In this document: positions 1-55,988 of the stretch, one piece after another
How positions within the stretch are numbered: position 1 is the stretch's first letter
Layout of the letters: the number at the start of each line of letters is the position of its first letter
DNA from: a virus
Length of the DNA: 55,988 nucleotides
Virus record (IMG/VR): IMGVR_UViG_3300025141_000115
Location: 1 to 55,988 of that record
Strand: one strand, 5' to 3'
Made by a program: the position numbers and the translations under genes
Notes under the pieces: model-generated
The model's database searches: none
Seen by the model: only the letters and a program-made list of their open reading frames with translations
Told to the model about the DNA's origin: nothing

Positions 1-1250
1 AAATTTTGGTAAGCATTAAAGTCTAAAGTAATACTTCCTGTGTTTGACGTATCAGTTAAAGTTGCTGGAATGGCCGCTTTCCCAAATGTTGTCATCTGGT
101 TCTCATCAACTGATATGGCGGGTGTAGTACCAACCGCTGAACCTAGTCCTATCACAAGGTCATCAGCACTATCATCAAGGCCAATATAATAGTCTTGAGC
201 ATTGCCGTTATAAACCAGCTTGGTATCTTCAGCCGTTCCATCACCTATGGTTACAGATGCCGCAGGAAGTACAACAGCTTGATTCTCGTCTATTGTAATT
301 GCTGGCGTTGTACCTACTGTTGAACCAAGGCCAATAACTAAATCGTCCGCGCTATCATCAAGTCCTATATAAAAATCTTGAGCGTTTCCATCAAAGACAA
401 GTTTAGTATCGGCAGCCGCACCATCACCAATCGTCACTGAATCATCGTCCAGAGTAAGGATTGAGTTCGTTCCAACTGTTGATCCCACACCGACAACTAG
501 CTTATCTGCGCTATCATCCAGACCCATGTAAAAATCTTTAGCATTACCATCATAAATTAATATGGTGTCTTCAGCCGTTCCATCACCAATTGTGGCTTTA
601 GCTGCCGGAAGAACCACCGCTTGGTTTTCATCAATACTAATGGCAGGGGTTGTTCCCACCGCTGAACCTAATCCTATGACAAGATCATCTGCGCTATCGT
701 CTAAGCCCATGTAGTAATCTTGGGCGTTACCGTCAAATACAATCTTGGTATCTTCAGCCGTTCCATCACCAATTATGATAGAATCAGAAACGTATAAATT
801 AGCTAAAGCATCGACTACAGCAGCACCACTACCCGCTCCATCGCAGTAAACCACAGCAGTTTTACCATTAGGAACGGTTATATTTGCCCCAGAACCCTGA
901 GAAAGAATAACGCTGTATGGACCACTTGAACCTGAATCCGTAGTTGCGTTTATAATTATGAAAAAGGCTGCCGTAGTATTTGGAGCTATTGTTACAGTAT
1001 TGTTTGCCCCTAAAGCACCTGTAAATTTAATTACACGATACATTCCATCCTGAAGGTTCTCCGTTCCTGATCCAGGAGAAGCCTCTCGAACTGTTAGTGT
1101 ATGAGTTGATCCAGAAAGACCTACCGCCTTGTATGCCGCGATACGATCAAGGATATCTAGATTGTGGTTTGTTGTCGTACCCCACGCACCAGACTGCTCT
1201 CCGGATCCTATTTTTTCTATTCCGTAACTTGTTGTATATGTAGATGCCAT
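1..1250 (-). CDS. Tail fibre protein with tandem repeats (3' end cut by window edge)
   Basis: The reading frame starts at ATG 1250 and stays open to base 1, so the C-terminus lies outside the window. The N-terminal ~160 residues (begins MASTYTTSYGIEKIGSG) are followed by four tandem repeats of about 61 residues, one shortened to about 53. Each contains IGDGTAEDTK, FDGNAQDYYMGLDDSADD and a VGTTPAIS-type segment. This repeat is typical of tail fibre or side-fibre proteins of marine phages, so a role in host binding at the tail is likely. It is the last gene of the left structural operon, 12 bases after its neighbour. The family is recognised by repeat style only; the receptor is unknown. Confidence 0.8.
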   Translation of the reverse strand, partial: MASTYTTSYGIEKIGSGEQSGAWGTTTNHNLDILDRIAAYKAVGLSGSTHTLTVREASPGSGTENLQDGMYRVIKFTGALGANNTVTIAPNTTAAFFIIINATTDSGSSGPYSVILSQGSGANITVPNGKTAVVYCDGAGSGAAVVDALANLYVSDSIIIGDGTAEDTKIVFDGNAQDYYMGLDDSADDLVIGLGSAVGTTPAISIDENQAVVLPAAKATIGDGTAEDTILIYDGNAKDFYMGLDDSADKLVVGVGSTVGTNSILTLDDDSVTIGDGAAADTKLVFDGNAQDFYIGLDDSADDLVIGLGSTVGTTPAITIDENQAVVLPAASVTIGDGTAEDTKLVYNGNAQDYYIGLDDSADDLVIGLGSAVGTTPAISVDENQMTTFGKAAIPATLTDTSNTGSITLDFNAYQN

Positions 1251-1262
1251 GACCTTATCCTA

Positions 1263-1652
1263 TTATGCCGCTATGTCTGTCCAATTTGGCGTTTGTGTTG
1301 TACTTACCTCACTCCAACTTGCCGATTGAGAGGGGTCTATAACAGACCATATCATCGGAGATCCAACAGAGGCTACTGCTGACACCCCCTCAACTCTTTG
1401 TATAATATCAACTTCAGCAGATCCAATCTGAGCTTCTGATGAGACACCAGAAGGCGTAAGTAAAGAATTTGTTACAAGAGTCGGTGACCCAACAGCCGTT
1501 GCCGATGAAACACCCGTAGCATTTGTAACAAATGCTATAGTTACGGAACCTATACTGGCCGAAGAAGATACGCCTGTGACTTCAACAGGAAGTGGGTAGC
1601 CCCATGTCCCCTGATTCCACGTTCCTCTATTCCAGCCAGTTATACTTGACAT
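1263..1652 (-). CDS. Small repetitive virion protein
   Basis: A 129-residue protein whose ATG overlaps the stop of the upstream gene (coupled start). It opens with a Trp/Gly-rich segment (GWNRGTWNQGTWGY) and then carries four degenerate repeats of about 22-26 residues with the pattern GVSSxAxxGSxx. Such short beta-repeat proteins sit next to tail fibre genes in many marine phages. No catalytic motif is visible. A minor tail or fibre-associated role is inferred from position only. Confidence 0.7.
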   Translation of the reverse strand: MSSITGWNRGTWNQGTWGYPLPVEVTGVSSSASIGSVTIAFVTNATGVSSATAVGSPTLVTNSLLTPSGVSSEAQIGSAEVDIIQRVEGVSAVASVGSPMIWSVIDPSQSASWSEVSTTQTPNWTDIAA

Positions 1653-2161
1653 TATGCAATCCTAATTATTGCGCTATTTGCGTCATTGGTAGGCCATTGG
1701 ATTGTAAAGTCTCCTGCGCTTGAAGCCTTATCGCCACCAAAATTTATCACAGCTACCGAAGGGTCGGCTGCGTGATTCGTTGTAGACCCTGTTCCAGCCG
1801 TGCTTAATGTACTATTATATATCAAAGCACCCCTCGCACTACTTATAGTGGAACTAGACCAAGTTGTATCCGCTGCATCAACAAAGGCTGTTGGTACAGA
1901 ACTACTGTTGTCTCCTAAACCAATCGTCACGCTGGCAAAAGTTGTTCCTCCAGCAGTGTAGTTTGTTCCGCTAACTTCGTTGCTTGTTGTGTAACCCGTA
2001 GTATCAGCATCAATAGAAGAACTATTAGTAAACATAGCCACTTTAAAGGTATCTGCGCCAATTGCGCTTGATCCCGTTCTCGTATGCGCGGTCAAAAAAT
2101 GTATACCCGCTAGTATCTCTCTTTTAAATGTTCCACATATAGCGGATGTACCGATAGCCAT
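1652..2161 (-). CDS. Putative virion protein, Ser/Thr-rich beta protein
   Basis: A 169-residue protein starting MAIGTSAICGTFKRE, rich in Ser, Thr, Gly and Ala and with no charged catalytic cluster. A conserved-looking stretch RGALIYN occurs near residue 110, and the C-terminus (GDFTIQWP...AIIRIA) resembles small structural proteins found beside tail fibres in uncultured marine phages. The stop codon of this gene and the ATG of the next overlap. Function is not known; a tail-associated structural role is inferred from the operon. Confidence 0.7.
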   Translation of the reverse strand: MAIGTSAICGTFKREILAGIHFLTAHTRTGSSAIGADTFKVAMFTNSSSIDADTTGYTTSNEVSGTNYTAGGTTFASVTIGLGDNSSSVPTAFVDAADTTWSSSTISSARGALIYNSTLSTAGTGSTTNHAADPSVAVINFGGDKASSAGDFTIQWPTNDANSAIIRIA

Positions 2162-2162
2162 A

Positions 2163-2453
2163 TCAAAGTCTCCTTATTATCTCAGCTATATCATCATGAC
2201 CTTGCTGTTTCATCAAAGCCCAAATAGACGTTCTCTCACTGTTTGCCATACTTTTCATATAATATATTAGGATTTCTTTCAACTTATCTCTATGAGCCAT
2301 AGCTTGATCTCGTATGACAGGAGGAGCGTTTTCACTAACAGACATTATCTTATTCAACGCCATATCGGCTATTTGTTCCGGACTATGTCCACCGTCATGG
2401 GAAGTATAAACCATAACATTTCCAAGTTCAGAACCTCCACTTGCATCAAGCAT
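2163..2453 (-). CDS. Hypothetical protein in the tail/adaptor operon
   Basis: A 96-residue, mostly helical, charged protein, with an N-terminus around MLDASGGSELGNVMVY and a helical C-terminus ending in AEIIRRL. It starts at the end of the adaptor gene (ATG overlapping its stop) and ends one base before the next gene, so it is translated as part of the operon. No recognised domain. It may be a small chaperone or accessory factor for tail assembly; that is speculation. Confidence 0.65.
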   Translation of the reverse strand: MLDASGGSELGNVMVYTSHDGGHSPEQIADMALNKIMSVSENAPPVIRDQAMAHRDKLKEILIYYMKSMANSERTSIWALMKQQGHDDIAEIIRRL

Positions 2454-3100
2454 TACTCAACTTCTCTCCTAAGTCTATCATATCTATATTGATCTCGAGT
2501 ATCTCTACCTTCACCAAGATTCTTTAACCATTTAACAGCTTCTTGAAATCTACCATTGTAAATATTAAGTAATTGATCCTCGCCTTTCATAAAAGTATAT
2601 GCCTCAACTAAAGATCCGTACAGCATTGCTAATTCAGCATTAGTAGCCAGCCAAGTTGTGCCACCATCTGCCCCTGCCGTGAGCGAAGCGGGTCGATAGA
2701 TGTAGTGCAACTCCATAGTATAATTGGAGTCAGGAGTTGGCGCCATTATAAAGGAACTATCGTCCCAATCCGCATAATAAAGAGGAACGCCAGTTGAGGA
2801 AGGATTGGGCGTATAATCCTGAACAAAAGTAGTGTGTTTGTATAGTAGAAATTCATTTTTAGAACTGTTAACAACACTAAGAGACATCGGAGCTAAGAAG
2901 TCATTAGGTTTAGCTAAAAACTTGTTAGAAGAACTTGCCGTACCTGATTGATATTTACGGAAAACATCTAGCTGGACCTCTTTAAAGATACGTTCTTCCG
3001 CATTTATTATAAATCTAGATAGCTGGCTAACAAACGTACTTTCTGTATTCTGAGTGTAATCCTGTATTGCTGTCTTTAAAGTTGCAAATGTATACGCCAT
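2453..3100 (-). CDS. Phage adaptor protein (SU10-adaptor-like, head-tail connector)
   Basis: I place the start at ATG 3100, one base after the upstream stop, with GGTGAG ahead of it; a GTG at 3109 is the alternative. The roughly 215-residue protein begins MAYTFATLKTAIQDYTQ and has the order typical of SU10-type adaptor proteins: an N-terminal helix, a segment on being an open-ended helical bundle (RFIINAEERIFKEV), a central beta region and a C-terminal helical region ending YDRLRREVE. Adaptor proteins form the ring below the portal in short-tailed phages. Position between other connector-type genes supports this. Confidence 0.75.
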   Translation of the reverse strand: MAYTFATLKTAIQDYTQNTESTFVSQLSRFIINAEERIFKEVQLDVFRKYQSGTASSSNKFLAKPNDFLAPMSLSVVNSSKNEFLLYKHTTFVQDYTPNPSSTGVPLYYADWDDSSFIMAPTPDSNYTMELHYIYRPASLTAGADGGTTWLATNAELAMLYGSLVEAYTFMKGEDQLLNIYNGRFQEAVKWLKNLGEGRDTRDQYRYDRLRREVE

Positions 3101-3101
3101 A

Positions 3102-3635
3102 TTAAGCACTCACCGTTACTGGACCGGCGGAAGCAAATGAACCGCCACCTTTTATACTTCCTATAGTAGCTGTTTCTGAAGAACCACTACTACTTACATT
3201 AAAACTATAACTATCGGATTGATTATCACCAGATCCTGCTATCTTAGTTATACTGTATCCTGTGCTGTATTCTATAGCAGATGATGTAAACCCGTCAAAA
3301 TTTGATACACTTCTAAATCGTACTATGTCTCCTGTATCTCTGGAGTGGCCTGGTTCCGTAACTGTAATAACCGCAGAACCGGAACTTCCTGACTTAAAAG
3401 CACCATCTTCCAATAATACTTCTACCGCAGGTTCCGTTCTATCAGGTCTTGGATTTCTTATAGCTTCAGGGTCTGCAACAGCACGCCTAGGATTCAACTG
3501 TGGCTGCTTGGTTTCAAACTCATCCCTTCCTACTATTGCTCCCGTCCATTCTTTAAGCATATCCCTAACTCTATACGCTCTTCCAGAACGATCAGATATG
3601 CCCATGGCATGTTTTCCTGATGCATACCTAGGCAT
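3102..3635 (-). CDS. Virion protein with a VTVT beta-module
   Basis: A 177-residue protein with a basic N-terminus (MPRYASGKHAMGISDRSGR) followed by a Pro/Arg-rich linker. Residues ~80-150 form a beta domain (AVITVTEPGHSRDTGDIVRF ... DSYSF) that resembles a module in the tail-hub protein at 50396-52681 (AVVTVTAPAHGAVTNDYVTL ... SNSYTI). Its ATG overlaps the stop of the gene before it. Probably a tail or neck component; the shared module suggests both proteins sit in the tail complex. Confidence 0.7.
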   Translation of the reverse strand: MPRYASGKHAMGISDRSGRAYRVRDMLKEWTGAIVGRDEFETKQPQLNPRRAVADPEAIRNPRPDRTEPAVEVLLEDGAFKSGSSGSAVITVTEPGHSRDTGDIVRFRSVSNFDGFTSSAIEYSTGYSITKIAGSGDNQSDSYSFNVSSSGSSETATIGSIKGGGSFASAGPVTVSA

Positions 3636-4537
3636 TACGTCACACTCAACGTAGCATAAGTTGGAACAAGGCGGAGGGCTGTCCTTTCGCCATCTTCAGC
3701 CGCCGCTCGAGCAAATTCTTCTTCATAAATATCCTTTAATACCCCTATTCTTTGAGGGGATTTTTTAACAGATATGTAATAAGCAAGACCAGCCGTTAAA
3801 CAAGGGAGAAATCTAAAGGGGACATCGGCAGTATTAATACCGTCATCAGCATCATCCATCCTTTTAACTCTATAATACACTAATTGATCCGTAGAATTTT
3901 CGGGAGTATTCCATAAGGTTATGGTTGGAGTTATCTGTCTATCCACATAAAACTGAGAAGCTCTGCCTTGAGAAGTCTTATCGGGAAGACCTAAGTAATC
4001 TGACCTCCCTATTCTTGTTAGGCTTATATCAGTACCACTTCTTCTAGAAACAACCTCTAAGACATCTACTGTTGATTGAACATCAGTAAGACTAGGGTTT
4101 GAGGACACAGTTGTTGTAGCACTGCTCGATGAACCAGTAATTGTTTCAGATGCTGTAAAGTCACCTGTAGGAACCGTTATAGTCATAGTGGTTGACGTTG
4201 GTTTAGTAATTATGCTGGCTGTAACGCCACTGGTCCCCCCAGTAATTGTTTCGCCTACAGAAAAACTACCTGAAGCACCAACCGTTAATGTAATAGTTCC
4301 AATGGGATAGGTAGCAACAGAAGAAGATGAAGATAACTGTGCTAACGTTTGAGTTACTTGCTCTACTGTCCAAAGATTTAAGCCTCTATTTGCCCATTCA
4401 GCAAACAGTATATTCAAAGACCTTCTAGCTGTGGCGGCATCATAACCTGTACGAAGTTCTAGACCACATCTTTCAAAGGCTTCTTCTGTAATCTCAGCCA
4501 TGTTCAAATTAAAATCAGTCGATCCAGAAGTTGCCAT
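3635..4537 (-). CDS. Head-tail connector / tail accessory protein (P22 gp4-like)
   Basis: A 300-residue protein. The N-terminal ~55 residues (AEITEEAFERCGLELRTGYD ... WANRGLNLWTVE) match the helical start seen in P22 gp4-like tail accessory factors and related marine-phage proteins. A Ser/Thr/Gly-rich beta insertion with two related repeats (FSVGETITGGTSG, FTASETITGSSSS) covers residues ~85-145, and a helical C-terminus follows. This class plugs or extends the portal in podoviruses. The call is by sequence style and gene order, not by a search. Confidence 0.65.
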   Translation of the reverse strand: MATSGSTDFNLNMAEITEEAFERCGLELRTGYDAATARRSLNILFAEWANRGLNLWTVEQVTQTLAQLSSSSSVATYPIGTITLTVGASGSFSVGETITGGTSGVTASIITKPTSTTMTITVPTGDFTASETITGSSSSATTTVSSNPSLTDVQSTVDVLEVVSRRSGTDISLTRIGRSDYLGLPDKTSQGRASQFYVDRQITPTITLWNTPENSTDQLVYYRVKRMDDADDGINTADVPFRFLPCLTAGLAYYISVKKSPQRIGVLKDIYEEEFARAAAEDGERTALRLVPTYATLSVT

Positions 4538-4559
4538 TTTAATCTCCTAAAGGATTATA

Positions 4560-4799
4560 TCACCCTTTCATTAAAGAATCTATTTTGTTTTCTAACCGAT
4601 CAAACCGATCATGAAGCCTAGATAAATCTTCAGCGAGATCATATTTTGAAACGTATTCTTTAGCAACTTCTTCCCTAGTCTTGTTTAGAAGAATATCTAG
4701 ACGTTGAACCGTAGCGTGATGACTTTTAAGAAAAAATAAAGAAATGGCCCCAGCCAATGTAAGAACACCGTTCCACAAATATGAGGTCATCTCATCCAT
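4560..4799 (-). CDS. Small membrane protein with coiled coil (holin/spanin-like)
   Basis: A 79-residue protein with one N-terminal membrane segment (about residues 8-24, WNGVLTLAGAISLFFL), then a charged coiled coil ending in DRLENKIDSLMKG. This N-in, coiled-coil layout is seen in small phage membrane proteins annotated as holin-like or inner-membrane spanin-like. It sits among head-tail genes, with the upstream stop one base before the ATG. Membrane location is well supported; the exact lysis role is not. Confidence 0.6.
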   Translation of the reverse strand: MDEMTSYLWNGVLTLAGAISLFFLKSHHATVQRLDILLNKTREEVAKEYVSKYDLAEDLSRLHDRFDRLENKIDSLMKG

Positions 4800-4800
4800 C

Positions 4801-5205
4801 TCAGTACGATTTAATCACTTCTACAACAATACTATAGCTATCACCTGAACTGTGACCTGCCGTAGTCAGTAGAATATCACCTGTCACACCACTTCCCGCA
4901 TAGTTTGGAAGACCCGCAACTTGTCCGGATAAGTCTATCGTATCCGTATAGTCAGCGGGTAGCCCTATTGCTACAACATTCGTTGTCGCATCATATAAGA
5001 GAGTTGCCGACATGCCTACTGTGGAAAAAGTAATCTTACTTATGCTAATAGATGATACTGCGTCACCTTGAGCGTTGTTAGAGAGAGTAGACATATCTAT
5101 CTTCTTAACTGCCGACTCTCCCGTTCCATCGCTAAGATTGGTTAAATAGAAAACCGCTTTTCTATCGCCATCTTGTAGCTTTGTTGCACTAACCGCATCT
5201 GCCAT
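4801..5205 (-). CDS. Putative virion protein
   Basis: A 134-residue beta-rich protein (MADAVSATKLQDGDRKAVFYLTNLSDG at the start in part, SIVVEVIKSY at the end) with no cysteine or catalytic cluster. A good ribosome site (AAGGAG) lies ahead of ATG 5205. Proteins of this kind next to the capsid gene are often head decoration or neck proteins. No family is recognised; assignment to the virion rests on position and composition. Confidence 0.65.
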   Translation of the reverse strand: MADAVSATKLQDGDRKAVFYLTNLSDGTGESAVKKIDMSTLSNNAQGDAVSSISISKITFSTVGMSATLLYDATTNVVAIGLPADYTDTIDLSGQVAGLPNYAGSGVTGDILLTTAGHSSGDSYSIVVEVIKSY

Positions 5206-5233
5206 AACTTACTCCTTAGTTACCTTCAATTAA

Positions 5234-5782
5234 TTAAGCTACTTGTACATACTCAATTATAAAGGTAAAAGAGCCAGCCGTAGTAGCATCTACAGTATTA
5301 GTAATATTACAGTAGATAGTACGCTCTGCTGATGTATATTGTACAGAAGCTGGGGCTGTAGTAGTGTCTTGCGTTTGAAGAACAAGAGATGTTGTTGTAA
5401 CGTTTCCGACAACAACAGTTGTACCCGCATCCAATATTTCATCTGTCTGAGCGGCAACAATCTGAGCACCTGAACTAGATGTACCAACCTCGTAGCCAAT
5501 ATCACCAGAACCAATAACAGGTGATGTAACACAAAAGATTTTAATGTCTGTGATAATTGTATTGGCTGGCTGAGTAAACTCACCAATCGCAGGGCTGTCT
5601 CCAGCGGTGGTGTTAACCGTAACACCTGTGGCAAAACCTACGTGCTTAACGTATTTATCTGTAACAATACCTGTAGCGGCAATGTCACAAGTTGTTGTCT
5701 CAGCACCAGTTGTAGAATTAACATTAATTACTTCAAAACCGTTTTCGGAACGGACGGGACCGTTAAAAGTTGTATTACCCAT
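5234..5782 (-). CDS. Putative head decoration/structural protein
   Basis: A 182-residue Thr/Val-rich beta protein beginning MGNTTFNGPVRSENGFEV, a start also familiar from marine-phage structural proteins encoded next to the capsid gene. It follows the major capsid gene after a 113-base gap that holds two hairpins, and has an AGGAGG-type ribosome site. A head decoration or capsid-associated role is inferred. Confidence 0.65.
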   Translation of the reverse strand: MGNTTFNGPVRSENGFEVINVNSTTGAETTTCDIAATGIVTDKYVKHVGFATGVTVNTTAGDSPAIGEFTQPANTIITDIKIFCVTSPVIGSGDIGYEVGTSSSGAQIVAAQTDEILDAGTTVVVGNVTTTSLVLQTQDTTTAPASVQYTSAERTIYCNITNTVDATTAGSFTFIIEYVQVA

Positions 5783-5867
5783 AGTACCCTCCTTACAAAG
5801 GTTTAGCCCTAGAGTCTTGTAAGCGTCTGCTGGGTCAGTCGCTAGGGCTTAGATATCCCAGAAAATC

Positions 5868-5893
5868 GGGGGGAAAAACTCCCCCCTTTTTTT
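5868..5893 (-). terminator. G6/C6 hairpin between capsid gene and next gene
   Basis: Six G at 5868-5873 pair with six C at 5881-5886. On the minus transcript the hairpin is followed by GAUUUUC, a weak terminator tail; on the plus strand it is followed by seven T. Placed 10 bases after the capsid stop codon, it would stop part of the transcripts or protect the 3' end of the capsid mRNA. A second, longer-looped stem (AGCCCTAG/CTAGGGCT) lies at about 5804-5851. Confidence 0.55.
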
Positions 5894-5895
5894 CA

Positions 5896-6804
5896 CTATG
5901 CTCCAGGTGAGCCAAATACACAACGTGGGTCAGAGTAACCGAAGCTATAACGCTCACGGGCTTTGTACCGCACATTACCTGTATCAAAATCACCTTCCAT
6001 CTTAGTGGACATAGGCATACGCTCGAAGTGAACGAAACCTCTTGGTGCATCCGTCTTAATAAAGAATGCATCTGAGTCCGTAAGATAGTGGTTAACAACA
6101 TAGCCTTGCGGAAGCATACCCATGTTCCGTGTAGCGTTAATGTCGTTATCCGCAGTACCGGGACGAAGCGTAGTTTCAAGAAGACGATCCGCAACAAATT
6201 GTAATGCTGGCGGAACAATCAACTTCATACCACGTACCGATACTTTAAGACCACGCTCATCAACAAATGCAGCGACATCAATCAAAGCATTTTCCAGACT
6301 TGTTTCGTTCAAGTCGGCTGCAGTAGACGGCTCGTTACGAAGGTCATTGTTGTTAACAAGTGGGTGATCTGTAGCACACAACTCTTTACCATCTCCACCT
6401 GTATAAGTGGAATCAAAAGCGTTGTTAAGCACGGAAGCTGCTTTCACCTGTTTGGTGTTAGCCATGCTACGTGCCAAAGCTTTTGTGTAACGAGAAGCAA
6501 GACGATCATAAAGATTATCTTCAATCGCTTCCTCAGTAATAGAGAAAGCAAGAGCGATAGTCTCATGAGTGTATCTTGCAGTGTATGCTTCTTGGGCATC
6601 ATCAAAACTAACTGCTGAACCCTCTGATTTAACGGGTGCTGACCCAAAACCAGAAAGCATTACTTCTTCCTCGAAAGCCCTTTCCGAAGATTCCGTATCA
6701 AAAATTTCAGCAGCTTCATTATCATACCTAGCGTACTCTAACCCAAATAAGGCATTGAGGCCAGGCTCTAGCTCTTTAGCTAGTTGTGCTCTACTTATAG
6801 CCAT
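5896..6804 (-). CDS. Major capsid protein (Mu gpT-like, HK97 fold)
   Basis: A 302-residue protein starting MAISRAQLAKELEPGLNALF. Features of the Mu gpT-like head subunit group include an N-terminal arm rich in acidic residues, ITEEAIEDNLYD near residue 90, the ATDHPLVNN signature near residue 145, IVPPALQFVADRLL near residue 195 and a C-terminal RERYSFGYSDPRCVFG. It would form the icosahedral shell. It lies downstream of the scaffold-like gene and two conserved head proteins and has an AGGAG-type ribosome site. The length is normal for an HK97-fold capsid protein without a covalent delta domain. Confidence 0.88.
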   Translation of the reverse strand: MAISRAQLAKELEPGLNALFGLEYARYDNEAAEIFDTESSERAFEEEVMLSGFGSAPVKSEGSAVSFDDAQEAYTARYTHETIALAFSITEEAIEDNLYDRLASRYTKALARSMANTKQVKAASVLNNAFDSTYTGGDGKELCATDHPLVNNNDLRNEPSTAADLNETSLENALIDVAAFVDERGLKVSVRGMKLIVPPALQFVADRLLETTLRPGTADNDINATRNMGMLPQGYVVNHYLTDSDAFFIKTDAPRGFVHFERMPMSTKMEGDFDTGNVRYKARERYSFGYSDPRCVFGSPGA

Positions 6805-6816
6805 TTCTCAATTCTC

Positions 6817-7461
6817 CTATACGCCAGTGGTTGAAGGTGTACCAGATGCAATGGACCCAACAGGTGCATTGAACGGGTTGTTCAACCTTACGATTGCGCC
6901 GATTCCGGCAGATGCAAAATCTTCGTTCTCAGGATCTTCAACCCATCCTAAGACACGTAGTCCCAAGCTGTTGGTTGTAGCAAGAGTACTGATAGCCAAA
7001 CGACCTAGTGAAACACCAGTAGCATCTGTACCCGTTATACCTGTAGAAAGATTTCCGTTTAGAAAGACACTTGCGCGAGCAGTTGCCTTACTTGTCCACG
7101 AAGCATCCGTAGCAATTACATATAGCTGATTAGGATCATCTACAATAAATGCTTTAACTGGATGATTACTATCTGCACCTGATCCAGGCCAGTAGTTACT
7201 CCATGTTGTTTTTCCAGTGACGCTAGAAACATACTCACATCCTTGAAATACGCCTAGATGACTGACAGTTCCACCAGCAGCGTTAGCTGTATGGTCGATA
7301 TATCCAGAAGCAAGAGGGATAACCAATTGTCCGTGATAGATCTTGTCACTGTTGTCGGAAGCGATTTCATAAGGAGTATATCCCGTAAGGCCAGTGGAAT
7401 TGGCTCCTCCACCTAATTTACTTAGGGGGCGAAGACCAAAACTTCCATTTGAATTAGCCAT
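6817..7461 (-). CDS. Capsid-associated structural protein
   Basis: A 214-residue Gly/Ser/Ala-rich beta protein (MANSNGSFGLRPLSKLGGG). It contains VKAFIVDDPNQLYVIATDA around residue 105 and LGWVEDPENED near residue 175. It is encoded directly upstream of the capsid gene with 12 bases between, and the same arrangement is common in uncultured marine phages. Likely a head decoration or minor capsid protein; no enzymatic motif seen. Confidence 0.7.
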   Translation of the reverse strand: MANSNGSFGLRPLSKLGGGANSTGLTGYTPYEIASDNSDKIYHGQLVIPLASGYIDHTANAAGGTVSHLGVFQGCEYVSSVTGKTTWSNYWPGSGADSNHPVKAFIVDDPNQLYVIATDASWTSKATARASVFLNGNLSTGITGTDATGVSLGRLAISTLATTNSLGLRVLGWVEDPENEDFASAGIGAIVRLNNPFNAPVGSIASGTPSTTGV

Positions 7462-7472
7462 TTAGTTTTCTC

Positions 7473-7958
7473 CTAGTCCTCTTTTTGAGGACCTCCAAAA
7501 GTTACACTTGAACTCCTATCAGGTTTACTGATAGGCATTGCCGGATGTTGTTCTCGAGCTAACTCGTTATCAACAGCCGTCATCTGATCCCGCGCCATAT
7601 TGCGGAAATAATCTTGCCGTTGCGAAACCGTTTCAAGAGGAACCCTTGCTAGAAGAAGACCGCCTACTCCAATAACTCCTGCATGTTTACCGTCTTCAAC
7701 GGTAGGAATATCAAAGTCAGGAAACTCTTCTCCACGGACCAGTTCATAACCCTCACGGGATCTGGCTGATACGTTTTTTCTATCATCGAAGCCCATAACA
7801 CTTTCCCTGATCCATCGGTGTTTATAACCTTCCGGTGCAGGGGGCGCATCCAACATGGATGGGGGCCTCCACGGTTCCTTGCGTGCTTCTTTAACACGGG
7901 TTTCATTGCCACGGGGCGTCCTTGGTGACTTTTGGCGAGTTGTGTTCTCTTCGTTCAT
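7473..7958 (-). CDS. Conserved head-operon protein of unknown function
   Basis: A 161-residue hydrophilic protein with a basic, Pro-rich N-terminal 50 residues (TRQKSPRTPRGNETRVKEAR). A conserved-looking core follows: GYKHRWIRESVMGFDDRKNV and RQDYFRNMARDQMTAVDNEL. It lies between the scaffold-like and capsid genes, so an assembly or maturation role is plausible. I do not recognise a catalytic triad, so I do not call it a protease. Confidence 0.65.
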   Translation of the reverse strand: MNEENTTRQKSPRTPRGNETRVKEARKEPWRPPSMLDAPPAPEGYKHRWIRESVMGFDDRKNVSARSREGYELVRGEEFPDFDIPTVEDGKHAGVIGVGGLLLARVPLETVSQRQDYFRNMARDQMTAVDNELAREQHPAMPISKPDRSSSVTFGGPQKED

Positions 7959-7967
7959 GATTAACTC

Positions 7968-8861
7968 CTATTTTACGTATTTAGCGTATTCTTCAAGTGG
8001 TACATTTAGCTTCTTCGCAATAGCAACTTGAGAGGATGTTAATCGCACAGTTTTACGTCCACCTCTATTGCGGGATGCGGAAGTTTCGGCTGACGCAACC
8101 TTTTTACTTCCACCCGTTTTCGGCTTATTCCCAAATTTATGAGGAAATTCAGTTATAAGCCTCTTATCAAGCTCAGAATAATACTCATCTGACTGTGGGT
8201 CAAACTGTTCATCCTCAACTAAACGTCTATGAATGCCAAAAGCGGCATATGTCATAACTTCATCAGTGCCAAACCACTCATTTTTAGACGCCCAATCCTC
8301 TGCCTTGGGGTCTGGTTGGGCAACAGGCTGTTGTTGTAGCTGTTGTTGTGGCTGCACCGCAGGTAGGGCTGTTTCTTCTTTTTCATCCTCAGAAACCTTT
8401 TTAAGCTTACCTTTCTCAACAGCAAGTTGAGATAAAGCCTCTTGAACCTCAACTATTTTGTCGATGTCTCCGGTCTCATGGGCTTCTTTAAGTAATTGCT
8501 TTGCAGCTTGTATTTGCGTAGTGACGCGAGTGTCAAATTCCTCTTGAAACCCTTTATCTAAGCTTTCCAAGCGTACCTTGAGCTTCTCGTTCTCGTCCCT
8601 AACGTTTTCAGCATATTGAACAGCCGACTGTTTCTGTCGCTCTTCCTCTCGAAATCGTTTAGTAAGCTTATCAATTCTGGTTTTTACCCCTGAACTGTAC
8701 TCTTCAAGCTCTTCTTCAGAAGCGGGTTCCTCTTCTTGCACAACTTCAGGAGCGGGTTCCTCTTTTACCTCCTCTTTTTTCGGTTTCTCCGAAATATCAA
8801 TGTCTACAGCAGATTCTTCCGAATCTCCTATATCTACTTTTTTTTCTTCAAGGTCTTCCAT
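7968..8861 (-). CDS. Scaffolding-like protein
   Basis: A 297-residue protein with a very acidic N-terminus (Glu/Asp over the first ~60 residues), a long predicted coiled coil at about 60-150, a Gln-rich linker (~165-185) and a basic C-terminus (GGSKKVASAETSASRNRGGR). The size, charge and layout fit phage scaffolding proteins, and the gene sits upstream of the capsid gene. Scaffold guides shell assembly and leaves or is cleaved before DNA packaging. No protease domain is fused to it. Confidence 0.7.
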   Translation of the reverse strand: MEDLEEKKVDIGDSEESAVDIDISEKPKKEEVKEEPAPEVVQEEEPASEEELEEYSSGVKTRIDKLTKRFREEERQKQSAVQYAENVRDENEKLKVRLESLDKGFQEEFDTRVTTQIQAAKQLLKEAHETGDIDKIVEVQEALSQLAVEKGKLKKVSEDEKEETALPAVQPQQQLQQQPVAQPDPKAEDWASKNEWFGTDEVMTYAAFGIHRRLVEDEQFDPQSDEYYSELDKRLITEFPHKFGNKPKTGGSKKVASAETSASRNRGGRKTVRLTSSQVAIAKKLNVPLEEYAKYVK

Positions 8862-8884
8862 AGCGTGATCTCCACGATTTATTT

Positions 8885-9343
8885 CTAGACATGCTTAATG
8901 TCATCAGGTTCCAAAATAGTAGCTATAACTTCGTCATCATTAATGATGCGAACTTCGCCACCGTCAATCTTAAAACGAGCACCAGCATATCGGCCAATGC
9001 ATATCCAATCGCCTTCCTTGCACCATGAAGCACCTTCTTCCCCAAACTTATGGGGATCTTGGTACGCCAAAGGCCCAACCTTCAAAACATAAGCTACAAC
9101 GGTAGCTAACGCTTCACGGTCACGAACTTGATCAGGAATTAAAACACCACCGTCACTGGTTGCTTTACCCGCATATGGCATAACTAAAATACGCCATCCA
9201 GTGGGTTGAGGTAGTCTTTCACTTAGGGATACATCTAACAAAGAAGGATCGAGAACTCTTTCATCTTTCTTAACGTAGGCACTTTTCTTTTTCTCTTTCT
9301 CTTTCTCAGCTACATGATCAGGTACATATAGAGTTTTTGTCAT
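8885..9343 (-). CDS. Phage GroES-type co-chaperonin
   Basis: A 152-residue protein. After a Lys-rich N-terminal ~45 residues it carries the Cpn10 beta-barrel: LPQPTGWRILVMPYAGKATS, the mobile-loop region with GGVLIPDQVRDRE, ATVVAYVLKVGP, EGDWICIGRYAGARFKI and a C-terminal EVIATILEPDDIKH. It should cap host GroEL, as T4 gp31 does, to help fold the capsid protein. The long lysine-rich N-terminal extension is unusual for GroES. Its ATG overlaps the previous stop (ATGA), inside the head operon. Confidence 0.88.
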   Translation of the reverse strand: MTKTLYVPDHVAEKEKEKKKSAYVKKDERVLDPSLLDVSLSERLPQPTGWRILVMPYAGKATSDGGVLIPDQVRDREALATVVAYVLKVGPLAYQDPHKFGEEGASWCKEGDWICIGRYAGARFKIDGGEVRIINDDEVIATILEPDDIKHV

Positions 9344-9534
9344 TCTTTCTCCTGTTTATCTAAAAAATCTTTAATCTCTTGCTCTGCATATTCAAGCCCC
9401 TTTAACTCACCTACAAGTTCTTTATAGGCTTCTAAGTCTTGGGGTTGTCCGTGAAGGATAGCATCCTTAGTTAGTTCTGCACGGCTCTGAATTGATTTTA
9501 AAACGTTATAAGCAAACGTAGTAGGGTCACTCAT
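9340..9534 (-). CDS. Small helical protein
   Basis: A 64-residue, nearly all-helical, charged protein (VLKSIQSRAELTKDAIL ... EYAEQEIKDFLDKQEKE). The stop of the gene before overlaps its ATG (TAATG) and its own stop overlaps the GroES start (ATGA), so it is strongly coupled. Similar short helical genes sit beside portal/scaffold genes in marine phages. Function unknown. Confidence 0.7.
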   Translation of the reverse strand: MSDPTTFAYNVLKSIQSRAELTKDAILHGQPQDLEAYKELVGELKGLEYAEQEIKDFLDKQEKE

Positions 9535-9821
9535 TAATGAACACCTTTGAAACCTCTTCCTTTAATCGCGGCGCCACCCATAAACATTTTTTTAGGCTTG
9601 CCATGCATTCCACCTTCCATGTAGCCCATCTCATCGTCCATCGTTCCGCCCATGTTGCGTTTAGCGGAAGAAATTGCTTCTCCAACAGGCATCTCATTAT
9701 CAACAACATTATAGCCAATAACATTCCCATCTTGATCCGTTACAGATATAACCTTTCCGGCTTCTGATTCGGCATAAGCATTGGCTTCTGATTCTTTTGT
9801 AAACATAACTCCTGGGGGCAT
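9534..9821 (-). CDS. Small Met/Gly-rich head-operon protein
   Basis: A 95-residue protein. The N-terminal half (ESEANAYAESEAGKVISVTDQDGNVIGYNVV) looks like a small beta domain; the C-terminal half is Met/Gly-rich (MGYMEGGMHGKPKKMFMGGA, then a short basic tail ending FKGVH). It is translationally coupled by TAATG overlaps at both ends. The Gly-Gly-Met patches resemble patches in other small virion genes of this phage. Function unknown. Confidence 0.65.
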   Translation of the reverse strand: MPPGVMFTKESEANAYAESEAGKVISVTDQDGNVIGYNVVDNEMPVGEAISSAKRNMGGTMDDEMGYMEGGMHGKPKKMFMGGAAIKGRGFKGVH

Positions 9822-10006
9822 TAGAACATCCTCGTGTTTTTGGCGATACCGCCATCGTTTCGTTTCATGTATCCACCCATAGCGTTTTTATTTCCAAAAA
9901 TCTTTTTTACAACACTAGGGGAAAGAATTTTCTTTATCTTGTCCAGATCAATTTGACGAGCCTCCCTAGCTGTTTTCCCTTTAAACCTTCCGGCCTTGTA
10001 AGCCAT
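9821..10006 (-). CDS. Small basic protein with GGIAKNTR tail (copy 1)
   Basis: A 61-residue basic protein (AGRFKGKTAREARQIDLDKI). It ends YMKRNDGGIAKNTRMF, a tail shared with the next two genes upstream. The repeat is also at DNA level, about 45 bases at the 3' end of each gene, including the coupled TAATG junction. The three genes are probably duplications of a short module. Function unknown. Confidence 0.65.
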   Translation of the reverse strand: MAYKAGRFKGKTAREARQIDLDKIKKILSPSVVKKIFGNKNAMGGYMKRNDGGIAKNTRMF

Positions 10007-10215
10007 TAGAATACCCTCGTGTTTTTGGCGATACCGCCATCATTGCGTTTAATATAGCTCTCAACTGAACCGCCATCTTTCCTTGGGGTTACACCTGTTT
10101 TAAAGCTATTTTTCCAAGCTCTCATCACTCTATCGAAATTTTTTGGATTTGGAGACGCTTTAAGTAAAAGACTCATGGCTTTCTGTAACCTTACCTCATC
10201 TTCTTTAGAAGACAT
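10006..10215 (-). CDS. Small protein with GGIAKNTR tail (copy 2)
   Basis: A 69-residue protein, helical and basic over residues 1-45 (EDEVRLQKAMSLLLKASPNP), ending YIKRNDGGIAKNTRVF. Start and stop overlap neighbouring genes as TAATG. Only the tail is shared with its neighbours; the N-terminal parts differ, as if a common tail had been joined to unrelated heads. Function unknown. Confidence 0.65.
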   Translation of the reverse strand: MSSKEDEVRLQKAMSLLLKASPNPKNFDRVMRAWKNSFKTGVTPRKDGGSVESYIKRNDGGIAKNTRVF

Positions 10216-10436
10216 TAGAATACCCTCGTGTTTTTGGCGATACCGCCATCATTGCGTTTCATGTATAGTTCTTCAGATGCGACTTGACCACGGGCGCGAT
10301 CTGCATCAGAAATAGTTTTGGCGCTCTCGCCAAGTATTTCCCTTAACATTCTGGCGCGATCAACATCAGAAATAGTTTTGTCTGCGTTTAATTTATTAAT
10401 ACGCATACGATCAACATCAGAAATAGTTTTAGCCAT
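10215..10436 (-). CDS. Small protein made of KTISDxDR repeats, GGIAKNTR tail (copy 3)
   Basis: A 73-residue protein with three tandem copies of KTISD(V/A)DRxR at about residues 3, 20 and 41, the second followed by MLREILGES, then the tail YMKRNDGGIAKNTRVF. The motif GES-x-KTISDADR also appears once in the 877-residue virion protein at 44749-47382 (ILGESGKTISDADRVRVA). The small protein may imitate or bind the same partner as the large one. Coupled by TAATG at both ends. Confidence 0.65.
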   Translation of the reverse strand: MAKTISDVDRMRINKLNADKTISDVDRARMLREILGESAKTISDADRARGQVASEELYMKRNDGGIAKNTRVF

Positions 10437-10672
10437 TAGAAGGTTCCTTTTCCATCGTTATCGTTGAAATAACGACCACGAATTTGAAACTCAGTTCCCT
10501 GTATTAACTGCTCAGTTCCACGATCAAGTTTTTTACGACCCCACTCGATGTGCTCTTCTTCAGCAGAGCCACCTTTAGCATAACCATTCATTTTTTTAGC
10601 TTTATCCATAAGACTACTCGCCTTTCCTTTAGAAATACCCATTTGCCTAGACATTTGATTTATACCAGCCAT
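10436..10672 (-). CDS. Small helical protein downstream of portal
   Basis: A 78-residue protein starting MAGINQMSRQMGISKGKASS, with YAKGGSAEEEHIEWGRKKLD in the middle. It contains the Ala-Lys-Gly-Gly patch common to several small virion genes here. Ribosome site AGGAG precedes ATG 10672 and the stop overlaps the next ATG. No recognised domain. Confidence 0.65.
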   Translation of the reverse strand: MAGINQMSRQMGISKGKASSLMDKAKKMNGYAKGGSAEEEHIEWGRKKLDRGTEQLIQGTEFQIRGRYFNDNDGKGTF

Positions 10673-10681
10673 GCTATTCTC

Positions 10682-10780
10682 CTAATGATTACATACCGGG
10701 CAAGAACACTCAGGACAATTACTACCATCACAATGGCACTCATGTCCACAGTCAATGCACTTGCTATCATCATTTACCAT
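10682..10780 (-). CDS. Cys-rich microprotein
   Basis: A 32-residue ORF with eight cysteines and three histidines (KCIDCGHECHCDG, CPECSCPVC), starting ATG 10780 and ending 10 bases before the next gene. The Cys spacing fits one or two zinc sites. It is similar in style to the 43-residue ribbon protein at 40577-40708. The ribosome site (AGG, 5 bases upstream) is weak. Regular Cys spacing and operon position support it being real. Confidence 0.5.
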   Translation of the reverse strand: MVNDDSKCIDCGHECHCDGSNCPECSCPVCNH

Positions 10781-10794
10781 TACCTGATCCCATT

Positions 10795-10810
10795 CGTTTC
10801 ACGTGAAACA
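10795..10810. other. parS: parS-like centromere site
   Basis: The 16-base site CGTTTCACGTGAAACA matches the bacterial chromosomal parS consensus TGTTTCACGTGAAACA at 15 of 16 positions, with a perfect 14-base palindrome at 10796-10809. parS is bound by the partition protein ParB. It lies in the only sizeable non-coding gap of the head operon, between the portal gene and the Cys-rich microprotein. No ParA or ParB is encoded in the window, so host ParB would be the reader. Match to consensus is seen; binding is inferred. Confidence 0.75.
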
Positions 10811-10894
10811 GTCAAAAAACATTTTCCAAACCATCATTTTTTTTCTCACAGTATTAAAAGTAAAATAGCAAAAATAATCTCTCCACCAAACATC

Positions 10895-13306
10895 TTAGTT
10901 ACCCCTTCCCGGCGGTTGGCTTCCATACTCTTTACCCATAGTATTAATACGTTCAAGGTTTACATCGGCTCTTAGAAGCGCAATATCTTCTTGGGAATCC
11001 ATCTTGTCTCGATCAATCTCCTGTCTCTCTGCTTCCCTCTTATTTTCAAACTCCTGCTTAACAGCAAACTCTTGGGCTTTTCGCTCAATGTCCATGGACT
11101 TTATGTCAAGCTCCTTGGATCTCAACTGAACAAGAGGATCCACCTCTCCTTCAGGCGGTGGCATAAGAGCAGCCATAACTTCTTCGGTGTATTGGGCTAT
11201 AAGCTGTGCGACCTTGGACTCTATGTCCACTTGAGGCTCCGGTTGACCCATTTGTGCAGCGTTCTGTGCATTAACAGTTGCTTCGGCCATCGCTACTCCC
11301 CTTGCTTTAAGTGCAATATGCTCACAAAGATGCGCTTGTAGTAAACCAAAGACGGGTGGGGTTGTTGAAGGTATAGGCGTCATCATAAAAGCTATATGCG
11401 ACTGTATATGGGCGTCATGATCCTGCGTTGGGAAAGCTTGTAGCATTTCCTGTATGATTGATCTCGCATTTTCGATAGCAGGGTCCATAGGTTGAGGCAC
11501 TGGGGGCGTAGGTAATATAGCTTCTATGTTCTGAACTCCTATTGCCTCGTAAATACGCTTATACGCCTCATACAAATTGTGCATCTGTGGATTTGTCTGG
11601 GCAAGCTCCAATTGAGTCTGTGCCATCGCCAATCGCTGTGACATCGAAAAGATATTAGGATCAGAAACAGGTATAACGTCAATGCGGTCATCGAAATCTG
11701 CCTGTTTTATAGTGGCATCCGCACCATGGATATTGTAGGGGTACATAGGTGGTAAAGATTCAGCAAAAATCTTAGCCAACATCCTAAATTCCTGTTTTTG
11801 AGCGTAATGCATACGCTTATGGATGGCGGACATGACCTTAGAACCACGCTCCAAGAGCGCAACAGTCGTTCCAACCGCCGCTTGCTGGTTTCCATCACCT
11901 ACCTGAAGGTCGGCAATGGCCGCGAAACGTCTTCCGGCGTCCACTACGAAGCCTAATAGCTGTGTTAGTGTCGGGCTTGGTTCCTTGTACGGTAACGGGA
12001 GTATACTGTCTCGAAGAGCACCACCGGGTACATCAATATCGCGAAACTCACCAGGAGAAAGAGGCTCGTCAGCATCACGAATCCGTATACCACGAGCTTT
12101 AAAGCCAGCAGGAAGATTAGCCAAAGTACCTGCATCAATTAATTGCCTCAAAATAGATGTTGCGGAGCGTCCTAGCCCCCCAATCATGTGTAAAAGTCCA
12201 AATCCATAAAAACCTAGCCCCGGCAGGAATTTATAGTGCGTAAAATACTGTATTTTTTTGTAATATTCGTCATTTTCTTCCCAATTCCTACGAATTGAGA
12301 GTACTTTTGAGCTTCCTTCGTCAATTGTGACAATATAAGGAAGCTTTATACCAGTTGTTTCGTTATCAAGGGGGCTTCTGTGCTCAAATCCCTTTAAATC
12401 CAGGTCAACATGCATCTCCAGAAGCGTACAATCGTCCCCTTCTGCCGTTTTTGAGATGCCCATAAGCTCTCTTTCCTTCCCACGAAGCTCATCATCGCTC
12501 TCATAAGCCCTCAATTCGACATCTCTATAGAAACCTGCAGCCTGAAACTTGCGTACAGAGTTCTCCGACATACGTGTAACATGCGTAATACGTGATGCAG
12601 ACTGCAAATCCGTTGCGTTATAAGGTACGACTAGGTCATCTGCTGCCACAAAACGGGAAACGGCACGGTCTAATATGTCATCGAAGTAGGTTTTCTTGAA
12701 AGCACTACCTGCAAGGGGGAGATAGAACAGTAAACGATCCATTTCTGGGTCGTATTCTTCCATAACATTCATTATTTGATAATTCATAAAGTCAGAAACA
12801 CGCTGGGACTGCGCTTCAACCTCAGAGGTTAACGCTCCAAGGATCAATGTCCTTACAGGACCGGAACTTGGAAGCAATTCCTTGTAAGCTTGCGCCTGAA
12901 ACTGTGTAACCGCTTCTGCAATAACCGGATGTGTAACACCACTGGCCCCTCTGAAAGGTTCTTCCCTGTCCTCGTACTTAACTCCTAGAAGATCCAGGCC
13001 ATTACGATAAGATTCTTCCCAATCATCACGGCTCGTCTTGTCATCTTCATAATATCCTGTGAGTTCTGATGAAATATCCATCAGGTCGCGTTCATCCAGA
13101 ATCTCTGCAAGGTTGGCATCCTGCTCTGCTAATAATTCCTCTTGAACAGCGTCCTCAAAATTCAAAACTACGGAGCCATCTTCTTCCTCGATGACCTCTG
13201 TAGGTTCCTCAATAACTTCAATCTCTTCCTCTTCCTCCACGAAATCATCCGTGAAGCCCTGTGCGGGCATCGCATTATCTATAAGAGATATGGGTGTGTC
13301 GGCCAT
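10895..13306 (-). CDS. Portal protein (P22/SU10-like)
   Basis: An 803-residue protein. Residues ~22-55 form a highly acidic stretch, followed by a conserved core (DDKTSRDDWEESYRNGLDLL, FRGASGVTHPVIAEAVTQFQ, LPLAGSAFKKTYFD, GFGLLHMIGGLGRSATSILR) typical of large podovirus portals. The C-terminal ~150 residues are a long, charged coiled coil, as expected for an extended barrel. The portal is the dodecameric channel for DNA at one capsid vertex. Gene order TerL-holin-portal-scaffold-capsid supports the call. The stop overlaps no downstream ORF; a 110-base gap with the parS-like site follows. Confidence 0.88.
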   Translation of the reverse strand: MADTPISLIDNAMPAQGFTDDFVEEEEEIEVIEEPTEVIEEEDGSVVLNFEDAVQEELLAEQDANLAEILDERDLMDISSELTGYYEDDKTSRDDWEESYRNGLDLLGVKYEDREEPFRGASGVTHPVIAEAVTQFQAQAYKELLPSSGPVRTLILGALTSEVEAQSQRVSDFMNYQIMNVMEEYDPEMDRLLFYLPLAGSAFKKTYFDDILDRAVSRFVAADDLVVPYNATDLQSASRITHVTRMSENSVRKFQAAGFYRDVELRAYESDDELRGKERELMGISKTAEGDDCTLLEMHVDLDLKGFEHRSPLDNETTGIKLPYIVTIDEGSSKVLSIRRNWEENDEYYKKIQYFTHYKFLPGLGFYGFGLLHMIGGLGRSATSILRQLIDAGTLANLPAGFKARGIRIRDADEPLSPGEFRDIDVPGGALRDSILPLPYKEPSPTLTQLLGFVVDAGRRFAAIADLQVGDGNQQAAVGTTVALLERGSKVMSAIHKRMHYAQKQEFRMLAKIFAESLPPMYPYNIHGADATIKQADFDDRIDVIPVSDPNIFSMSQRLAMAQTQLELAQTNPQMHNLYEAYKRIYEAIGVQNIEAILPTPPVPQPMDPAIENARSIIQEMLQAFPTQDHDAHIQSHIAFMMTPIPSTTPPVFGLLQAHLCEHIALKARGVAMAEATVNAQNAAQMGQPEPQVDIESKVAQLIAQYTEEVMAALMPPPEGEVDPLVQLRSKELDIKSMDIERKAQEFAVKQEFENKREAERQEIDRDKMDSQEDIALLRADVNLERINTMGKEYGSQPPGRGN

Positions 13307-13713
13307 TATTTAGATACCCCTTTAAATTTTTCAAAACTGCGGAGTCCGCCCAAGCCAAGCATCCCCAAAAGAACTGGCATCATAACAGATAAATCCATTG
13401 CAGGTAACTGTACCAGATAACCTGCTTGCGCCAGTATAAAAACCAGTATCGGCTGCAGAACATAAGTATAAGCTAAAGCAACACCGCATGTCCACCCCAC
13501 AAAGGGGCGCCATCCGGCCACAAACATAGAACGGTGCTGTCCTTCCGCTTTATTTATGTCTAGCTGCGCTAAATCGATCTGGGCTAAGTGCTTTGTAAGC
13601 TCCGCTTCTATTTCTCTTTTTGCCTTGGCGGCCGCTTCTTTATCCTCTGGAAGAAAACGACCTACAACATCCCCTATAACGGGAAGAAGTTTTGGTATCA
13701 AGGCAGCAATCAT
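13306..13713 (-). CDS. Holin of the GTA 3-TM type
   Basis: A 135-residue protein. An N-terminal amphipathic part (IAALIPKLLPVIGDVVGRFL) is followed by the charged helix EIEAELTKHLAQIDLAQLDI, then NKAEGQHRSMFVAGWRPFVG, the signature of the holin family named for gene-transfer-agent release (3TM holin). Two or three membrane segments follow at ~70-125. Holins open the inner membrane to let lysins out. It overlaps the upstream membrane gene by ATGA and the portal start by TAATG. Confidence 0.85.
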   Translation of the reverse strand: MIAALIPKLLPVIGDVVGRFLPEDKEAAAKAKREIEAELTKHLAQIDLAQLDINKAEGQHRSMFVAGWRPFVGWTCGVALAYTYVLQPILVFILAQAGYLVQLPAMDLSVMMPVLLGMLGLGGLRSFEKFKGVSK

Positions 13714-14021
13714 TTTTTATTACTCATGTAAGCGGTCATTCCCATATAAGCGCCAACCACGCCCGCCTGACCAATGTAGAATAATCCGAATAAGTCAGAT
13801 AAAGCCTTTATACGTGTGTCTGAGAAAAAAGGCAAGAAAACAGCGCACGTAAAAAACAGCATGGACCACATAGCAACCCAAGCCATCTTTCTTTGAGCAT
13901 CCGCTTTTTCATGTTTTTGAAAAGCATCTGATATTAAAAGTTCCTCGTCTGTGACAACTCCGTCACCATCGAGGTCAAACTCATTATGCACGCTGTCTCT
14001 CTGAAGTTTTTTCTGAACCAT
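13710..14021 (-). CDS. Membrane protein with canonical EF-hand loop
   Basis: A 103-residue protein. Residues ~16-27 form a full EF-hand calcium loop (DLDGDGVVTDEE: D1, D3, D5, E12), followed by a charged helix and two membrane segments (~48-66 and ~78-95). It overlaps the holin gene by ATGA and probably works with it, for example as an antiholin or calcium-responsive lysis factor; that role is inferred. EF-hands are rare in phage lysis cassettes. Confidence 0.7.
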   Translation of the reverse strand: MVQKKLQRDSVHNEFDLDGDGVVTDEELLISDAFQKHEKADAQRKMAWVAMWSMLFFTCAVFLPFFSDTRIKALSDLFGLFYIGQAGVVGAYMGMTAYMSNKK

Positions 14022-14033
14022 AATCTGGAACAG

Positions 14034-14198
14034 TTAGCTTGGGCCTTTTTCTTTTAGAAAGAAGCCTCCTGCCGACACTACTATTCCTACAATAGAGATA
14101 GTAGTAATATCAAGTAATACGCCAGCGCCTATCAGTATAACGCCAACAGCTACACATGTTGACGGCTCAATAGCACGGTCTTTAATCCATCCTAGCAT
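14034..14198 (-). CDS. Small two-helix membrane protein
   Basis: A 54-residue ORF, MLGWIKDRAIEPSTCVAVGV at the start, with two hydrophobic segments (~15-30 and ~33-47) and the tail LKEKGPS. I chose ATG 14198 because AGGAG sits 7 bases ahead; ATG 14204 would touch the ribosome site. It starts 10 bases after the TerL stop, in a row with two other membrane genes. Probably part of the lysis set. Confidence 0.6.
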   Translation of the reverse strand: MLGWIKDRAIEPSTCVAVGVILIGAGVLLDITTISIVGIVVSAGGFFLKEKGPS

Positions 14199-14207
14199 TA
14201 ACATCTC

Positions 14208-15668
14208 CTAATAATATTGACGTAAATATGGAACTTCGGTAATTTCGTCATCTTCTTCGTCTGAGTCAAGTCTTACAAAGCCCCCTTTACGGTATCTAAT
14301 AAGTGCCATCGACATACTGTCGCAGTAATCGTCATTATCCCCATAGGGAAACGCCGCACATTCATCAATTACCTCCTCCGCAAAACGGCGGGTGGGCGCC
14401 CAAACCTTGCCGGACTCGAAAATAGGTGCGACCATATGCATCCTTGTATGTTTATCACGGCCCTTGGACGGGGTATAGTTTACCACGGGAATACCCGTTG
14501 CCCGTAATTCGTCCGTGAGCGGTGTACCTGTAGCCTTCGCCTCGATAATCACCATGTCCGGCTCCCAGTAGTTGTACTCCTGAAGTGCTTTCGCCTTTAA
14601 TTCGGGAAAGTCCCACCGTCCACGCTGGGCATCCATCAGTATGATACTCTCCGGATCCGCCTCGTTTGGCTTAAACACTCCCCAAGTAGTAATGGCGGAG
14701 TAATCCGCCGTCTCCTTCTTCGAGAACGCCGTATCATAACTTTGCATAATATAACTTACCGGAGGAATCTCTTTCTTCTCCCACTTGTTCCACCACTCCT
14801 TCTTTATAATGGCCCCCTCTTCCGCCGTAGGATTCTGCTGCCACTGAGCATTCCACTTGCCCAAAGACAACGAAGCCTTGACCTTGAGCAATTCCTCTTT
14901 CTTCCAGAACTCCGGCCACAATATGTTATCGCTAGGAAGAATGGCAGGAAACTCTACGATGTCCCACTGATCCGCCAGTACATCAGACCCCTGCGCCTTG
15001 AGAAGTTTTCCAGTAAGATCTTTAAGTGACCACCGTGTCATTACAACAACTATAGACCCCCCAGGCTGGAGCCTCTGCCGTGGACCAGAAGTGTACCACT
15101 CGTAAGCACTTTCCATGGCCGTCTCAGAAAGTGCGTCCTGCTCAGAATGCGGATCATCAATAATCAGCAAATCCGCACCACGTCCTGTAATCGCACCGCC
15201 AACACCTGCCGCATAGTATTCCCCACCTTGGCCCGTTTCCCATCGACCCGCTGCCTTGGAATCAATCCGTAAATCCACATCAGGAAAAATATCCTTATAA
15301 ATTTGTAGCTCCATAAGGTTCCGCACCTTTCTTCCGAAACGCACCGCCAATTCCGCCGTATGGGTTGTCTGGATAATTTTAAGCGCAGGATTTTTACCTA
15401 TAAGCCAAGCCGGAAGTAAATAAGACGCAAATTCCGATTTTGTATGACGGGGGGGCATATTGACAATGATCCGTGAACCAGGGTTTTCGGACAACTTTTC
15501 AAACAAAACTGCAATTTTTTTATGATGGGTCCCCTCTATGAATCCTTCGTAAACATACTTTACAAAGACCATAAAATCTTTCTGGGCTTTTTCTCGAATA
15601 ATCAGCTTCTGCTGCTGTTCTTCTAAAGCAAGAACTTCTCGCATTACATCTTCTGAAGCATTAAGCAT
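14208..15668 (-). CDS. terL: Terminase large subunit
   Basis: A 486-residue protein. The ATPase part has Walker A-like PPRHTKSE (residues ~72-79), motif ETGQGGEYYAAGVGGAITG (~144-162) and Walker B LLIIDDPHSE (~167-176). The C-terminal RNase H-like nuclease shows the first acidic residue in SYDTAFSKKETADYSA (~310-325) and the last in DNDDYCDSM (~448-456). It drives DNA into the prohead and cuts concatemers, with TerS at 21586-22167 on the same strand but 6 kb away. The length is normal for this family. Confidence 0.92.
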   Translation of the reverse strand: MLNASEDVMREVLALEEQQQKLIIREKAQKDFMVFVKYVYEGFIEGTHHKKIAVLFEKLSENPGSRIIVNMPPRHTKSEFASYLLPAWLIGKNPALKIIQTTHTAELAVRFGRKVRNLMELQIYKDIFPDVDLRIDSKAAGRWETGQGGEYYAAGVGGAITGRGADLLIIDDPHSEQDALSETAMESAYEWYTSGPRQRLQPGGSIVVVMTRWSLKDLTGKLLKAQGSDVLADQWDIVEFPAILPSDNILWPEFWKKEELLKVKASLSLGKWNAQWQQNPTAEEGAIIKKEWWNKWEKKEIPPVSYIMQSYDTAFSKKETADYSAITTWGVFKPNEADPESIILMDAQRGRWDFPELKAKALQEYNYWEPDMVIIEAKATGTPLTDELRATGIPVVNYTPSKGRDKHTRMHMVAPIFESGKVWAPTRRFAEEVIDECAAFPYGDNDDYCDSMSMALIRYRKGGFVRLDSDEEDDEITEVPYLRQYY

Positions 15669-15677
15669 TAAACAATC

Positions 15678-15896
15678 TCAATGGTTATTGGTCCACGGTC
15701 CAATGTTCTTTGTGTTAATAGTAACACAAACACTGTTCACAGACACAACAGGCATGGGACCCGCAACAAAGTCCTTTATCATCTGAGCCGTGCGGACCCA
15801 ACAATCCGGAAGTTCCTCATAGGGACCCTTCTCATCATCAAGCTGGATAGGAGATGGGAACCCAAGAACAGTTATTATTACAATAGCCTTAAACAT
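15678..15896 (-). CDS. Small secreted or membrane protein, first gene of late operon
   Basis: A 72-residue ORF with a hydrophobic N-terminus (MFKAIVIITVLGFPSP) like a short signal sequence, two cysteines and an aromatic tail ending GPWTNNH. It ends 9 bases before terL. No good ribosome site precedes ATG 15896; the predicted -10 box ends only ~8 bases upstream, so it may be leaderless. Function unknown. Confidence 0.55.
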   Translation of the reverse strand: MFKAIVIITVLGFPSPIQLDDEKGPYEELPDCWVRTAQMIKDFVAGPMPVVSVNSVCVTINTKNIGPWTNNH

Positions 15897-15904
15897 GAGG
15901 TTAC

Positions 15905-15932
15905 ATTACACCGGATCATGGTCCAATGACAA
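15905..15932 (-). promoter_or_regulatory. Putative late promoter of the head operon
   Basis: On the minus strand TTGTCA (15932-15927) and TGTAAT (15910-15905) are 16 bases apart and point into the terL operon. An alternative -35, TTGACA, is at 15955-15950. Just upstream an inverted repeat ACTATCT/AGATAGT lies at 15958-15984, a possible activator or operator site. The call is by consensus only. Confidence 0.45.
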
Positions 15933-16027
15933 GTAGTTCAAATTATTTGTGTCAAACACTATCTTCCGTTGCACGTCAGATAGTGGGGCGCCCGATTTTG
16001 GCTGCCGGAAATTGTCGCGTCCGATTT

Positions 16028-16062
16028 GAAAAATCGGTGCTAGGTTTAAGTACCTAGCACCG
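16028..16062 (-). terminator. Intrinsic terminator of the early minus cluster
   Basis: A perfect 11-bp stem (CGGTGCTAGGT at 16035-16045, ACCTAGCACCG at 16052-16062) with a six-base loop is followed on the minus transcript by AUUUUUC. It ends the cluster after the gene at 16074 and separates it from the late promoter. An overlapping small hairpin CCGATTT/AAATCGG lies at 16021-16037. Confidence 0.8.
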
Positions 16063-16073
16063 TTGTTGATTAG

Positions 16074-16403
16074 TTATTCTTCATAATAAAGATTTAAGTA
16101 TAATGGATACCCGCTCATTTCTTGTCGAACACCATGCATTCTTTTTTTATCGCCATTAATAATGGCGTCGGCCATATCCATTCCCATTTGAAAAATCCAT
16201 GCGTGTTGTTCATCCATGCGAGAAGTGGCATTGTTATACATAAAGCTCCAATGTTCTACTCTCTCTTGCAGACGTTTTACTTTTTCCGCTTCATGTTTTA
16301 GACGTTCCACCGCCCATTTTTCCCTTTTTATTTCAAAATTTTGACGGTGCTTTTCGCGCCTTGCTAAAGCTTGTTTCATGTTTTCTTCTAATTGTTTTGT
16401 CAT
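16074..16403 (-). CDS. Coiled-coil small early protein
   Basis: A 109-residue protein. Residues 1-55 are a strongly charged coiled coil (RREKHRQNFEIKREKWAVER), followed by an aromatic C-terminus ending YPLYLNLYYEE. Ribosome site AAAGGAAAAG precedes ATG 16403. It is flanked by terminators on both sides. It may be an early host-takeover protein; function unknown. Confidence 0.65.
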   Translation of the reverse strand: MTKQLEENMKQALARREKHRQNFEIKREKWAVERLKHEAEKVKRLQERVEHWSFMYNNATSRMDEQHAWIFQMGMDMADAIINGDKKRMHGVRQEMSGYPLYLNLYYEE

Positions 16404-16417
16404 GTGCTTTTCCTTTC

Positions 16418-16447
16418 AAAAAAAAACGGGAGGGAATATTCCCTCCC
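16418..16447 (-). terminator. Intrinsic terminator between early genes (copy 1)
   Basis: A 20-base palindrome GGGAGGGAATATTCCCTCCC at 16428-16447 is followed on the minus strand by nine T. It sits 7 bases after the stop at 16454 and only ~15 bases before the next ATG at 16403, so no promoter fits between them. About 45 bases here are repeated at 16703-16751. Confidence 0.85.
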
Positions 16448-16453
16448 ATGGTT

Positions 16454-16699
16454 TTATTTTATTACTTTGCGGAATGTGATCATGCCATATGAATTAGCAT
16501 AATCCATTGTATAGCCTAATAGTGTAAGGCGTTTCATTTCCTCTAAATAGTTCGGATCGGATGCGTCGACCATGACAAGGCTAGGCATCTCTTGATATTC
16601 TTGGGTAACAACCTCAATCAATGGATCATCACCAGCAAGCACGCCATGCGTATTTTGGTGATCGGTGGTTGCTTTGATATTGTCAGTTAATATTGTCAT
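16454..16699 (-). CDS. Small early protein
   Basis: An 81-residue protein if started at ATG 16699 (MTILTDNIKATTDHQNTHGV), which has AAAGGAAAAG ahead of it; longer in-frame reading would run into the upstream terminator. It has an alpha/beta look (LIEVVTQEYQEMPSLVMVDA, RLTLLGYTMDYANSYG). Not recognised. It lies between two copies of the same terminator. Confidence 0.65.
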   Translation of the reverse strand: MTILTDNIKATTDHQNTHGVLAGDDPLIEVVTQEYQEMPSLVMVDASDPNYLEEMKRLTLLGYTMDYANSYGMITFRKVIK

Positions 16700-16712
16700 T
16701 ACTTTTCCTTTC

Positions 16713-16742
16713 AAAAAAAAGCGGGAGGGAATATTCCCTCCC
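16713..16742 (-). terminator. Intrinsic terminator between early genes (copy 2)
   Basis: The same 20-base palindrome as copy 1 (16723-16742) is followed by eight T on the minus strand. It directly follows the stop at 16749. Both the hairpin and the ribosome-binding region of the next gene are duplicated. Confidence 0.85.
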
Positions 16743-16748
16743 ATGGTT

Positions 16749-17081
16749 TTACTTTTTTGTTTTAGTAAATGTCACGCTATGGCGTGAAGGTTTTGTTTTT
16801 TTGGAAAGTTTAATTAACCTCTCAGCGTGTTCTTTATCGCAAACAACATTAAAAATTGTACTAATGTTTTCAGCCAATAAATCATAATCTAGATTAGTAG
16901 ATTTACCAGCTTGAATTGTTGCTTTGAAAGCATCGCCAAAGATTTCGCCGATACCATGATCATTACGCAAAACGTCTAAATGATCATTGCAAGCTTTCCA
17001 AATTGCTTTGGATTGACCAGCAAAATCTACAAAGTCTTTTTGCTTGGTTATTGTTTTTTTCTCAAAAGTAAATGTTTTCAT
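16749..17081 (-). CDS. Small basic early protein
   Basis: A 110-residue protein from ATG 17081 (MKTFTFEKKTITKQKDFVDF), chosen because AGAGGT lies 8 bases ahead and the predicted promoter is just upstream. It is mainly helical with a basic C-terminus (KLSKKTKPSRHSVTFTKTKK). It has no recognised domain. First gene behind promoter 17137-17165, so probably immediate early. Confidence 0.65.
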   Translation of the reverse strand: MKTFTFEKKTITKQKDFVDFAGQSKAIWKACNDHLDVLRNDHGIGEIFGDAFKATIQAGKSTNLDYDLLAENISTIFNVVCDKEHAERLIKLSKKTKPSRHSVTFTKTKK

Positions 17082-17136
17082 TTTTAACCTCTTAATTTTG
17101 TTTACGCTATAGCGTTTGTCGCTATAACTACACATA

Positions 17137-17165
17137 GTTATACACCCATCTTATCCCATGGTCAA
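17137..17165 (-). promoter_or_regulatory. Early promoter upstream of 17081
   Basis: TTGACC (17165-17160) and TATAAC (17142-17137) with a 17-base spacer on the minus strand. The spacer starts ATGGGATAAGATGG, close to the promoter at 19801. The -10 box is inside a dyad ATAACTA/TAGTTAT (about 17124-17141), a likely repressor site, and a CGCTATAGCG palindrome follows at about 17105-17114. Confidence 0.65.
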
Positions 17166-17218
17166 TAGACTAATGCAAAATAATTGCATTTTTTTTGAAT
17201 TATTTTTAGCTGTAAATG

Positions 17219-17307
17219 TTGCTATTTCGTTCTACCGGCTCCTTTTTCTATTTTAGTGAAATAGCAATTAAGATCTATTCTTATTTTCTATTTTAGTGAA
17301 ATAGCAA
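17219..17307. promoter_or_regulatory. Operator cluster: two direct repeats plus an inverted half site
   Basis: A 24-base block (TTTTCTATTTTAGTGAAA followed by TAGCAA) occurs at 17244-17267 and again at 17284-17307, exactly 40 bases apart. Each has an internal dyad CTATTT/AAATAG. A third, inverted arm TTGCTATTTC is at 17219-17228. It lies in the ~320-base gap upstream of the 17081 promoter. Typical of a repressor/activator binding array; the binding protein is unknown. Confidence 0.65.
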
Positions 17308-17330
17308 GAACCAGGGGCAGGTCCTTATCT

Positions 17331-17405
17331 ACTATATACGTATACGTATATAGTTGGCACGCCAACCGTTGACGATTTGAAGCCCGACCCGACCCGACCC
17401 GACCA
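17331..17405. repeat. Intergenic cassette A: TA-rich palindrome plus (CCCGA)n
   Basis: A perfect 24-base palindrome at 17331-17354 (ACTATATACGTA and its complement) is followed by AAGCCCGACCCGACCCGACC at 17381-17400. The minus strand has four GGG runs two bases apart, a canonical G-quadruplex motif. Cassettes B and C have the same order on the plus strand. The rest of the gap from 17142 to 17461 holds the operator array and a terminator. Confidence 0.75.
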
Positions 17406-17414
17406 GCCGGACAC

Positions 17415-17441
17415 AAAAAAAGGGCGCCCCGAAGGACGCCC
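17415..17441 (-). terminator. Terminator with UUCG loop after 17461
   Basis: On the minus transcript GGGCGUCC, loop UUCG, GGGCGCCC, then seven U (17441 down to 17415). The UUCG tetraloop makes it very stable. The same element is repeated at 17989-18015. Confidence 0.88.
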
Positions 17442-17460
17442 CAATAACCGATAACCCGAT

Positions 17461-17763
17461 TTATTCTACTTGGTTAAGTGTTCCAGTAAAACCACGGTCG
17501 CGTTCCACTTTCAATCCGAATGTACCCGTGAGTTGTTCTAACTCAGATAACCTAAACGTGCCTAGTTCTTTCTCAAGACCATGCACCATTCCATAGAGTA
17601 GGAAGTCACCGTTTTCCTCCTTACGGCCTTCGGTCACATACCATGTCCAGTTAGACCATGGAGTAAACATTTTAAATGCGATTGGAATATCTTCCGAAGG
17701 TGTTTCGGAAAAAGTGCCTAAAGGTGGCAAGCTCTTCTCAATTTCTTTTGTCATTAATTGCAT
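17461..17763 (-). CDS. DUF2958-like protein
   Basis: A 100-residue protein from ATG 17763, which has AAAGG 9 bases ahead; the leader ATGAAAGGTTATA is shared with the gene at 18778. The pattern LPPLGTFSET, FKMFTPWSNWTWYVTEG, FLLYGMVHGLEKELGTFRLS ELEQLTG and VERDRGF fits the DUF2958 family, which is common on plasmids and phages and of unknown function. It has its own promoter and terminator. Confidence 0.8.
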   Translation of the reverse strand: MQLMTKEIEKSLPPLGTFSETPSEDIPIAFKMFTPWSNWTWYVTEGRKEENGDFLLYGMVHGLEKELGTFRLSELEQLTGTFGLKVERDRGFTGTLNQVE

Positions 17764-17799
17764 AATATAACCTTTCATATATGAGTTGTTGACATTGAC

Positions 17800-17828
17800 A
17801 TCGTACCACATAATCCCATTAGAGTAAA
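17800..17828 (-). promoter_or_regulatory. Early promoter upstream of 17763
   Basis: TTTACT (17828-17823) and TACGAT (17805-17800) on the minus strand, 17-base spacer CTAATGGGATTATGTGG. The TCTAATGGGAT part and the downstream GTCAACAA resemble the promoter at 18800-18828. One of a family of related early promoters. Confidence 0.55.
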
Positions 17829-17890
17829 ACATTATTTTTTGCTATCGTGAGTTAGATATATGCTAACGGCTCGCGCCCAACCGCGAAGCT

Positions 17891-17979
17891 CTCGAGGATA
17901 ATATATATATATATAGTCCGTACCCGTCCTATAGTGGGCGGTTCATCGTCCGCTGCCAATAAGCCCGACCCGACCCGAC
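17891..17979. repeat. Intergenic cassette B: TA tract, CCGTCCTATAG, (CCCGA)n
   Basis: CTCGAGGATAATATA starts at 17891, followed by alternating TA to 17915 and by GTACCCGTCCTATAG (17920-17934), then AAGCCCGACCCGACCCGACA (17961-17980). The first two parts recur in cassette C at 19656-19702. The array holds three GGG runs on the minus strand. Cassette B sits between the terminator at 17989 and the promoter at 17800; nothing else is seen in this ~270-base gap. Confidence 0.75.
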
Positions 17980-17988
17980 ATCGAGCAT

Positions 17989-18015
17989 AAAAAAAGGGCG
18001 CCCCGAAGGACGCCC
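17989..18015 (-). terminator. Terminator with UUCG loop after 18038
   Basis: Same stem-loop as at 17415-17441 (GGGCGTCC, TTCG loop, GGGCGCCC, then seven T on the minus strand). It ends the operon that begins at 18778. Confidence 0.88.
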
Positions 18016-18037
18016 GTCAAGTTTGGGAGGTTAAACT

Positions 18038-18229
18038 CTAATCATATAGCATTGCCATTTCATCTTGCCAATGATCTTCGGCAGCGGTATCAACTGCATA
18101 GGCTGGGGTCATGCCATCATCAAAATAATCCCTCCAGTTTGCGTCCGGCATATCATGCAGACCTAACCCAAGTGTCGATTGTACAATGCTATCGCATTTA
18201 TTCATCCATTCCTTGAAATTCTTGTCCAT
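18038..18229 (-). CDS. Small acidic early protein
   Basis: A 63-residue protein from ATG 18229, whose A overlaps the upstream stop (TAATG). It is acidic and aromatic (NWRDYFDDGMTPAYAVDTAA, DHWQDEMAMLYD). Such small acidic early phage proteins often bind host enzymes, but no target can be named. Last gene of its operon. Confidence 0.65.
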   Translation of the reverse strand: MDKNFKEWMNKCDSIVQSTLGLGLHDMPDANWRDYFDDGMTPAYAVDTAAEDHWQDEMAMLYD

Positions 18230-18375
18230 TAGAATAACTCCCATAAAATTGAAAGATAAGCGAGGGCGAATGCTCCCGCCAATACTTTAACGCAAACACC
18301 AAGGTGTCGCATCTTGCGATCCCATCGTTTAGCTTCCTGCCATGCATCGAACTCTCTTGTTAAATCTTGCATCAT
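18229..18375 (-). CDS. Small single-pass membrane protein
   Basis: A 48-residue ORF with a charged N-terminus (MMQDLTREFDAWQEAKRWDR) and one C-terminal membrane helix (VLAGAFALAYLSILW). Its start overlaps the upstream stop (TCATGATG) and its stop overlaps the next start (TAATG), which supports translation. Function unknown. Confidence 0.6.
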   Translation of the reverse strand: MMQDLTREFDAWQEAKRWDRKMRHLGVCVKVLAGAFALAYLSILWELF

Positions 18376-18596
18376 GAAACCCCCTTGTTAGGTAAGTGAA
18401 AAATATTACGAGCATTGGGATAATCCTCAAGCAAATCTTCTTCGCTATTATACAAGTCTTTGCTCATTGGTTTATCACCAGTTCCACCGCATTCGTAGCA
18501 ATCAATATCACGAGAACTAGGATCGTTAGGTTCACGGTCGGAAAGAACACCATCCCCTCCGCAATCAGGACAATCTACTCTAAAAAAATAAGTCAT
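18372..18596 (-). CDS. DnaJ-type zinc finger small protein
   Basis: A 74-residue protein with two CxxCxGxG-type motifs, CPDCGGDG (residues ~9-16) and CYECGGTG (~33-40), which would bind one zinc as in the DnaJ Cys-rich domain. No J domain is present. An acidic C-terminus follows. It may bind unfolded proteins or nucleic acid. ATG 18596 overlaps the stop of the gene before. Confidence 0.7.
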   Translation of the reverse strand: MTYFFRVDCPDCGGDGVLSDREPNDPSSRDIDCYECGGTGDKPMSKDLYNSEEDLLEDYPNARNIFHLPNKGVS

Positions 18597-18778
18597 TTTA
18601 TAACCTCTATTTTTGTATAATAATCCCCTTCACACCATTCAGCCCAGCCCTCACGCCAATCGCTCTTATCGTAAGGGGTAAATTCGTCAGAGTGGTCTCG
18701 GTTTATTTCTTCTAGAATTTCCCTGACCGACCACTTGAAAATCTTACCAGTTTCTATTTCTCTTATTTTGTATTTCAT
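18593..18778 (-). CDS. Small early protein, first gene of minus cluster
   Basis: A 61-residue protein from ATG 18778 (MKYKIREIETGKIFKWSVRE), with AAAGG 9 bases ahead. Two in-frame ATGs (18793 and 18778) are separated by GGTTATAAA, the same leader as at 17763-17781. Acidic, Trp-rich C-terminal half (DWREGWAEWCEGDYYTKIEV). Not recognised. Confidence 0.6.
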   Translation of the reverse strand: MKYKIREIETGKIFKWSVREILEEINRDHSDEFTPYDKSDWREGWAEWCEGDYYTKIEVIK

Positions 18779-18799
18779 TTTATAACCTTTCATTGTTTG

Positions 18800-18839
18800 T
18801 TGACTATTACAGTCTAATGGAATAATATGGGAGGGTCAA
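18800..18839. promoter_or_regulatory. Overlapping divergent early promoters
   Basis: Plus strand: TTGACT (18800-18805), 17 bases, TAATAT (18823-18828). Minus strand: TTGACC (18839-18834), 17 bases, TAGACT (18816-18811). The two promoters overlap almost completely, and TTGTTGAC/GTCAACAA forms a dyad around them (18797-18841), so one regulator or one polymerase could exclude the other direction. This would be a switch between the 18.8-16 kb and 18.9-21 kb clusters. Confidence 0.65.
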
Positions 18840-18861
18840 CAATTAAATGAGAGGATTAATC

Positions 18862-19134
18862 ATGAGTACAACGGATTACGAAAAATTCTTTTTTCTATAT
18901 GACGAAGGGATAAAACTAAATGATTTTCTGCAATGGGGATCTGCAAAGCAGGTCGCCAATGAAAATGCCATAGTTCTTGAAGCTGAACGGATAGCCAAGG
19001 AACAAGGGCGTTCTGAGGAATTGCAAAAGCTTTTCGATAAATGCGACAAAGCGACCGCGGACGAATGTCTAGAATGGCTATTGGATTTCTTTGGTATAAG
19101 AGAGAAATTTTATTCTCTAGATGGGGAGGATTAA
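18862..19134 (+). CDS. Small early protein
   Basis: A 90-residue protein from ATG 18862 (MSTTDYEKFFFLYDEGIKLN), with GAGAGGATTAATC ahead. The same leader GAGGATTAATCATGAGTACAA, allowing for length, opens the next gene. Helical and acidic; AERIAKEQGRSEELQKLFDK in the middle. Function unknown. Confidence 0.65.
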   Translation: MSTTDYEKFFFLYDEGIKLNDFLQWGSAKQVANENAIVLEAERIAKEQGRSEELQKLFDKCDKATADECLEWLLDFFGIREKFYSLDGED

Positions 19135-19136
19135 TC

Positions 19137-19559
19137 ATGAGTACAAGAGCAGTTTATTCTTTTTACGGAAGCAGTCCAGTGGTTCACGTTTACAAGCACT
19201 GGGACAATTATCCATCTATGGGCGTTCGGTTTATTCATAACGCCCTAGACTATGCGTGGAAATTGCCACGCTATGAGAACGATGAATTTTCCGGAGCATT
19301 TGTGGGCGCGAATAAAGATAAGCGCAGATCAGATAGGGATGGCGGTGGCATTCGTTTGATTAGTGGAGATTTGCAGCCATGGGAATTTTCAAGTGATAGT
19401 CAATACTGGTACAAGATCAGGCGGGAGAAATCCGGTCTTGATCTCAACATTGAAATCTTTGAAACAAATTGGTTAAACGGAACTAACAGAAATAAAATAA
19501 CATGGCATGGTAGTTTGACTGATGCGCTCGAGGATTTTCCAATGAGGATTTCCTGCTAG
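19137..19559 (+). CDS. Hypothetical early protein
   Basis: A 140-residue alpha/beta protein from ATG 19137, with GGGGAGGATTAATC as ribosome site; longer in-frame reading would cross the previous gene. It contains YGSSPVVHVYKHWDNYPSMG, GGGIRLISGD and the C-terminal SLTDALEDFPMRISC. It looks like a compact enzyme-sized domain, but I do not recognise it. It is followed by a strong terminator. Confidence 0.7.
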   Translation: MSTRAVYSFYGSSPVVHVYKHWDNYPSMGVRFIHNALDYAWKLPRYENDEFSGAFVGANKDKRRSDRDGGGIRLISGDLQPWEFSSDSQYWYKIRREKSGLDLNIEIFETNWLNGTNRNKITWHGSLTDALEDFPMRISC

Positions 19560-19599
19560 CTTCAGAATATGTAATCAACAAATAAAGAAAGGGAAACTG

Positions 19600-19625
19600 C
19601 GGAGCCGGCTTGGCTCCGTTTTTTT
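19600..19625 (+). terminator. Intrinsic terminator after 19559
   Basis: CGGAGCC (19600-19606), loop GGCTT, GGCTCCG (19612-19618), followed by seven T. Confidence 0.9.
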
Positions 19626-19655
19626 ATGTCCGCTGCCATTGGCTGGCCCCAGTCG

Positions 19656-19783
19656 CTCGAGGATAATAATATATTATTATATAGTACGTACCCGTCCTAT
19701 AGGGGCGCGACCCATTGAAGCCCGACCCGACCCGAACCCGACCCGAACCCGAACCCGACCCGACCAACAACCAAGCCCGACCG
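19656..19783. repeat. Intergenic cassette C: TA palindrome, CCGTCCTATAG, long (CCCGA)n
   Basis: CTCGAGGATAATAATATA starts at 19656; the 18 bases at 19663-19680 are a perfect palindrome. ATAGTACGTACCCGTCCTATAG (19681-19702) follows, then nine or more CCC runs as CCCGA/ACCCGA units at 19721-19783. It shares order and plus-strand orientation with cassette B even though the flanking genes point the other way. Together with a terminator and a promoter it fills the ~300-base gap. Confidence 0.78.
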
Positions 19784-19800
19784 ATACTAATAATATTTTA

Positions 19801-19829
19801 TTGACCATGGTAATGCATGGTGATATATT
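19801..19829 (+). promoter_or_regulatory. Early promoter upstream of GP88-like gene
   Basis: TTGACC (19801-19806), 17-base spacer ATGGTAATGCATGGTGA, TATATT (19824-19829). Arms TTATTGACC and GGTCAATAA flank it (19799-19843), as at the 18.8 kb promoters. The ATGG repeats in the spacer match the promoter at 17137-17165. Confidence 0.7.
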
Positions 19830-19863
19830 GAACGGGTCAATAACTTTTAACGGAGAATTTACA

Positions 19864-20607
19864 ATGATACAATTTAAACGTTTCTTTTCTACTGATTCCG
19901 CCAAAGCAATTAAAGCGGATAAATACGGATATCTAAACGGTATTAATTATATGGCGCCTCATACTACGGGCGGAGCTTTTGATTTATGCGGGAAGTCTTC
20001 CGCAGGTTGTCGGTCGCTATGTTTAGGTTTCTATTCCGGTCAAGCAGCCATGGTTAAAGATTTAGAGAACGGGACTAATAGCGTCCGTGATTCCCGTGTT
20101 CGTAAAGCACAATACTTTATGAACGACCGCCACGCATTTATGGCGGAAATGGTCGGGCATATATCCAAGCTTATTAAAACCGCTAAACGTAAAGATAAAA
20201 AGTTATGCGTTCGTTTAAACGGGTCAACGGACCTTGCGTTTGAATCTATGAAAATCAAACAGACTAATAATAAAACGGTTGCGGATTTATTCCCGCATAC
20301 TCAATTCGTAGATTATACCAAACATTTAAAACGGTTACTTAACAAAAACCGTCCGGCCAATTATCATTTGACCTTTAGTTTATCGGAAGAAAACAAGGCA
20401 GAAGCCAAAAAAGCTTTGAAGCTTGGTTTTAATGTCGCGGTTGTTTTCGGTCACGGGTTGCCAAAAGAATATTTAGGTTACCCAGTAATTGACGGGACGG
20501 AACACGATTTACGCCATCTTGACCCAAAGGGCGTAATTGTCGGTCTTGACCCAAAAGGGGCGAAAGCCAAAAACGATGAAACTGGTTTTGTAGTAAGGGA
20601 TTATTAA
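19864..20607 (+). CDS. GP88-like protein
   Basis: A 247-residue protein from ATG 19864 (MIQFKRFFSTDSAKAIKADK), with GGAG 9 bases ahead; upstream codons run into the CCCGA array and are not used. Features: a Cys cluster CGKSSAGCRSLCLGF (~residues 40-55), NSVRDSRVRKAQYFMNDR, VRLNGSTDLAFE, FVDYTKHLKRLL and a C-terminal VIVGLDPKGAKAK. This layout resembles the phage gene-product-88 family, of unknown biochemical role. Family call is moderately sure. Confidence 0.6.
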   Translation: MIQFKRFFSTDSAKAIKADKYGYLNGINYMAPHTTGGAFDLCGKSSAGCRSLCLGFYSGQAAMVKDLENGTNSVRDSRVRKAQYFMNDRHAFMAEMVGHISKLIKTAKRKDKKLCVRLNGSTDLAFESMKIKQTNNKTVADLFPHTQFVDYTKHLKRLLNKNRPANYHLTFSLSEENKAEAKKALKLGFNVAVVFGHGLPKEYLGYPVIDGTEHDLRHLDPKGVIVGLDPKGAKAKNDETGFVVRDY

Positions 20608-20609
20608 AA

Positions 20610-20774
20610 ATGGAAAATTTATTTGAAGAACTATTGCCAGAAATAGAAGAGATTGCCCAAGCTTTGGGCGTCTCTTACAATCGGGCGGAGAAAATACAGG
20701 ACGTTGTTCTAGAAGCTTGCGTTAAGAGTGAGGGCAACTATGTCGGAAACGGATTTATTGTTGAGAGGTTTTAG
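20610..20774 (+). CDS. Small helical protein
   Basis: A 54-residue ORF (MENLFEELLPEIEEIAQALG then VSYNRAEKIQDVVLEACVKS), two bases after the upstream stop and two bases before the next ATG. The first half could be a short helix-turn-helix-like fold. Tight packing between two genes supports it. Confidence 0.55.
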   Translation: MENLFEELLPEIEEIAQALGVSYNRAEKIQDVVLEACVKSEGNYVGNGFIVERF

Positions 20775-20776
20775 AA

Positions 20777-21022
20777 ATGAAAAAAATATTAAAAAACAAA
20801 ACGGAAGCGGACGCCATAGCAGAAACAGCGGACGGTTTACTCGATAATATGGCGGAGGACGGTTTGCAACAATCCAATAATTTCGAGGATATGGAAAGTG
20901 TTCGCGATTTGATAAGAGAAGTAAAAACTTTTCCGCATACTTTAGAGTTTCATACTGGAGAAGAGTATCAATTTGAAGTAGCCAAAGAACAAGCTTTCGA
21001 TTTTAGAGCGGACGGTTGTTGA
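20777..21022 (+). CDS. Small acidic protein
   Basis: An 81-residue acidic protein (EADAIAETADGLLDNMAEDG) ending FEVAKEQAFDFRADGC. GAGAGG lies ahead of ATG 20777. Last gene of its cluster. Function unknown. Confidence 0.6.
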   Translation: MKKILKNKTEADAIAETADGLLDNMAEDGLQQSNNFEDMESVRDLIREVKTFPHTLEFHTGEEYQFEVAKEQAFDFRADGC

Positions 21023-21044
21023 CACTCCAAAGTAGTCCGCTCAC

Positions 21045-21070
21045 GGACCTGCGGTCTCCGCTGCAGGTCC
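21045..21070 (+). terminator. Hairpin after 21022
   Basis: GGACCTGC (21045-21052) pairs with GCAGGTCC (21063-21070), followed by AATTTTCC. A probable, somewhat weak terminator for the plus cluster; convergent nuclease gene ends shortly downstream. Confidence 0.5.
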
Positions 21071-21119
21071 AATTTTCCGCCCAACCGTCTTATTTCCTTT
21101 CAACGGTTGGGCGGATTTT

Positions 21120-21665
21120 CTATACCCCAGGCCCTGGCCAGGTGCCTCGAACCCGTCCATCGAGGCCGACCCCTCCACCGTCCACGGACACCGACCCGAC
21201 CCCCGACCCGACCAACCCCGACCCGACCCGATGGGGCCTGTCTTCCCCGACCCGACCCCGACTGATCCCGATCAATGACCCGACCAACCCCGACCAATCG
21301 TCCCCCGACCAGAGGCAAGGGGCCACGGTTCCCGAACCATTGGCGTGTAAGCCGTGGGTCACCAACTCCCGACCATGATCCCCGCCAAACAAATATAGGT
21401 TAGGGGACAAGAGGGGGTGTACCAAGAAAAAACTTACCCCTCCAGATTTATAATGGGCGTAATTCCAAGCAACTTGATGGGATGAGATATTTATTCGGTT
21501 AGTTTTGGTTACTTTAAGTTCAATCCAGAAAGAACAACCTTCCGCACATATATATACGTCAGGAATGCCACCGCCATAACGGTTTTCAATTCTTGTTACT
21601 TGCCAGTGAAGGGGAATCTTTTCTTTCAATCTGTTCCAAAACAGTGTCTCTGGTTTTTGTGTCAT
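21120..21665 (-). CDS. VRR-NUC / PD-(D/E)XK nuclease with repeat-derived C-terminus
   Basis: A 181-residue frame. ATG 21665 has GAGGTCTTAA ahead and overlaps terS by 80 bases. Residues ~1-110 form a VRR-NUC-like domain: LFWNRLKEKI, ENRYGGGIPDVY (acidic residue), FWIELKV (E-x-K) and SHQVAWNYAHYKSGG. These nucleases act on branched DNA. From ~residue 120 the protein reads through the (GGGTC)n array, giving Gly/Val/Arg-rich sequence (GSGLVGSGVGSVSVDGGGVG) unlike a normal domain. The fold is well supported; the tail may be dispensable. Confidence 0.75.
   Translation of the reverse strand: MTQKPETLFWNRLKEKIPLHWQVTRIENRYGGGIPDVYICAEGCSFWIELKVTKTNRINISSHQVAWNYAHYKSGGVSFFLVHPLLSPNLYLFGGDHGRELVTHGLHANGSGTVAPCLWSGDDWSGLVGSLIGISRGRVGEDRPHRVGSGLVGSGVGSVSVDGGGVGLDGRVRGTWPGPGV
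21166..21310. repeat. Array D: degenerate (CCCGA)n inside nuclease gene
   Basis: About 14 CCGAC/CCCGAC units with AACC and TGATC spacers on the plus strand, so many GGG/GGGG runs on the minus strand. The same units occur in cassettes A-C but without the TA part. It encodes the odd C-terminus of the nuclease. GC is far higher than in the surrounding DNA. Confidence 0.75.
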
Positions 21666-22167
21666 TTAAGACCTCATAGTCTGCATCCGTAAAAATATTA
21701 GGATGATTTTGTCTAAGTTCTTTTAAACGGTTTTCTATTTCATCACGGTTCATATTTTCAATAGCATGAAAGTGACTTGTCTCGCGTCTATCAGTAGTAA
21801 GACCCCCCAGAGCACTTCGCGTTTTTTCAGCGTTAATTGCAGCAGAGAAATGTCCCGCTTCTTCCGCTCCGATAGAAAGTTCAGTAAGTCTTTTTAATTG
21901 TCCTAAAAGAGTAACTCCATATTTCTTTTCTCTATCCTCTCTAAGTTCCGAAATATAATCAGCAACATGGGGAAACAAACTAACGTCCAAAAGTTTATGT
22001 GCTTGGACCTTGGCACAGTCAGAAGCGTAACCTGCAAGTCTGGCACATTCCGCATTACTATGCGTACCATCAACAAAATGTCTGGCAAATTCTTTTTGTC
22101 GGTTGGTCAGTTTCCTGCCGTGAGTTTCTTCAATCTCTTCGGCTCTAGTCTCAATCTTTCTTTTCAT
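21586..22167 (-). CDS. terS: Terminase small subunit
   Basis: A 193-residue protein from ATG 22167, 8 bases after AGGA; ATG 22176 is the alternative. The N-terminal HTH region LTNRQKEFARHFVDGTHSNA ECARLAGYAS and VQAHKLL are the Terminase_2 signature; a central oligomerisation helix (VTLLGQLKRLTELSIGAEEA) and an acidic C-terminus follow. It should bind the packaging start site and hand DNA to TerL. It is encoded 6 kb from terL, on the same strand, with the nuclease overlapping its end. Confidence 0.85.
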   Translation of the reverse strand: MKRKIETRAEEIEETHGRKLTNRQKEFARHFVDGTHSNAECARLAGYASDCAKVQAHKLLDVSLFPHVADYISELREDREKKYGVTLLGQLKRLTELSIGAEEAGHFSAAINAEKTRSALGGLTTDRRETSHFHAIENMNRDEIENRLKELRQNHPNIFTDADYEVLNDTKTRDTVLEQIERKDSPSLASNKN

Positions 22168-22244
22168 GTTCTCCATCCTATATACTAGCGTTTAACAATT
22201 AAAGTTTTTTTTTTACAAAATTCAAAAGGTGGCGGATCAGTAAA

Positions 22245-22366
22245 GTGTAACGGATAGACCCTTTTTGTAACGAAGTGTAACGTGATTGTAACGAGTAAAA
22301 ATTCCTACAATGGACAGTGGTCAATGGTTACAGAGCAACAAAACTTTTTTCGTTACACTTTTACAC
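22245..22366. repeat. TGTAACG repeat cluster (iteron- or pac-like)
   Basis: TGTAACG at 22246-22252, 22266-22272, 22276-22282 and 22287-22293, an inverted CGTTACA at 22351-22357, and half copies (GGTTACA 22325-22331, TTACAC 22361-22366). The ~330-base gap between terS and the gene at 22502 also holds T10 and other AT-rich runs. It is either a replication origin, a TerS binding (pac) site or an operator. No clear promoter pair is seen; TTGCGT (22440) with TAGCTT 17 bases on is a candidate for the plus genes. Confidence 0.65.
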
Positions 22367-22501
22367 TTTTTTATAAATTTTTTTCACTTTTCAAAAACTT
22401 TTTCTTCAGATGCCAGTATATAGGGATTAGGAAGAAACTTGCGTTATTCCATGTAATATGGTAGCTTACATAATCACACAAACATAGAAAGGAGAAATGT
22501 G

Positions 22502-22909
22502 ATGGAAAGATTTACTAAAGGTGATCTAAAAGTAATCAGAGTGGCGATCAATACGGCACTTCGAGAAGTTGAAGAAGCTCATGGTATCAAGCTCAACATA
22601 GGCAACATATCATTTGATGACACTACGTTTCGCACAAAATTGGAAGCGTCCATTGTCAATGAATCTGGTGTCGTTGAGGACAGACAGCGTACAGATTTCA
22701 CAAAATACGCGACTATGTATGATCTCAATCCTGAGTGGTTAGACAAAGAAATCGTTCTTGGCGATGACACATTTACTGTCACGGGTTTAAATACCAAAGC
22801 TTCCAAGAATGTTGTTCGCATTGAAAAGGAAAATGGGGATATACATATATGCCCCGCAAAAAACCTGATACATTATTTCAATAATAATATTCGTGTTAAG
22901 GTTGCATAA
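22502..22909 (+). CDS. Hypothetical conserved early protein
   Basis: A 135-residue protein from ATG 22502 (MERFTKGDLKVIRVAINTAL) with AAAGGAG ahead. The N-terminal helix and a later beta part (LDKEIVLGDDTFTVTGLNTK, DIHICPAKNLIHYF) suggest a two-part small domain. Not recognised. A G6/C6 hairpin at 22915-22932 separates it from the methyltransferase-like gene. Confidence 0.65.
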   Translation: MERFTKGDLKVIRVAINTALREVEEAHGIKLNIGNISFDDTTFRTKLEASIVNESGVVEDRQRTDFTKYATMYDLNPEWLDKEIVLGDDTFTVTGLNTKASKNVVRIEKENGDIHICPAKNLIHYFNNNIRVKVA

Positions 22910-22954
22910 CTAACGGGGGGTTCACGCCCCCCACTTCCTTGAAAGGGAAACATC

Positions 22955-23716
22955 ATGATAAAAGATCACGTTATTTCATTATACGATTACACGGGGGAAG
23001 CATTGCGTCCATGGGCAGAGGCCGGATATCAATGTTTCGCTTACGACATTCAACATAAGCCAAGCCCGATGGGTGAATTGGAACCCGCAAGCGGTATTGC
23101 TTTTAAGGGCAAAGGTCATATTTTCAAGATCCATGCTGATCTTTATGACGAAAGCGTTCTTATGAAAATCGCGGGGCGTCACATGAACAATGCAAAATTC
23201 CTATCTGCGTTCCCTCCATGCACCGACCTGAGTTCAGCGGGTGCGAGATGGTGGAAGGACAAAGAAAAGGAAAATCCTTTGTTTCAGGTATTCGCCCGAC
23301 ATAATGTTGTGGCTTGTCAGCACTTGGCAGACACTTTGGACTGTCGTTATTATATAGAAAATCCAGTGGGGGCATTGAGCACTTTATGGCGTAAACCGAA
23401 CCACACTTTTAACCCATGTGATTACGGTGGTTATTTGCCGGAAGATGATGTTCATCCTCAGTATCCAGATTACATCCCTCCCCGTGACGCCTATAGAAAG
23501 AAGACTTGTCTATGGTCGGGGAACCGTTTTCAAATGCCAGAAATTAACCCCGTTCAGTATGAGACACTTGTATACGAGCGGAAAGACCCCACCAAAAGTG
23601 GGAACTTCTCACCCGTCCATGGTCGCACGGGTGGTAAATCACTGAAGACCAAAAACATTCGTTCGGCAACGCCCCGTGGTTTTGCCAGAGCGGTGTTCAA
23701 ACACAATAGTCATTAG
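22955..23716 (+). CDS. C5-cytosine-methyltransferase-like protein (no TRD)
   Basis: A 253-residue protein. Methyltransferase marks: SAM-loop-like YDYTGEALRPWAEAGY (~12-27), motif IV-like FPPCTDLSSAG (Pro-Cys, ~residue 88), motif VI-like YYIENPVGALSTLW (~133-146) and a C-terminal SATPRGFARAVF. It is shorter than Dcm enzymes, and the region for target recognition is reduced. It may be an active methylase with unusual specificity, or act on a modified base. It has its own ribosome site and is followed by the gene at 23731. Confidence 0.7.
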   Translation: MIKDHVISLYDYTGEALRPWAEAGYQCFAYDIQHKPSPMGELEPASGIAFKGKGHIFKIHADLYDESVLMKIAGRHMNNAKFLSAFPPCTDLSSAGARWWKDKEKENPLFQVFARHNVVACQHLADTLDCRYYIENPVGALSTLWRKPNHTFNPCDYGGYLPEDDVHPQYPDYIPPRDAYRKKTCLWSGNRFQMPEINPVQYETLVYERKDPTKSGNFSPVHGRTGGKSLKTKNIRSATPRGFARAVFKHNSH

Positions 23717-23730
23717 AAAGGAGAAATCAA

Positions 23731-23976
23731 ATGGCGATAGCAAAACCAACTTCTAAGAAACGTAAACCTTACGGTAAACGTCAGAAGACTTACTATTGGG
23801 ATTGGAAGACAAGGTTAAACGCTGAACAGTACATCGAAAAGCTTTGCGGTGTATTGGAAAGTCCCTTGGATTCCATGTACCAAATGGATGGCAACATGAT
23901 GATTTCCGACTATCACGAATTGATTAGTGGGTTACATCATATCCGCAACCGCAATGAGAAACCTAGTCGTGGTTGA
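23731..23976 (+). CDS. Small basic protein
   Basis: An 81-residue protein with a Lys/Arg-rich N-terminus (AKPTSKKRKPYGKRQKTYYW) and a helical second half. AAAGGAG lies 9 bases ahead of ATG 23731. The basic N-terminus suggests nucleic acid binding. Function unknown. Confidence 0.65.
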   Translation: MAIAKPTSKKRKPYGKRQKTYYWDWKTRLNAEQYIEKLCGVLESPLDSMYQMDGNMMISDYHELISGLHHIRNRNEKPSRG

Positions 23977-24193
23977 GGTAATCAACATTGGTGATAAGTG
24001 CGTAGAGTGCGGTGAAGACACCGCATTCGGCACTGGAAAGTTCATCAATCGTGTCTGTGCTGAAGTTCAGGAAAGTGTGGATCATGATAGGATTGAGGGA
24101 TATATGTGCGGTGATTGCTTATCCAAAGCGGAAGAGGAGTGGGCGGAATGTTCTGAAGCGGAAGAGGAGTTTGAGAAATGCATATCCATATAG
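23954..24193 (+). CDS. Zinc-ribbon protein, paralogue 1
   Basis: A 79-residue frame. It contains KCVECGEDTAFGTGKFINRV and, later, YMCGDCLSKAEEEWAEC, giving two CxxC pairs for one zinc. ATG 23954 has no good ribosome site; GAGG lies ahead of an ATT codon at ~23985 (after VEVIN), so the true start is uncertain. It is a clear paralogue of the next gene, which overlaps its end by 16 bases. Confidence 0.6.
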   Translation: MRNLVVVEVINIGDKCVECGEDTAFGTGKFINRVCAEVQESVDHDRIEGYMCGDCLSKAEEEWAECSEAEEEFEKCISI

Positions 24194-24546
24194 ATAATAA
24201 ATGTGTAGAGTGCGGTGAGGACACCGCATTCGGCACTAAAAAATTCATCAATCGCATTCCAGTAGACCATCCGGCCTATGAAATATGGGCAAAGGATAAA
24301 CAATATATGTGTGGTCATTGCGTTTCCGAAGCTGATGAAGAGTGGCCTCTTTTTCATGAGGGGATTTCCCCCGTCAGGGAAATGAAAATCAAGATGGCAC
24401 AGAAACTTGTCCGGCAAGCTGTTGAAACCTATGCGGAAGAAGCACGGGGCAACGGTATGTCGGTTTCTGATTATTTTGATTTGAAACAAGCAATGGAAAG
24501 CATTGATGAATTAATTCTTAGATATACGGAAGGAGATGATGAATGA
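24178..24546 (+). CDS. Zinc-ribbon protein, paralogue 2
   Basis: A 122-residue protein. Residues 8-28 (NKCVECGEDTAFGTKKFINR) repeat those of the gene before, with a second pair in MCGHCVSEADEEWP. It then has a unique helical C-terminal half (AQKLVRQAVETYAEEARGNG). GGAAGAGGAG lies ahead of ATG 24178. A DNA- or protein-binding zinc ribbon; partner unknown. Confidence 0.7.
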   Translation: MHIHIDNKCVECGEDTAFGTKKFINRIPVDHPAYEIWAKDKQYMCGHCVSEADEEWPLFHEGISPVREMKIKMAQKLVRQAVETYAEEARGNGMSVSDYFDLKQAMESIDELILRYTEGDDE

Positions 24547-24851
24547 GTAAAATGAGTCAACTCGCTCATGAGATGGATGAGTGCAATACATTTTCAGCAT
24601 GGTCAGCGGACGGTAAAACCGAAGTCCAACTGGAAGCCCCAATCAATCCTGATAGACTTGATCAGGGGAACTACATCAACAATTCAGACACTGTTGTCGA
24701 TGAAAGAGTTGATGTGGACGATTACCCGATTGACGGCTCAATATGTTTTCTTGAACCGCATGAAATCCACACAATACATTTCCTCAGTGAGAACACTGAT
24801 GATGAGTACGACAGGAATGTTCTTAAAAAACTTTATGAGAGGATCAAGTAA
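24543..24851 (+). CDS. Acidic protein, paralogue 1
   Basis: A 102-residue protein, ATGA overlap with the gene before. The C-terminal block GSICFLEPHEIHTIHFLSEN matches GAICYLTEGELDLLCFLSDK in the next gene, so the two are tandem paralogues. No catalytic motif seen. Function unknown. Confidence 0.65.
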   Translation: MSKMSQLAHEMDECNTFSAWSADGKTEVQLEAPINPDRLDQGNYINNSDTVVDERVDVDDYPIDGSICFLEPHEIHTIHFLSENTDDEYDRNVLKKLYERIK

Positions 24852-25246
24852 TGGTGGGTATTCTCAGGGAGTCCACCTTACTGTCTTCTTTAGAAGACAT
24901 CGTGGGTCAAATGCAGATGGGTAAGCTTGATGATCAACAAGTTCATGACATTCTTTCTAACGTTACAAACCCGTATCCTCAAGATTTCGGAAAACCAAAC
25001 AAGGAAGAAAGTTCTGGAGGTGCTATCTGTTATTTAACAGAAGGTGAATTGGATCTCCTTTGTTTTCTCAGTGACAAGCGTTCCGATGAGCCACGAGATA
25101 TGGCAGTGCTTGATTCTTTAGAAAGTTTTTTAGACGATCTTAAAAGGGTTATCAAGAATGTGAAGTTAGACACGGAACGGGTTATTCATGACGATGAAAG
25201 AGAAGAGCTTAAAAAAATTTGGGAAAGGGCAAGAAAATGGGATTAG
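24851..25246 (+). CDS. Acidic protein, paralogue 2
   Basis: A 131-residue protein, coupled by TAATG to paralogue 1. N-terminal helices (SSLEDIVGQMQMGKLDDQQV), the shared GAICYLTEGELDLLCFLSDK block (~residues 57-76), then a charged coiled-coil C-terminus. Function unknown. Confidence 0.65.
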   Translation: MVGILRESTLLSSLEDIVGQMQMGKLDDQQVHDILSNVTNPYPQDFGKPNKEESSGGAICYLTEGELDLLCFLSDKRSDEPRDMAVLDSLESFLDDLKRVIKNVKLDTERVIHDDEREELKKIWERARKWD

Positions 25247-25305
25247 AATATTATCTGTTAGTGTTTCTTGGTGGAGCAGTTTTAGTTCTGCTGCAGAATT
25301 TATAA
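25237..25305 (+). CDS. Tiny hydrophobic peptide
   Basis: A 22-residue frame, one membrane helix (GLEYYLLVFLGGAVLVLLQN), with GGGAAAGGGC ahead of ATG 25237. It ends one base before the methyltransferase ATG and overlaps the previous gene by 10 bases. Fit into the gap and the ribosome site support it, but it is too short to be sure. Confidence 0.35.
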   Translation: MGLEYYLLVFLGGAVLVLLQNL

Positions 25306-25306
25306 A

Positions 25307-26173
25307 ATGTTGAAAACTCTCGATTTGTTCAGTGGTATTGGTGGCTTCGCAGTTGGTCTTGAGGCCACCAATTTTTTTAAAACAACGTGCTTCGTGGAGC
25401 AGGAGCCGTATTGCCAAGCGGTTTTACGGCATCACTGGCCCGAAGTTCCAATTTTAGGAGATATAAAAAATGTCAAAAGATCCGACCTCCCCGACCCCGA
25501 CCCAGATGTCATTCTTGGAGGATTCCCCTGCCAGCCTTTCAGTCAAGCCGGACATCAAAAGGCCCAATCCGACTCCCGACATCTCTGGCCGGAAATGTTT
25601 AGGCTCATCAAAGAGTGTAGGCCGACTTGGGTTATTGGAGAAAACGTTATTGGAATCGTCAAATTGGGCTTGGACGAAGTACTCACTGACTTGGAGAACG
25701 AAGGCTACGCCACAAGGACGTTTAATATTCCAGCTTGCGCGGTTGGCGCCCCGCACCTCCGGCAAAGAGTCTGGATTATTGCACACTCCGACAGCAAAGG
25801 GGAACCAGATGGCTCCATCGATGCTAAAGCACAAGGGGAATTGGGCAACAGGGATACGGGAACGAGGCCAGAAGATGTGGCCGACCCCCAGAGTGAGCGA
25901 CACGGAAGGGGGAGTAGTGAAGAATGTGGAAATGAACAACGGATCATTCTCCCGAAGGAACAAGAAGGGGGAACGATGGGGAGTGAAGCTGAAGGATGCG
26001 GTGAACCATACCGACCCGAACAGTGGTGGGAGTTTGAACCCTCAGTGGGTCGCTTGGCTCATGGGGTACAAAACAGAGTATCTCAAATCCGTGCCTTGGG
26101 AAACTCAATCATCCCGCAAATCGCGAAGGAAATAGGTGATGCCATTAAAAAATCTGAAGAAAGCTTTTTATAA
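25307..26173 (+). CDS. dcm: DNA cytosine-5 methyltransferase
   Basis: A 288-residue protein with motif I DLFSGIGGF (residues 6-14), motif IV GGFPCQPFS with catalytic Cys75, motif VI GENV (111-114), motif VIII LRQRVWIIA (151-159) and motif X RALGNSIIPQIAKEIG near the end. It methylates cytosine at C5, probably to protect phage DNA. The region between VIII and X (~160-240) is low-complexity and hydrophilic; in the +1 frame the same DNA encodes a second conserved protein. The start is ATG 25307; no strong ribosome site is seen. Confidence 0.9.
   Translation: MLKTLDLFSGIGGFAVGLEATNFFKTTCFVEQEPYCQAVLRHHWPEVPILGDIKNVKRSDLPDPDPDVILGGFPCQPFSQAGHQKAQSDSRHLWPEMFRLIKECRPTWVIGENVIGIVKLGLDEVLTDLENEGYATRTFNIPACAVGAPHLRQRVWIIAHSDSKGEPDGSIDAKAQGELGNRDTGTRPEDVADPQSERHGRGSSEECGNEQRIILPKEQEGGTMGSEAEGCGEPYRPEQWWEFEPSVGRLAHGVQNRVSQIRALGNSIIPQIAKEIGDAIKKSEESFL
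25470..26135 (+). CDS. Overprinted ORF within the methyltransferase gene
   Basis: A 221-residue frame lying wholly inside the methyltransferase gene, +1 frame. It has its own ribosome site (AGGAG at 25456-25460, 9 bases before ATG 25470). The sequence is not random: SFLEDSPASLS near the start, KYSLTWRTKATPQGRLIFQL, SGLLHTPTAKGN, KMWPTPRVSDTEGG and GGSLNPQWVAWLMGY near the end. These are hallmarks of a phage protein family commonly found with Dcm genes. It ends 3 bases before the next start. Probably a real second product; function unknown. Confidence 0.6.
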   Translation: MSKDPTSPTPTQMSFLEDSPASLSVKPDIKRPNPTPDISGRKCLGSSKSVGRLGLLEKTLLESSNWAWTKYSLTWRTKATPQGRLIFQLARLAPRTSGKESGLLHTPTAKGNQMAPSMLKHKGNWATGIRERGQKMWPTPRVSDTEGGVVKNVEMNNGSFSRRNKKGERWGVKLKDAVNHTDPNSGGSLNPQWVAWLMGYKTEYLKSVPWETQSSRKSRRK

Positions 26174-26411
26174 GTTTCAGTTAAAATACCCGACCGGAAA
26201 GGATTTTAACCCGACTATCCGTAGGCTTATCGAACTTGTGAATAAATCTAAAATGAGTAGCTCACAAGTTTGTCTTAAAGCTGGAATAAACGTTAATACT
26301 ATAACGGGATGGAGGAACAATAGAAGAAATCCAAGTTTAGAAAATTTCCAGGCGGTGTTGAAAGTTTTAGGGTATAAATTAGTTATTAGATCAATTAACG
26401 CAAAGGATTAG
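26139..26411 (+). CDS. HTH (XRE/Cro-like) regulator
   Basis: A 90-residue protein from ATG 26139, overlapping the methyltransferase by 35 bases. A Cro/C1-type helix-turn-helix is seen in VNKSKMSSSQVCLKAGINVN TITGWRNNRRNPSLENFQAV, then a C-terminal LGYKLVI. It could control the modification genes or the early/late switch, and might bind one of the operator arrays. Target is unknown. Confidence 0.75.
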   Translation: MPLKNLKKAFYKFQLKYPTGKDFNPTIRRLIELVNKSKMSSSQVCLKAGINVNTITGWRNNRRNPSLENFQAVLKVLGYKLVIRSINAKD

Positions 26412-26413
26412 TT

Positions 26414-26728
26414 ATGACCTCCAAACGGCAGCGGATGAAAAATCGAAGACATAATGTAACAAATATTATTGAGACAACCACGGACAAATATTATGTGTCT
26501 TTTGGCATTGATCCAGAAGCTTTAAACATCGGAGAAGTGTTTATAAGAGGATCAAAAATAGGGAGCGACATGGATATATTACTGGATGATGCTACTGTGG
26601 TATTATCTTTAGCTTTGCAATACGGAGTGCCTTTGGAACAATTGGTACACAGTCTCCATAGCGGTCGAGAGGGCGGGGGTGAGTCTATCTTGGCTAAAAC
26701 AATAGCTTTAATGAAGGAAAACTTATGA
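26414..26728 (+). CDS. Stand-alone TSCPD domain protein
   Basis: A 104-residue protein, with KYYVSFGIDPEALNIGEVFI, KIGSDMDILLDDATVVLSLA and LQYGVPLEQLVHSL. This is the TSCPD-type domain known at the C-terminus of B12-dependent ribonucleotide reductases and as a single-domain protein in phages and alphaproteobacteria. No reductase is encoded in the window. It may modulate host nucleotide reduction. ATGA overlap with the next gene. Confidence 0.72.
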   Translation: MTSKRQRMKNRRHNVTNIIETTTDKYYVSFGIDPEALNIGEVFIRGSKIGSDMDILLDDATVVLSLALQYGVPLEQLVHSLHSGREGGGESILAKTIALMKENL

Positions 26729-27006
26729 AGAAATTTTTAATTGGTTCGTTGGCAGTGATCTCTTTATCAGCCTGTTCTGCTGGGTGGCAACACGCTAACC
26801 ATAACGATGGTGGTTATGTTTGGGTTGGTTGTCATGTAATACATAAAAATCCTGTCAATTGTTATCCGGCTCCCGACAAGTGCGCCTATGCATTTGGACC
26901 GGAAGGTGATAAAAAGGTAGGACAGAAGATCTATTTTAAACAAGTCGATGCGTATGGGAAGGTCGGAACTCCTTTAACAGCCCGACCATGCCGGGAAGGT
27001 GAGTAA
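26725..27006 (+). CDS. Small lipoprotein
   Basis: A 93-residue protein with a signal peptide and lipobox (MKKFLIGSLAVISLSAC, cleavage before Cys17), then four more Cys in the mature part. It overlaps the TSCPD gene (ATGA) and the next gene (TAATG). It may be an outer-membrane spanin-like or superinfection-related lipoprotein; the neighbouring SleB hydrolase points to an envelope role. Confidence 0.72.
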   Translation: MKKFLIGSLAVISLSACSAGWQHANHNDGGYVWVGCHVIHKNPVNCYPAPDKCAYAFGPEGDKKVGQKIYFKQVDAYGKVGTPLTARPCREGE

Positions 27007-27194
27007 TGAAACGTAGACAAAGCGATAAAGAATGGGATTACGATAAGATAGATGCCCAACGTAATGAGGAATGGAACGGTATCCATAAACTTATTACCGA
27101 TCATAAGGTTGAGAAACGTGTTACTGCGGAAGAAATAGCCAAGCGTAATGCTATTTTTTACAACCATGTTGAAATCAACAAGGAATATAAATGA
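27006..27194 (+). CDS. Small charged protein
   Basis: A 62-residue, highly charged helical protein (SDKEWDYDKIDAQRNEEWNG, VEKRVTAEEIAKRNAIFYNH). Coupled at both ends (TAATG, ATGA). Lies between a lipoprotein and a cell-wall hydrolase. Function unknown. Confidence 0.65.
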   Translation: MKRRQSDKEWDYDKIDAQRNEEWNGIHKLITDHKVEKRVTAEEIAKRNAIFYNHVEINKEYK

Positions 27195-27817
27195 TTGAGG
27201 CAGCAATTGTCTGTCTAGCTCTCAATCTCTATCATGAAGCTAGAGGTGAACCTGTAATAGGCCAAATTGCGGTATCTCAGGTCGTTTTAAACCGTGTCAA
27301 GGATAAAAGATATCCAAACACGGTATGTGGGGTGGTGCGCCAAGCAAGATACTCAAAAACCAGTAAGCTTCCCTTGCGTCATCAATGCCAATTTAGCTGG
27401 TTCTGTGATGGTAAATCTGATAAACCTAGGGATAAGCGAGCTTTTAAATGGTCTTATGATCTCTCGAAAAGAGTTCTATTGGGTGAGTTCAGCGATTTAG
27501 TTGGCGGTGCGACCCATTATCATTCTGTAAAAGTCAACCCCAATTGGGCTATAAAGAAGAAAAGAGTTACTAAAATAGGGGATCACATATTTCACAAATG
27601 GACAATGGACAATGGCACAGAAAAAACAAAAAATTCACCTACCAAAAAAGAGATCACGAAGAAGGAAACGGTTAAAACCGTTAAACATGAGGAAAAGATT
27701 GGGACCGAAATCAGGGTGGAGAGGTATGAAGAAAAGAAAGAGAGGTCAGGGTGCATAAAGAATGCAGATGGTGTGATATGCTGGTTGATGAGGAGAATTG
27801 TTTCGCGGATCCTATAG
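27191..27817 (+). CDS. Cell wall hydrolase, SleB type
   Basis: A 208-residue protein. Residues 1-135 form the Hydrolase_2 (SleB) domain: CLALNLYHEARGEPVIGQIA with the catalytic Glu, VSQVVLNRVKDKRYPNTVCG, HQCQFSWFCDGK and GATHYHSVKVNPNW. It probably cuts peptidoglycan glycan strands. The C-terminal ~70 residues are Lys/Glu-rich and unstructured. No signal peptide is seen, so a holin or another route is needed. Being in the early operon is unusual for a lysin; it may act in early wall remodelling. Confidence 0.85.
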   Translation: MIEAAIVCLALNLYHEARGEPVIGQIAVSQVVLNRVKDKRYPNTVCGVVRQARYSKTSKLPLRHQCQFSWFCDGKSDKPRDKRAFKWSYDLSKRVLLGEFSDLVGGATHYHSVKVNPNWAIKKKRVTKIGDHIFHKWTMDNGTEKTKNSPTKKEITKKETVKTVKHEEKIGTEIRVERYEEKKERSGCIKNADGVICWLMRRIVSRIL

Positions 27818-27921
27818 TAGGAGGGGATTGGACTATTTGGATGTGTAGTTGCGGAAAATTTATACGCGATGATCAGTTATACGATAATCAGGACATTTCT
27901 TTAAGCGCATCCAGTTCATAA
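27751..27921 (+). CDS. Small putative zinc-binding protein (GTG start)
   Basis: A 56-residue frame from GTG 27751 with AGAGAGG 6 bases ahead. It has KECRWCDML and WMCSCGKFI, two CxxC/CxC pairs spaced like a small zinc finger. It overlaps the SleB end by 67 bases and the convergent HTH gene end by 34. Composition supports it more than position. Confidence 0.45.
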   Translation: MHKECRWCDMLVDEENCFADPIVGGDWTIWMCSCGKFIRDDQLYDNQDISLSASSS

Positions 27922-28130
27922 CCCATACACTTTAGAAGCTGTTCTATTTTATAAATGGATGGCTCTTTAATCTTGTTGCGTTCATAATTCTCAATGGTAC
28001 TCGTACCAACACCGGACAACATAGAAAGTTCTGGCCGTGTTAGACCAGATTCTTTCCTTATTGAGATTAATATTCCCGACCAATGATCCGGTAGTTTGTC
28101 CATATTCCAGTTTGTCATCTTTAGCATCAT
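27888..28130 (-). CDS. XRE-family HTH regulator
   Basis: An 80-residue protein. The HTH_3 domain covers WSGILISIRKESGLTRPELS MLSGVGTSTIENYERNKIK, followed by EQLLKCMGYEL. Several possible ATGs (28130, 28127, 28118) lack a clear ribosome site. Likely a repressor; a good candidate to bind one of the intergenic dyads. It is convergent with the plus operon. Confidence 0.8.
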   Translation of the reverse strand: MMLKMTNWNMDKLPDHWSGILISIRKESGLTRPELSMLSGVGTSTIENYERNKIKEPSIYKIEQLLKCMGYELDALKEMS

Positions 28131-28174
28131 ACATTCATAGCATGAAACCTTTCAAGAAAACAATATGATAATGG

Positions 28175-28441
28175 CTAGTGTTGGGTTCCGTTCCCGCAGG
28201 AATGAAGCCATGACTCAAAAGTCAAAGACTCCTCCCCCGCTGCTATCCCCAGTGTAATAGTGAGAAGCTTGGACATAACAAAGCAAGCGTGTTGTACCCC
28301 CAAAGCTTCGCTTCCCTGTTCGAGAGCGACCCTGAAAAGAACAACGGCTCTTTCCTCTTGGGATAAAGTACTTGGGTGATTCATCACAAATTCTCTCGTA
28401 TTTTCGTAGAACTCTTCGTAAGCCTTTGCGTCATTTTCCAT
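28175..28441 (-). CDS. Small helical protein
   Basis: An 88-residue protein from ATG 28441 (MENDAKAYEEFYENTREFVM), overlapping the end of the RHH-like gene by 11 bases. All-helical, with LSQEERAVVLFRVALEQGSE; no family recognised. It may be a partner of the RHH-like protein upstream. Confidence 0.6.
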   Translation of the reverse strand: MENDAKAYEEFYENTREFVMNHPSTLSQEERAVVLFRVALEQGSEALGVQHACFVMSKLLTITLGIAAGEESLTFESWLHSCGNGTQH

Positions 28442-28619
28442 TACAATCAATCCCAAATGCACGCCACATTTCTTTGTCAGTAGGCATGTCTTCAACGAGA
28501 TCAACTAAGAACGCTATCTGCTGTGCAGGGGAGCGTTGGTTTTTCTCAGAAAGCTTCCATAGCTTTTCCCAAGTCGGAACGGGAACCGCTACACTTTTGT
28601 ATTTTCTTATATCAGGCAT
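28431..28619 (-). CDS. RHH-like small regulator
   Basis: A 62-residue protein. KYKSVAVPVPTWEKLWKLSE then NQRSPAQQIAFLVDLV follows the ribbon-helix-helix plan (short strand, two helices). AAGGA precedes ATG 28619. Directly upstream is an array of AAGTTA direct repeats, the usual target type for RHH autorepressors. Confidence 0.6.
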   Translation of the reverse strand: MPDIRKYKSVAVPVPTWEKLWKLSEKNQRSPAQQIAFLVDLVEDMPTDKEMWRAFGIDCNGK

Positions 28620-28633
28620 TTAATAATTCCTTC

Positions 28634-28668
28634 TAGTTAAGTTTAAGTTAGGTTAAGTTCAAGTTAAA
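28634..28668. promoter_or_regulatory. AAGTTA direct-repeat operator
   Basis: The plus strand carries four overlapping units (AGTTAAG, TTAAGTTA, GTTAAGTT, CAAGTTAA) in 35 bases. On the minus strand they read as AACTTAA units directly upstream of the RHH-like gene. Likely an operator for autoregulation. Confidence 0.55.
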
Positions 28669-28678
28669 AGTATTAGTT

Positions 28679-29281
28679 TTATACTCCTTTCAAATTTAAA
28701 CAGGTTTGTTCTTCGAGCTTCTCGAACCATCGTAACAACCTTGGTAGGTTCTTATCTGGTCCGAAAGCTAAGAAAGTACCATCACAGGAATCAGCCCCAA
28801 GTATAGATATTAGGCTCAATCTGCGATAACTGTTGACCCGACCAACGTGGAGCCATTTTCGGTTTCTTTTCGCTTCGCCCATAATATCTGCCGCCGACTG
28901 CGACAATTTCCACGTTGTTGTGCCTCCTATAAAGAGACAATCAAATTCCTCCCAAGGTAAATTCTTGGTCGCACCGTCCTGTGCAATAAAAGCAGATTTA
29001 TATCCAATGCTTCTAATTTTTGGTAGCAAGGGCAAAGATCTTTCTAATGTTTCTTTTGCGTTCCCGACAACATCTGGAGCGGTAGCAAACAGGCAAGTTT
29101 CCCTAGGAAATTTATCCAACCAATCCAGGTACTTATCATCGGAATACAAATCGGGTCTTGCAAAGCATCCGTTGTCCGCAGCCCAAACTTTATTGTTTCC
29201 AATAGCTTGCTTCCCGACATTAAAGCTCATCATTAACCCAATGTCGGGGTGCTCTACAGACTTACCGCTAAGATAGATCAT
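28679..29281 (-). CDS. dpdA: DpdA-like 7-deazaguanine DNA transglycosylase
   Basis: A 200-residue protein from ATG 29281 (ATGA overlap with the transporter gene; ATG 29302 is possible). Motifs of the compact phage TGT/DpdA group: VWAADNGCF (~32-40), CLFATAPDVVG (~63-73), AFIAQDG (~97-103), LFIGGTTTWKLS (~116-127), HVGRVNSYRRL (~145-155) and GADSCDGT (~162-169). DpdA swaps guanine in DNA for a 7-deazaguanine such as preQ0 or preQ1, protecting DNA from restriction. Adjacent transporter supports this. Confidence 0.75.
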   Translation of the reverse strand: MIYLSGKSVEHPDIGLMMSFNVGKQAIGNNKVWAADNGCFARPDLYSDDKYLDWLDKFPRETCLFATAPDVVGNAKETLERSLPLLPKIRSIGYKSAFIAQDGATKNLPWEEFDCLFIGGTTTWKLSQSAADIMGEAKRNRKWLHVGRVNSYRRLSLISILGADSCDGTFLAFGPDKNLPRLLRWFEKLEEQTCLNLKGV

Positions 29282-29757
29282 CTTTTTTTGATCATCCACC
29301 ATACAACTAATGCGCCAGCCATCTTAGCTATTGTCATTAGTATTACATTTAAATAAGAAAAATGCCCTATCATGTATAAGAACACCGAACTATCAACGGG
29401 TGTTGCCGCCACACTTGATATAAGAACACGTTGATGGAAAGGTTGCCATGTCCAGCTATAAACAAGCCAATCAATCAATTCAGAAATAAAGAAAGCAACT
29501 ACCGAAGCTAAAGCAACATAGGGATCAGCCATCGCCCAAGATAAAAACCCAGCAAATAACATAGCAACAATAACACGATGCCCTATTTCTTTCTGTGCGT
29601 AATCTCGAGCAACAAATATTAAACCAACAACTAAAGACATTGGAGGAAACATTTCTCCAAACAAAGGAACCAGAGGTACAACTGTAAATCCAATATTAAC
29701 TAAAACAATTAGAACAATGTACCCAATAGTGTATTTATATTCCTTAACGTAATCCAT
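29278..29757 (-). CDS. VUT/YhhQ-family queuosine-precursor transporter
   Basis: A 159-residue integral membrane protein from ATG 29757, AAGGAG 8 bases ahead. Five to six membrane segments; motifs VGLIFVARDYAQKEIGHRVI near residue 55, AVASVVAFFISELIDWLVYS-type sequence near 95 and SSVAATPVDSSVFLYMIG near 125 match the VUT_1/YhhQ family. These import preQ0/preQ1 across the inner membrane. In a phage, next to a DpdA-like gene, it would feed DNA modification. Confidence 0.8.
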   Translation of the reverse strand: MDYVKEYKYTIGYIVLIVLVNIGFTVVPLVPLFGEMFPPMSLVVGLIFVARDYAQKEIGHRVIVAMLFAGFLSWAMADPYVALASVVAFFISELIDWLVYSWTWQPFHQRVLISSVAATPVDSSVFLYMIGHFSYLNVILMTIAKMAGALVVWWMIKKR

Positions 29758-29770
29758 TTCTTTCTCCTTT

Positions 29771-30088
29771 TTAAAAGGGTATGCTATCGTAATCAATTCC
29801 ACCGGAAGAATAGAGGGCTACGTTACCAAAGTTATCGGGGGCGTAACCACCATCCAATACCCATTTTCCATCTTCTATCCGGCAATTTTTAAATATCTTA
29901 TCGCCCGCACAAGCGAGTAAATAACGTATTGTGTCAGGTAAATTATAATCTTCATCAAAATTGAATGAGTCTATTCTTAGGTCAATCGTAATAGAAGGGA
30001 AATCCTGAACTTCTTCCCAATCAGGATGAGGGGGTTCACCATCATCATTAGAATTTTTTCTAGGAACAAATTCCACAATATTATCCAT
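29771..30088 (-). CDS. Hypothetical acidic protein with SSB-like tip
   Basis: A 105-residue protein (MDNIVEFVPRKNSNDDGEPP at the start) with AAAGGAG ahead. Acidic, beta-rich, ending GGIDYDSIPF. The acidic-IPF C-terminus resembles the tip of bacterial SSB (DDDIPF) and of two replication proteins of this phage at 32719 and 33544. It may bind the same helicase or nuclease partners. No other domain seen. Confidence 0.65.
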   Translation of the reverse strand: MDNIVEFVPRKNSNDDGEPPHPDWEEVQDFPSITIDLRIDSFNFDEDYNLPDTIRYLLACAGDKIFKNCRIEDGKWVLDGGYAPDNFGNVALYSSGGIDYDSIPF

Positions 30089-30099
30089 TTTATTCTCCT

Positions 30100-30264
30100 T
30101 TATTCATAAGCCTCGTTAATATCTTTGGTCTTAGGATCATCAGCCTTGTACCTACCCTTCTTAGTTCTGGAACGTTTCTTCTTTGTCTTGCGTTCAGGTT
30201 CAAATTCCAGCACAAAGAAACTGGCGCACAAGTCACGAAATGTTTTAACGTCTGAAAGTTTCAT
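30100..30264 (-). CDS. Small basic protein
   Basis: A 54-residue ORF (MKLSDVKTFRDLCASFFVLE) with a run of Lys/Arg at ~24-38 (RKTKKKRSRTKKGRYK) and AGAGGAG ahead of ATG 30264. Fits between the SNF2 gene and the next gene. Likely nucleic acid-binding. Confidence 0.6.
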   Translation of the reverse strand: MKLSDVKTFRDLCASFFVLEFEPERKTKKKRSRTKKGRYKADDPKTKDINEAYE

Positions 30265-30276
30265 AATTAGTCTCCT

Positions 30277-31716
30277 CTATAAAAGCCATTGTTTAAATCC
30301 TTCGCCCATAACCTGGCTAGCGACATCCATCTTGCTACGCAGAGCTTTGACAATTCTTTCATCGATGGTCCCTTCTGCGATTAAATCTACATAAGTGACC
30401 GTGTTCCGTTGTCCAATCCTATGCGCCCGATCTTCACTTTGCATACGCACCGCCAGATCAAAGCTGTTAGAAAAATAAATCACGTTCTGGGCTGCCGTTA
30501 GAGTTAGCCCATAACCTCCGGTCTGTGGGTTCCCTATAAAGAATTGAGCATCCCCGTTCTGGAACCTCTCGACTGCCTTAACCCTTGCTTCATCGGAAGT
30601 GTCTCCAAAGTAATCTACGGCTGTCCCAGATCCATAAACTTTATTTAATTCTTTTGTTATGCGTTGAACGTCATAACGGAACCTCGACCATATTATTGAC
30701 TTGCCGTCCATCTCTTCTAGGCATTGCATAAGTTCTTTTATACGATTGTCCTCAATCTCAATTAACTCCCCATAATCCGATTTAGTATGTCCGGAGAGAA
30801 CCTGTTGCATCCTGAGTAACTGAGTCATCACGTTTGGAGCGGTCATAAACTCATCATCGTTTATGTTGGCTAACGCAAACTCTTTTAGTTCTCTGTAGAT
30901 ACGATCCTGTTCAGGTGTTAAGGAAACAGCCCTCTGTGTGTAGACTTTTTCAGGAAGATCAAGGCATTCCTCTTTTGTTATTCTTGAAGAAAAAGTTTTC
31001 AAAAGAGTCGATAGATCTTCTAAGTTTCTATACCCAACTACTAAATTAAAAGAATGACTACCCACAGTTCTTTTTTTCATGATGCTATATCGGTATTGAA
31101 ACTGAAAATAATTATTACCGCAGTCTCCCAATAAATTTTCATCCATAAAATTACACTGCGCCCATAAATCTAAAGGCGATTGGGTAACAGGAAACCCCGT
31201 TAATATTCTACGGTACTTCGCAAGCTTGCCTATTTTTATAAGAGCCTTAGTTCTTCGAGCTTTCGGGCTTTTAATAGCCGTTGACTCATCTACCGCTAGG
31301 AGGGACGTAGAAGCCTTCAGGAGCGACTCTAAATATTTCTTACCTTTGTCAGTGGACAATGCTTCAACGTTCATTAGGAACACTCTGAAGACCTCTGAGG
31401 GGGTTAGAAAACCATTTAACTTCTCTTTATTAGACTTTGTACTGGCAGGACTCCATACCGCAACATCCTTCTGTATACGATCTGGAAGATGAGCCGGTAT
31501 TTCCAAGTTTGCCCAATTCCGAAAGACACCTTTAGGGGCTATTACTATAAAAGTGTCGATCTCATTTTTCTCATAAAGAATAGCAGCGTTGTCGATACAA
31601 ACTTTAGATTTCCCTGTACCCATCTCCATAAGAAATGCCCAGTTGACTTTGTTCCAACATCGTTTAAGAACATCATCTTGGTGTTGGTACGGTTTTGTTT
31701 TATATTCATATGCCAT
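30277..31716 (-). CDS. SNF2-family helicase/ATPase
   Basis: A 479-residue protein. Motif I MEMGTGKS (~residues 30-37), motif Ia VIAPKGVFRNW (~58-68), motif II-like VDESTAIKS (~142-150; DEST instead of DEAH), motif III RRILTGFP, motif V GYGLTLTAAQNVIYFSN and motif VI EDRAHRIGQ (~445-453). It moves along duplex DNA; phage relatives are thought to act in replication or recombination. ATG 31716 is only ~12 bases after the -10 box and has no ribosome site, so translation may be leaderless. Confidence 0.9.
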   Translation of the reverse strand: MAYEYKTKPYQHQDDVLKRCWNKVNWAFLMEMGTGKSKVCIDNAAILYEKNEIDTFIVIAPKGVFRNWANLEIPAHLPDRIQKDVAVWSPASTKSNKEKLNGFLTPSEVFRVFLMNVEALSTDKGKKYLESLLKASTSLLAVDESTAIKSPKARRTKALIKIGKLAKYRRILTGFPVTQSPLDLWAQCNFMDENLLGDCGNNYFQFQYRYSIMKKRTVGSHSFNLVVGYRNLEDLSTLLKTFSSRITKEECLDLPEKVYTQRAVSLTPEQDRIYRELKEFALANINDDEFMTAPNVMTQLLRMQQVLSGHTKSDYGELIEIEDNRIKELMQCLEEMDGKSIIWSRFRYDVQRITKELNKVYGSGTAVDYFGDTSDEARVKAVERFQNGDAQFFIGNPQTGGYGLTLTAAQNVIYFSNSFDLAVRMQSEDRAHRIGQRNTVTYVDLIAEGTIDERIVKALRSKMDVASQVMGEGFKQWLL

Positions 31717-31727
31717 GATCGATGGAT

Positions 31728-31777
31728 ATTATAGTCCATCATTTAATATTTGCAATATAAAATTTACATGTTATAGT
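31728..31777. promoter_or_regulatory. Divergent promoter pair with one shared -35 box
   Basis: The palindromic hexamer TTGCAA at 31750-31755 serves as -35 on both strands. Plus: 16 bases, TATAGT (31772-31777), towards 31800. Minus: 16 bases, TATAAT (31733-31728), towards 31716. The two -10 boxes are mirror-placed, so only one polymerase could bind at a time. Confidence 0.72.
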
Positions 31778-31799
31778 GTTTTTCAGAAAGGAGAGAATA

Positions 31800-32123
31800 A
31801 TGGCTGTTTACGTTACGCAAGAAAATCCTCGAGTTGATATCTTATCAGCTAACAAGTGGGGTGATCTTGTTCCTCTTGCATCTCCTTTCGATCAGATTCA
31901 CATAAATCCTGGACGCATAGTTTCTCAATTACGGAGAAAGCTAAAGGGCTTTAGTGATGAAGATTGGTTATTAGCAATGGGGGATCCAGCCATCATCGGT
32001 GTTGCATTCGCAATTGCCGCAGACGCTAACCGTGGGCGTGTCGGCTTATTGAAATGGGATAAGATCGAGAAATCTTATTACCCCGTTAAGATAAGTGTTC
32101 GCGGTGGCATTACAGAACTTTAA
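31800..32123 (+). CDS. Small protein, first gene of replication operon
   Basis: A 107-residue protein from ATG 31800 (MAVYVTQENPRVDILSANKW) with AAAGGAGAG ahead. A conserved-looking GDPAIIGVAFAIAADANRGR VGLLKWDK suggests a compact alpha/beta domain. Similar short proteins head replication operons in marine phages. Function unknown. Confidence 0.7.
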   Translation: MAVYVTQENPRVDILSANKWGDLVPLASPFDQIHINPGRIVSQLRRKLKGFSDEDWLLAMGDPAIIGVAFAIAADANRGRVGLLKWDKIEKSYYPVKISVRGGITEL

Positions 32124-32144
32124 CCCTGAAGAGGAGATACTTTA

Positions 32145-32714
32145 ATGACTGACGAAGATGTATGGAGTGCGATTGACGCTGATGCAAGTCTCTTTGAAGG
32201 TCTTACAACGGAAGGGGGTGGGGAATTAAGTGACCTCATTCGCCAAGTTGTAGGAGTGGAGAAGACAGTTGCAAAAGTTGAAGAAGAACTGAAGAGTCTA
32301 AAGAAAAGACGCGACAGTTATCTATTCGACCTAATTCCTGCAAAGATGCAAGAGGTCGGAATGGACAAGGTAGTTGTAGAAGGACACACTGTTAGTCTTT
32401 CTACATTTGTTTCTGGCACGTTGCCAAAAGACCCTATTCAAAGGGATGTAGCTTTTTCACATCTTAGAGAGATTGGTTGTTCTGATTTTATAAAGAACGA
32501 AGTGAAAGTTTCGTTTGGAATAAAGGAAGACAATATAGCTAAGAGTGTTCAGGCTGATCTTGAAGAGCAAGGTCATGACACAACAGCCAAGACATGGGTT
32601 GAACCTATGACGCTCAAAAAGTTGTTACGTGAGCGTGTAGAGAACAACGAAGAAATCGACCTTGAAATTTTTAACGCACATATTGGAACCGTAGCCAAGA
32701 TAAAAGGAGCATAA
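32145..32714 (+). CDS. Conserved phage protein of replication operon
   Basis: A 189-residue protein. A coiled coil covers ~35-65 (VEKTVAKVEEELKSLKKRRD), then a domain with EIGCSDFIKNEVKVSFGIKE and MTLKKLLRERVENNEEIDLE, a pattern seen in proteins beside SSB and primase genes in alphaproteobacterial phages. Could be a recombination or replication mediator. GAGGAG precedes ATG 32145. Confidence 0.7.
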   Translation: MTDEDVWSAIDADASLFEGLTTEGGGELSDLIRQVVGVEKTVAKVEEELKSLKKRRDSYLFDLIPAKMQEVGMDKVVVEGHTVSLSTFVSGTLPKDPIQRDVAFSHLREIGCSDFIKNEVKVSFGIKEDNIAKSVQADLEEQGHDTTAKTWVEPMTLKKLLRERVENNEEIDLEIFNAHIGTVAKIKGA

Positions 32715-32718
32715 AATC

Positions 32719-33498
32719 ATGACTGCAACAAAAAAAGAAACGTTACCTGCCGAACTAGACGCATTATTTGCGGAAGACTCTGGAAAAGGTTTTGAGGAAG
32801 TTACCTCTGCTGACATCCAGATACCTTTTTTAAGAATAATACAACAAATGTCTCCACAGATTAATAAGAAAGAAGCTGGCTTTATTGAAGGGGCTTCTGG
32901 TGGTGACATCTTTAACACTGTGACCAACAAGTATTGGGACGGTGAAGAGGGTGTTGTAGTAATTCCTGTTTACTTCCAGATGAAATGTTTGGAGTTTGTG
33001 CCAAGAGATCAAGGTGGTGGTTTCGTAGGCGAGTTGTCGGCTTCCTCAAAGGAAGTGGCAAGCGCAGAACGTAATCATGAAACGGGAATGGAAATGCTTT
33101 CCAGTGGGAACGAACTTGTTCGTACTGCTCAGTATTACATTAAGATTGTTCATGAGGATGGAACGTTAGAAAATGCAATTGTGGACATGAAGAAAACACA
33201 ATTGAAAAAGTCTCGACTTTGGATGTCTATGCAGATGATGCAGAAACGTAACGGTATAACCTTACCCTCTTACGCCTGTACTTATCGTTTGAAGACTGTT
33301 GAGGACGGGAATGATAAAGGAAGCTGGAATACTTGGTCGATAGCCCATGAGGGGATGATCCCAAGTGTAGAAGCTTATAACGATTGCAAAGAACTACATG
33401 GAAGTATCTCCAGTGGTGCATTGCAGATAGCTCCTCCCCCAAGTGATGAGTTATTAGAGAGTCCGAAGACTTCTTCTGAAGACGATATTCCGTTTTAA
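32719..33498 (+). CDS. Putative single-stranded DNA-binding protein
   Basis: A 259-residue protein. Central beta-rich part (GVVVIPVYFQMKCLEFVPRD, ELVRTAQYYIKIVHEDG, IVDMKKTQLKKSRLWMSMQM) and an acidic C-terminal tail ending SEDDIPF, as in SSB proteins, whose tip binds helicases and primases. Its place before the primase supports the call. Fold assignment is by overall pattern only. Confidence 0.68.
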   Translation: MTATKKETLPAELDALFAEDSGKGFEEVTSADIQIPFLRIIQQMSPQINKKEAGFIEGASGGDIFNTVTNKYWDGEEGVVVIPVYFQMKCLEFVPRDQGGGFVGELSASSKEVASAERNHETGMEMLSSGNELVRTAQYYIKIVHEDGTLENAIVDMKKTQLKKSRLWMSMQMMQKRNGITLPSYACTYRLKTVEDGNDKGSWNTWSIAHEGMIPSVEAYNDCKELHGSISSGALQIAPPPSDELLESPKTSSEDDIPF

Positions 33499-33542
33499 AT
33501 AGGGGAACGCCCCTATCTTATGTGAGGTAGGGGCGTATTTTT
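33499..33542 (+). terminator. Two competing hairpins before primase (attenuator-like)
   Basis: Hairpin 1: ATAGGGG (33499-33505)/CCCCTAT (33510-33516). Hairpin 2: ACGCCCCTA (33507-33515)/TAGGGGCGT (33528-33536), followed by ATTTTT up to 33542. They share bases and cannot form together. Hairpin 2 is an intrinsic terminator that also hides the only ribosome-binding-like bases before ATG 33544. Confidence 0.72.
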
Positions 33543-33543
33543 G

Positions 33544-35079
33544 ATGAGTACAGCAGAGAGATTTTCAGCCCTATTTAGAGGCTATAGTGGAGCGCACGGG
33601 CAAACTACTGTCTTGGACACTCAACGCGAAGGCAAGAAAAAAGCAAAAAGTTTCTTGGTCAGGGAACCGTTGACCCTTGATCTTGTAGAACAGCACTTGG
33701 AAGGTAAGCGCGGAGTAGGGAGCGTTCCAATAGATGAGACTAATGGATGTTACTTTGGCGCATTAGACATTGACGATTATAGTTTAGACTTGGTTGCCCT
33801 TTATAAGAAGGTTGAGCGTTTGAAGCTCCCTCTAGTAATGTGTCGATCTAAGTCGGGTGGCGCACATTTATTTCTATTCATGGAGGAGAAAACACCAGCG
33901 TCAGAGATACGCGATAAGTTATCAGAGTTTGCATCTGCCTTGGGGTGGGGAACTTGTGAGATATTTCCTAAACAAGAAGAAGTAATTGTAGAGCGAGGGG
34001 ATGTCGGTAACTTTATAAATCTTCCCTACTTTAACGCTAAGTATACAACTAGATACGCCTTAGATAAGAAAGGTGAAAGCCTTACACTCGAAGAGTTTCT
34101 AGAAAGAGCGGAATCTAGAAAAATTGACTTTAAGACTTTATCTGAATGCAAGGCTAGTGCGGACGATACGGTACTACCCTTGGGGCCTCCGTGCCTTCAG
34201 CAGATAGCTGAGTCTGGAATACCGGAAGGATGCCGTAACAATACTTTATTAAACATAGGCGTTTACTACAGAAAGGTTGATCCATCTAACTGGAAGCAGC
34301 TTCTAGAAAAGGCAAATCAGCAGTATTGCAGTCCGCCTGTTCCGGCGAGTGAGATTGTGACCATACAAAGCCAACTTGAAAAAAAAGAATATATGTACAC
34401 CTGTAAGCAAGAGCCATTGCATAGTCATTGCAACAAAGCGTTATGCAAGACTAGAAAGTATGGAATTGGCAGTGGTCAGGGAACCGCGACTATTGGTGGT
34501 TTGACCGTTGTAGAGTCAGAACCTCCCGTTTGGTTCGTAGATGTAGACGGCTCTAGGCTAGAGTTATCAACAAAGCAATTGCAATTGCAGATGGAGTTTC
34601 AACGAGCGTGTATGGAACAGATGTACAAGATGCCAGCCAAGGTTAAAGATAGCGATTGGCGTGATTTAATAGACATTCTTTTAGGTAACGCGACCCATGT
34701 ATCCGTGCCGGAAGAATTAACAAACAAGGGTCAGTTTATTGAGCTTCTTGAGATGTATTGCACATCGAGAATTAAAGCCCAAAGCCCTGAAGAGATCATG
34801 ACGGGCAAGCCATGGACAGAGGACGGTGTTACTTACTTTAAATTAACGGGTCTTCAAGAGTTTTTGAAGCGTCATAATTTTACCAGTTATACCAGAGGTC
34901 AGGTTACAGAAAGACTTAAAGAATTAAACAACGGTGATGATTCGACTAAAAATTATAGATTTAAAGACACTAATGACAATTGGAAGTCGGTAAGGGTTTG
35001 GTATATACCTGAAATGGATAAGGCTGAAGTAGAGTTACCTGACATTACCTTTGAAGAAGATCAGGATATTCCGTTTTGA
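33544..35079 (+). CDS. Archaeo-eukaryotic-type primase (TOTE-like)
   Basis: A 511-residue protein from ATG 33544. AEP primase core: NGCYFGALDIDDYS with metal-binding Asp75/Asp77, CRSKSGGAHLFLF (~100-112, S-x-x-G-x-H type), CEIFPKQEEV (~138-147) and NFINLPYF. A Cys/His patch (YTCKQEPLHSHCNKALC) at ~280-300 may bind zinc. The rest is a C-terminal region of unknown role, ending EEDQDIPF, another SSB-like tip. It makes primers for PolA. No helicase domain is fused. Confidence 0.82.
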   Translation: MSTAERFSALFRGYSGAHGQTTVLDTQREGKKKAKSFLVREPLTLDLVEQHLEGKRGVGSVPIDETNGCYFGALDIDDYSLDLVALYKKVERLKLPLVMCRSKSGGAHLFLFMEEKTPASEIRDKLSEFASALGWGTCEIFPKQEEVIVERGDVGNFINLPYFNAKYTTRYALDKKGESLTLEEFLERAESRKIDFKTLSECKASADDTVLPLGPPCLQQIAESGIPEGCRNNTLLNIGVYYRKVDPSNWKQLLEKANQQYCSPPVPASEIVTIQSQLEKKEYMYTCKQEPLHSHCNKALCKTRKYGIGSGQGTATIGGLTVVESEPPVWFVDVDGSRLELSTKQLQLQMEFQRACMEQMYKMPAKVKDSDWRDLIDILLGNATHVSVPEELTNKGQFIELLEMYCTSRIKAQSPEEIMTGKPWTEDGVTYFKLTGLQEFLKRHNFTSYTRGQVTERLKELNNGDDSTKNYRFKDTNDNWKSVRVWYIPEMDKAEVELPDITFEEDQDIPF

Positions 35080-36605
35080 TTGAAGAGAAGACAATCCTTG
35101 GCCCACCGGGAACAGGGAAAACCCAAACCAACTCTAATCTTGTGCGCGATTGTATTAAGAATGGCATGGACCCTTTCAAGATTGCCTGTGTATCGTTTAC
35201 CAGAAAGGCAGCGCAAGAAAGCAGAGAGCGTGTATGCTTGGATTTAGGTCTCGAAGAAGACAGCCTTCCTTATTTTCAAACGCTTCACTCAATGGCTTTT
35301 AGAGCGGGGGGCTATAAGGTTGACGATGTTGTTACAGCTAAAGATTTTGCCAAGATAGGTAAGTCCGTGGGCCTGAGTTTTACGAACTCTAATAAAACAG
35401 CCAGAGAGAGTGACTTCGATATTATTGGGTATTCTCAGGGAGATGCCTACATGTCTATCTACCAGACATCCAGGAGTTTGCAAAATTCTTTGGAGGATTG
35501 TTTTAGAGAAGCAGAGAACTACGATTTACACTGGACAGAACTAACCAGACTTGTTGATGCTTACGAAAGCTACAAAAAGGCAAAGAAGAAAATAGACTTT
35601 ACGGACATGATCGAGGGCTTTGTAAAGCGTGACGATCCCCCCAATTTAGATGCTTTGTTTGTTGATGAAGCACAAGACTTGTCCACCCTACAATGGGCCA
35701 TGGTCAATGTACTGAGGGAGACGCCTAAGTTTCAGGTATTTACGGGTGATGACGATCAAGCCATAATGGGATTCCAAGGGGCTGATGTTAAGGCTTTCTT
35801 AACGGCTACAGAAAAGAAGGAAGTACTAACACAGTCTTATAGATTACCTAAACGGGTTTGGGATCAAGCCCAACGAATAGCTTTACAGATAGAAGACAGA
35901 GCACCCAAGACATGGTCACCAAAGGATGAAGAAGGTTCTGTCCATTATCACCAGAACTTTGGGGACGTCCCGTTTGAGGAGGGTGATTGGTGCGTCTTAG
36001 CCAGAACTAACCATATAGCTAATTTTTATGCCAGCCAGCTTGAAGAAGAAGGTTGGGTATATAGTCGTAATGGTAAAACAAGTATACATCCCCAGACATA
36101 TGACGCGATTATGTCTTGGGAGGATCTGGTTAAAGGCAGAAGCATAACCGTACCAGCTTTAAAAAACATGTATGGTTTTATGAAAGTGGGAACTGATTAT
36201 AAGAAAGGCTATGGTCCACGGGCTAAATGCTTTATTACTTTAGATTCAGAACAATTGATAGATATGTCTTTTGCTGAAGCAAATCTTGGCTTAAAGTGGG
36301 GTAACGATACTAGATGGCACAAAGCGTTATCTAAAATAGACTTGGATACAAAAAATTATGTACTTAATGCCTTGCGGAGAGGAGATAACGTTAAACATCC
36401 CAGAATAAAAGTAAGCACCATACACTCAATGAAGGGAGGAGAAAGTGATAACATTCTTGTTATTACCGATCTATCTTACGCCTCATGGAAACAATATCAA
36501 AAAAATCCATCAATTGAGCATCGTGTTTTTTATGTCGCTGTAACAAGAGCTAAAAAATCATTGCACATTCTAGAACCTACGACACGGAGATACTACGAGA
36601 TATGA
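35076..36605 (+). CDS. UvrD/Rep-like superfamily 1 DNA helicase
   Basis: A 509-residue protein starting at TTG 35076, overlapping the primase stop. Walker A GPPGTGKT (residues 9-16), motif Ia CVSFTRKAAQESRERV, FQTLHSMAF, Walker B FVDEAQDLS (~195-203), motif III FTGDDDQAIMGFQGAD, motif IV LTQSYRLPKRVW, motif V VSTIHSMKGGESDNILV and motif VI FYVAVTRAKKSLHIL. It unwinds DNA 3'-5'; likely the replicative helicase partner of PolA. Confidence 0.9.
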   Translation: MIEEKTILGPPGTGKTQTNSNLVRDCIKNGMDPFKIACVSFTRKAAQESRERVCLDLGLEEDSLPYFQTLHSMAFRAGGYKVDDVVTAKDFAKIGKSVGLSFTNSNKTARESDFDIIGYSQGDAYMSIYQTSRSLQNSLEDCFREAENYDLHWTELTRLVDAYESYKKAKKKIDFTDMIEGFVKRDDPPNLDALFVDEAQDLSTLQWAMVNVLRETPKFQVFTGDDDQAIMGFQGADVKAFLTATEKKEVLTQSYRLPKRVWDQAQRIALQIEDRAPKTWSPKDEEGSVHYHQNFGDVPFEEGDWCVLARTNHIANFYASQLEEEGWVYSRNGKTSIHPQTYDAIMSWEDLVKGRSITVPALKNMYGFMKVGTDYKKGYGPRAKCFITLDSEQLIDMSFAEANLGLKWGNDTRWHKALSKIDLDTKNYVLNALRRGDNVKHPRIKVSTIHSMKGGESDNILVITDLSYASWKQYQKNPSIEHRVFYVAVTRAKKSLHILEPTTRRYYEI

Positions 36606-36823
36606 AGAAGGATAATGTAAACCACCCCCCACATTACACCAATGGAGAAATTGAGTGTCTGGATGCCGTCAAATCGGCATTAGGTAAAGAGGGTTTTAAC
36701 GCTTATTTAAAGGGGCAGATCATTAAATATTTGTGGAGAATGGACTATAAAGGAAAGCGGATGGAAGACGCTGAAAAGGCGCAGTTCTATACTAATAAAT
36801 TAGTTACAGAATTAAAAGGATAG
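36602..36823 (+). CDS. DUF3310 protein
   Basis: A 73-residue protein, ATGA overlap with the helicase. NVNHPPHYTNGEIECLDAVK and LKGQIIKYLWRMDYKGK are the DUF3310 signature, found as SaV-like proteins in many phages, often near nucleotide metabolism or replication genes. Biochemical role is not settled. Confidence 0.88.
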   Translation: MKKDNVNHPPHYTNGEIECLDAVKSALGKEGFNAYLKGQIIKYLWRMDYKGKRMEDAEKAQFYTNKLVTELKG

Positions 36824-36827
36824 TAGT

Positions 36828-38756
36828 ATGCAAGAAGATTTGTTTGATGAGACAACTTGGACTCCGCCAGACGTACTTCCAGATTTATCCGGTGAAAAAA
36901 TAATAGCCATTGACGTTGAGACACGTGACCCAAATTTAATCAGTAAAGGGCCGGGATGGTCAAGGGACGATGGTCAGTTGATAGGGATAGCTGTAGCAGC
37001 GGAAGGATGGAATGCTTACTTGCCTATTGCCCATGAGGGCGGCGGTAACATGTCTAAGAATACGGTTTGCCGTTGGATGCAAGACCAACTTAATCACGGT
37101 ATGGATGTGGTGTTCCATAATGCTCAATACGATTTAGGATGGTTACTATCAGAAGGTATAGAGATAAAGGGCAAGGTTCTGGACACTATGATTGCCGCTC
37201 CATTGCTCGATGAAAACAGATTTAGCTACTCTCTTAATGCTTTAGGATCTACTTACCTTGGCGAAAAGAAACAAGAGTATGATCTAAAAAGGGCAGCCGA
37301 TCAGCATGGCGTTGACGCTAAGAAAGATATGTGGAAGCTTCCAGCGGCAAGAGTTGCCTCATATGCTGAGACGGACGCTAGACTTACTTTAAACTTATGG
37401 CACATTCTTATAGACAAACTTTCTCAGGAAAATTGCGATAACGTCTTGGAGATGGAGTTATCTTTACTTCCTGTGATATTTCAGATGCGCCGTAAGGGGG
37501 TTAGAGTAGATCTTGACAAAGCGGATAAAACTAAAAAGTTTTTAGAAAACAAAGAAAAGAAACTTCTTAAAAAGATACATGATGAGACTAATGTTTGGCT
37601 AGAGCCGTGGAACGCCACGTCTTTAGCAAGTGTGTTTGATTTTCTCAATCTTAAATACGAAAGAACAGCTAAAACGGAAGCCCCCAGTTTTACTAAGCAC
37701 TTTCTAAAAAACAATTCCCACCCCATTGCAAAAACAGTTTTAGAAATTCGTGAGTACAACAAGGCCAACACTACTTTTGTGGACACCGTACTTAACCATC
37801 AGTACAAGGGCCGAATCCATTGCCAGTTTAACCAGTTGAGATCTGATGATGGGGGTACGGTATCCGGTAGGTTTTCTTCGAGCCATCCTAACTTACAGCA
37901 AGTTCCAGCTAAACATCCTGAAATCAAAAAGATGATACGGGGATTATTCATACCGGAAGAAGGGTGCAAATGGGGAAGTTTTGATTACAGCGCTCAAGAA
38001 CCTAGATGGCTTATGCATTACGCTTCCAAGAACCCTAGTACGAGGGATAACGAAAAGGTTGTTGAAATAGTAAATCAGTACCAGAATACCGATTTAGATT
38101 TTCATCAGATGGTTGCTGACATTGCAGATGTGGATCGAAGTACGGCCAAGGTTATTAACTTGGGTATCATGTACGGTATGGGCATTGGTAAATTAGCTAG
38201 TATTATGGGCGATATTGAGTTTTCAGAAGCCAAGGCTATACGCAATGATTACGATGAAAAAGTTCCTTTTATTAAGGAAATGGCTTCATCTGTTATGAAG
38301 GTAGCGTCCGAAAGACAAGAGATTAAAACCTTGTTGGGCAGAAAGTGCCGATTTCCAATGCGTGAACTTAAAGGCTATAACAAGGGGTCAAGCTCTCTAA
38401 TTCATAAAGACCGCCTCGAGGAGCGGTGGGAAGATGTAATGGCTACTCCATTAGAAGAGCGTGATCAGGGGTGGAAGTCTTTAGACCCAGCGCGGTATCA
38501 AGTAGCTTTTACCTACAAGTCATTAAATAGATTGATTCAGGCGTCCTCTGCTGATCAGACCAAGATGGCAATGATGGTATGCGTTGAGAAGGGTTACTTG
38601 CCTATGCTGACGGTGCATGATGAACTTTGCTTTTCAATTGAAAACGATGAGCAAGTAGCTGAGATAAAATATCTCATGGAGAATTGCGTTCCTGATATGG
38701 CAATACCATCGGTTATCGATACGGGCATCGGCACGGATTGGGGTAATGCGAAATAA
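36828..38756 (+). CDS. polA: Family A DNA polymerase with 3'-5' exonuclease
   Basis: A 642-residue protein. Exonuclease: DVET (residues 29-32), FHNAQYDLGW (96-105), YAETDARLT (179-187). Polymerase: motif A SFDYSAQEPRW (Asp386), motif B RSTAKVINLGIMYGMG (437-452), motif C VHDELCF with HDE at 597-599. Motif A has Ala-Gln-Glu-Pro-Arg where many have Gln-Ile-Glu-Leu-Arg. No 5' nuclease domain. It is the phage replicase and the last gene of the operon; a hairpin follows. Confidence 0.95.
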   Translation: MQEDLFDETTWTPPDVLPDLSGEKIIAIDVETRDPNLISKGPGWSRDDGQLIGIAVAAEGWNAYLPIAHEGGGNMSKNTVCRWMQDQLNHGMDVVFHNAQYDLGWLLSEGIEIKGKVLDTMIAAPLLDENRFSYSLNALGSTYLGEKKQEYDLKRAADQHGVDAKKDMWKLPAARVASYAETDARLTLNLWHILIDKLSQENCDNVLEMELSLLPVIFQMRRKGVRVDLDKADKTKKFLENKEKKLLKKIHDETNVWLEPWNATSLASVFDFLNLKYERTAKTEAPSFTKHFLKNNSHPIAKTVLEIREYNKANTTFVDTVLNHQYKGRIHCQFNQLRSDDGGTVSGRFSSSHPNLQQVPAKHPEIKKMIRGLFIPEEGCKWGSFDYSAQEPRWLMHYASKNPSTRDNEKVVEIVNQYQNTDLDFHQMVADIADVDRSTAKVINLGIMYGMGIGKLASIMGDIEFSEAKAIRNDYDEKVPFIKEMASSVMKVASERQEIKTLLGRKCRFPMRELKGYNKGSSSLIHKDRLEERWEDVMATPLEERDQGWKSLDPARYQVAFTYKSLNRLIQASSADQTKMAMMVCVEKGYLPMLTVHDELCFSIENDEQVAEIKYLMENCVPDMAIPSVIDTGIGTDWGNAK

Positions 38757-38758
38757 TT

Positions 38759-38788
38759 AAAAAAAGGGCAGCCCCAGAAGGACTGCCC
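38759..38788 (-). terminator. Intrinsic terminator between convergent operons
   Basis: GGGCAG (38766-38771) pairs with CTGCCC (38783-38788) with an extended GC-rich loop; on the minus strand it is followed by seven T. It ends the right virion operon; the plus-strand polA operon also ends here but lacks a T run. Confidence 0.82.
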
Positions 38789-38809
38789 CAAGTTGGTGGT
38801 GGATAAAAA

Positions 38810-39043
38810 CTATTGTTTTTCGGAATAAACTTCGCTAGTGTTATTAGCAAGTTCGTCTAACTCAAGAATAGACCAGTAATGTTGAGCACTGGGAAGTAAC
38901 CTAATAGACTTTAGACCACTACTAGGTTCTCGCGTTGCACGGTAAAGTCTAGCGGCCATGCTACGGGAGTGTTCCCCAAATAAATAACAACAAGCTTCTT
39001 TAGTCGTTAGTAAACGGGGTTTATTAGTCTTGTTTAGATCCAT
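38810..39043 (-). CDS. Excisionase/MerR-like small HTH protein
   Basis: A 77-residue protein from ATG 39043, AAAGGG 9 bases ahead. LLTTKEACCYLFGEHSRSMA looks like the helix-turn-helix of excisionase-type regulators, with ATREPSSGLKSIRLLPSAQH as wing and linker. It lies alone between a terminator and an AT-rich gap (39044-39173) that may hold its promoter. Could control late genes. Confidence 0.55.
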   Translation of the reverse strand: MDLNKTNKPRLLTTKEACCYLFGEHSRSMAARLYRATREPSSGLKSIRLLPSAQHYWSILELDELANNTSEVYSEKQ

Positions 39044-39173
39044 AATATGAACCCTTTCTTGTAATTTAACGGTGCAATATGCTCCGTTTTCTGACAAGAA
39101 ATATCACATAATGTATTTTAAATTTAAAGATGCGGTTTGTGTAAAGTTGTGTACTTTTGTAGACAGATGATGT

Positions 39174-39494
39174 TTATGGTTTTGGATTTATGAGGTCCGG
39201 AACGAAAATAACTTTATTATCCTTGCCAACATAAGCTAATATAACGTTTAATTTTTTTTGAAGTTTACTACGAGTTCTGTATATACGGGCAGGTTTTTTG
39301 CGTTTAGGATTAACTCTAGACGAATCTGTTTTTGCATCTATAAGAAAAACTTTTCCTTCTTTATTAACGGCAATAATGTCTATGGGGCCTTGTTGATGAA
39401 CTACGGGGGAGAAAACGTAATAACCCATGTTTACTAGATGAGCGGCTGCTATAAGCTCTGATCTAGTACCTTTCTGATGGGTTATTTCAGGCAC
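39174..39494 (-). CDS. PD-(D/E)XK nuclease (PDDEXK_5 type)
   Basis: A 106-residue protein. QKGTRSELIAAAHLVNMGYY (Glu), PIDIIAVNKEG (Asp) and VFLIDAKTDSS (D-x-K) make the catalytic core of group-I-intron-type PD-(D/E)XK nucleases, which also resemble Holliday junction resolvases. It may process branched DNA or degrade host DNA. It overlaps the upstream gene by 8 bases at the end of the virion operon. Confidence 0.78.
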   Translation of the reverse strand: MPEITHQKGTRSELIAAAHLVNMGYYVFSPVVHQQGPIDIIAVNKEGKVFLIDAKTDSSRVNPKRKKPARIYRTRSKLQKKLNVILAYVGKDNKVIFVPDLINPKP

Positions 39495-40179
39495 TTAAAC
39501 TTGCAATGCCCCCTTTAGCATAAAAATCGCCCCAATCATACGTTTCTCCAGTTGAGGTTGTTCCTGTATCTTCAGTATATCCCCAATTATCAAACGAATG
39601 CTGTGTTGGGGGGAGATTTGGATTAACCCAAGGAGCGGCTTTGGCGCCCGGTGGAGCAGCGATTGTGCCTCTTTCAACAGGTGCTATGGGTGGTGGTCCT
39701 ACAACAGGTGGTCCTTGCCAATCATCAATATCTATATCTCTACTAGCAAGGTATCTTCTGAACAATGGGTCTAAATCAGGACGGGTGGTAGGTCCGCTAA
39801 AAAGAGAAGCTATTCCGCCAACATAAGGTAATGATCTAGCAAATGTTCCTAGACCTGTAGTTCCCCTTCCATACTTAGCTAAGTCATCTATTTTTTGTTG
39901 ATCATACTCTTCGCTCATTCTAGATATATCGTAAATACCTTTTCCAGCGGCAAGAACGGGATTTAAATTAATAACATTAGCTAAATCTAATGCGGTTATT
40001 CCCTTACTAACAATATCACCAACAGTTTTAGCAGCTTCTACAGGATCTTTAGAAACATTACCTAAAGCATTTTCTCCAATAGCTTGACTAAGAGTACTTT
40101 TATTAGTTGTCGGATTCATTCTATTCTCATAGTCTCTAAGCATAGAGGCTAGGTTACTTTTATCCATTATATCAACCAT
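39487..40179 (-). CDS. Putative virion protein with GGIA tail
   Basis: A 230-residue protein. Residues ~40-110 hold helices (VEAAKTVGDIVSKGITALDL), then a Pro-rich linker (GPPVVGPPPIAPVERG) and the C-terminus FYAKGGIASLSA. The Gly-Gly-Ile-Ala end is shared with other small virion genes. Coupled by TAATG to the gene before. Function unknown. Confidence 0.65.
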   Translation of the reverse strand: MVDIMDKSNLASMLRDYENRMNPTTNKSTLSQAIGENALGNVSKDPVEAAKTVGDIVSKGITALDLANVINLNPVLAAGKGIYDISRMSEEYDQQKIDDLAKYGRGTTGLGTFARSLPYVGGIASLFSGPTTRPDLDPLFRRYLASRDIDIDDWQGPPVVGPPPIAPVERGTIAAPPGAKAAPWVNPNLPPTQHSFDNWGYTEDTGTTSTGETYDWGDFYAKGGIASLSA

Positions 40180-40577
40180 TAAAAAGGAATCCTTCCACGA
40201 ATCATGATCTTTCTGGGCCTATATCTATCGTAATCGAAACCAAGAGTTCGGCCTTGAGAATCTGTTAAACTTGCACCACCACCCGTAGGTTTACCACCAG
40301 AATAAATTTCTTTGTTTCCTTCTGGCGAAGTTACTTGATTTCTAAACCCGTATCCTTGGGCCATTAGACTTAAAATATAATCTCGTATAGGAATTTCAGT
40401 ACTTATTTGACCGCTTGCCCCAGCATGGCTACCCGACCAATCATTTCCATAGTTCTTCGTTCCTGAATAAGAACCCTCACCTTGAAGTCTTGTTCTTTCC
40501 GCTAAAGCTCTTAACAAAGCAACTATTCCCCCTTGCATAGGAGCTTGTCTAGGTCGCTGTTGATCTGTATCAGCCAT
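40179..40577 (-). CDS. Putative virion protein with QGGIV motif
   Basis: A 132-residue protein from ATG 40577 (MADTDQQRPRQAPMQGGIVA), TAATG overlap; an upstream in-frame start adds only 8 residues and lacks a ribosome site. Gly/Ser-rich with RGRIPF at the end. No recognised domain. Confidence 0.6.
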   Translation of the reverse strand: MADTDQQRPRQAPMQGGIVALLRALAERTRLQGEGSYSGTKNYGNDWSGSHAGASGQISTEIPIRDYILSLMAQGYGFRNQVTSPEGNKEIYSGGKPTGGGASLTDSQGRTLGFDYDRYRPRKIMIRGRIPF

Positions 40578-40708
40578 TAGATAGGTGCTCCTTGACAACA
40601 ATCACCGTCAGTTATGCACTTGCAATCAGCGCATTGGTAGTGTCCATGGACCCAGGTCTTTGGTTTATCGCACCCGCATTTAGGGCAGATTATCCCAGTT
40701 ACTACCAT
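40577..40708 (-). CDS. Zinc-ribbon microprotein
   Basis: A 43-residue ORF with ICPKCGCDKP and YQCADCKCITDGDCC, a double-CxxC zinc ribbon. It starts inside the lysin gene (28-base overlap) and couples to the next gene by TAATG. Regular Cys spacing makes it credible. Role unknown, probably protein or nucleic acid binding. Confidence 0.6.
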   Translation of the reverse strand: MVVTGIICPKCGCDKPKTWVHGHYQCADCKCITDGDCCQGAPI

Positions 40709-41126
40709 CGAATCGTAAGGATATTCCTCTGTTATCTCTTCCTGCATAACTGCAATGTACCCAACCGGAGTTAGGATCTCCTTCCTTATAAAACTCTAAA
40801 ATTAATTGATCAAATTCTACATTGTCCTTGATCCATAAAGCAACGTCCATGTTTGGGACGCCCTTAACCTCAAAATCAACAGCCTCTCCTTTTATGTGCT
40901 GTGATTTATCGGAGGATCCAATCTTTCTGTTTAGCTCCAGACACCTGAACCCGCTCGAGGGATAGATAGGAACATTGTAACGGTATCGAATAGGCTCCAA
41001 TACTAAGTCACATAACTTGGTGAGTTTAGCTATCTCCGGCGCATGGGGGGTGTTGTCGATGCCCAGCCGTGCCGCAGTATCAGACCGTGTTAACTCTTCC
41101 AAGGTAAAATGTTTTGAAAGTTGCAT
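40680..41126 (-). CDS. Peptidase M15A family endolysin
   Basis: A 148-residue protein. LSKHFTLEELTRSDTA at the start, SGFRCLELNRKIG (~58-70), SQHIKGEAVDFE (zinc ligands His77 and Asp84) and GWVHCSY (His124) are the M15A peptidase signature. It cuts the peptide stem of peptidoglycan and needs the holin to reach it. Its ATG follows the upstream stop directly. No signal peptide. Confidence 0.9.
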   Translation of the reverse strand: MQLSKHFTLEELTRSDTAARLGIDNTPHAPEIAKLTKLCDLVLEPIRYRYNVPIYPSSGFRCLELNRKIGSSDKSQHIKGEAVDFEVKGVPNMDVALWIKDNVEFDQLILEFYKEGDPNSGWVHCSYAGRDNRGISLRFDGSNWDNLP

Positions 41127-41279
41127 TTAGTCCTCTTCTTTTCGTGCTCTGTACACAACCACCACGGCTTCGCATTCGGGGTTCATACAGTCAAATGTTT
41201 TTTCCAGATCAAAATCTTCATCATCAAGATCATCATCTTCTCTGTGTAAGAGTTCATTATCACAAAAATAACAGTTCAT
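41127..41279 (-). CDS. Small zinc-binding acidic protein
   Basis: A 50-residue ORF (MNCYFCDNELLHREDDDLDD) with CYFC and a second pair CMNPEC 26 residues later, and an acidic loop. TGATG overlap upstream and direct contact with the lysin start. Function unknown. Confidence 0.6.
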   Translation of the reverse strand: MNCYFCDNELLHREDDDLDDEDFDLEKTFDCMNPECEAVVVVYRARKEED

Positions 41280-44200
41280 CATGGGCCGACTCCCAGTAGC
41301 TTATTAATCTCTGTCTGCCGCAGAGAATCAACCTCAGTTCCGCGTACGGTTGGGTTGGCTGGATTATAGATATCCAAAACTTCTTTAGGAGTTTCAGGCA
41401 AAGGTCTAAGACCTTCTTTCGGTGAAGTTGCGTAATTAATAACTTTCCCGCTAGGATCATAAGACTCTTCTGTTACTACTCGCACCTCCTCTTTCAAAGG
41501 CTCCAACACGGCTCCACTGGCGGCTGTTTGAGATACAGTTTCTTGAATAATTGGTAATAATTTATTGTTCCAATAATACATTACCTTACCACTTTCTTTT
41601 AGCTCTTTTCTAGATGGCAATTTGGCTCCAGCAGCTATCATAGCGTCATAATCGGCAGATCTAACAGAAGGGGAAGAAATCAGCTTTAAAAAAGTTTTAT
41701 TTCTAAAAAGCTTAGAAAGAACTTTAGGGACAAGAGTTAAACTTGCGTAAGTACCTATTGCAGCTAATGCAGGTCCAGCTAAGTATCCAAGAGTTAGAAT
41801 GGCAAGACCTGATGACACTGCCGCAGTACCTAACGCAGCCGATCTCGCAATTCTAGCAGTTGGACCGACTAGCGCACCTAAACCTTTAAAAGAAGCATCT
41901 GAAACTGTCACACTATCATCAGCTAATCTCATCAATCTTTTAACTTGATCTGCCCCTAAGATAGCATTCAAACCACCGCTTTTATTCATCTCAGTAATAG
42001 CTTTTGAAAATTCCCTTCCCCAAGTACCTGATTGTACTGCTGTTGCATCTAGAGTAGTCTTAGAAAGAAGCATCTGCATAGCAGTATCTCTTAGTCCTCC
42101 GGCCTTATCTATTTCAGCATCTCCTATAACTTTTCTTATTTTATTAAAGGCATTAGGACTATTTAAAATTTCTGTTATAACTGCTTGAGGATTTTCTATT
42201 GTACCTGAGTTAATTGCTTTAAAAGCTGCTAATTTTCCGCCCTCATTTGCTTCATCAACAATTGTTTTTAATCGAAGTAGGGAGTCTTTCAAAGGTGAAT
42301 CGGTAAATTTAGGAATGCTTTTAATTAACTCGTCTTGTTGTCCTGCTCCCAATAAATATGTTTTGTTTAGTGTATTTCTAAGAACAGAAGCGGCATCTTT
42401 ACCAAATAAAGTATTTTGGACATCTTCGCCTAAAGCAAAAAACTTCTGTGAGAACTGTGTTAAATCTGTTCGGCCTTGAACGTCTTTAGATTTAGATATA
42501 CTTTGTTCTATCCATGTTTTAGCCAACCCGTTTCTAGCAGCTTCTCTAACTGCCATAGGGTCACCTCCAGCCAACGCAAGTCTGCGAAGTTGCTCTAACG
42601 TTTCTCCGTATTCTTTCAGGTGTATTTGAGTAAAGATATCGTCTTTACCTAACTTATTTATAAACTCACTTACCTTTGGTACTGTTCCTTCTGGAAAAAA
42701 GTTATCAATTATTTTGTTGGCTTCTGCTAATTGCCCTTGGTTTACCAGCTTAGAGATATTTTCTATAACTCCTGACGCCCCTTTTTTGGATAATTCCCCA
42801 GCAGATTCTCCTCTTGGAGTTACTGCTTCTAAATAAGTCTTTAATTGGGGTGCGTTTCCTGCTTTTACTACAGTTTCAGCTACGTCTATGTTACTAGACC
42901 AAAACTTATCTTTAACTGTTTTTATAATAGTATTAATGGCAAGATTATTAAAGTCCTCCTGTCCTTTTGTATAATATTCAGCCGCCTTTTTCCACGCACC
43001 TAACCCTTGTCTTAAAGAATCAGAAGTCAAAGGCCCCCAACCAAGTTTAAAAACGTTTCCGTTGTCTAGTTGAACTGTTCTAGTTCCATTAGCCAAATCA
43101 TCGGACAACTGGATGAATTTGGCATCTATTGTGTCATCAACAGCTTTTATAATACGAGATATACCGGCTTGAGCAGCGGAAGCAATTAACTCAGGATCCT
43201 TATAACTTAAACTTAAAGCTTGTTTTAATTGTTGTAACTGTTGAAGACCCATTGTAGGTGTTTTTTCAATCACATCAAACAATAGACCCTTATACTGAAC
43301 AAAAGCATTACTACCCTTAAGGTCTTTTACAGCTTGTTGTATACCCGCCATTGAAAAAGTTGTTGCTTCCTCTCCTATTAAATCTTCTGCATTTTTATAC
43401 AACTTACTAGATTGAGCCTGAAACATTTTAGAAACCATAGGTAACAATTCTGCAAATTCAGATGGATACCCTTCTCTAGGATTGTATGATTTCTGGATTG
43501 TTTCTAATCTTTTTCCTATTACATCTCTTAAGATTCTTTGGCTATACGAGATAGCTTGTTCTGGATCAGACATTGTTTTATTTACAACTTGAGCTATTTC
43601 CTTACTTTGAGCTTCAAACATAGCTTCAGCTTGTTCTTTAGGTAGTTTTCCATCCCTGACATCTCTTAATATTTTTGTAATCCAAGCAGTGTTTGCCTTT
43701 CCTATTGAGGGGTCAGGAACTACTTTTTCAGCAATAGCCAAAGCTGTTTGCCCTGGTCTTTCTAGTCCAGAAACTGCGCCAATAGTTGGTTTTGCTCCTT
43801 GATTAATTAACTCTCTAGCGGCAGCTTTAGCTTCTTCTACTGCTACTTTTTCTGGGTCGAGTCTAAGGCCAATAGAAGTGGTAAGTTTTTCTAGTTTTGT
43901 CATAGCCTCTTTTGTTTTCATTTTCCCAGTAGGGTCTCGAGCTATCACAGCGTCTACAGCCTCACCACTTACTGTTGGACCAGCCCCTTTAAAGAGCTTT
44001 TGCAGACCTTTAAAAGCTAATCTGCCGCCACCCTCAAAAAGACCGTATTTAGTTCCTGTCCAAGCTACGTTTTCTGCAACTTCACCAAAGGATTCTGTGT
44101 TGTAGCCTTCTATTTGATCTATAAGTTCATCTACACCTTTTACTATTGCAACTGCTCCACCCACAATAGCCATCGCAGGAAGCATTGCTGTTGTTCCCAT

Positions 44201-44749
44201 TATAGCAAGACCCGTTCCTAATCCTGTTATGAGAGCAGGACCTTCTTCTCCTATAAAATCTGCTGTGTCTGGCCCCCATGTAAAACCGGGCTTATCAACA
44301 TAAACAAACCCACTGTCTTGCAACCCCAGTTCTGCTCTTTTTTCAGGAGCTACTTTACTTTGGTCAACCATAAAAACTCCAGGTTGCGGTTCTTGAATAG
44401 CTTCAGCACCCAAAGTTGTAGCTAAAAAATGTCTTTGATCCTCAACATTATCGGCTCTTCCGAAGTTATACCTAAAAGTTAAATCTTCAATTTCTCCCAT
44501 TTCTCTGTATGATCTAACTTCTTGCTGAGAAGCTTCAGGGGGCGGGGTTCCTTGGTCAGGGGGCGGTGGGGCATTGCCCATGCCTGAGTCAATAATGTCT
44601 TCATCCATTAAACGGTAATCAAACCCCTCATCTGGATTATAGTTAGGATCTATCTTTTTTAATTGTTCTAACTCAGCATCCGTAATGGTATCACCTGCAA
44701 TTTCTATTTCCGCAGGTCCGCCTGGAGTCATCATGTTAATAATAGCCAT
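41279..44749 (-). CDS. Large internal virion (DNA ejection) protein
   Basis: An 1156-residue protein, mostly helical. Hydrophobic segments at ~175-205 (EEGPALITGLGTGLAIMGTT) and ~1000-1040 (GLAILTLGYLAGPALAAIGT) flank a long helical middle with many Lys/Glu. Size and layout match ejection or pilot proteins of podoviruses, which leave the capsid to build a trans-envelope channel. No lysozyme or transglycosylase motif seen. TAATG/ATG coupling to neighbours. Confidence 0.7.
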   Translation of the reverse strand: MAIINMMTPGGPAEIEIAGDTITDAELEQLKKIDPNYNPDEGFDYRLMDEDIIDSGMGNAPPPPDQGTPPPEASQQEVRSYREMGEIEDLTFRYNFGRADNVEDQRHFLATTLGAEAIQEPQPGVFMVDQSKVAPEKRAELGLQDSGFVYVDKPGFTWGPDTADFIGEEGPALITGLGTGLAIMGTTAMLPAMAIVGGAVAIVKGVDELIDQIEGYNTESFGEVAENVAWTGTKYGLFEGGGRLAFKGLQKLFKGAGPTVSGEAVDAVIARDPTGKMKTKEAMTKLEKLTTSIGLRLDPEKVAVEEAKAAARELINQGAKPTIGAVSGLERPGQTALAIAEKVVPDPSIGKANTAWITKILRDVRDGKLPKEQAEAMFEAQSKEIAQVVNKTMSDPEQAISYSQRILRDVIGKRLETIQKSYNPREGYPSEFAELLPMVSKMFQAQSSKLYKNAEDLIGEEATTFSMAGIQQAVKDLKGSNAFVQYKGLLFDVIEKTPTMGLQQLQQLKQALSLSYKDPELIASAAQAGISRIIKAVDDTIDAKFIQLSDDLANGTRTVQLDNGNVFKLGWGPLTSDSLRQGLGAWKKAAEYYTKGQEDFNNLAINTIIKTVKDKFWSSNIDVAETVVKAGNAPQLKTYLEAVTPRGESAGELSKKGASGVIENISKLVNQGQLAEANKIIDNFFPEGTVPKVSEFINKLGKDDIFTQIHLKEYGETLEQLRRLALAGGDPMAVREAARNGLAKTWIEQSISKSKDVQGRTDLTQFSQKFFALGEDVQNTLFGKDAASVLRNTLNKTYLLGAGQQDELIKSIPKFTDSPLKDSLLRLKTIVDEANEGGKLAAFKAINSGTIENPQAVITEILNSPNAFNKIRKVIGDAEIDKAGGLRDTAMQMLLSKTTLDATAVQSGTWGREFSKAITEMNKSGGLNAILGADQVKRLMRLADDSVTVSDASFKGLGALVGPTARIARSAALGTAAVSSGLAILTLGYLAGPALAAIGTYASLTLVPKVLSKLFRNKTFLKLISSPSVRSADYDAMIAAGAKLPSRKELKESGKVMYYWNNKLLPIIQETVSQTAASGAVLEPLKEEVRVVTEESYDPSGKVINYATSPKEGLRPLPETPKEVLDIYNPANPTVRGTEVDSLRQTEINKLLGVGP

Positions 44750-47382
44750 TACGATGGACCTTTTGGAGGAACTAAGCTAAAGCGTAGTTTTTTTGTTGTT
44801 TTTTCATCAAAAGGCTTAATTTCTCTCCCAACAGATATCATTTCTTGTTGATAAATTTTATGTATATCGAGGTAAGAATTTCTAATAACATTGCTTACTT
44901 GGCTAAGAGCTTTTCGAACACTTGCTTCACTCGTAAATATATTTGTTGTTAAAGATCCTATTACGTCTTTGCCATTAATATCCTTATCTATTTGATACCC
45001 CAATGCTCTAGCAACCCTAACTCTGTCTGCGTCAGAAATAGTTTTTCCACTTTCTCCTAAAATCATTGGAGTTATTTTAGCAAGTGTTAAACGACCTTGT
45101 GCTTCAAACGCTGTTTGCGGTGAATACTTTTGCCCTACTCCTAAAGCGTAATCGCGAAGCAGTGCTGCTCCAGGAACGCCATCTTCAGCAAAGGCTTGTG
45201 CGGCGTCACCAACTCTACTCATAATATTACCAATAGGACCTACTAGAGATGCCTTACCTTTAGCTTTATCAGTTAACTGATATAATTTTTGTAACTCGTC
45301 ATATATGTTTCTATAGCCGCCAGCTAAACGTTGATACTCTCCTGTAAATCTTTGTACATCGTTTTCGTCAGCCACTGATCCTAAATTAATTATTTCCTTT
45401 TCTTCCATTTTACCTGTATCTGGGTTTTTAACTTTAACCGTACGTATCATTCCCAACGCTTTAGCATCTGCTAAGTTTTTAGGAAGCATTATCTTTCCTG
45501 CGGATGTTAAGGTTAGTCTAGGAAGCCCTATTTCGCTTTTGTATGCCGCAAAGGGCTTTGGAGGATTGTTATCTCTCTTCATATATTTGTTGTACAGTTC
45601 GGCTCGAATTTTTCGGTCTTTTAAAGTTGGCTTACCTGTAATAGTTTTTTGTAAATCTAATTTTTTTATTAAGGATTGAGGATACATTTTAAGATCAGGG
45701 TTTCTTTTCTTTAATAAATTATACTCGTCTCGCGTCATACTTCGAGGGCTAAGAGGAGGAATCTTTTTTCCATTTGCAAGTGTTTGCCATTTTGGTCCAC
45801 TTACATAATCAATTATTTTTCTTCCTTCTTTAGCGATTTCCCTTTTCTCTGCTCTTTCTTCCCTAAGAATTTGTAATTCTTCACCCAGTACAAGCTTACC
45901 TATTTCTGTTTGCCTATTCCGTTTTGCGGCCTTTTGTTTCATTCCAAAATTTATCAATCCAGGAAGAGCCTTTTGCATACCATCTGATATATTTTTCAAA
46001 GCGTTTGGAGATTCTCCACCAGCTATCGAAGCGCCCAGCATAGCTATTAATAAACCTTGTGTTTGTGGGTCTTCTTCAACGGCTGGAATTAAAGCCTCAA
46101 TGCGTTTTCTAAGTGAGTCCATGTTGGTAGGCTTACCTTCCACCAAATCTTGACCCGTTGAAACCAAATCTTCTGAAACAGCCAGTTGTAAGTTTTCATC
46201 GGTTTCAGGGCCATTAAGTTTAAACGCACTAATTAAAACATCAGAATTTACAAGCTTCGAATCACCTTTATCATTGTTAACGACAATAGGATTGTCACCT
46301 GTTGTCATTGTTCCATCAGCACCAACTGCTCCGCCTTCTCCACCCATCATGTCAGAAGCTTCTACTACAGCCTCCACAGCATCGGTTTCGGTATTTTTGT
46401 TAGTAGCTTCCGCTAAATTAGCAAACAGTTGGTTCTGCTCATTAATTTCTTTATTCGTTGCTACTGTAGGTGGTCCTTCACCTTGGTCACCTGAACTATC
46501 AAAAACAGGAGGAAGCGCTTTAGCAGTAACAGCAATCTCAGGAGCAGCAGACCCATCCGGTGCTGCACCAAGTGGGGCTTCCATATCTTGCTTACTAACC
46601 TCAACTACCGAAGCATCGCCCGGCGGGCTGGCAGGACCGCCTATGTTTGGCTTTTCAACCTGTGGTACAGGTTTGGTTAAAGCACTCTCAGCTATATTTA
46701 CGATAGCTTCTTCACCGGGACTTGGTGCGTTTATATCTATCGCTGGTTGTTTAAAAACGCTTAAAGGTTGCTTTATCAGTTCCATATAATTTTTAATGTC
46801 TTCTTCAGGATAACCCATCTGTCTCATTTGTTCAGGAGTCATATTAATTTTTTGCGCTACTTCAACAGAAGGTGGTTTTCTATCAAAAGGAGAAGAAATT
46901 TGTCTATCTGCATCCGTTAGAGTACCCATCTTTACATTGTTTTGGGCAGCCTCATAAGCTTTTAGATCTACGCCGGGCCTTAAAGGTAAAGGACCTCCCT
47001 GTTCTGTTCCTTTGTATAACCTAACTGCTTGGGCTACTTTAGGATCGTTCATAAAAGATGACTGCTCGACTGCCCTTATCTCATCAGCATTTGCAGTTCC
47101 ATTTAAAACTTTAGCAATAACATTGTTAACGCCTCCACTACCAAATTTGGCGATTCCACCTTGGTTGAAAACGTAATTAGGTTGCATGTTAACAGCCGCC
47201 CCACCTTGGGCCATGGACAGTGTACCACCGCCCATGTCTGATAGAGCATCGTTACTGACTGCATCTACAAGGGAAGGGGACGAAGCTAAAATACCAGATG
47301 CCTTCGGGGTAGGGGGAACCATCCCACCGTTATTAAACATATGGCGTCTAGCTAAAACTGATTGGATTGTCCTGTTTCTCAT
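44749..47382 (-). CDS. Large internal virion protein with TISDADR motif
   Basis: An 877-residue protein. N-terminus has MFNNGGMVPPTPKASGILAS and VFNQGGIAKFGSGGVN; Pro/Ser/Asp-rich middle (~190-430); then a helical C-terminal half with ILGESGKTISDADRVRVARA at ~815-834 and a final helical tail. The GES-x-KTISDADR block matches the triple repeat in the small gene at 10215. Probably an ejection protein. Coupled by TAATG. Confidence 0.7.
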   Translation of the reverse strand: MRNRTIQSVLARRHMFNNGGMVPPTPKASGILASSPSLVDAVSNDALSDMGGGTLSMAQGGAAVNMQPNYVFNQGGIAKFGSGGVNNVIAKVLNGTANADEIRAVEQSSFMNDPKVAQAVRLYKGTEQGGPLPLRPGVDLKAYEAAQNNVKMGTLTDADRQISSPFDRKPPSVEVAQKINMTPEQMRQMGYPEEDIKNYMELIKQPLSVFKQPAIDINAPSPGEEAIVNIAESALTKPVPQVEKPNIGGPASPPGDASVVEVSKQDMEAPLGAAPDGSAAPEIAVTAKALPPVFDSSGDQGEGPPTVATNKEINEQNQLFANLAEATNKNTETDAVEAVVEASDMMGGEGGAVGADGTMTTGDNPIVVNNDKGDSKLVNSDVLISAFKLNGPETDENLQLAVSEDLVSTGQDLVEGKPTNMDSLRKRIEALIPAVEEDPQTQGLLIAMLGASIAGGESPNALKNISDGMQKALPGLINFGMKQKAAKRNRQTEIGKLVLGEELQILREERAEKREIAKEGRKIIDYVSGPKWQTLANGKKIPPLSPRSMTRDEYNLLKKRNPDLKMYPQSLIKKLDLQKTITGKPTLKDRKIRAELYNKYMKRDNNPPKPFAAYKSEIGLPRLTLTSAGKIMLPKNLADAKALGMIRTVKVKNPDTGKMEEKEIINLGSVADENDVQRFTGEYQRLAGGYRNIYDELQKLYQLTDKAKGKASLVGPIGNIMSRVGDAAQAFAEDGVPGAALLRDYALGVGQKYSPQTAFEAQGRLTLAKITPMILGESGKTISDADRVRVARALGYQIDKDINGKDVIGSLTTNIFTSEASVRKALSQVSNVIRNSYLDIHKIYQQEMISVGREIKPFDEKTTKKLRFSLVPPKGPS

Positions 47383-48425
47383 TAAGTTAACCTTCCAAAC
47401 AGTTCCCCAAATGGATTACTTAACGCTTTATTAACCCCAAGAGCGCCTATCCCAACTCCAATTGCTTGAGATAGAGGACTTGGATCAGGAGCGGCTTTAG
47501 CCGTCAATGTGTTTTGAGCAGAACCGATAGTAGGTTTAAAAATATCACTCATAAAGCTAACACGCTGAAACGGTTCGTATTGCTGGGCCAAGGCGTTTGC
47601 TCTAGAAGCATCAAGAATTGCCTGTTCCTGGGTTTGTGCTAAACCACCAAGTTGGGTTTGTGCCTGTATCTGGTTCTGCAACATATTCTGTCCCGTTGTT
47701 CCAAGATTAGCTTGCGCTATGCCAAGCTGACCCATAGCACTTCCGCCTCTAATAGCTTCCTGACTTCTAGCTTGACCAATGCCAGCTAGTAAATTAGCTA
47801 CTCCTTGCTGGCGTTTTTGTTGGTTTTCAAAAGCTGTCTGGGAAGCATTAGTCGCTTGATTAAAGTTACGGGCGTAATCCTCAAATATCCTACGGCTTTG
47901 CATATCCATTAGGTTTCTGTCTAACTCCGCTAGTTGAAGACTTCCTCTGTCTCCACCTAACGCTCCAATGCCAGCTTGTCGAGAAGTAATTCCCTGACGC
48001 TGTATGTCTGCTTGGCGTTGCATTTCAGCGAGAGCGGCCTGTGTTACGTTTTCTTGGTACGGATTCATAAAAGGATCAAGAGTAGCCTGATCAGGAGTGT
48101 ACATCTGACCTGCACCAGCGGCCTGTGTTCCGGCGTCCGTGAACAATTGATTTACGCCAGACAGTCCGGATTGTAATGACCCTATACCACTGCCAATGGT
48201 TCCTGTGGCGTCTGTTAAGTAATCTTGGTATTGCCCAAGACCTTGACCAGCAGCTATGGCAGATGTGGTAAGTGGGTCCATCGGGGATATTTGTCGGGCT
48301 GCACCAACCTCTGCTAAATTAGTAGGCGTCTCCCCAAGCAATCGAGCTTGGTCTAATATAGCTCTGCCAGCTTCTTCAATATAAGGAGCTTGCCTAAGAG
48401 TTTGGGTTGTTTGTGTAACAGCCAT
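47382..48425 (-). CDS. Gln/Ala-rich helical virion protein
   Basis: A 347-residue protein, rich in Gln, Ala, Gly and Leu (TQAALAEMQRQADIQRQGIT, SRQAGIGALGGDRGSLQLAE), with long amphipathic helices and a Gly-rich N-terminal repeat. This resembles internal or ejection proteins of marine podoviruses. TAATG coupling on both sides. Role in DNA ejection is inferred. Confidence 0.65.
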   Translation of the reverse strand: MAVTQTTQTLRQAPYIEEAGRAILDQARLLGETPTNLAEVGAARQISPMDPLTTSAIAAGQGLGQYQDYLTDATGTIGSGIGSLQSGLSGVNQLFTDAGTQAAGAGQMYTPDQATLDPFMNPYQENVTQAALAEMQRQADIQRQGITSRQAGIGALGGDRGSLQLAELDRNLMDMQSRRIFEDYARNFNQATNASQTAFENQQKRQQGVANLLAGIGQARSQEAIRGGSAMGQLGIAQANLGTTGQNMLQNQIQAQTQLGGLAQTQEQAILDASRANALAQQYEPFQRVSFMSDIFKPTIGSAQNTLTAKAAPDPSPLSQAIGVGIGALGVNKALSNPFGELFGRLT

Positions 48426-49906
48426 TATACTGCCCTCTCAAATTTATTCATCATATCATACATCCTTGCCGCGCCTAAATCACGATCACCGTTACCAGCA
48501 TTCCTAACAGCTTGCGCTGTCATTACAAACTCACCGTCCGAAAGCATCGCTGGTATACTATCCGAAGTTCCTGACCCCGGCCCTTTTATTTCTCCACCAG
48601 CCGCAGCCATTACACCTTGAGGCAGCACACCCGTTAACGCTTGAGGCTGTATGTTCATAGGGGCTGCTAAATTATTTGTAGACGGATTATTAATTGAAGC
48701 TAATTGAATGCCGGATGATGGTTTACCGTAATTAAGATCATGCCATCTGTCCACAGCATTTCGAGACAGAGTTGGAAACGCTGCCTTCATTTGTTCCCGT
48801 GTCCTAACAGGGCTTAAACCCGCTTCGGCACGAAGCCTTTGTCCTTCAGGTGTATTAATGAAATCAGGGTTATTGGCCTTTCCAGCTAAGTAAGCCTCAT
48901 ACGCTGTTCGTTGAGGATTTGTCATATTCTTAACATCTTCTTCCGTTACTTCTGGATCATCTGAAAAAGCATATGATGCTCCCGCACCAAGACCACCTAC
49001 TATAAGATTGCTACCTAAATTAGTTTGTGCAAAGTCTTTAAAATTTTGTTTACTAAAGAAAGGAGCTTTTTTAGCAGCGTCAGTAGTTGCTATGCCTGAT
49101 GTGGTTTTATACGTATCGTCTATAACAATTTTACCTCCTGGGCCTACCCTTACTGTTGTTTCTGGAGCAGAAGCACCAGTTTTTGTAGCGCCAGCTTGTG
49201 ATAAAGTCGTTGCTCCAGCTTCAGGGTTATAAGTTGGAAGAATGGTGGGATTTTTATAAAAACTTCCGGTTCCTAAACCGCCTTCGGTGATACCGCCAAA
49301 AATACCTTGGCTTAAAGGATTTTGTGGTCCGGAACTAAATAAGTTACCTGCCGCTTGAAAAGGAGCCATTGCACCCTTTGTCAGACCGCCCATAAAAGTT
49401 TGTCCCGGTACGTTAGATAATCCGCCAAAAATACCTTGAGTTAAAGCACCACCTGCATAAGCCATACCAGCAGCCTTTAACGCATCACCCCAAGATCCAC
49501 CCTGAAGTTTGGCTGTAAGTCCTGAAGCTATAAGACCGCCGATTCCCGGTGCAATAAGATTACCTATGATAGGTGCGGCAACAGGAAGAACCTTCTTAAA
49601 CACTTTCTTAACAGCCTTAAATATCTTCTTAAAGAAAAACTCCGGCTGACCTGTTATAGGGTTGATAGAGTTAAGGTCGTTCCCCACAACATACCTGTTG
49701 GGATCCGTAACGCCCATAGACCTCATCTGACTGAACAATGCATCTTTTAATTGAGGGTTTGCGTCTAGTATCTCACCGGGAACAACTGTCTCGCCTTCTG
49801 CCGCATGGACCATATAGTTATCACCATAACGACCTAACGTAGCTAAACCATTAGCTAGGGATTGAGCGGTGGGTTCACCATTAAGTTTTATGTTTGATTC
49901 CATCAT
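48425..49906 (-). CDS. Putative membrane-active virion protein
   Basis: A 493-residue protein. An N-terminal region with MVHAAEGETVVPGEILDANP is followed at ~95-120 by a cationic amphipathic helix (KKIFKAVKKVFKKVLP) and a Gly-zipper hydrophobic stretch (APIIGNLIAPGIGGLIASG). Near the C-terminus AAGGEIKGPGSGTSDSIPAM LSDGEFVMTAQAV is a motif recurrent in marine-phage virion proteins. Likely a membrane-penetrating ejection protein. ATGA overlap at the start. Confidence 0.68.
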   Translation of the reverse strand: MMESNIKLNGEPTAQSLANGLATLGRYGDNYMVHAAEGETVVPGEILDANPQLKDALFSQMRSMGVTDPNRYVVGNDLNSINPITGQPEFFFKKIFKAVKKVFKKVLPVAAPIIGNLIAPGIGGLIASGLTAKLQGGSWGDALKAAGMAYAGGALTQGIFGGLSNVPGQTFMGGLTKGAMAPFQAAGNLFSSGPQNPLSQGIFGGITEGGLGTGSFYKNPTILPTYNPEAGATTLSQAGATKTGASAPETTVRVGPGGKIVIDDTYKTTSGIATTDAAKKAPFFSKQNFKDFAQTNLGSNLIVGGLGAGASYAFSDDPEVTEEDVKNMTNPQRTAYEAYLAGKANNPDFINTPEGQRLRAEAGLSPVRTREQMKAAFPTLSRNAVDRWHDLNYGKPSSGIQLASINNPSTNNLAAPMNIQPQALTGVLPQGVMAAAGGEIKGPGSGTSDSIPAMLSDGEFVMTAQAVRNAGNGDRDLGAARMYDMMNKFERAV

Positions 49907-50229
49907 CGAGATACCTCTAATACGCTTGCAAACGCCATGATTTTGGACGCAGTGTCGCAGTTAAGTATAAATAAGTCTCCAGCCTCAAGGACATAAGGTC
50001 CTTCAAGAGCCGTTGACGTAGCTAACGTTGCTATACTTTCTTTCTTCAACGTAACTGTTGCAGAAGCAGAGCTATCTGTGATTTTACTATATACCACAAT
50101 AGTCCCGCTATGGCTATTATACAAATTAATGTTCTTAATAAGAGCTTCTGTTGCGTCTGGACAGGTGTAAATTGTGACATCTCCCGTTGAGCCAACCGTA
50201 GTTAATATATTTTTATACGTTGAAGCCAT
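49903..50229 (-). CDS. Small beta-sandwich virion protein
   Basis: A 108-residue protein (MASTYKNILTTVGSTGDVTI), with DATEALIKNINLYNSHSGTI and YVLEAGDLFILN, a pattern of small virion beta-sandwich proteins. TAATG overlap upstream and ATGA overlap downstream. Possibly tail knob or fibre attachment. Confidence 0.68.
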   Translation of the reverse strand: MASTYKNILTTVGSTGDVTIYTCPDATEALIKNINLYNSHSGTIVVYSKITDSSASATVTLKKESIATLATSTALEGPYVLEAGDLFILNCDTASKIMAFASVLEVSR

Positions 50230-50396
50230 TATTCAAAAAACCAACTTAATGCCCTGCTACTGTCTTTACCCTCTATTTCCACCGGAAATTCCTTCTTTGT
50301 AAGAGCCATCTCAATGTCTCGAAGTATCCGCTGGTAAGTATTTGAATCGTATTCTGTAGGCGCATCTGGAAAACTATGGTCTAAAAGACTGCCCAT
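50229..50396 (-). CDS. Small hypothetical protein
   Basis: A 55-residue ORF (MGSLLDHSFPDAPTEYDSNT) with GGGAGGAG ahead of ATG 50396. TAATG at both ends couples it to the tail-hub gene and to the next gene. It holds a helix (YQRILRDIEMALTKKEF) and an aromatic end (LSWFFE). Similar mini-genes follow the hub gene in related phages. Confidence 0.7.
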   Translation of the reverse strand: MGSLLDHSFPDAPTEYDSNTYQRILRDIEMALTKKEFPVEIEGKDSSRALSWFFE

Positions 50397-52681
50397 TATC
50401 TCCTCCCATCCGGACGAAGACCCAACCGTAAGTCACCAAGCGTCCAAGTTAAATCCGTTGTAGAACTCTGTATTCGTATAGCAGCTTGCCGTGATCTGGA
50501 TCTTAAAAAAGATTGTTGCGTAGAAGACGTAACAGCATTTGTAGAATTTGTTGCTAAAGAATCTCCAGGATAGTTCCTTGTTTTTACTATGTAATCTACG
50601 GATGCATCTGCATCACTGCTCGTTATGTCTACATCAGGTATAAGCCGATCCATAAACATGAACTGCTCACCGTCACCCAAATCAAAATCTGCGGATTCTA
50701 TAAACGAAGTCATAGGGGACCCGTCATTATCATCACCAGATTCATGTATAAAAACATAATTGACATCACTGCTTTGCCCACAAGCTCTAGGATTATCATG
50801 TATACTATAGTCTACCCAAGCTGTTCTTGCTAAAGTACCAATATCCCATGTCCCTTCGGTATAGTTAAACTTAACATATCTATCTATTTCAGTCGAATCT
50901 GAAGAAGCATAAAACCAGAAAACCTCATGGAACATGCGGTTGGAACCGCCAAAAAACTTAAAGCTTTGATCAAGGTTTATATCGTCAAACACATATCTGA
51001 GAACAGTACATGGGATAACCTGCACGCTTCCAGCGTAAGCGTAGAAATTTTCCCTGTCCATCCAGAATACTTTATCTCCGATAGTCACAGATGTGTTTGG
51101 ACCAAGAATTGAGACGTTACCCGCAACCAATGTAAAAGAGAACACAATATCTCCCCCCACATATCTCATGGCGTGCAAATTAGAATCAGTCCAAATTAGT
51201 ATTTCCTGCCGTGTTCTTTGAGCGGATATTATCTCTGACCCTGATGAAATTCTCTGGCTTCCTGCCGTGTTTGCCACTTCAGGCGTCCAATTAAAAGGAG
51301 CCTCTTGACTTGACCATCGAACCATAAGTAAATCCTGATCTGTCTCATCCTTGGCGTTACATCCGAAACAAACAACGTGCCTGTCCGCTCCAGAAATCAT
51401 AATTCTTCTCGTTATGGTTGGTGCGTCAGATGCCCCTGATTGGGACGAAAGAGTTGTTGCCCTGTTCGTGAGACCAAGCGTCTTGTCCCAGTAGTAAGGC
51501 GCACCATCATAAACATTAAACAGTAAATCTTCTCCCCAGTTATCCTGGGAATACAGCCTTATATTAGAACCTGTCTCAGCAGACGTAGCCGAAGATTCTC
51601 CCCATCCTACAAAATCGTTAGCCTCTTTTACGTTAACACCGTCTGAGTGAGCGGCGGCAGTTGTTCCTCTGGCCCCTCGAGCAACTCCGGCATTTATTGT
51701 ATCTGATGATTTACCCGTATACTGGATAAGTTCATCACCAATAAGCATTAATCCTACAAAGGTCACACTGGCCCCGCTAGAAGAACTAGCTGCTGTTGTC
51801 CCGTCATCTCCCCGTGTCAATGTTCCAAACGTATTACCGGAAATGGTTCCATACCGGATTTTTTCGCTTCCTATTAATATTGTTCCTTTACTAGGAAAAC
51901 CACTTGTGCTGGCAACCGTAATTGTTGTGTCTGAAGCAGTACGGTTTTCAGCAGTTGTTGTAGACGCTGTTTCAAAACTTGAAGCACTTGTTAGCGTAAA
52001 AGATGTGTCTGAATCACTAATGCCACCGCTGTCATTAAGGGTGGTCTGGGCGTAACCTGTTGATAAACCACCCCATAAACCCGCACTGAAACCTGTTCCA
52101 CTGACTACCGTACTTAAACCTGTATTAATCTGGTAGGTCGCTACTACAGAAGATCCTCCTCCTGAAGTCGATCCAGAACTGGCTGTACCAGCCGTGGTGA
52201 TTGTGTAAGAGTTAGAATCAATTACGGTTACCTGATGTTCCGTGTTCAGTTGTGCGGCAGTAATGCCGTCTGTTGTGGTAGCACCGCTTAATGTTACATA
52301 GTCATTGGTCACCGCACCATGGGCAGGAGCCGTAACCGTAACGACTGCACTACTCGCGCTTCCTGTCTTTAAAGGGTTTGTTCCAAGTGTCGTGGTGACT
52401 CGTATAGGGGTAACATCATTATAGCCACCGCCTTCTTCAATATAGAACTTGGTTTCCGTACCAAGGCCCATGTACTTAGAACCGTCAAGGGCTGCCCATA
52501 CATGAAGGGAACGCCCTACACCATTGATGGTGTTACTGCTCAACCGTTCCCAACCCCCCATCTTTTCAGGACGGCCTTTACGGAACCGTATAAGGTCAGA
52601 GTTGTACCATCCGTTTTCATCGCCGTAGGAAGTTGTTTCTCTGTTTACACCCGGCTTAAAAGTGATCTTAGTTAGAGGCAT
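50396..52681 (-). CDS. Tail hub / stabilisation protein (P22 gp10-like)
   Basis: A 761-residue protein. The N-terminal LTKITFKPGVNRETTSYGDE NGWYNSDLIRFRKGRPEKMGGW matches the start of P22 gp10-like packaged-DNA stabilisation/tail hub proteins of marine phages. A beta insertion with the VTVTAPAHG module (~110-180) and Ser/Thr-rich repeats follow; the C-terminal ~350 residues contain WSSQEAPFNWTPEVANTAGS and RQAAIRIQSSTTDLTWTLGD. It would close the portal and hold tail spikes. Confidence 0.75.
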   Translation of the reverse strand: MPLTKITFKPGVNRETTSYGDENGWYNSDLIRFRKGRPEKMGGWERLSSNTINGVGRSLHVWAALDGSKYMGLGTETKFYIEEGGGYNDVTPIRVTTTLGTNPLKTGSASSAVVTVTAPAHGAVTNDYVTLSGATTTDGITAAQLNTEHQVTVIDSNSYTITTAGTASSGSTSGGGSSVVATYQINTGLSTVVSGTGFSAGLWGGLSTGYAQTTLNDSGGISDSDTSFTLTSASSFETASTTTAENRTASDTTITVASTSGFPSKGTILIGSEKIRYGTISGNTFGTLTRGDDGTTAASSSSGASVTFVGLMLIGDELIQYTGKSSDTINAGVARGARGTTAAAHSDGVNVKEANDFVGWGESSATSAETGSNIRLYSQDNWGEDLLFNVYDGAPYYWDKTLGLTNRATTLSSQSGASDAPTITRRIMISGADRHVVCFGCNAKDETDQDLLMVRWSSQEAPFNWTPEVANTAGSQRISSGSEIISAQRTRQEILIWTDSNLHAMRYVGGDIVFSFTLVAGNVSILGPNTSVTIGDKVFWMDRENFYAYAGSVQVIPCTVLRYVFDDINLDQSFKFFGGSNRMFHEVFWFYASSDSTEIDRYVKFNYTEGTWDIGTLARTAWVDYSIHDNPRACGQSSDVNYVFIHESGDDNDGSPMTSFIESADFDLGDGEQFMFMDRLIPDVDITSSDADASVDYIVKTRNYPGDSLATNSTNAVTSSTQQSFLRSRSRQAAIRIQSSTTDLTWTLGDLRLGLRPDGRR

Positions 52682-52685
52682 AGGG

Positions 52686-53351
52686 CTACTCTTCTAATTC
52701 TGGCCAATCAAATAAGATGCCTGACTTCTTACCATCTTTATCCCAAGATACAAACAGAGCTATAAATGCATCCATATCTTTTGCATCCGTAATAGCTTTC
52801 TCCATCTCAGTAGCTTTAGTTCTTATAGCCGCTCTCCATGTAGCTATCTTAGTTGGTATAGCTGTTCCTGCATCAGCCTTACGAATTACAGCCCAATCTG
52901 TTTGAGCTAGTAAAGAACCTTGTTGCTGTTTAACTTGATCAATGTACCCAGAACGTATACCTTTAACTTTAACTACATTACCATCAGAGTCTTTATAGTC
53001 TTCCATCTTAGCTGTGTAGTTTTTACCTTCACCTTCTTTAATATCTTTACCTAAGATTTCTTTACCATCTTTATCAAGATAGATGCTTTCACCATCAGAA
53101 TCCTTAGATTGAACTTGCCTATTATAGTCATCTAGAGATTTGGCTGTAATATTAGATACACCCCCAAGTCCATTATCTATCCAGTTATAAAATCTACTAT
53201 CTGGTCTAGCCTCTAGAGTAATCTCCTCTATGTTCATAGACTTTTTATAGTCAGCATCCCAAATGTTCCAGTTAGGTGGTTGTTGGTTGCCGTCCTTATC
53301 TGTCCAACCCCTTCCCGGTTTTATTTCCGTTGTCTTATTGTACAACCACAT
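52686..53351 (-). CDS. Tail-fibre assembly-like protein
   Basis: A 221-residue protein. N-terminal half has a short beta start (MWLYNKTTEIKPGRGWTDKD); the C-terminal ~70 residues (LLAQTDWAVIRKADAGTAIP ... ATWRAAIRTKATEMEKAITD) resemble the C-terminal region of phage tail fibre assembly/DUF4376 proteins (chaperone-like, LAxTDWxxxR). It lies between the spike-side gene and the hub. Function inferred. Confidence 0.65.
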   Translation of the reverse strand: MWLYNKTTEIKPGRGWTDKDGNQQPPNWNIWDADYKKSMNIEEITLEARPDSRFYNWIDNGLGGVSNITAKSLDDYNRQVQSKDSDGESIYLDKDGKEILGKDIKEGEGKNYTAKMEDYKDSDGNVVKVKGIRSGYIDQVKQQQGSLLAQTDWAVIRKADAGTAIPTKIATWRAAIRTKATEMEKAITDAKDMDAFIALFVSWDKDGKKSGILFDWPELEE

Positions 53352-53360
53352 TTTCTTCTC

Positions 53361-53870
53361 CTACTTTTTCATATTAGATACAATTAACCAAAAAGCTATT
53401 ATACCACTTATCCCTACAAGTATAATACCTCCGATATACTCAAGAACCTTATATATCTTATCCCACTTCTTTTTTTCTTTTTTTCTTGCCTTCTCCATTC
53501 TTTTTTCGTGGGCTTCTATTCTTATTCTTCTTTCCTCAATAATCTCTCCCCAAGTGTCGGGTCCAAATCTTTTGTTTATCATACGCCTCACAAGGTCTAA
53601 CTGTTCTTCTGCGAGTTTTTCTTCTATCGTTTCCTTCGCTATTGCTCCTAATGAAAAGGCTTCTCCTGAAGAACCTAATCTTTTACCTATAAAATTATCC
53701 CACTTACTCGCTATGGGATGTGATTTCGTATGAACTTGTTTAGTTCCAGTAATTACTGAGTCAATCTGGTCTGCTATTTCAGATACATCTCTACAAGTTC
53801 CAATTACACTCTTAATCCCCTTAACCGCGCTGTTTACTAAAGCGATTCCTGCCAAAACTTCTGCGACCAT
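53361..53870 (-). CDS. Membrane-anchored coiled-coil protein
   Basis: A 169-residue protein. A helical N-terminal half is followed by a charged coiled coil (RRIRIEAHEKRMEKARKKEK) and a C-terminal membrane helix (YIGGIILVGISGIIAFWLIV). It has the look of a lysis or envelope protein. It sits between the spike and assembly genes. Function unknown. Confidence 0.6.
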   Translation of the reverse strand: MVAEVLAGIALVNSAVKGIKSVIGTCRDVSEIADQIDSVITGTKQVHTKSHPIASKWDNFIGKRLGSSGEAFSLGAIAKETIEEKLAEEQLDLVRRMINKRFGPDTWGEIIEERRIRIEAHEKRMEKARKKEKKKWDKIYKVLEYIGGIILVGISGIIAFWLIVSNMKK

Positions 53871-53879
53871 AACATTTCT

Positions 53880-55988
53880 CTATCTTCCAGCTATAATTCT
53901 ACCATCTGTATCAATGATGGGTGTTCCTATTGCCATGTATATATATGTATAAGACGAATTAGAATCACTACTTACTCTTTGTTTTATCCCTCCTGTTACT
54001 ATATCCATAGTAGCACTGCTATATTCAGCATTAGTTAGATCGGGATGTAGTTCTTTAGTTACTACATTATATGGATTTCGTGCAGTATCTCTAAGAAACC
54101 AACTTTGAGTATGGTCCACACTTTTTATTAAAGTCCATACAGGTTGAATAGGGACACCAAGACTATTAAGTGTTGGAATAAATGTTCCGTCTGCATTTCC
54201 ATTGCCTTCATATGACCCTATGCTAATAAATTGAGAGTCTGCAAAAGCATAAACAATAGCATCTTTACTTGCAGCAGCAGTACTTCCAGCACTTAAACCT
54301 AATACTGTACTTGTTGGTAAAGATGCTCCAAATACATTTGATCCACTATTAACCTGTGCAGCATTAGTAAATAAAATATAGTCGGTGGTATCTGACATTG
54401 TAGCTCTAGCATGAATTACCCAGTTATCAGTAGCTTCTAAACCTTTAACTATAATAAACTTTGGTATTGCACCTAATCCATGACCAATAGTAAAATCACC
54501 ACTTGCAGGAACAGGAACTAAACTTACACTTAAACCTAATGTAGTATCTACAAGTGTTCTGGTAGTGTTTACAGTTCCAGCTTCATTAGATGATCCGCTA
54601 CCAGTAGCCTCTGCCATAAAATTCCAGAGAACATAGGATTCGGCACTTGTGTTGACTTGAACATCATCGCCAATTTGAACACCAGCAGATAGAAATTGTT
54701 GAACTGTCTCTACGTTTGTAACTTCAATATCGGTAGTGTTAGAGTGTATATCTTTAGTCACACCACGCACACGATCAAACAGCATATGGTTGTCTGTGGC
54801 ATCTCTGTTCTTGATCCAGCTAAATGCTGAGATGAATTGCTCTGTATCTGTCATATTGTCTTGTGATAAAGCTGAATAACCAGTGGGTGCTGAATAACTC
54901 CACAAAGATGAATCAAATTGCATATCAGTTGTAAATGAATCGTACTGATTAATATAAGGATAAAGAATTGGTTCATGTGCAATAGTAAAAGCAGACCCTG
55001 CTCCAGTTGTAGCAGTAGGATCAGAACTCATTAGCCATGTGTTGTTCTTGGCAAAATAGATATACCCATTATCCATATCCACGGCTACACCAATTTTATC
55101 TCCATTAGTAAAAGTCGTTGTTGTCCAATCTGCATTTTTGTATGTAGTTGCGCCATAAATTGATCCGTAACTTGAATAACCATAGGCATTATTATTTGTC
55201 GAAGAACTATTAGCTGTGCTTGTGTTAGGATTTGTGACACCATAAATAATACCATCACTAGCACTAGATGTAATGTGACATTCCCAGTACCATTTCCCCG
55301 ACCTCATAGGAATGGTTCCAAATACTACTCTCCAAGCCGCTGACTTATCATCAAGCGTCCTATTACCATTAGATAAACTTATACCCGACCCTGCTCTATT
55401 TGGGTCTAGTGTTGCCCAATTGACAGTCGGTGTATCAGATACTTGAGCCACACTATTAATATTTGTAAAGTCATTGGTATTTCCAGATTCATCGTCACCT
55501 ACGTTCCCACTATCTGCATAATCTAGGAAGAATCCTGCGCTACCAAAAGTAAGACCAGATATATCTTTCGGTATCCATCTATTTGTGCTGGTATCTGTTT
55601 GACCAAAACTACTAGGAGTTAGCTGACTTCCAGTAATATAGGCAGTTTGGGCTAAGTAGCCATTCCACTCATAACTACTACCATCATTATGTATACCAAC
55701 ATAATGTGCTGTACTATCTACTCCCCATGCAAGACTAGCACTTGAGCTTGGATAGTTTGCAGTTCCAAAAGATGTTTCTTGAACACCATTGATGTACACT
55801 TTTATTCTATCTGCTGTTGTACCTTGAGTTGTATCTACTGCTACTAATAGATGATACCACTGACTAGTATCTTCAAAAGTTCTAGTTGTAATAAGGTCAT
55901 TCCAGATACTGACTACTAGCTGGTTGGACGTATTCAGCTTAACAACAAACCATGTTGACTCACTGTTAGATGAACCATTTTTTGTACT
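53880..55988 (-). CDS. Tail spike/receptor-binding protein with LamG and SPRY domains (5' end outside window)
   Basis: The frame stays open to the right edge; a GTG at 55799 is only an internal codon, because the codons before it continue WYHLLVAVDTTQGTTADRIK VYINGVQ. The visible 702 residues start with a concanavalin/LamG-like domain, then a SPRY-type domain (KWYWECHITSSASDGIIYGV, GDKIGVAVDMDNGYIYFAKN) and a C-terminal beta region (FTIGHGLGAIPKFIIVKGLE) like those of marine-phage fibres. It probably recognises the host surface. Confidence 0.82.
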   Translation of the reverse strand, partial: STKNGSSNSESTWFVVKLNTSNQLVVSIWNDLITTRTFEDTSQWYHLLVAVDTTQGTTADRIKVYINGVQETSFGTANYPSSSASLAWGVDSTAHYVGIHNDGSSYEWNGYLAQTAYITGSQLTPSSFGQTDTSTNRWIPKDISGLTFGSAGFFLDYADSGNVGDDESGNTNDFTNINSVAQVSDTPTVNWATLDPNRAGSGISLSNGNRTLDDKSAAWRVVFGTIPMRSGKWYWECHITSSASDGIIYGVTNPNTSTANSSSTNNNAYGYSSYGSIYGATTYKNADWTTTTFTNGDKIGVAVDMDNGYIYFAKNNTWLMSSDPTATTGAGSAFTIAHEPILYPYINQYDSFTTDMQFDSSLWSYSAPTGYSALSQDNMTDTEQFISAFSWIKNRDATDNHMLFDRVRGVTKDIHSNTTDIEVTNVETVQQFLSAGVQIGDDVQVNTSAESYVLWNFMAEATGSGSSNEAGTVNTTRTLVDTTLGLSVSLVPVPASGDFTIGHGLGAIPKFIIVKGLEATDNWVIHARATMSDTTDYILFTNAAQVNSGSNVFGASLPTSTVLGLSAGSTAAASKDAIVYAFADSQFISIGSYEGNGNADGTFIPTLNSLGVPIQPVWTLIKSVDHTQSWFLRDTARNPYNVVTKELHPDLTNAEYSSATMDIVTGGIKQRVSSDSNSSYTYIYMAIGTPIIDTDGRIIAGR

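Follow-up and report, generated by a model that had tools for sequence, protein, structure and literature searches.

Background

How the small terminase subunit recognizes the packaging site has not been settled: once purified, small subunits of the pac type show in most cases weak, non-specific DNA binding, and all current models have weaknesses (PMC9611059). Direct repeats are a feature of known pac sites, which are located at terS; in SPP1, three sets of them form a compact pac region overlapping the terS start, and the DNA-binding domain of the SF6 small subunit shows almost no sequence preference in vitro (PMC4737164). In HK97, sequence is read by the N- and C-terminal segments of TerS as the DNA leaves the ring (PMC11331095).

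In this work, we analyze a stretch of viral DNA of 55,988 nt from IMG/VR record IMGVR_UViG_3300025141_000115, hereafter the window, to the whole of which all coordinates refer. Its large terminase subunit is 58-65% identical to those of HTVC027P, HTVC023P and 023Pt_psg01, all HTVC023P-type pelagiphages, and of the lake phage DSL-LC04; the nearest group by TerL is the HTVC023P type (PMC9599517), one member of which, HTVC027P, carries a CAAGC/GCTTG version of the arrays described below. In the text of that paper dealing with packaging, intergenic regions and origins, neither arrays nor packaging sites are described, and the passages searched in papers on HTVC023P-type phages contain no mention of such arrays.

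The locus resembles the pac site and G1P of SPP1/SF6 in having direct repeats at or near terS and a TerS whose modelled DNA-binding domain is of the same type (2cmp, Z 8.3), a one-way packaging start being the role proposed here. It differs in its 3-5 arrays of short units (4-7 bp), which extend across about 5 kb, have the 3' end of a nuclease gene at their centre and are written in clade-specific words; the pac sites known so far are much shorter than this array zone. With the cos site and small terminase of HK97 it shares a nuclease gene beside the terminase genes and TerS flexible ends that could read sequence (PMC11331095), but HK97 has one site and the HNH nuclease gp74, while tandem arrays and a RecU/Hjc-like nuclease are found here. 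Iteron origins also consist of tandem direct repeats in the same orientation, and AT-rich sequence lies near some of the present arrays; unlike such origins, the locus has no recognizable initiator gene among the neighbors scanned, comprises several clusters and is tied to the terminase genes.

Repeat arrays between the terminase genes

The unit of the arrays is CCCGA on the plus strand, TCGGG on the opposite one, and four one-way clusters of it lie between terL and terS. The features of this zone are the following:

14208 to 15668, minus strand: TerL, large terminase subunit, one border of the array zone
17331 to 17354, no strand: perfect 24-bp TA palindrome ahead of array A; accessory rather than constant
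17383 to 17402, plus strand: array A, four tandem CCCGA, just past the terminator of the minus-strand gene 17461-17832
17901 to 17914, no strand: alternating AT tract before array B, 14 bp, perfect palindrome
17964 to 17978, plus strand: array B, three tandem CCCGA
19663 to 19680, no strand: TA palindrome before array C, 18 bp, perfect
19721 to 19780, plus strand: array C, nine CCCGA, past a plus-strand terminator and ahead of the GP88 gene
21120 to 21665, minus strand: nuclease, predicted Holliday-junction-resolvase-like fold (RecU/Hjc-like), overlapping terS; candidate reader or partner
21195 to 21372, plus strand: array D, 15 CCCGA in the 3' part of the minus-strand nuclease ORF; the main array, its position kept in all four clades
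21586 to 22176, minus strand: TerS, small terminase subunit (PF03592), SF6-type helix-turn-helix domain; the most likely candidate reader

An initial annotation of this DNA had listed three cassettes, all on the plus strand, each with a TA palindrome or alternating tract ending in TATAGT ahead of the repeats. All three are real: AAGCCCGACCCGACCCGA occurs exactly at 17380-17397, 17961-17978 and 19718-19735, always on the plus strand, and 100 dinucleotide shuffles gave no match to it, even with 3 mismatches permitted. The tracts ending in TATAGT lie some tens of bases upstream of arrays A, B and C, and contain the perfect palindromes of 24, 14 and 18 bp listed above. The set was, however, incomplete, the missed cluster at 21195-21372 (array D) being the largest of the four.

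The interval between terL and terS makes up 11.6% of the window, and holds 35 of the 56 plus-strand copies of CCCGA versus 2 of the 19 minus-strand ones. Within the 56-kb window, no tandem CCCGA clusters were found on the minus strand or outside the four array sites. Arrays A and B lie just past intrinsic terminators of minus-strand genes, and array C past a plus-strand terminator: the arrays outside the nuclease gene thus occupy post-terminator gaps. Genes around the arrays run in both directions, on the minus strand up to 17832 and on the plus strand from 18847, and every array is on the plus strand, so that the earlier statement of an orientation independent of gene direction holds. No known RNA elements or tRNAs were found in the window, and a DNA-level search of annotated phages with the array region gave no match.

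Strand bias and location in related phages

Searching related phages for the cassette, as the initial annotation had suggested, revealed one-way arrays, retained on the same strand near the terminase genes, in well over a hundred marine relatives. In related contigs found through the motif, whose GC content ranges from 36 to 60%, terL, terS and the nuclease gene all lie on one strand and the arrays on the other; the GP88 gene and the 19041 gene, located between arrays, are inverted in several relatives, in which the arrays keep their orientation. Since this first sample had been chosen by motif, the strand test was redone on 86 loci picked by TerS homology alone, ignoring the motif. In these, CCCGACCCGA is found 430 times on one strand and 0 times on the other, and CCCGACC 968 versus 44 times, the loci of these and all following strand and word counts being related rather than independent. 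Other 7-mers made of the same letters are nearly balanced between strands (median 33 versus 37.5), which rules out base composition, or a C-rich strand, as the cause of the bias.

Grouping of TerS genes at 90% DNA identity resulted in 116 clusters, falling into four clades: the array strand bias is present in 115 of the 116, and a reverse bias in none. A direction-dependent function at the DNA level, independent of neighbor genes, as anticipated by the initial annotation, is strongly supported by this figure and by the inversion of the cargo genes in relatives. Coding words are strand-biased too, such as CTCATC (301:20) upstream in clade B, and tandem spacing was therefore added as a requirement; with it, the array words clearly lead the TerS-TerL interval in each clade, which discards coding-word bias as the cause.

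On the array strand of the TerS-chosen loci, the density of CCCGA reaches its maximum, 23 per kb, at a distance of 0.5-1 kb from the TerS start. Towards TerL it is elevated over about 5 kb, in the opposite direction weakly so over about 4.5 kb, and within TerS it is near zero. Outside the array zone, the motif is rarer than expected in clade A on the TerL side (6 observed versus 24.5 expected; other strand, 48 versus 49) and in TerS (3 versus 12.3); such avoidance was seen neither in the window as a whole nor on the side away from TerL, and was not counted as evidence.

In the complete relative G001, all 15 copies of CCCGACCCGA lie between TerS and TerL, with none in the remaining genome, and tandem copies are limited to this interval in both complete genomes checked, G001 and HTVC027P. 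The G001 sequence assembles as a circle through a 91-bp end overlap, absent from the window sequence, which fits headful, terminally redundant or direct-terminal-repeat genomes alike. Many contigs end within an array; repeats also break assemblies, so that contig ends were not counted as genome ends.

The TA part, which the initial annotation counted as part of each cassette, turned out to be accessory and not a fixed component. Among relatives' arrays outside the nuclease gene, palindromes of at least 12 bp precede just 22 of 112 arrays, compared with 2/112 after the arrays and 5/112 in shuffled sequence, which makes them a real but optional, one-sided companion; few loci carry the TATAGT/CCTATAG core.

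Different words at one site in sister clades

Of the loci seemingly devoid of the motif, some contain CCCGAA arrays; others, which belong to a sister TerS clade, carry CCTGCG repeats spaced at 7 bp, on one strand and at the same site. In all, three further TerS clades feature other one-way repeats there: CCTGCG in clade B, GCGAGC with a 4-bp period in clade C, that of 023Pt_psg01, and CAAGC with a 7-bp period in clade D, that of HTVC027P. The words of clades B-D were derived from the data; ranking by tandem spacing alone, with strand ignored, gives the same words. Pooled counts on the TerS-sense strand and on the other are 1909:191 for TCGGG, 801:79 for CCTGCG, 212:19 for GCGAGC and 1486:349 for CAAGC.

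Location is as constant as the word is variable. Peak word density lies 0.5-1 kb from the TerS start in the four clades, and the main array starts at most 200 bp from the end of the nuclease domain in all of them, often within the nuclease reading frame. In the 023Pt_psg01 and HTVC027P clades the relative orientation of TerS and TerL is reversed, and the arrays still lie between both genes. The cultured pelagiphage HTVC027P carries 25 of its 33 GCTTG copies, and all same-strand tandem clusters (16.5-17.7 kb), between TerS and TerL. None of the four words was found in HTVC023P and DSL-LC04; HTVC023P contains longer direct repeats after the nuclease gene.

Word swaps at a fixed place indicate a sequence reader changing with the clade: a one-way, local, terminase-linked site, with other letters in each sister lineage, has the appearance of an address in the DNA for a protein that changes along with it. 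Spacing of units within arrays is variable, 4-7 bp, which would suit a reader testing single units rather than a rigid wrapped complex.

Terminase and nuclease as candidate readers

Residues 22-82 of the TerS model match the phage SF6 small terminase structures 2cmp and 4zc3 (rmsd 1.5; Z 8.2-8.3, against 3.8 for unrelated rows), while a PDB sequence search with the TerS profile returned chance-level matches only. For the nuclease, comparison of the model with 2fco (Z 12.0, 3.0 A over 131 residues) suggests a PD-(D/E)XK fold of the RecU/Hjc family; its Pfam Hjc match is below threshold (E 0.011-0.02), and the tail encoded by the array is predicted to be disordered.

The arm preceding the helix-turn-helix of TerS reads ..HGRKLTNRQ.. 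in the TCGGG clade and ..GGRP(A/S)GLTNRQ.. in the CCTGCG clade (33/0 versus 2/21), an association which amounts to 1-2 independent changes on the tree and is no statistical proof that TerS and word co-evolve. Nuclease homologs adjoin arrays in 79/79 loci of clade B, 30/30 of clade C and 76/80 of clade D; they share the strand of TerS in clades A and B but not in C and D, and that of TerL wherever TerL is seen. Nuclease and array are linked as tightly as TerS and array, or more tightly, and the word changes on the tree are one for the nuclease and two for TerS: by this measure the nuclease fits as a reader at least as well as TerS.

Discussion

The initial annotation had left open whether the cassettes mark an origin, a recombination site or a packaging site, without singling out any of them. 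The best current reading appears to be a packaging mark: we tentatively propose, with a confidence falling just short of even, that the region between nuclease/TerS and TerL is a directional, pac-like packaging-initiation zone, carrying a clade-specific word of which TerS is the probable reader. The main array at the nuclease gene end, together with satellite arrays in the gaps towards TerL, would constitute this zone. TerS may read the word, perhaps as DNA threads its ring, the flexible segments around the helix-turn-helix testing each unit; many closely spaced copies would provide avidity, one-way reading would set the direction of packaging, towards TerL, and the resolvase-like nuclease next door could help to debranch or cut the concatemer at the arrays. 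In favor of this reading are the restriction of the words to one strand, their constant place between TerS and TerL, the word swaps, the SF6-type domain of TerS, the direct repeats of known pac sites and the circular assembly of G001; the near absence of sequence preference of the SF6 domain in vitro, the equally tight or tighter link of the nuclease to the arrays, the few independent changes behind the association of arm and word, and the length of the zone speak against it.

A role as replication-origin iterons, bound by a phage-specific initiator reading the clade word, with melting of the TA palindromes, seems unlikely. Confinement of the arrays to a single zone, and the tandem repeats in one orientation with AT-rich palindromes before some of them, do recall iteron origins. 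However, most arrays have no palindrome, 3-5 clusters are spread over about 5 kb, and the primase, helicase and polymerase genes are 12-17 kb off in the window and about 10 kb off in HTVC027P; no initiator gene was recognized among the scanned array neighbors, the constant ones being the nuclease, TerS and TerL. We consider it rather improbable that the arrays are a Chi-like recombination or end-protection signal, one strand of which would be read by a helicase-nuclease, encoded by host or phage, or by the resolvase-like nuclease, the concatemer being opened near the packaging site. Chi sites, too, are short, recognized in a single orientation and different from lineage to lineage, like the 5-6-base words described here, and the main array is always carried by the resolvase-like nuclease gene; but Chi sites are scattered genome-wide, while tandem array copies occur only in the TerS-TerL zone in the genomes checked, their packing at 4-7 bp is atypical of Chi, and no helicase-nuclease partner was found.

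Explanations with no address to be read fare much worse. Units of 4-7 bp suit slippage, and array copy number differs between the near-identical contigs L005 and L006, as slippage-prone microsatellites would predict; these, or a small mobile repeat as suggested by the initial annotation, would have no role for the phage and should occur on both strands and in many places. The counts of 430 to 0, retention of arrays even within a coding region and their occurrence at one and the same site in four clades, across GC contents of 31-60%, make this very improbable. The varied places and both orientations of MITE- or REP-type mobile repeats were not encountered either, the arrays having one site and one orientation, with the tandem copies of G001 and HTVC027P limited to the interval. 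Least credible, to the point of being nearly dismissed, is a role of the GGGTC strand as a G-quadruplex or as a melting element, another proposal of the initial annotation. A canonical motif is present on that strand in 73/79 loci of the TCGGG clade, but in 7/79 CCTGCG loci and 0/80 CAAGC loci at the same site, so that the word swap excludes a quadruplex as the conserved shared function; it could remain a local property of the TCGGG clade. Even there, G runs are separated by TC in 461/946 cases and by TTC in 88/946, indicating that the sequence is kept, and not G runs alone, and cassette B, with three CCC runs, has too few for a canonical quadruplex.

For the packaging reading, what distinguishes this group is the availability of more than 100 natural pairs of TerS and array in which the words visibly differ and their place is fixed; among them is a cultured system, the pelagiphage HTVC027P on SAR11 HTCC1062. 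If the arrays are the packaging site, recognition and packaging direction would become directly testable, and the words would be usable as a sequence tag to group marine phages not yet in culture; should the arrays turn out to be an origin or a recombination signal, they would represent an overlooked control element in a very abundant phage group. The exchange of one word for another at an unchanged site suggests an exchangeable, direction-sensitive signal with the meaning "package from here". It is possible, though we hold it doubtful, that a whole superclade of marine phages uses such a one-way address word, which co-evolves with TerS (or the nuclease), is read unit by unit, in one direction and with no fixed helical spacing, and lets each lineage recognize its own DNA only. 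If true, this unit-by-unit reading would add a previously undescribed way of recognizing a packaging site.

Further repeats around the TerL-TerS region

Besides the arrays, the one-way tandem runs of short words lying between the TerL and TerS genes, other repeated sequences were found:

Window 16407-16477 and 16702-16772: 71-nt direct repeat, copies 87% identical, between small minus-strand genes
Window 17244-17267 and 17284-17307: exact 24-nt direct repeat TTTTCTATTTTAGTGAAATAGCAA, directly ahead of cassette A (TA palindrome plus CCCGA array)
Window 22242-22361: AGTGTAACG/TGTAACG repeats and their inverted form, directly before the TerS gene
HTVC023P (L151) 14785-15200: several longer direct repeats around TGAGAATAACAACGAAAA, after the nuclease gene

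The repeats preceding TerS are a second candidate control site or origin. On this side of TerS, AAAGTGTAA words rank highest for tandem repetition by tandem spacing in the window's clade, and TTGTAAC words feature a strand bias beyond TerS in the HTVC027P clade.

On the TerL side of cassette A, the 71-nt repeat is accompanied by the palindrome GGGAGGGAATATTCCCTCCC, and the copies of the 24-nt repeat are 40 nt apart.

Within a long hairpin at most about 100 nt ahead of the array, the near-identical contigs L005 and L006 carry a 20-nt segment in opposite orientations (CCTGGTATAGTAGTACCAGG vs CCTGGTACTACTATACCAGG); this difference suggests inversion driven by the hairpin, or template switching, beside the array.

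Contig L227 (NZMJ01000050.1), binned in a Maricaulis MAG, equals L167, an IMG/VR contig of this phage family, in size and TerS match. It is probably a phage sequence within the Maricaulis bin, and its presence there is probably unreliable as host evidence.

In HTVC023P, which carries none of the four clade words, the TGAGAATAACAACGAAAA repeats are possibly that lineage's own version of the arrays.

Follow-up and report, generated by a model that had tools for sequence, protein, structure and literature searches.

A viral cytosine-5 DNA methyltransferase gene with a second, selected reading frame that probably encodes a partner chain

Gene layout of the methyltransferase locus

We analysed a methyltransferase locus on the plus strand of a 55,988-nucleotide viral DNA (IMG/VR record IMGVR_UViG_3300025141_000115, hereafter the window). 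The large chain of a C5-cytosine methyltransferase, here termed alpha, is encoded at positions 25,307–26,173 (288 aa). It matches PF00145 (1.1e-43) over residues 3–166 only, phrog_363 (1e-77), and M.HhaI, with which it aligns over residues 2–160 only. Alignment places motif I (DLFSGIGGF) at 25,322–25,348, motif IV with the catalytic PCQ (GGFPCQPFS) at 25,517–25,543, motif VI (ENV) at 25,640–25,648 and motif VIII (PHLRQRVWIIAH) at 25,751–25,786, near the end of the PF00145 and M.HhaI matches, and motif X (RALGNSIIPQ) at 26,090–26,119. The recognition-domain slot after motif VIII (25,787–26,026, residues ~161–240) is occupied by a Gly/Glu-rich linker (E 13 and G 13 of 78 residues). The first-pass annotation had described the host frame as low in complexity at this point, and it is indeed the least-constrained part of alpha.

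A second open reading frame, beta, lies in the +1 frame of alpha at 25,470–26,135 on the same strand, 3′ of motif I, and encodes 221 aa from an ATG start. A Shine-Dalgarno sequence, AGGAG, is found at 25,456–25,460, 9 nt 5′ of the ATG; both the 221-codon frame and its ribosome-binding site had been noted in the first-pass annotation. Beta belongs to the phrog_1008 family (5.5e-24) and has a calculated pI of 10.5, and a basic character is shared by most of its relatives (pI >9 in 45/52). Alignment and structure prediction point to a beta-hairpin in the block SLTWRTKATPQGRLIFQL (25,683–25,736). A WPTP unit at 25,878–25,889, which alpha reads as VADP, varies in copy number in alignments of relatives, and a motif IX-like block, SLNPQWVAWLMGY, at 26,031–26,069 coincides with the peak of a motif-IX profile. 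The family blocks quoted in the first-pass annotation are borne out by the phrog_1008 match; conservation among relatives is highest in SLTW..ATPQGRL..QL and LNPxWVxWLMGY, and phage records also encode beta, as had been claimed.

The neighbourhood holds several further genes. An HTH gene (HTH_3, 26,136–26,411) has its GTG start at 26,136, where it immediately follows the stop codon of beta and still overlaps the end of alpha, an arrangement that suggests translational coupling. A gene for a DNA methyltransferase of another kind (phrog_757, 2.7e-66) lies ~1.6 kb upstream at 22,955–23,716. Two tandem paralogues at 23,927–24,193 and 24,178–24,546 have in common the sequence NKCVECGEDTAFGTxKFINR with CxxC pairs, and appear zinc-ribbon-like.

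Selection in the two overlapping frames

Relatives of beta were collected in a viral scan (94, of which 80 were kept) and a genome scan (243, of which 80 were kept). Beta lies at +1 in 145/145 loci with a complete alpha. Two loci, L246 and L248, have beta at +2 relative to the alpha start; their alpha looks frameshifted after motif IV, with beta and motif X intact. Given that alpha looks broken, both were left out of the evidence, as were 10 viral loci without a motif X match.

We evaluated the openness of the +1 frame by shuffling the synonymous codons of each alpha, which keeps both the alpha protein and its codon use. In 20,000 such shuffles of the window gene, a +1 open run of this length arose with P=0.0003, compared with P=0.055 for the +2 frame. 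Across 52 lineages of <65% alpha identity, 18 stops were seen in the +1 frame against 284 expected, a count that runs to the last overlapping codon and may include beta's own stop, whereas the +2 control frame held 679 stops against 676 expected. The depletion coincides with the extent of beta. In 35 lineages there were no +1 stops inside beta opposite alpha motifs IV–VIII (121 expected) and none past motif VIII (63 expected), and the region 5′ of beta held 83 stops against an expected 77. The Shine-Dalgarno match 5′ of beta scored 4.7, compared with 2.5 in synonymous shuffles (51 lineages, log10 P -7.4). Most loci were found by similarity to beta, which biases the sample toward loci with an open beta; the samples drawn with PF00145 are small but less prone to this bias. 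The upstream and +2 controls and the PF00145-based samples argue against biased retrieval as the cause of the open frame.

Substitution classes agree with the stop counts. In 196 pairs, NN/NS and SN/SS were 0.54 and 0.30 in beta, compared with 1.05 and 0.65 outside the overlap, and NN/SN was 0.59 in alpha; these pairs have sequences in common, and the ratios are estimates without error bars. Over motifs IV–VIII alpha is the stronger frame, and beta there has NN/NS 0.63 and SN/SS 0.28. Between VIII and X the balance is reversed, with alpha near-neutral (NN/SN 0.88) and beta constrained (NN/NS 0.50), and in the motif X region both frames are constrained. The suggestion that the host frame yields to the second frame thus holds in the recognition-domain slot. 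Beta is a protein-coding gene under selection, and purifying selection acts on both frames. This is the outcome of the synonymous-rate comparison proposed in the first-pass annotation, which had rightly taken the pair for a complete, long-kept overlap.

Motif IX and a proposed two-chain enzyme

A conserved block of the beta family, LNPxWVxWLMGFPxGW, resembles motif IX of C5-methyltransferases. Using a motif IX profile built from 15 canonical enzymes, LNPxWVxWLMG was the best site in 65/67 betas, with 53 of these 65 scoring higher than the 99% level of shuffles, and alpha held no profile site. In the window's beta, motif IX has diverged, carrying KTE where P-x-G is usual and scoring -5.9, near the shuffle mean; its motif IX-like block is nonetheless the best profile site in its beta. 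Gene structures were compared in a PF00145 search of six genomes and in a sample of 81 genomes from the phylum to which G001 (Clostridium porci) belongs. Methyltransferases that match PF00145 in full and have a motif IX of their own were without a beta frame there, and one was present in those whose match ends near motif VIII. The exception, L210, is a truncated canonical gene without motif IX and without beta.

Searches of Pfam, NCBIfam and the PDB with beta gave no methyltransferase match. AlphaFold2 models of beta alone reached a mean pLDDT of 53.8 and 64.0 in two runs and were confident only in two elements, the hairpin and the helix of motif IX, and Foldseek returned no match to the model. 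The poor predicted fold of the lone chain fits a protein that would fold only with its partner.

These data allow us to propose that the pair is, very probably, a single cytosine-5 DNA methyltransferase made as two polypeptides that are translated from overlapping reading frames in the same mRNA. Alpha, in frame 0, would provide AdoMet binding and catalysis (motifs I, IV, VI and VIII) as well as motif X, and its recognition-domain slot would serve as a flexible linker that lets reading continue as far as motif X. Beta would be started independently in the +1 frame from its own Shine-Dalgarno sequence, 163 nt into alpha, and would bring motif IX; it is presumably also the carrier of the target-recognition part. 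Docked on alpha, beta would make up the rest of the small domain with which the enzyme holds DNA, with assembly probably taking place on the DNA itself. Complex formation, DNA recognition by beta and methylation activity are inferred. The overlap would yield both chains together and keep them joined in horizontal transfer.

Three other readings have to be set against this. The +1 frame could be a by-product, without a product of its own, of a conserved host gene and its composition. GC-rich codons lower stop density, and the window ORF taken alone reaches only the P value given above; yet the reading is contradicted by the stop and substitution tests, in which stops are depleted from the +1 frame with the control frame and upstream region at expectation, and in which constraint on the beta frame exceeds that on alpha in the recognition slot. 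We regard its probability as negligible. A programmed +1 frameshift, which would produce one long chain from alpha motifs I–VIII and beta with no independent beta start, fits the frame order, in that motifs I–VIII lie in frame 0 and the recognition part and motif IX follow in +1. Such a fusion would, however, skip the first ~110 residues of beta, the conserved and selected stretch opposite motifs IV–VIII in which no stops occur, and in the nested forms it would lose motif X. A Shine-Dalgarno site and a start codon also precede beta. The fusion was rejected on the evidence of selection at the beta N-terminus and is very improbable.

A separate role for beta outside the enzyme, as an overprinted accessory protein such as a regulator, inhibitor or anti-restriction factor, is likewise highly improbable. 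The motif IX profile match in beta argues against this, as do the presence of beta where the host methyltransferase is without motif IX and the occurrence of IX and X in one chain in split relatives; the small size and basic character of beta, and the lack of a fold match or of a homologue of known function for it, would be in keeping with an accessory role. The two-chain enzyme accounts for the motif content, and the "unknown function" assigned in the first-pass annotation gives way to it, in that beta carries motif IX of the same cytosine methyltransferase and is best read as its second subunit. The term "overprinted" from that annotation is only partly apt, as motif IX is part of the common methyltransferase core. 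Its frame may therefore date back to the origin of the enzyme, and either alpha or beta could be the later addition.

Relatives, alternative layouts and known systems

The pair is spread over at least 14 bacterial phyla, judged from record titles and tree origins, and also occurs in phages and E. coli prophages. Among the fetched loci we found neither beta without alpha nor a single-chain fusion of alpha motifs I–VIII with beta. The layout itself varies. In L150, alpha stops directly after motif VIII and the +1 ORF continues through IX and then X in one chain, and a viral search with this second chain found 22 further split loci among 80, with beta at +1. The ORFs of such split relatives (L150, L226, L227, L229 and others) still overlap by ~100–150 codons. 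The alphas of nested and split forms make up one clade (support 96) apart from 12 canonical enzymes, and within it the two layouts are intermingled, requiring 8 changes on a quick tree with many weak branches. Motif X therefore sits now in alpha and now in the second chain, as expected if both form one enzyme. On balance we favour the view that these loci represent a large class of cytosine methyltransferases, hitherto unrecognised and spanning at least 14 bacterial phyla and their phages, in which the recognition half is double-coded opposite a disposable linker of the catalytic half and motif X has moved repeatedly between chains. If this is correct, recognition modules in the form of variable WPTP-unit arrays could evolve freely, since they face only neutral linker sequence in the other frame.

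M.EcoHK31I is a C5-methyltransferase of E. coli (YGGCCR), and M.AquI is a two-chain C5-methyltransferase (CYCGRG). The 176-aa beta chain of M.EcoHK31I is reportedly read from another frame inside its alpha gene. Of its two polypeptides, the smaller has motif IX alone and the larger has the other motifs, and in M.AquI motifs IX–X are in the smaller subunit (PMC3404938); M.EcoHK31I has been termed naturally split (PMC3439449). The window's large chain resembles that of M.EcoHK31I in having motifs I–VIII and X without IX, and the small chain likewise has motif IX at the family level (65/67), the window's own copy being divergent. A small chain nested in another frame of the large-chain gene is a further likeness, for M.EcoHK31I by report and here at +1 throughout. 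This likeness is one of layout and motif placement. In M.EcoHK31I, by contrast, the recognition domain is assigned to the larger chain, whereas here the corresponding alpha stretch is linker sequence under almost no constraint, with beta lying across the slot.

The split relatives are closer to M.AquI, with I–VIII in alpha and IX and X in the second chain; they differ in that part of the variable region is in M.AquI alpha and in that their own ORFs overlap. The window's gene is nested and its alpha carries motif X itself, so it does not have the M.AquI type of split, in which X lies with IX in the second chain. Monomeric C5-methyltransferases of the PF00145 and phage Dcm type have the same motifs I–VIII and X as alpha, but canonical PF00145 members also contain a recognition domain and a motif IX and are without a beta frame; the window's alpha, lacking both in the same chain, does not have the monomeric layout. 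The phrog_1008 entry "DNA methyltransferase" is the beta family itself, labelled without a subunit role, and is best read as the partner chain.

In open-licence papers, the only literature found on this overlap was mentions of M.EcoHK31I and M.AquI, and no description was found there of the family at this breadth or of nested/split switching, although earlier notice, for example in REBASE, is possible. The two-chain kind of C5-methyltransferase is already known; its breadth across at least 14 phyla, phages and E. coli prophages and the repeated switching between nested and split forms are new. Prokaryotes have few long same-strand overlaps in which the role of each protein is known, and the many lineages with natural nested and split versions offer a model for how overlaps form and are resolved. 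On this reading, the annotation of many "Dcm" genes of phages and prophages, and any clone based on it, would cover half of an enzyme, and methylation assays with alpha alone may yield false negatives. Annotation of beta in phage records is uneven: phiEc3, R9.1 and E. coli prophages carry both frames but have a single CDS annotated, and in some Paenibacillus phages both frames are annotated as "DNA-cytosine methyltransferase".

Two side observations concern variation in the recognition region. The WPTP units of beta and VADP units of alpha lengthen both frames together, from ~160 to 390 codons (for example in L032, L038 and L063), and may be exchangeable recognition modules. In G001, two methyltransferases of another C5 clade (L185 and L186, minus strand, at ~2129 and 2111 of the reversed locus) have a long recognition domain, with motif IX recognisable in L186. 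After motif VIII they share a different +1-frame block, SLSQILE...YxLSxxACxGILRRAExRGKxLPxxLxxAL, open for 144 and 158 aa, which is possibly a second overprinted partner.
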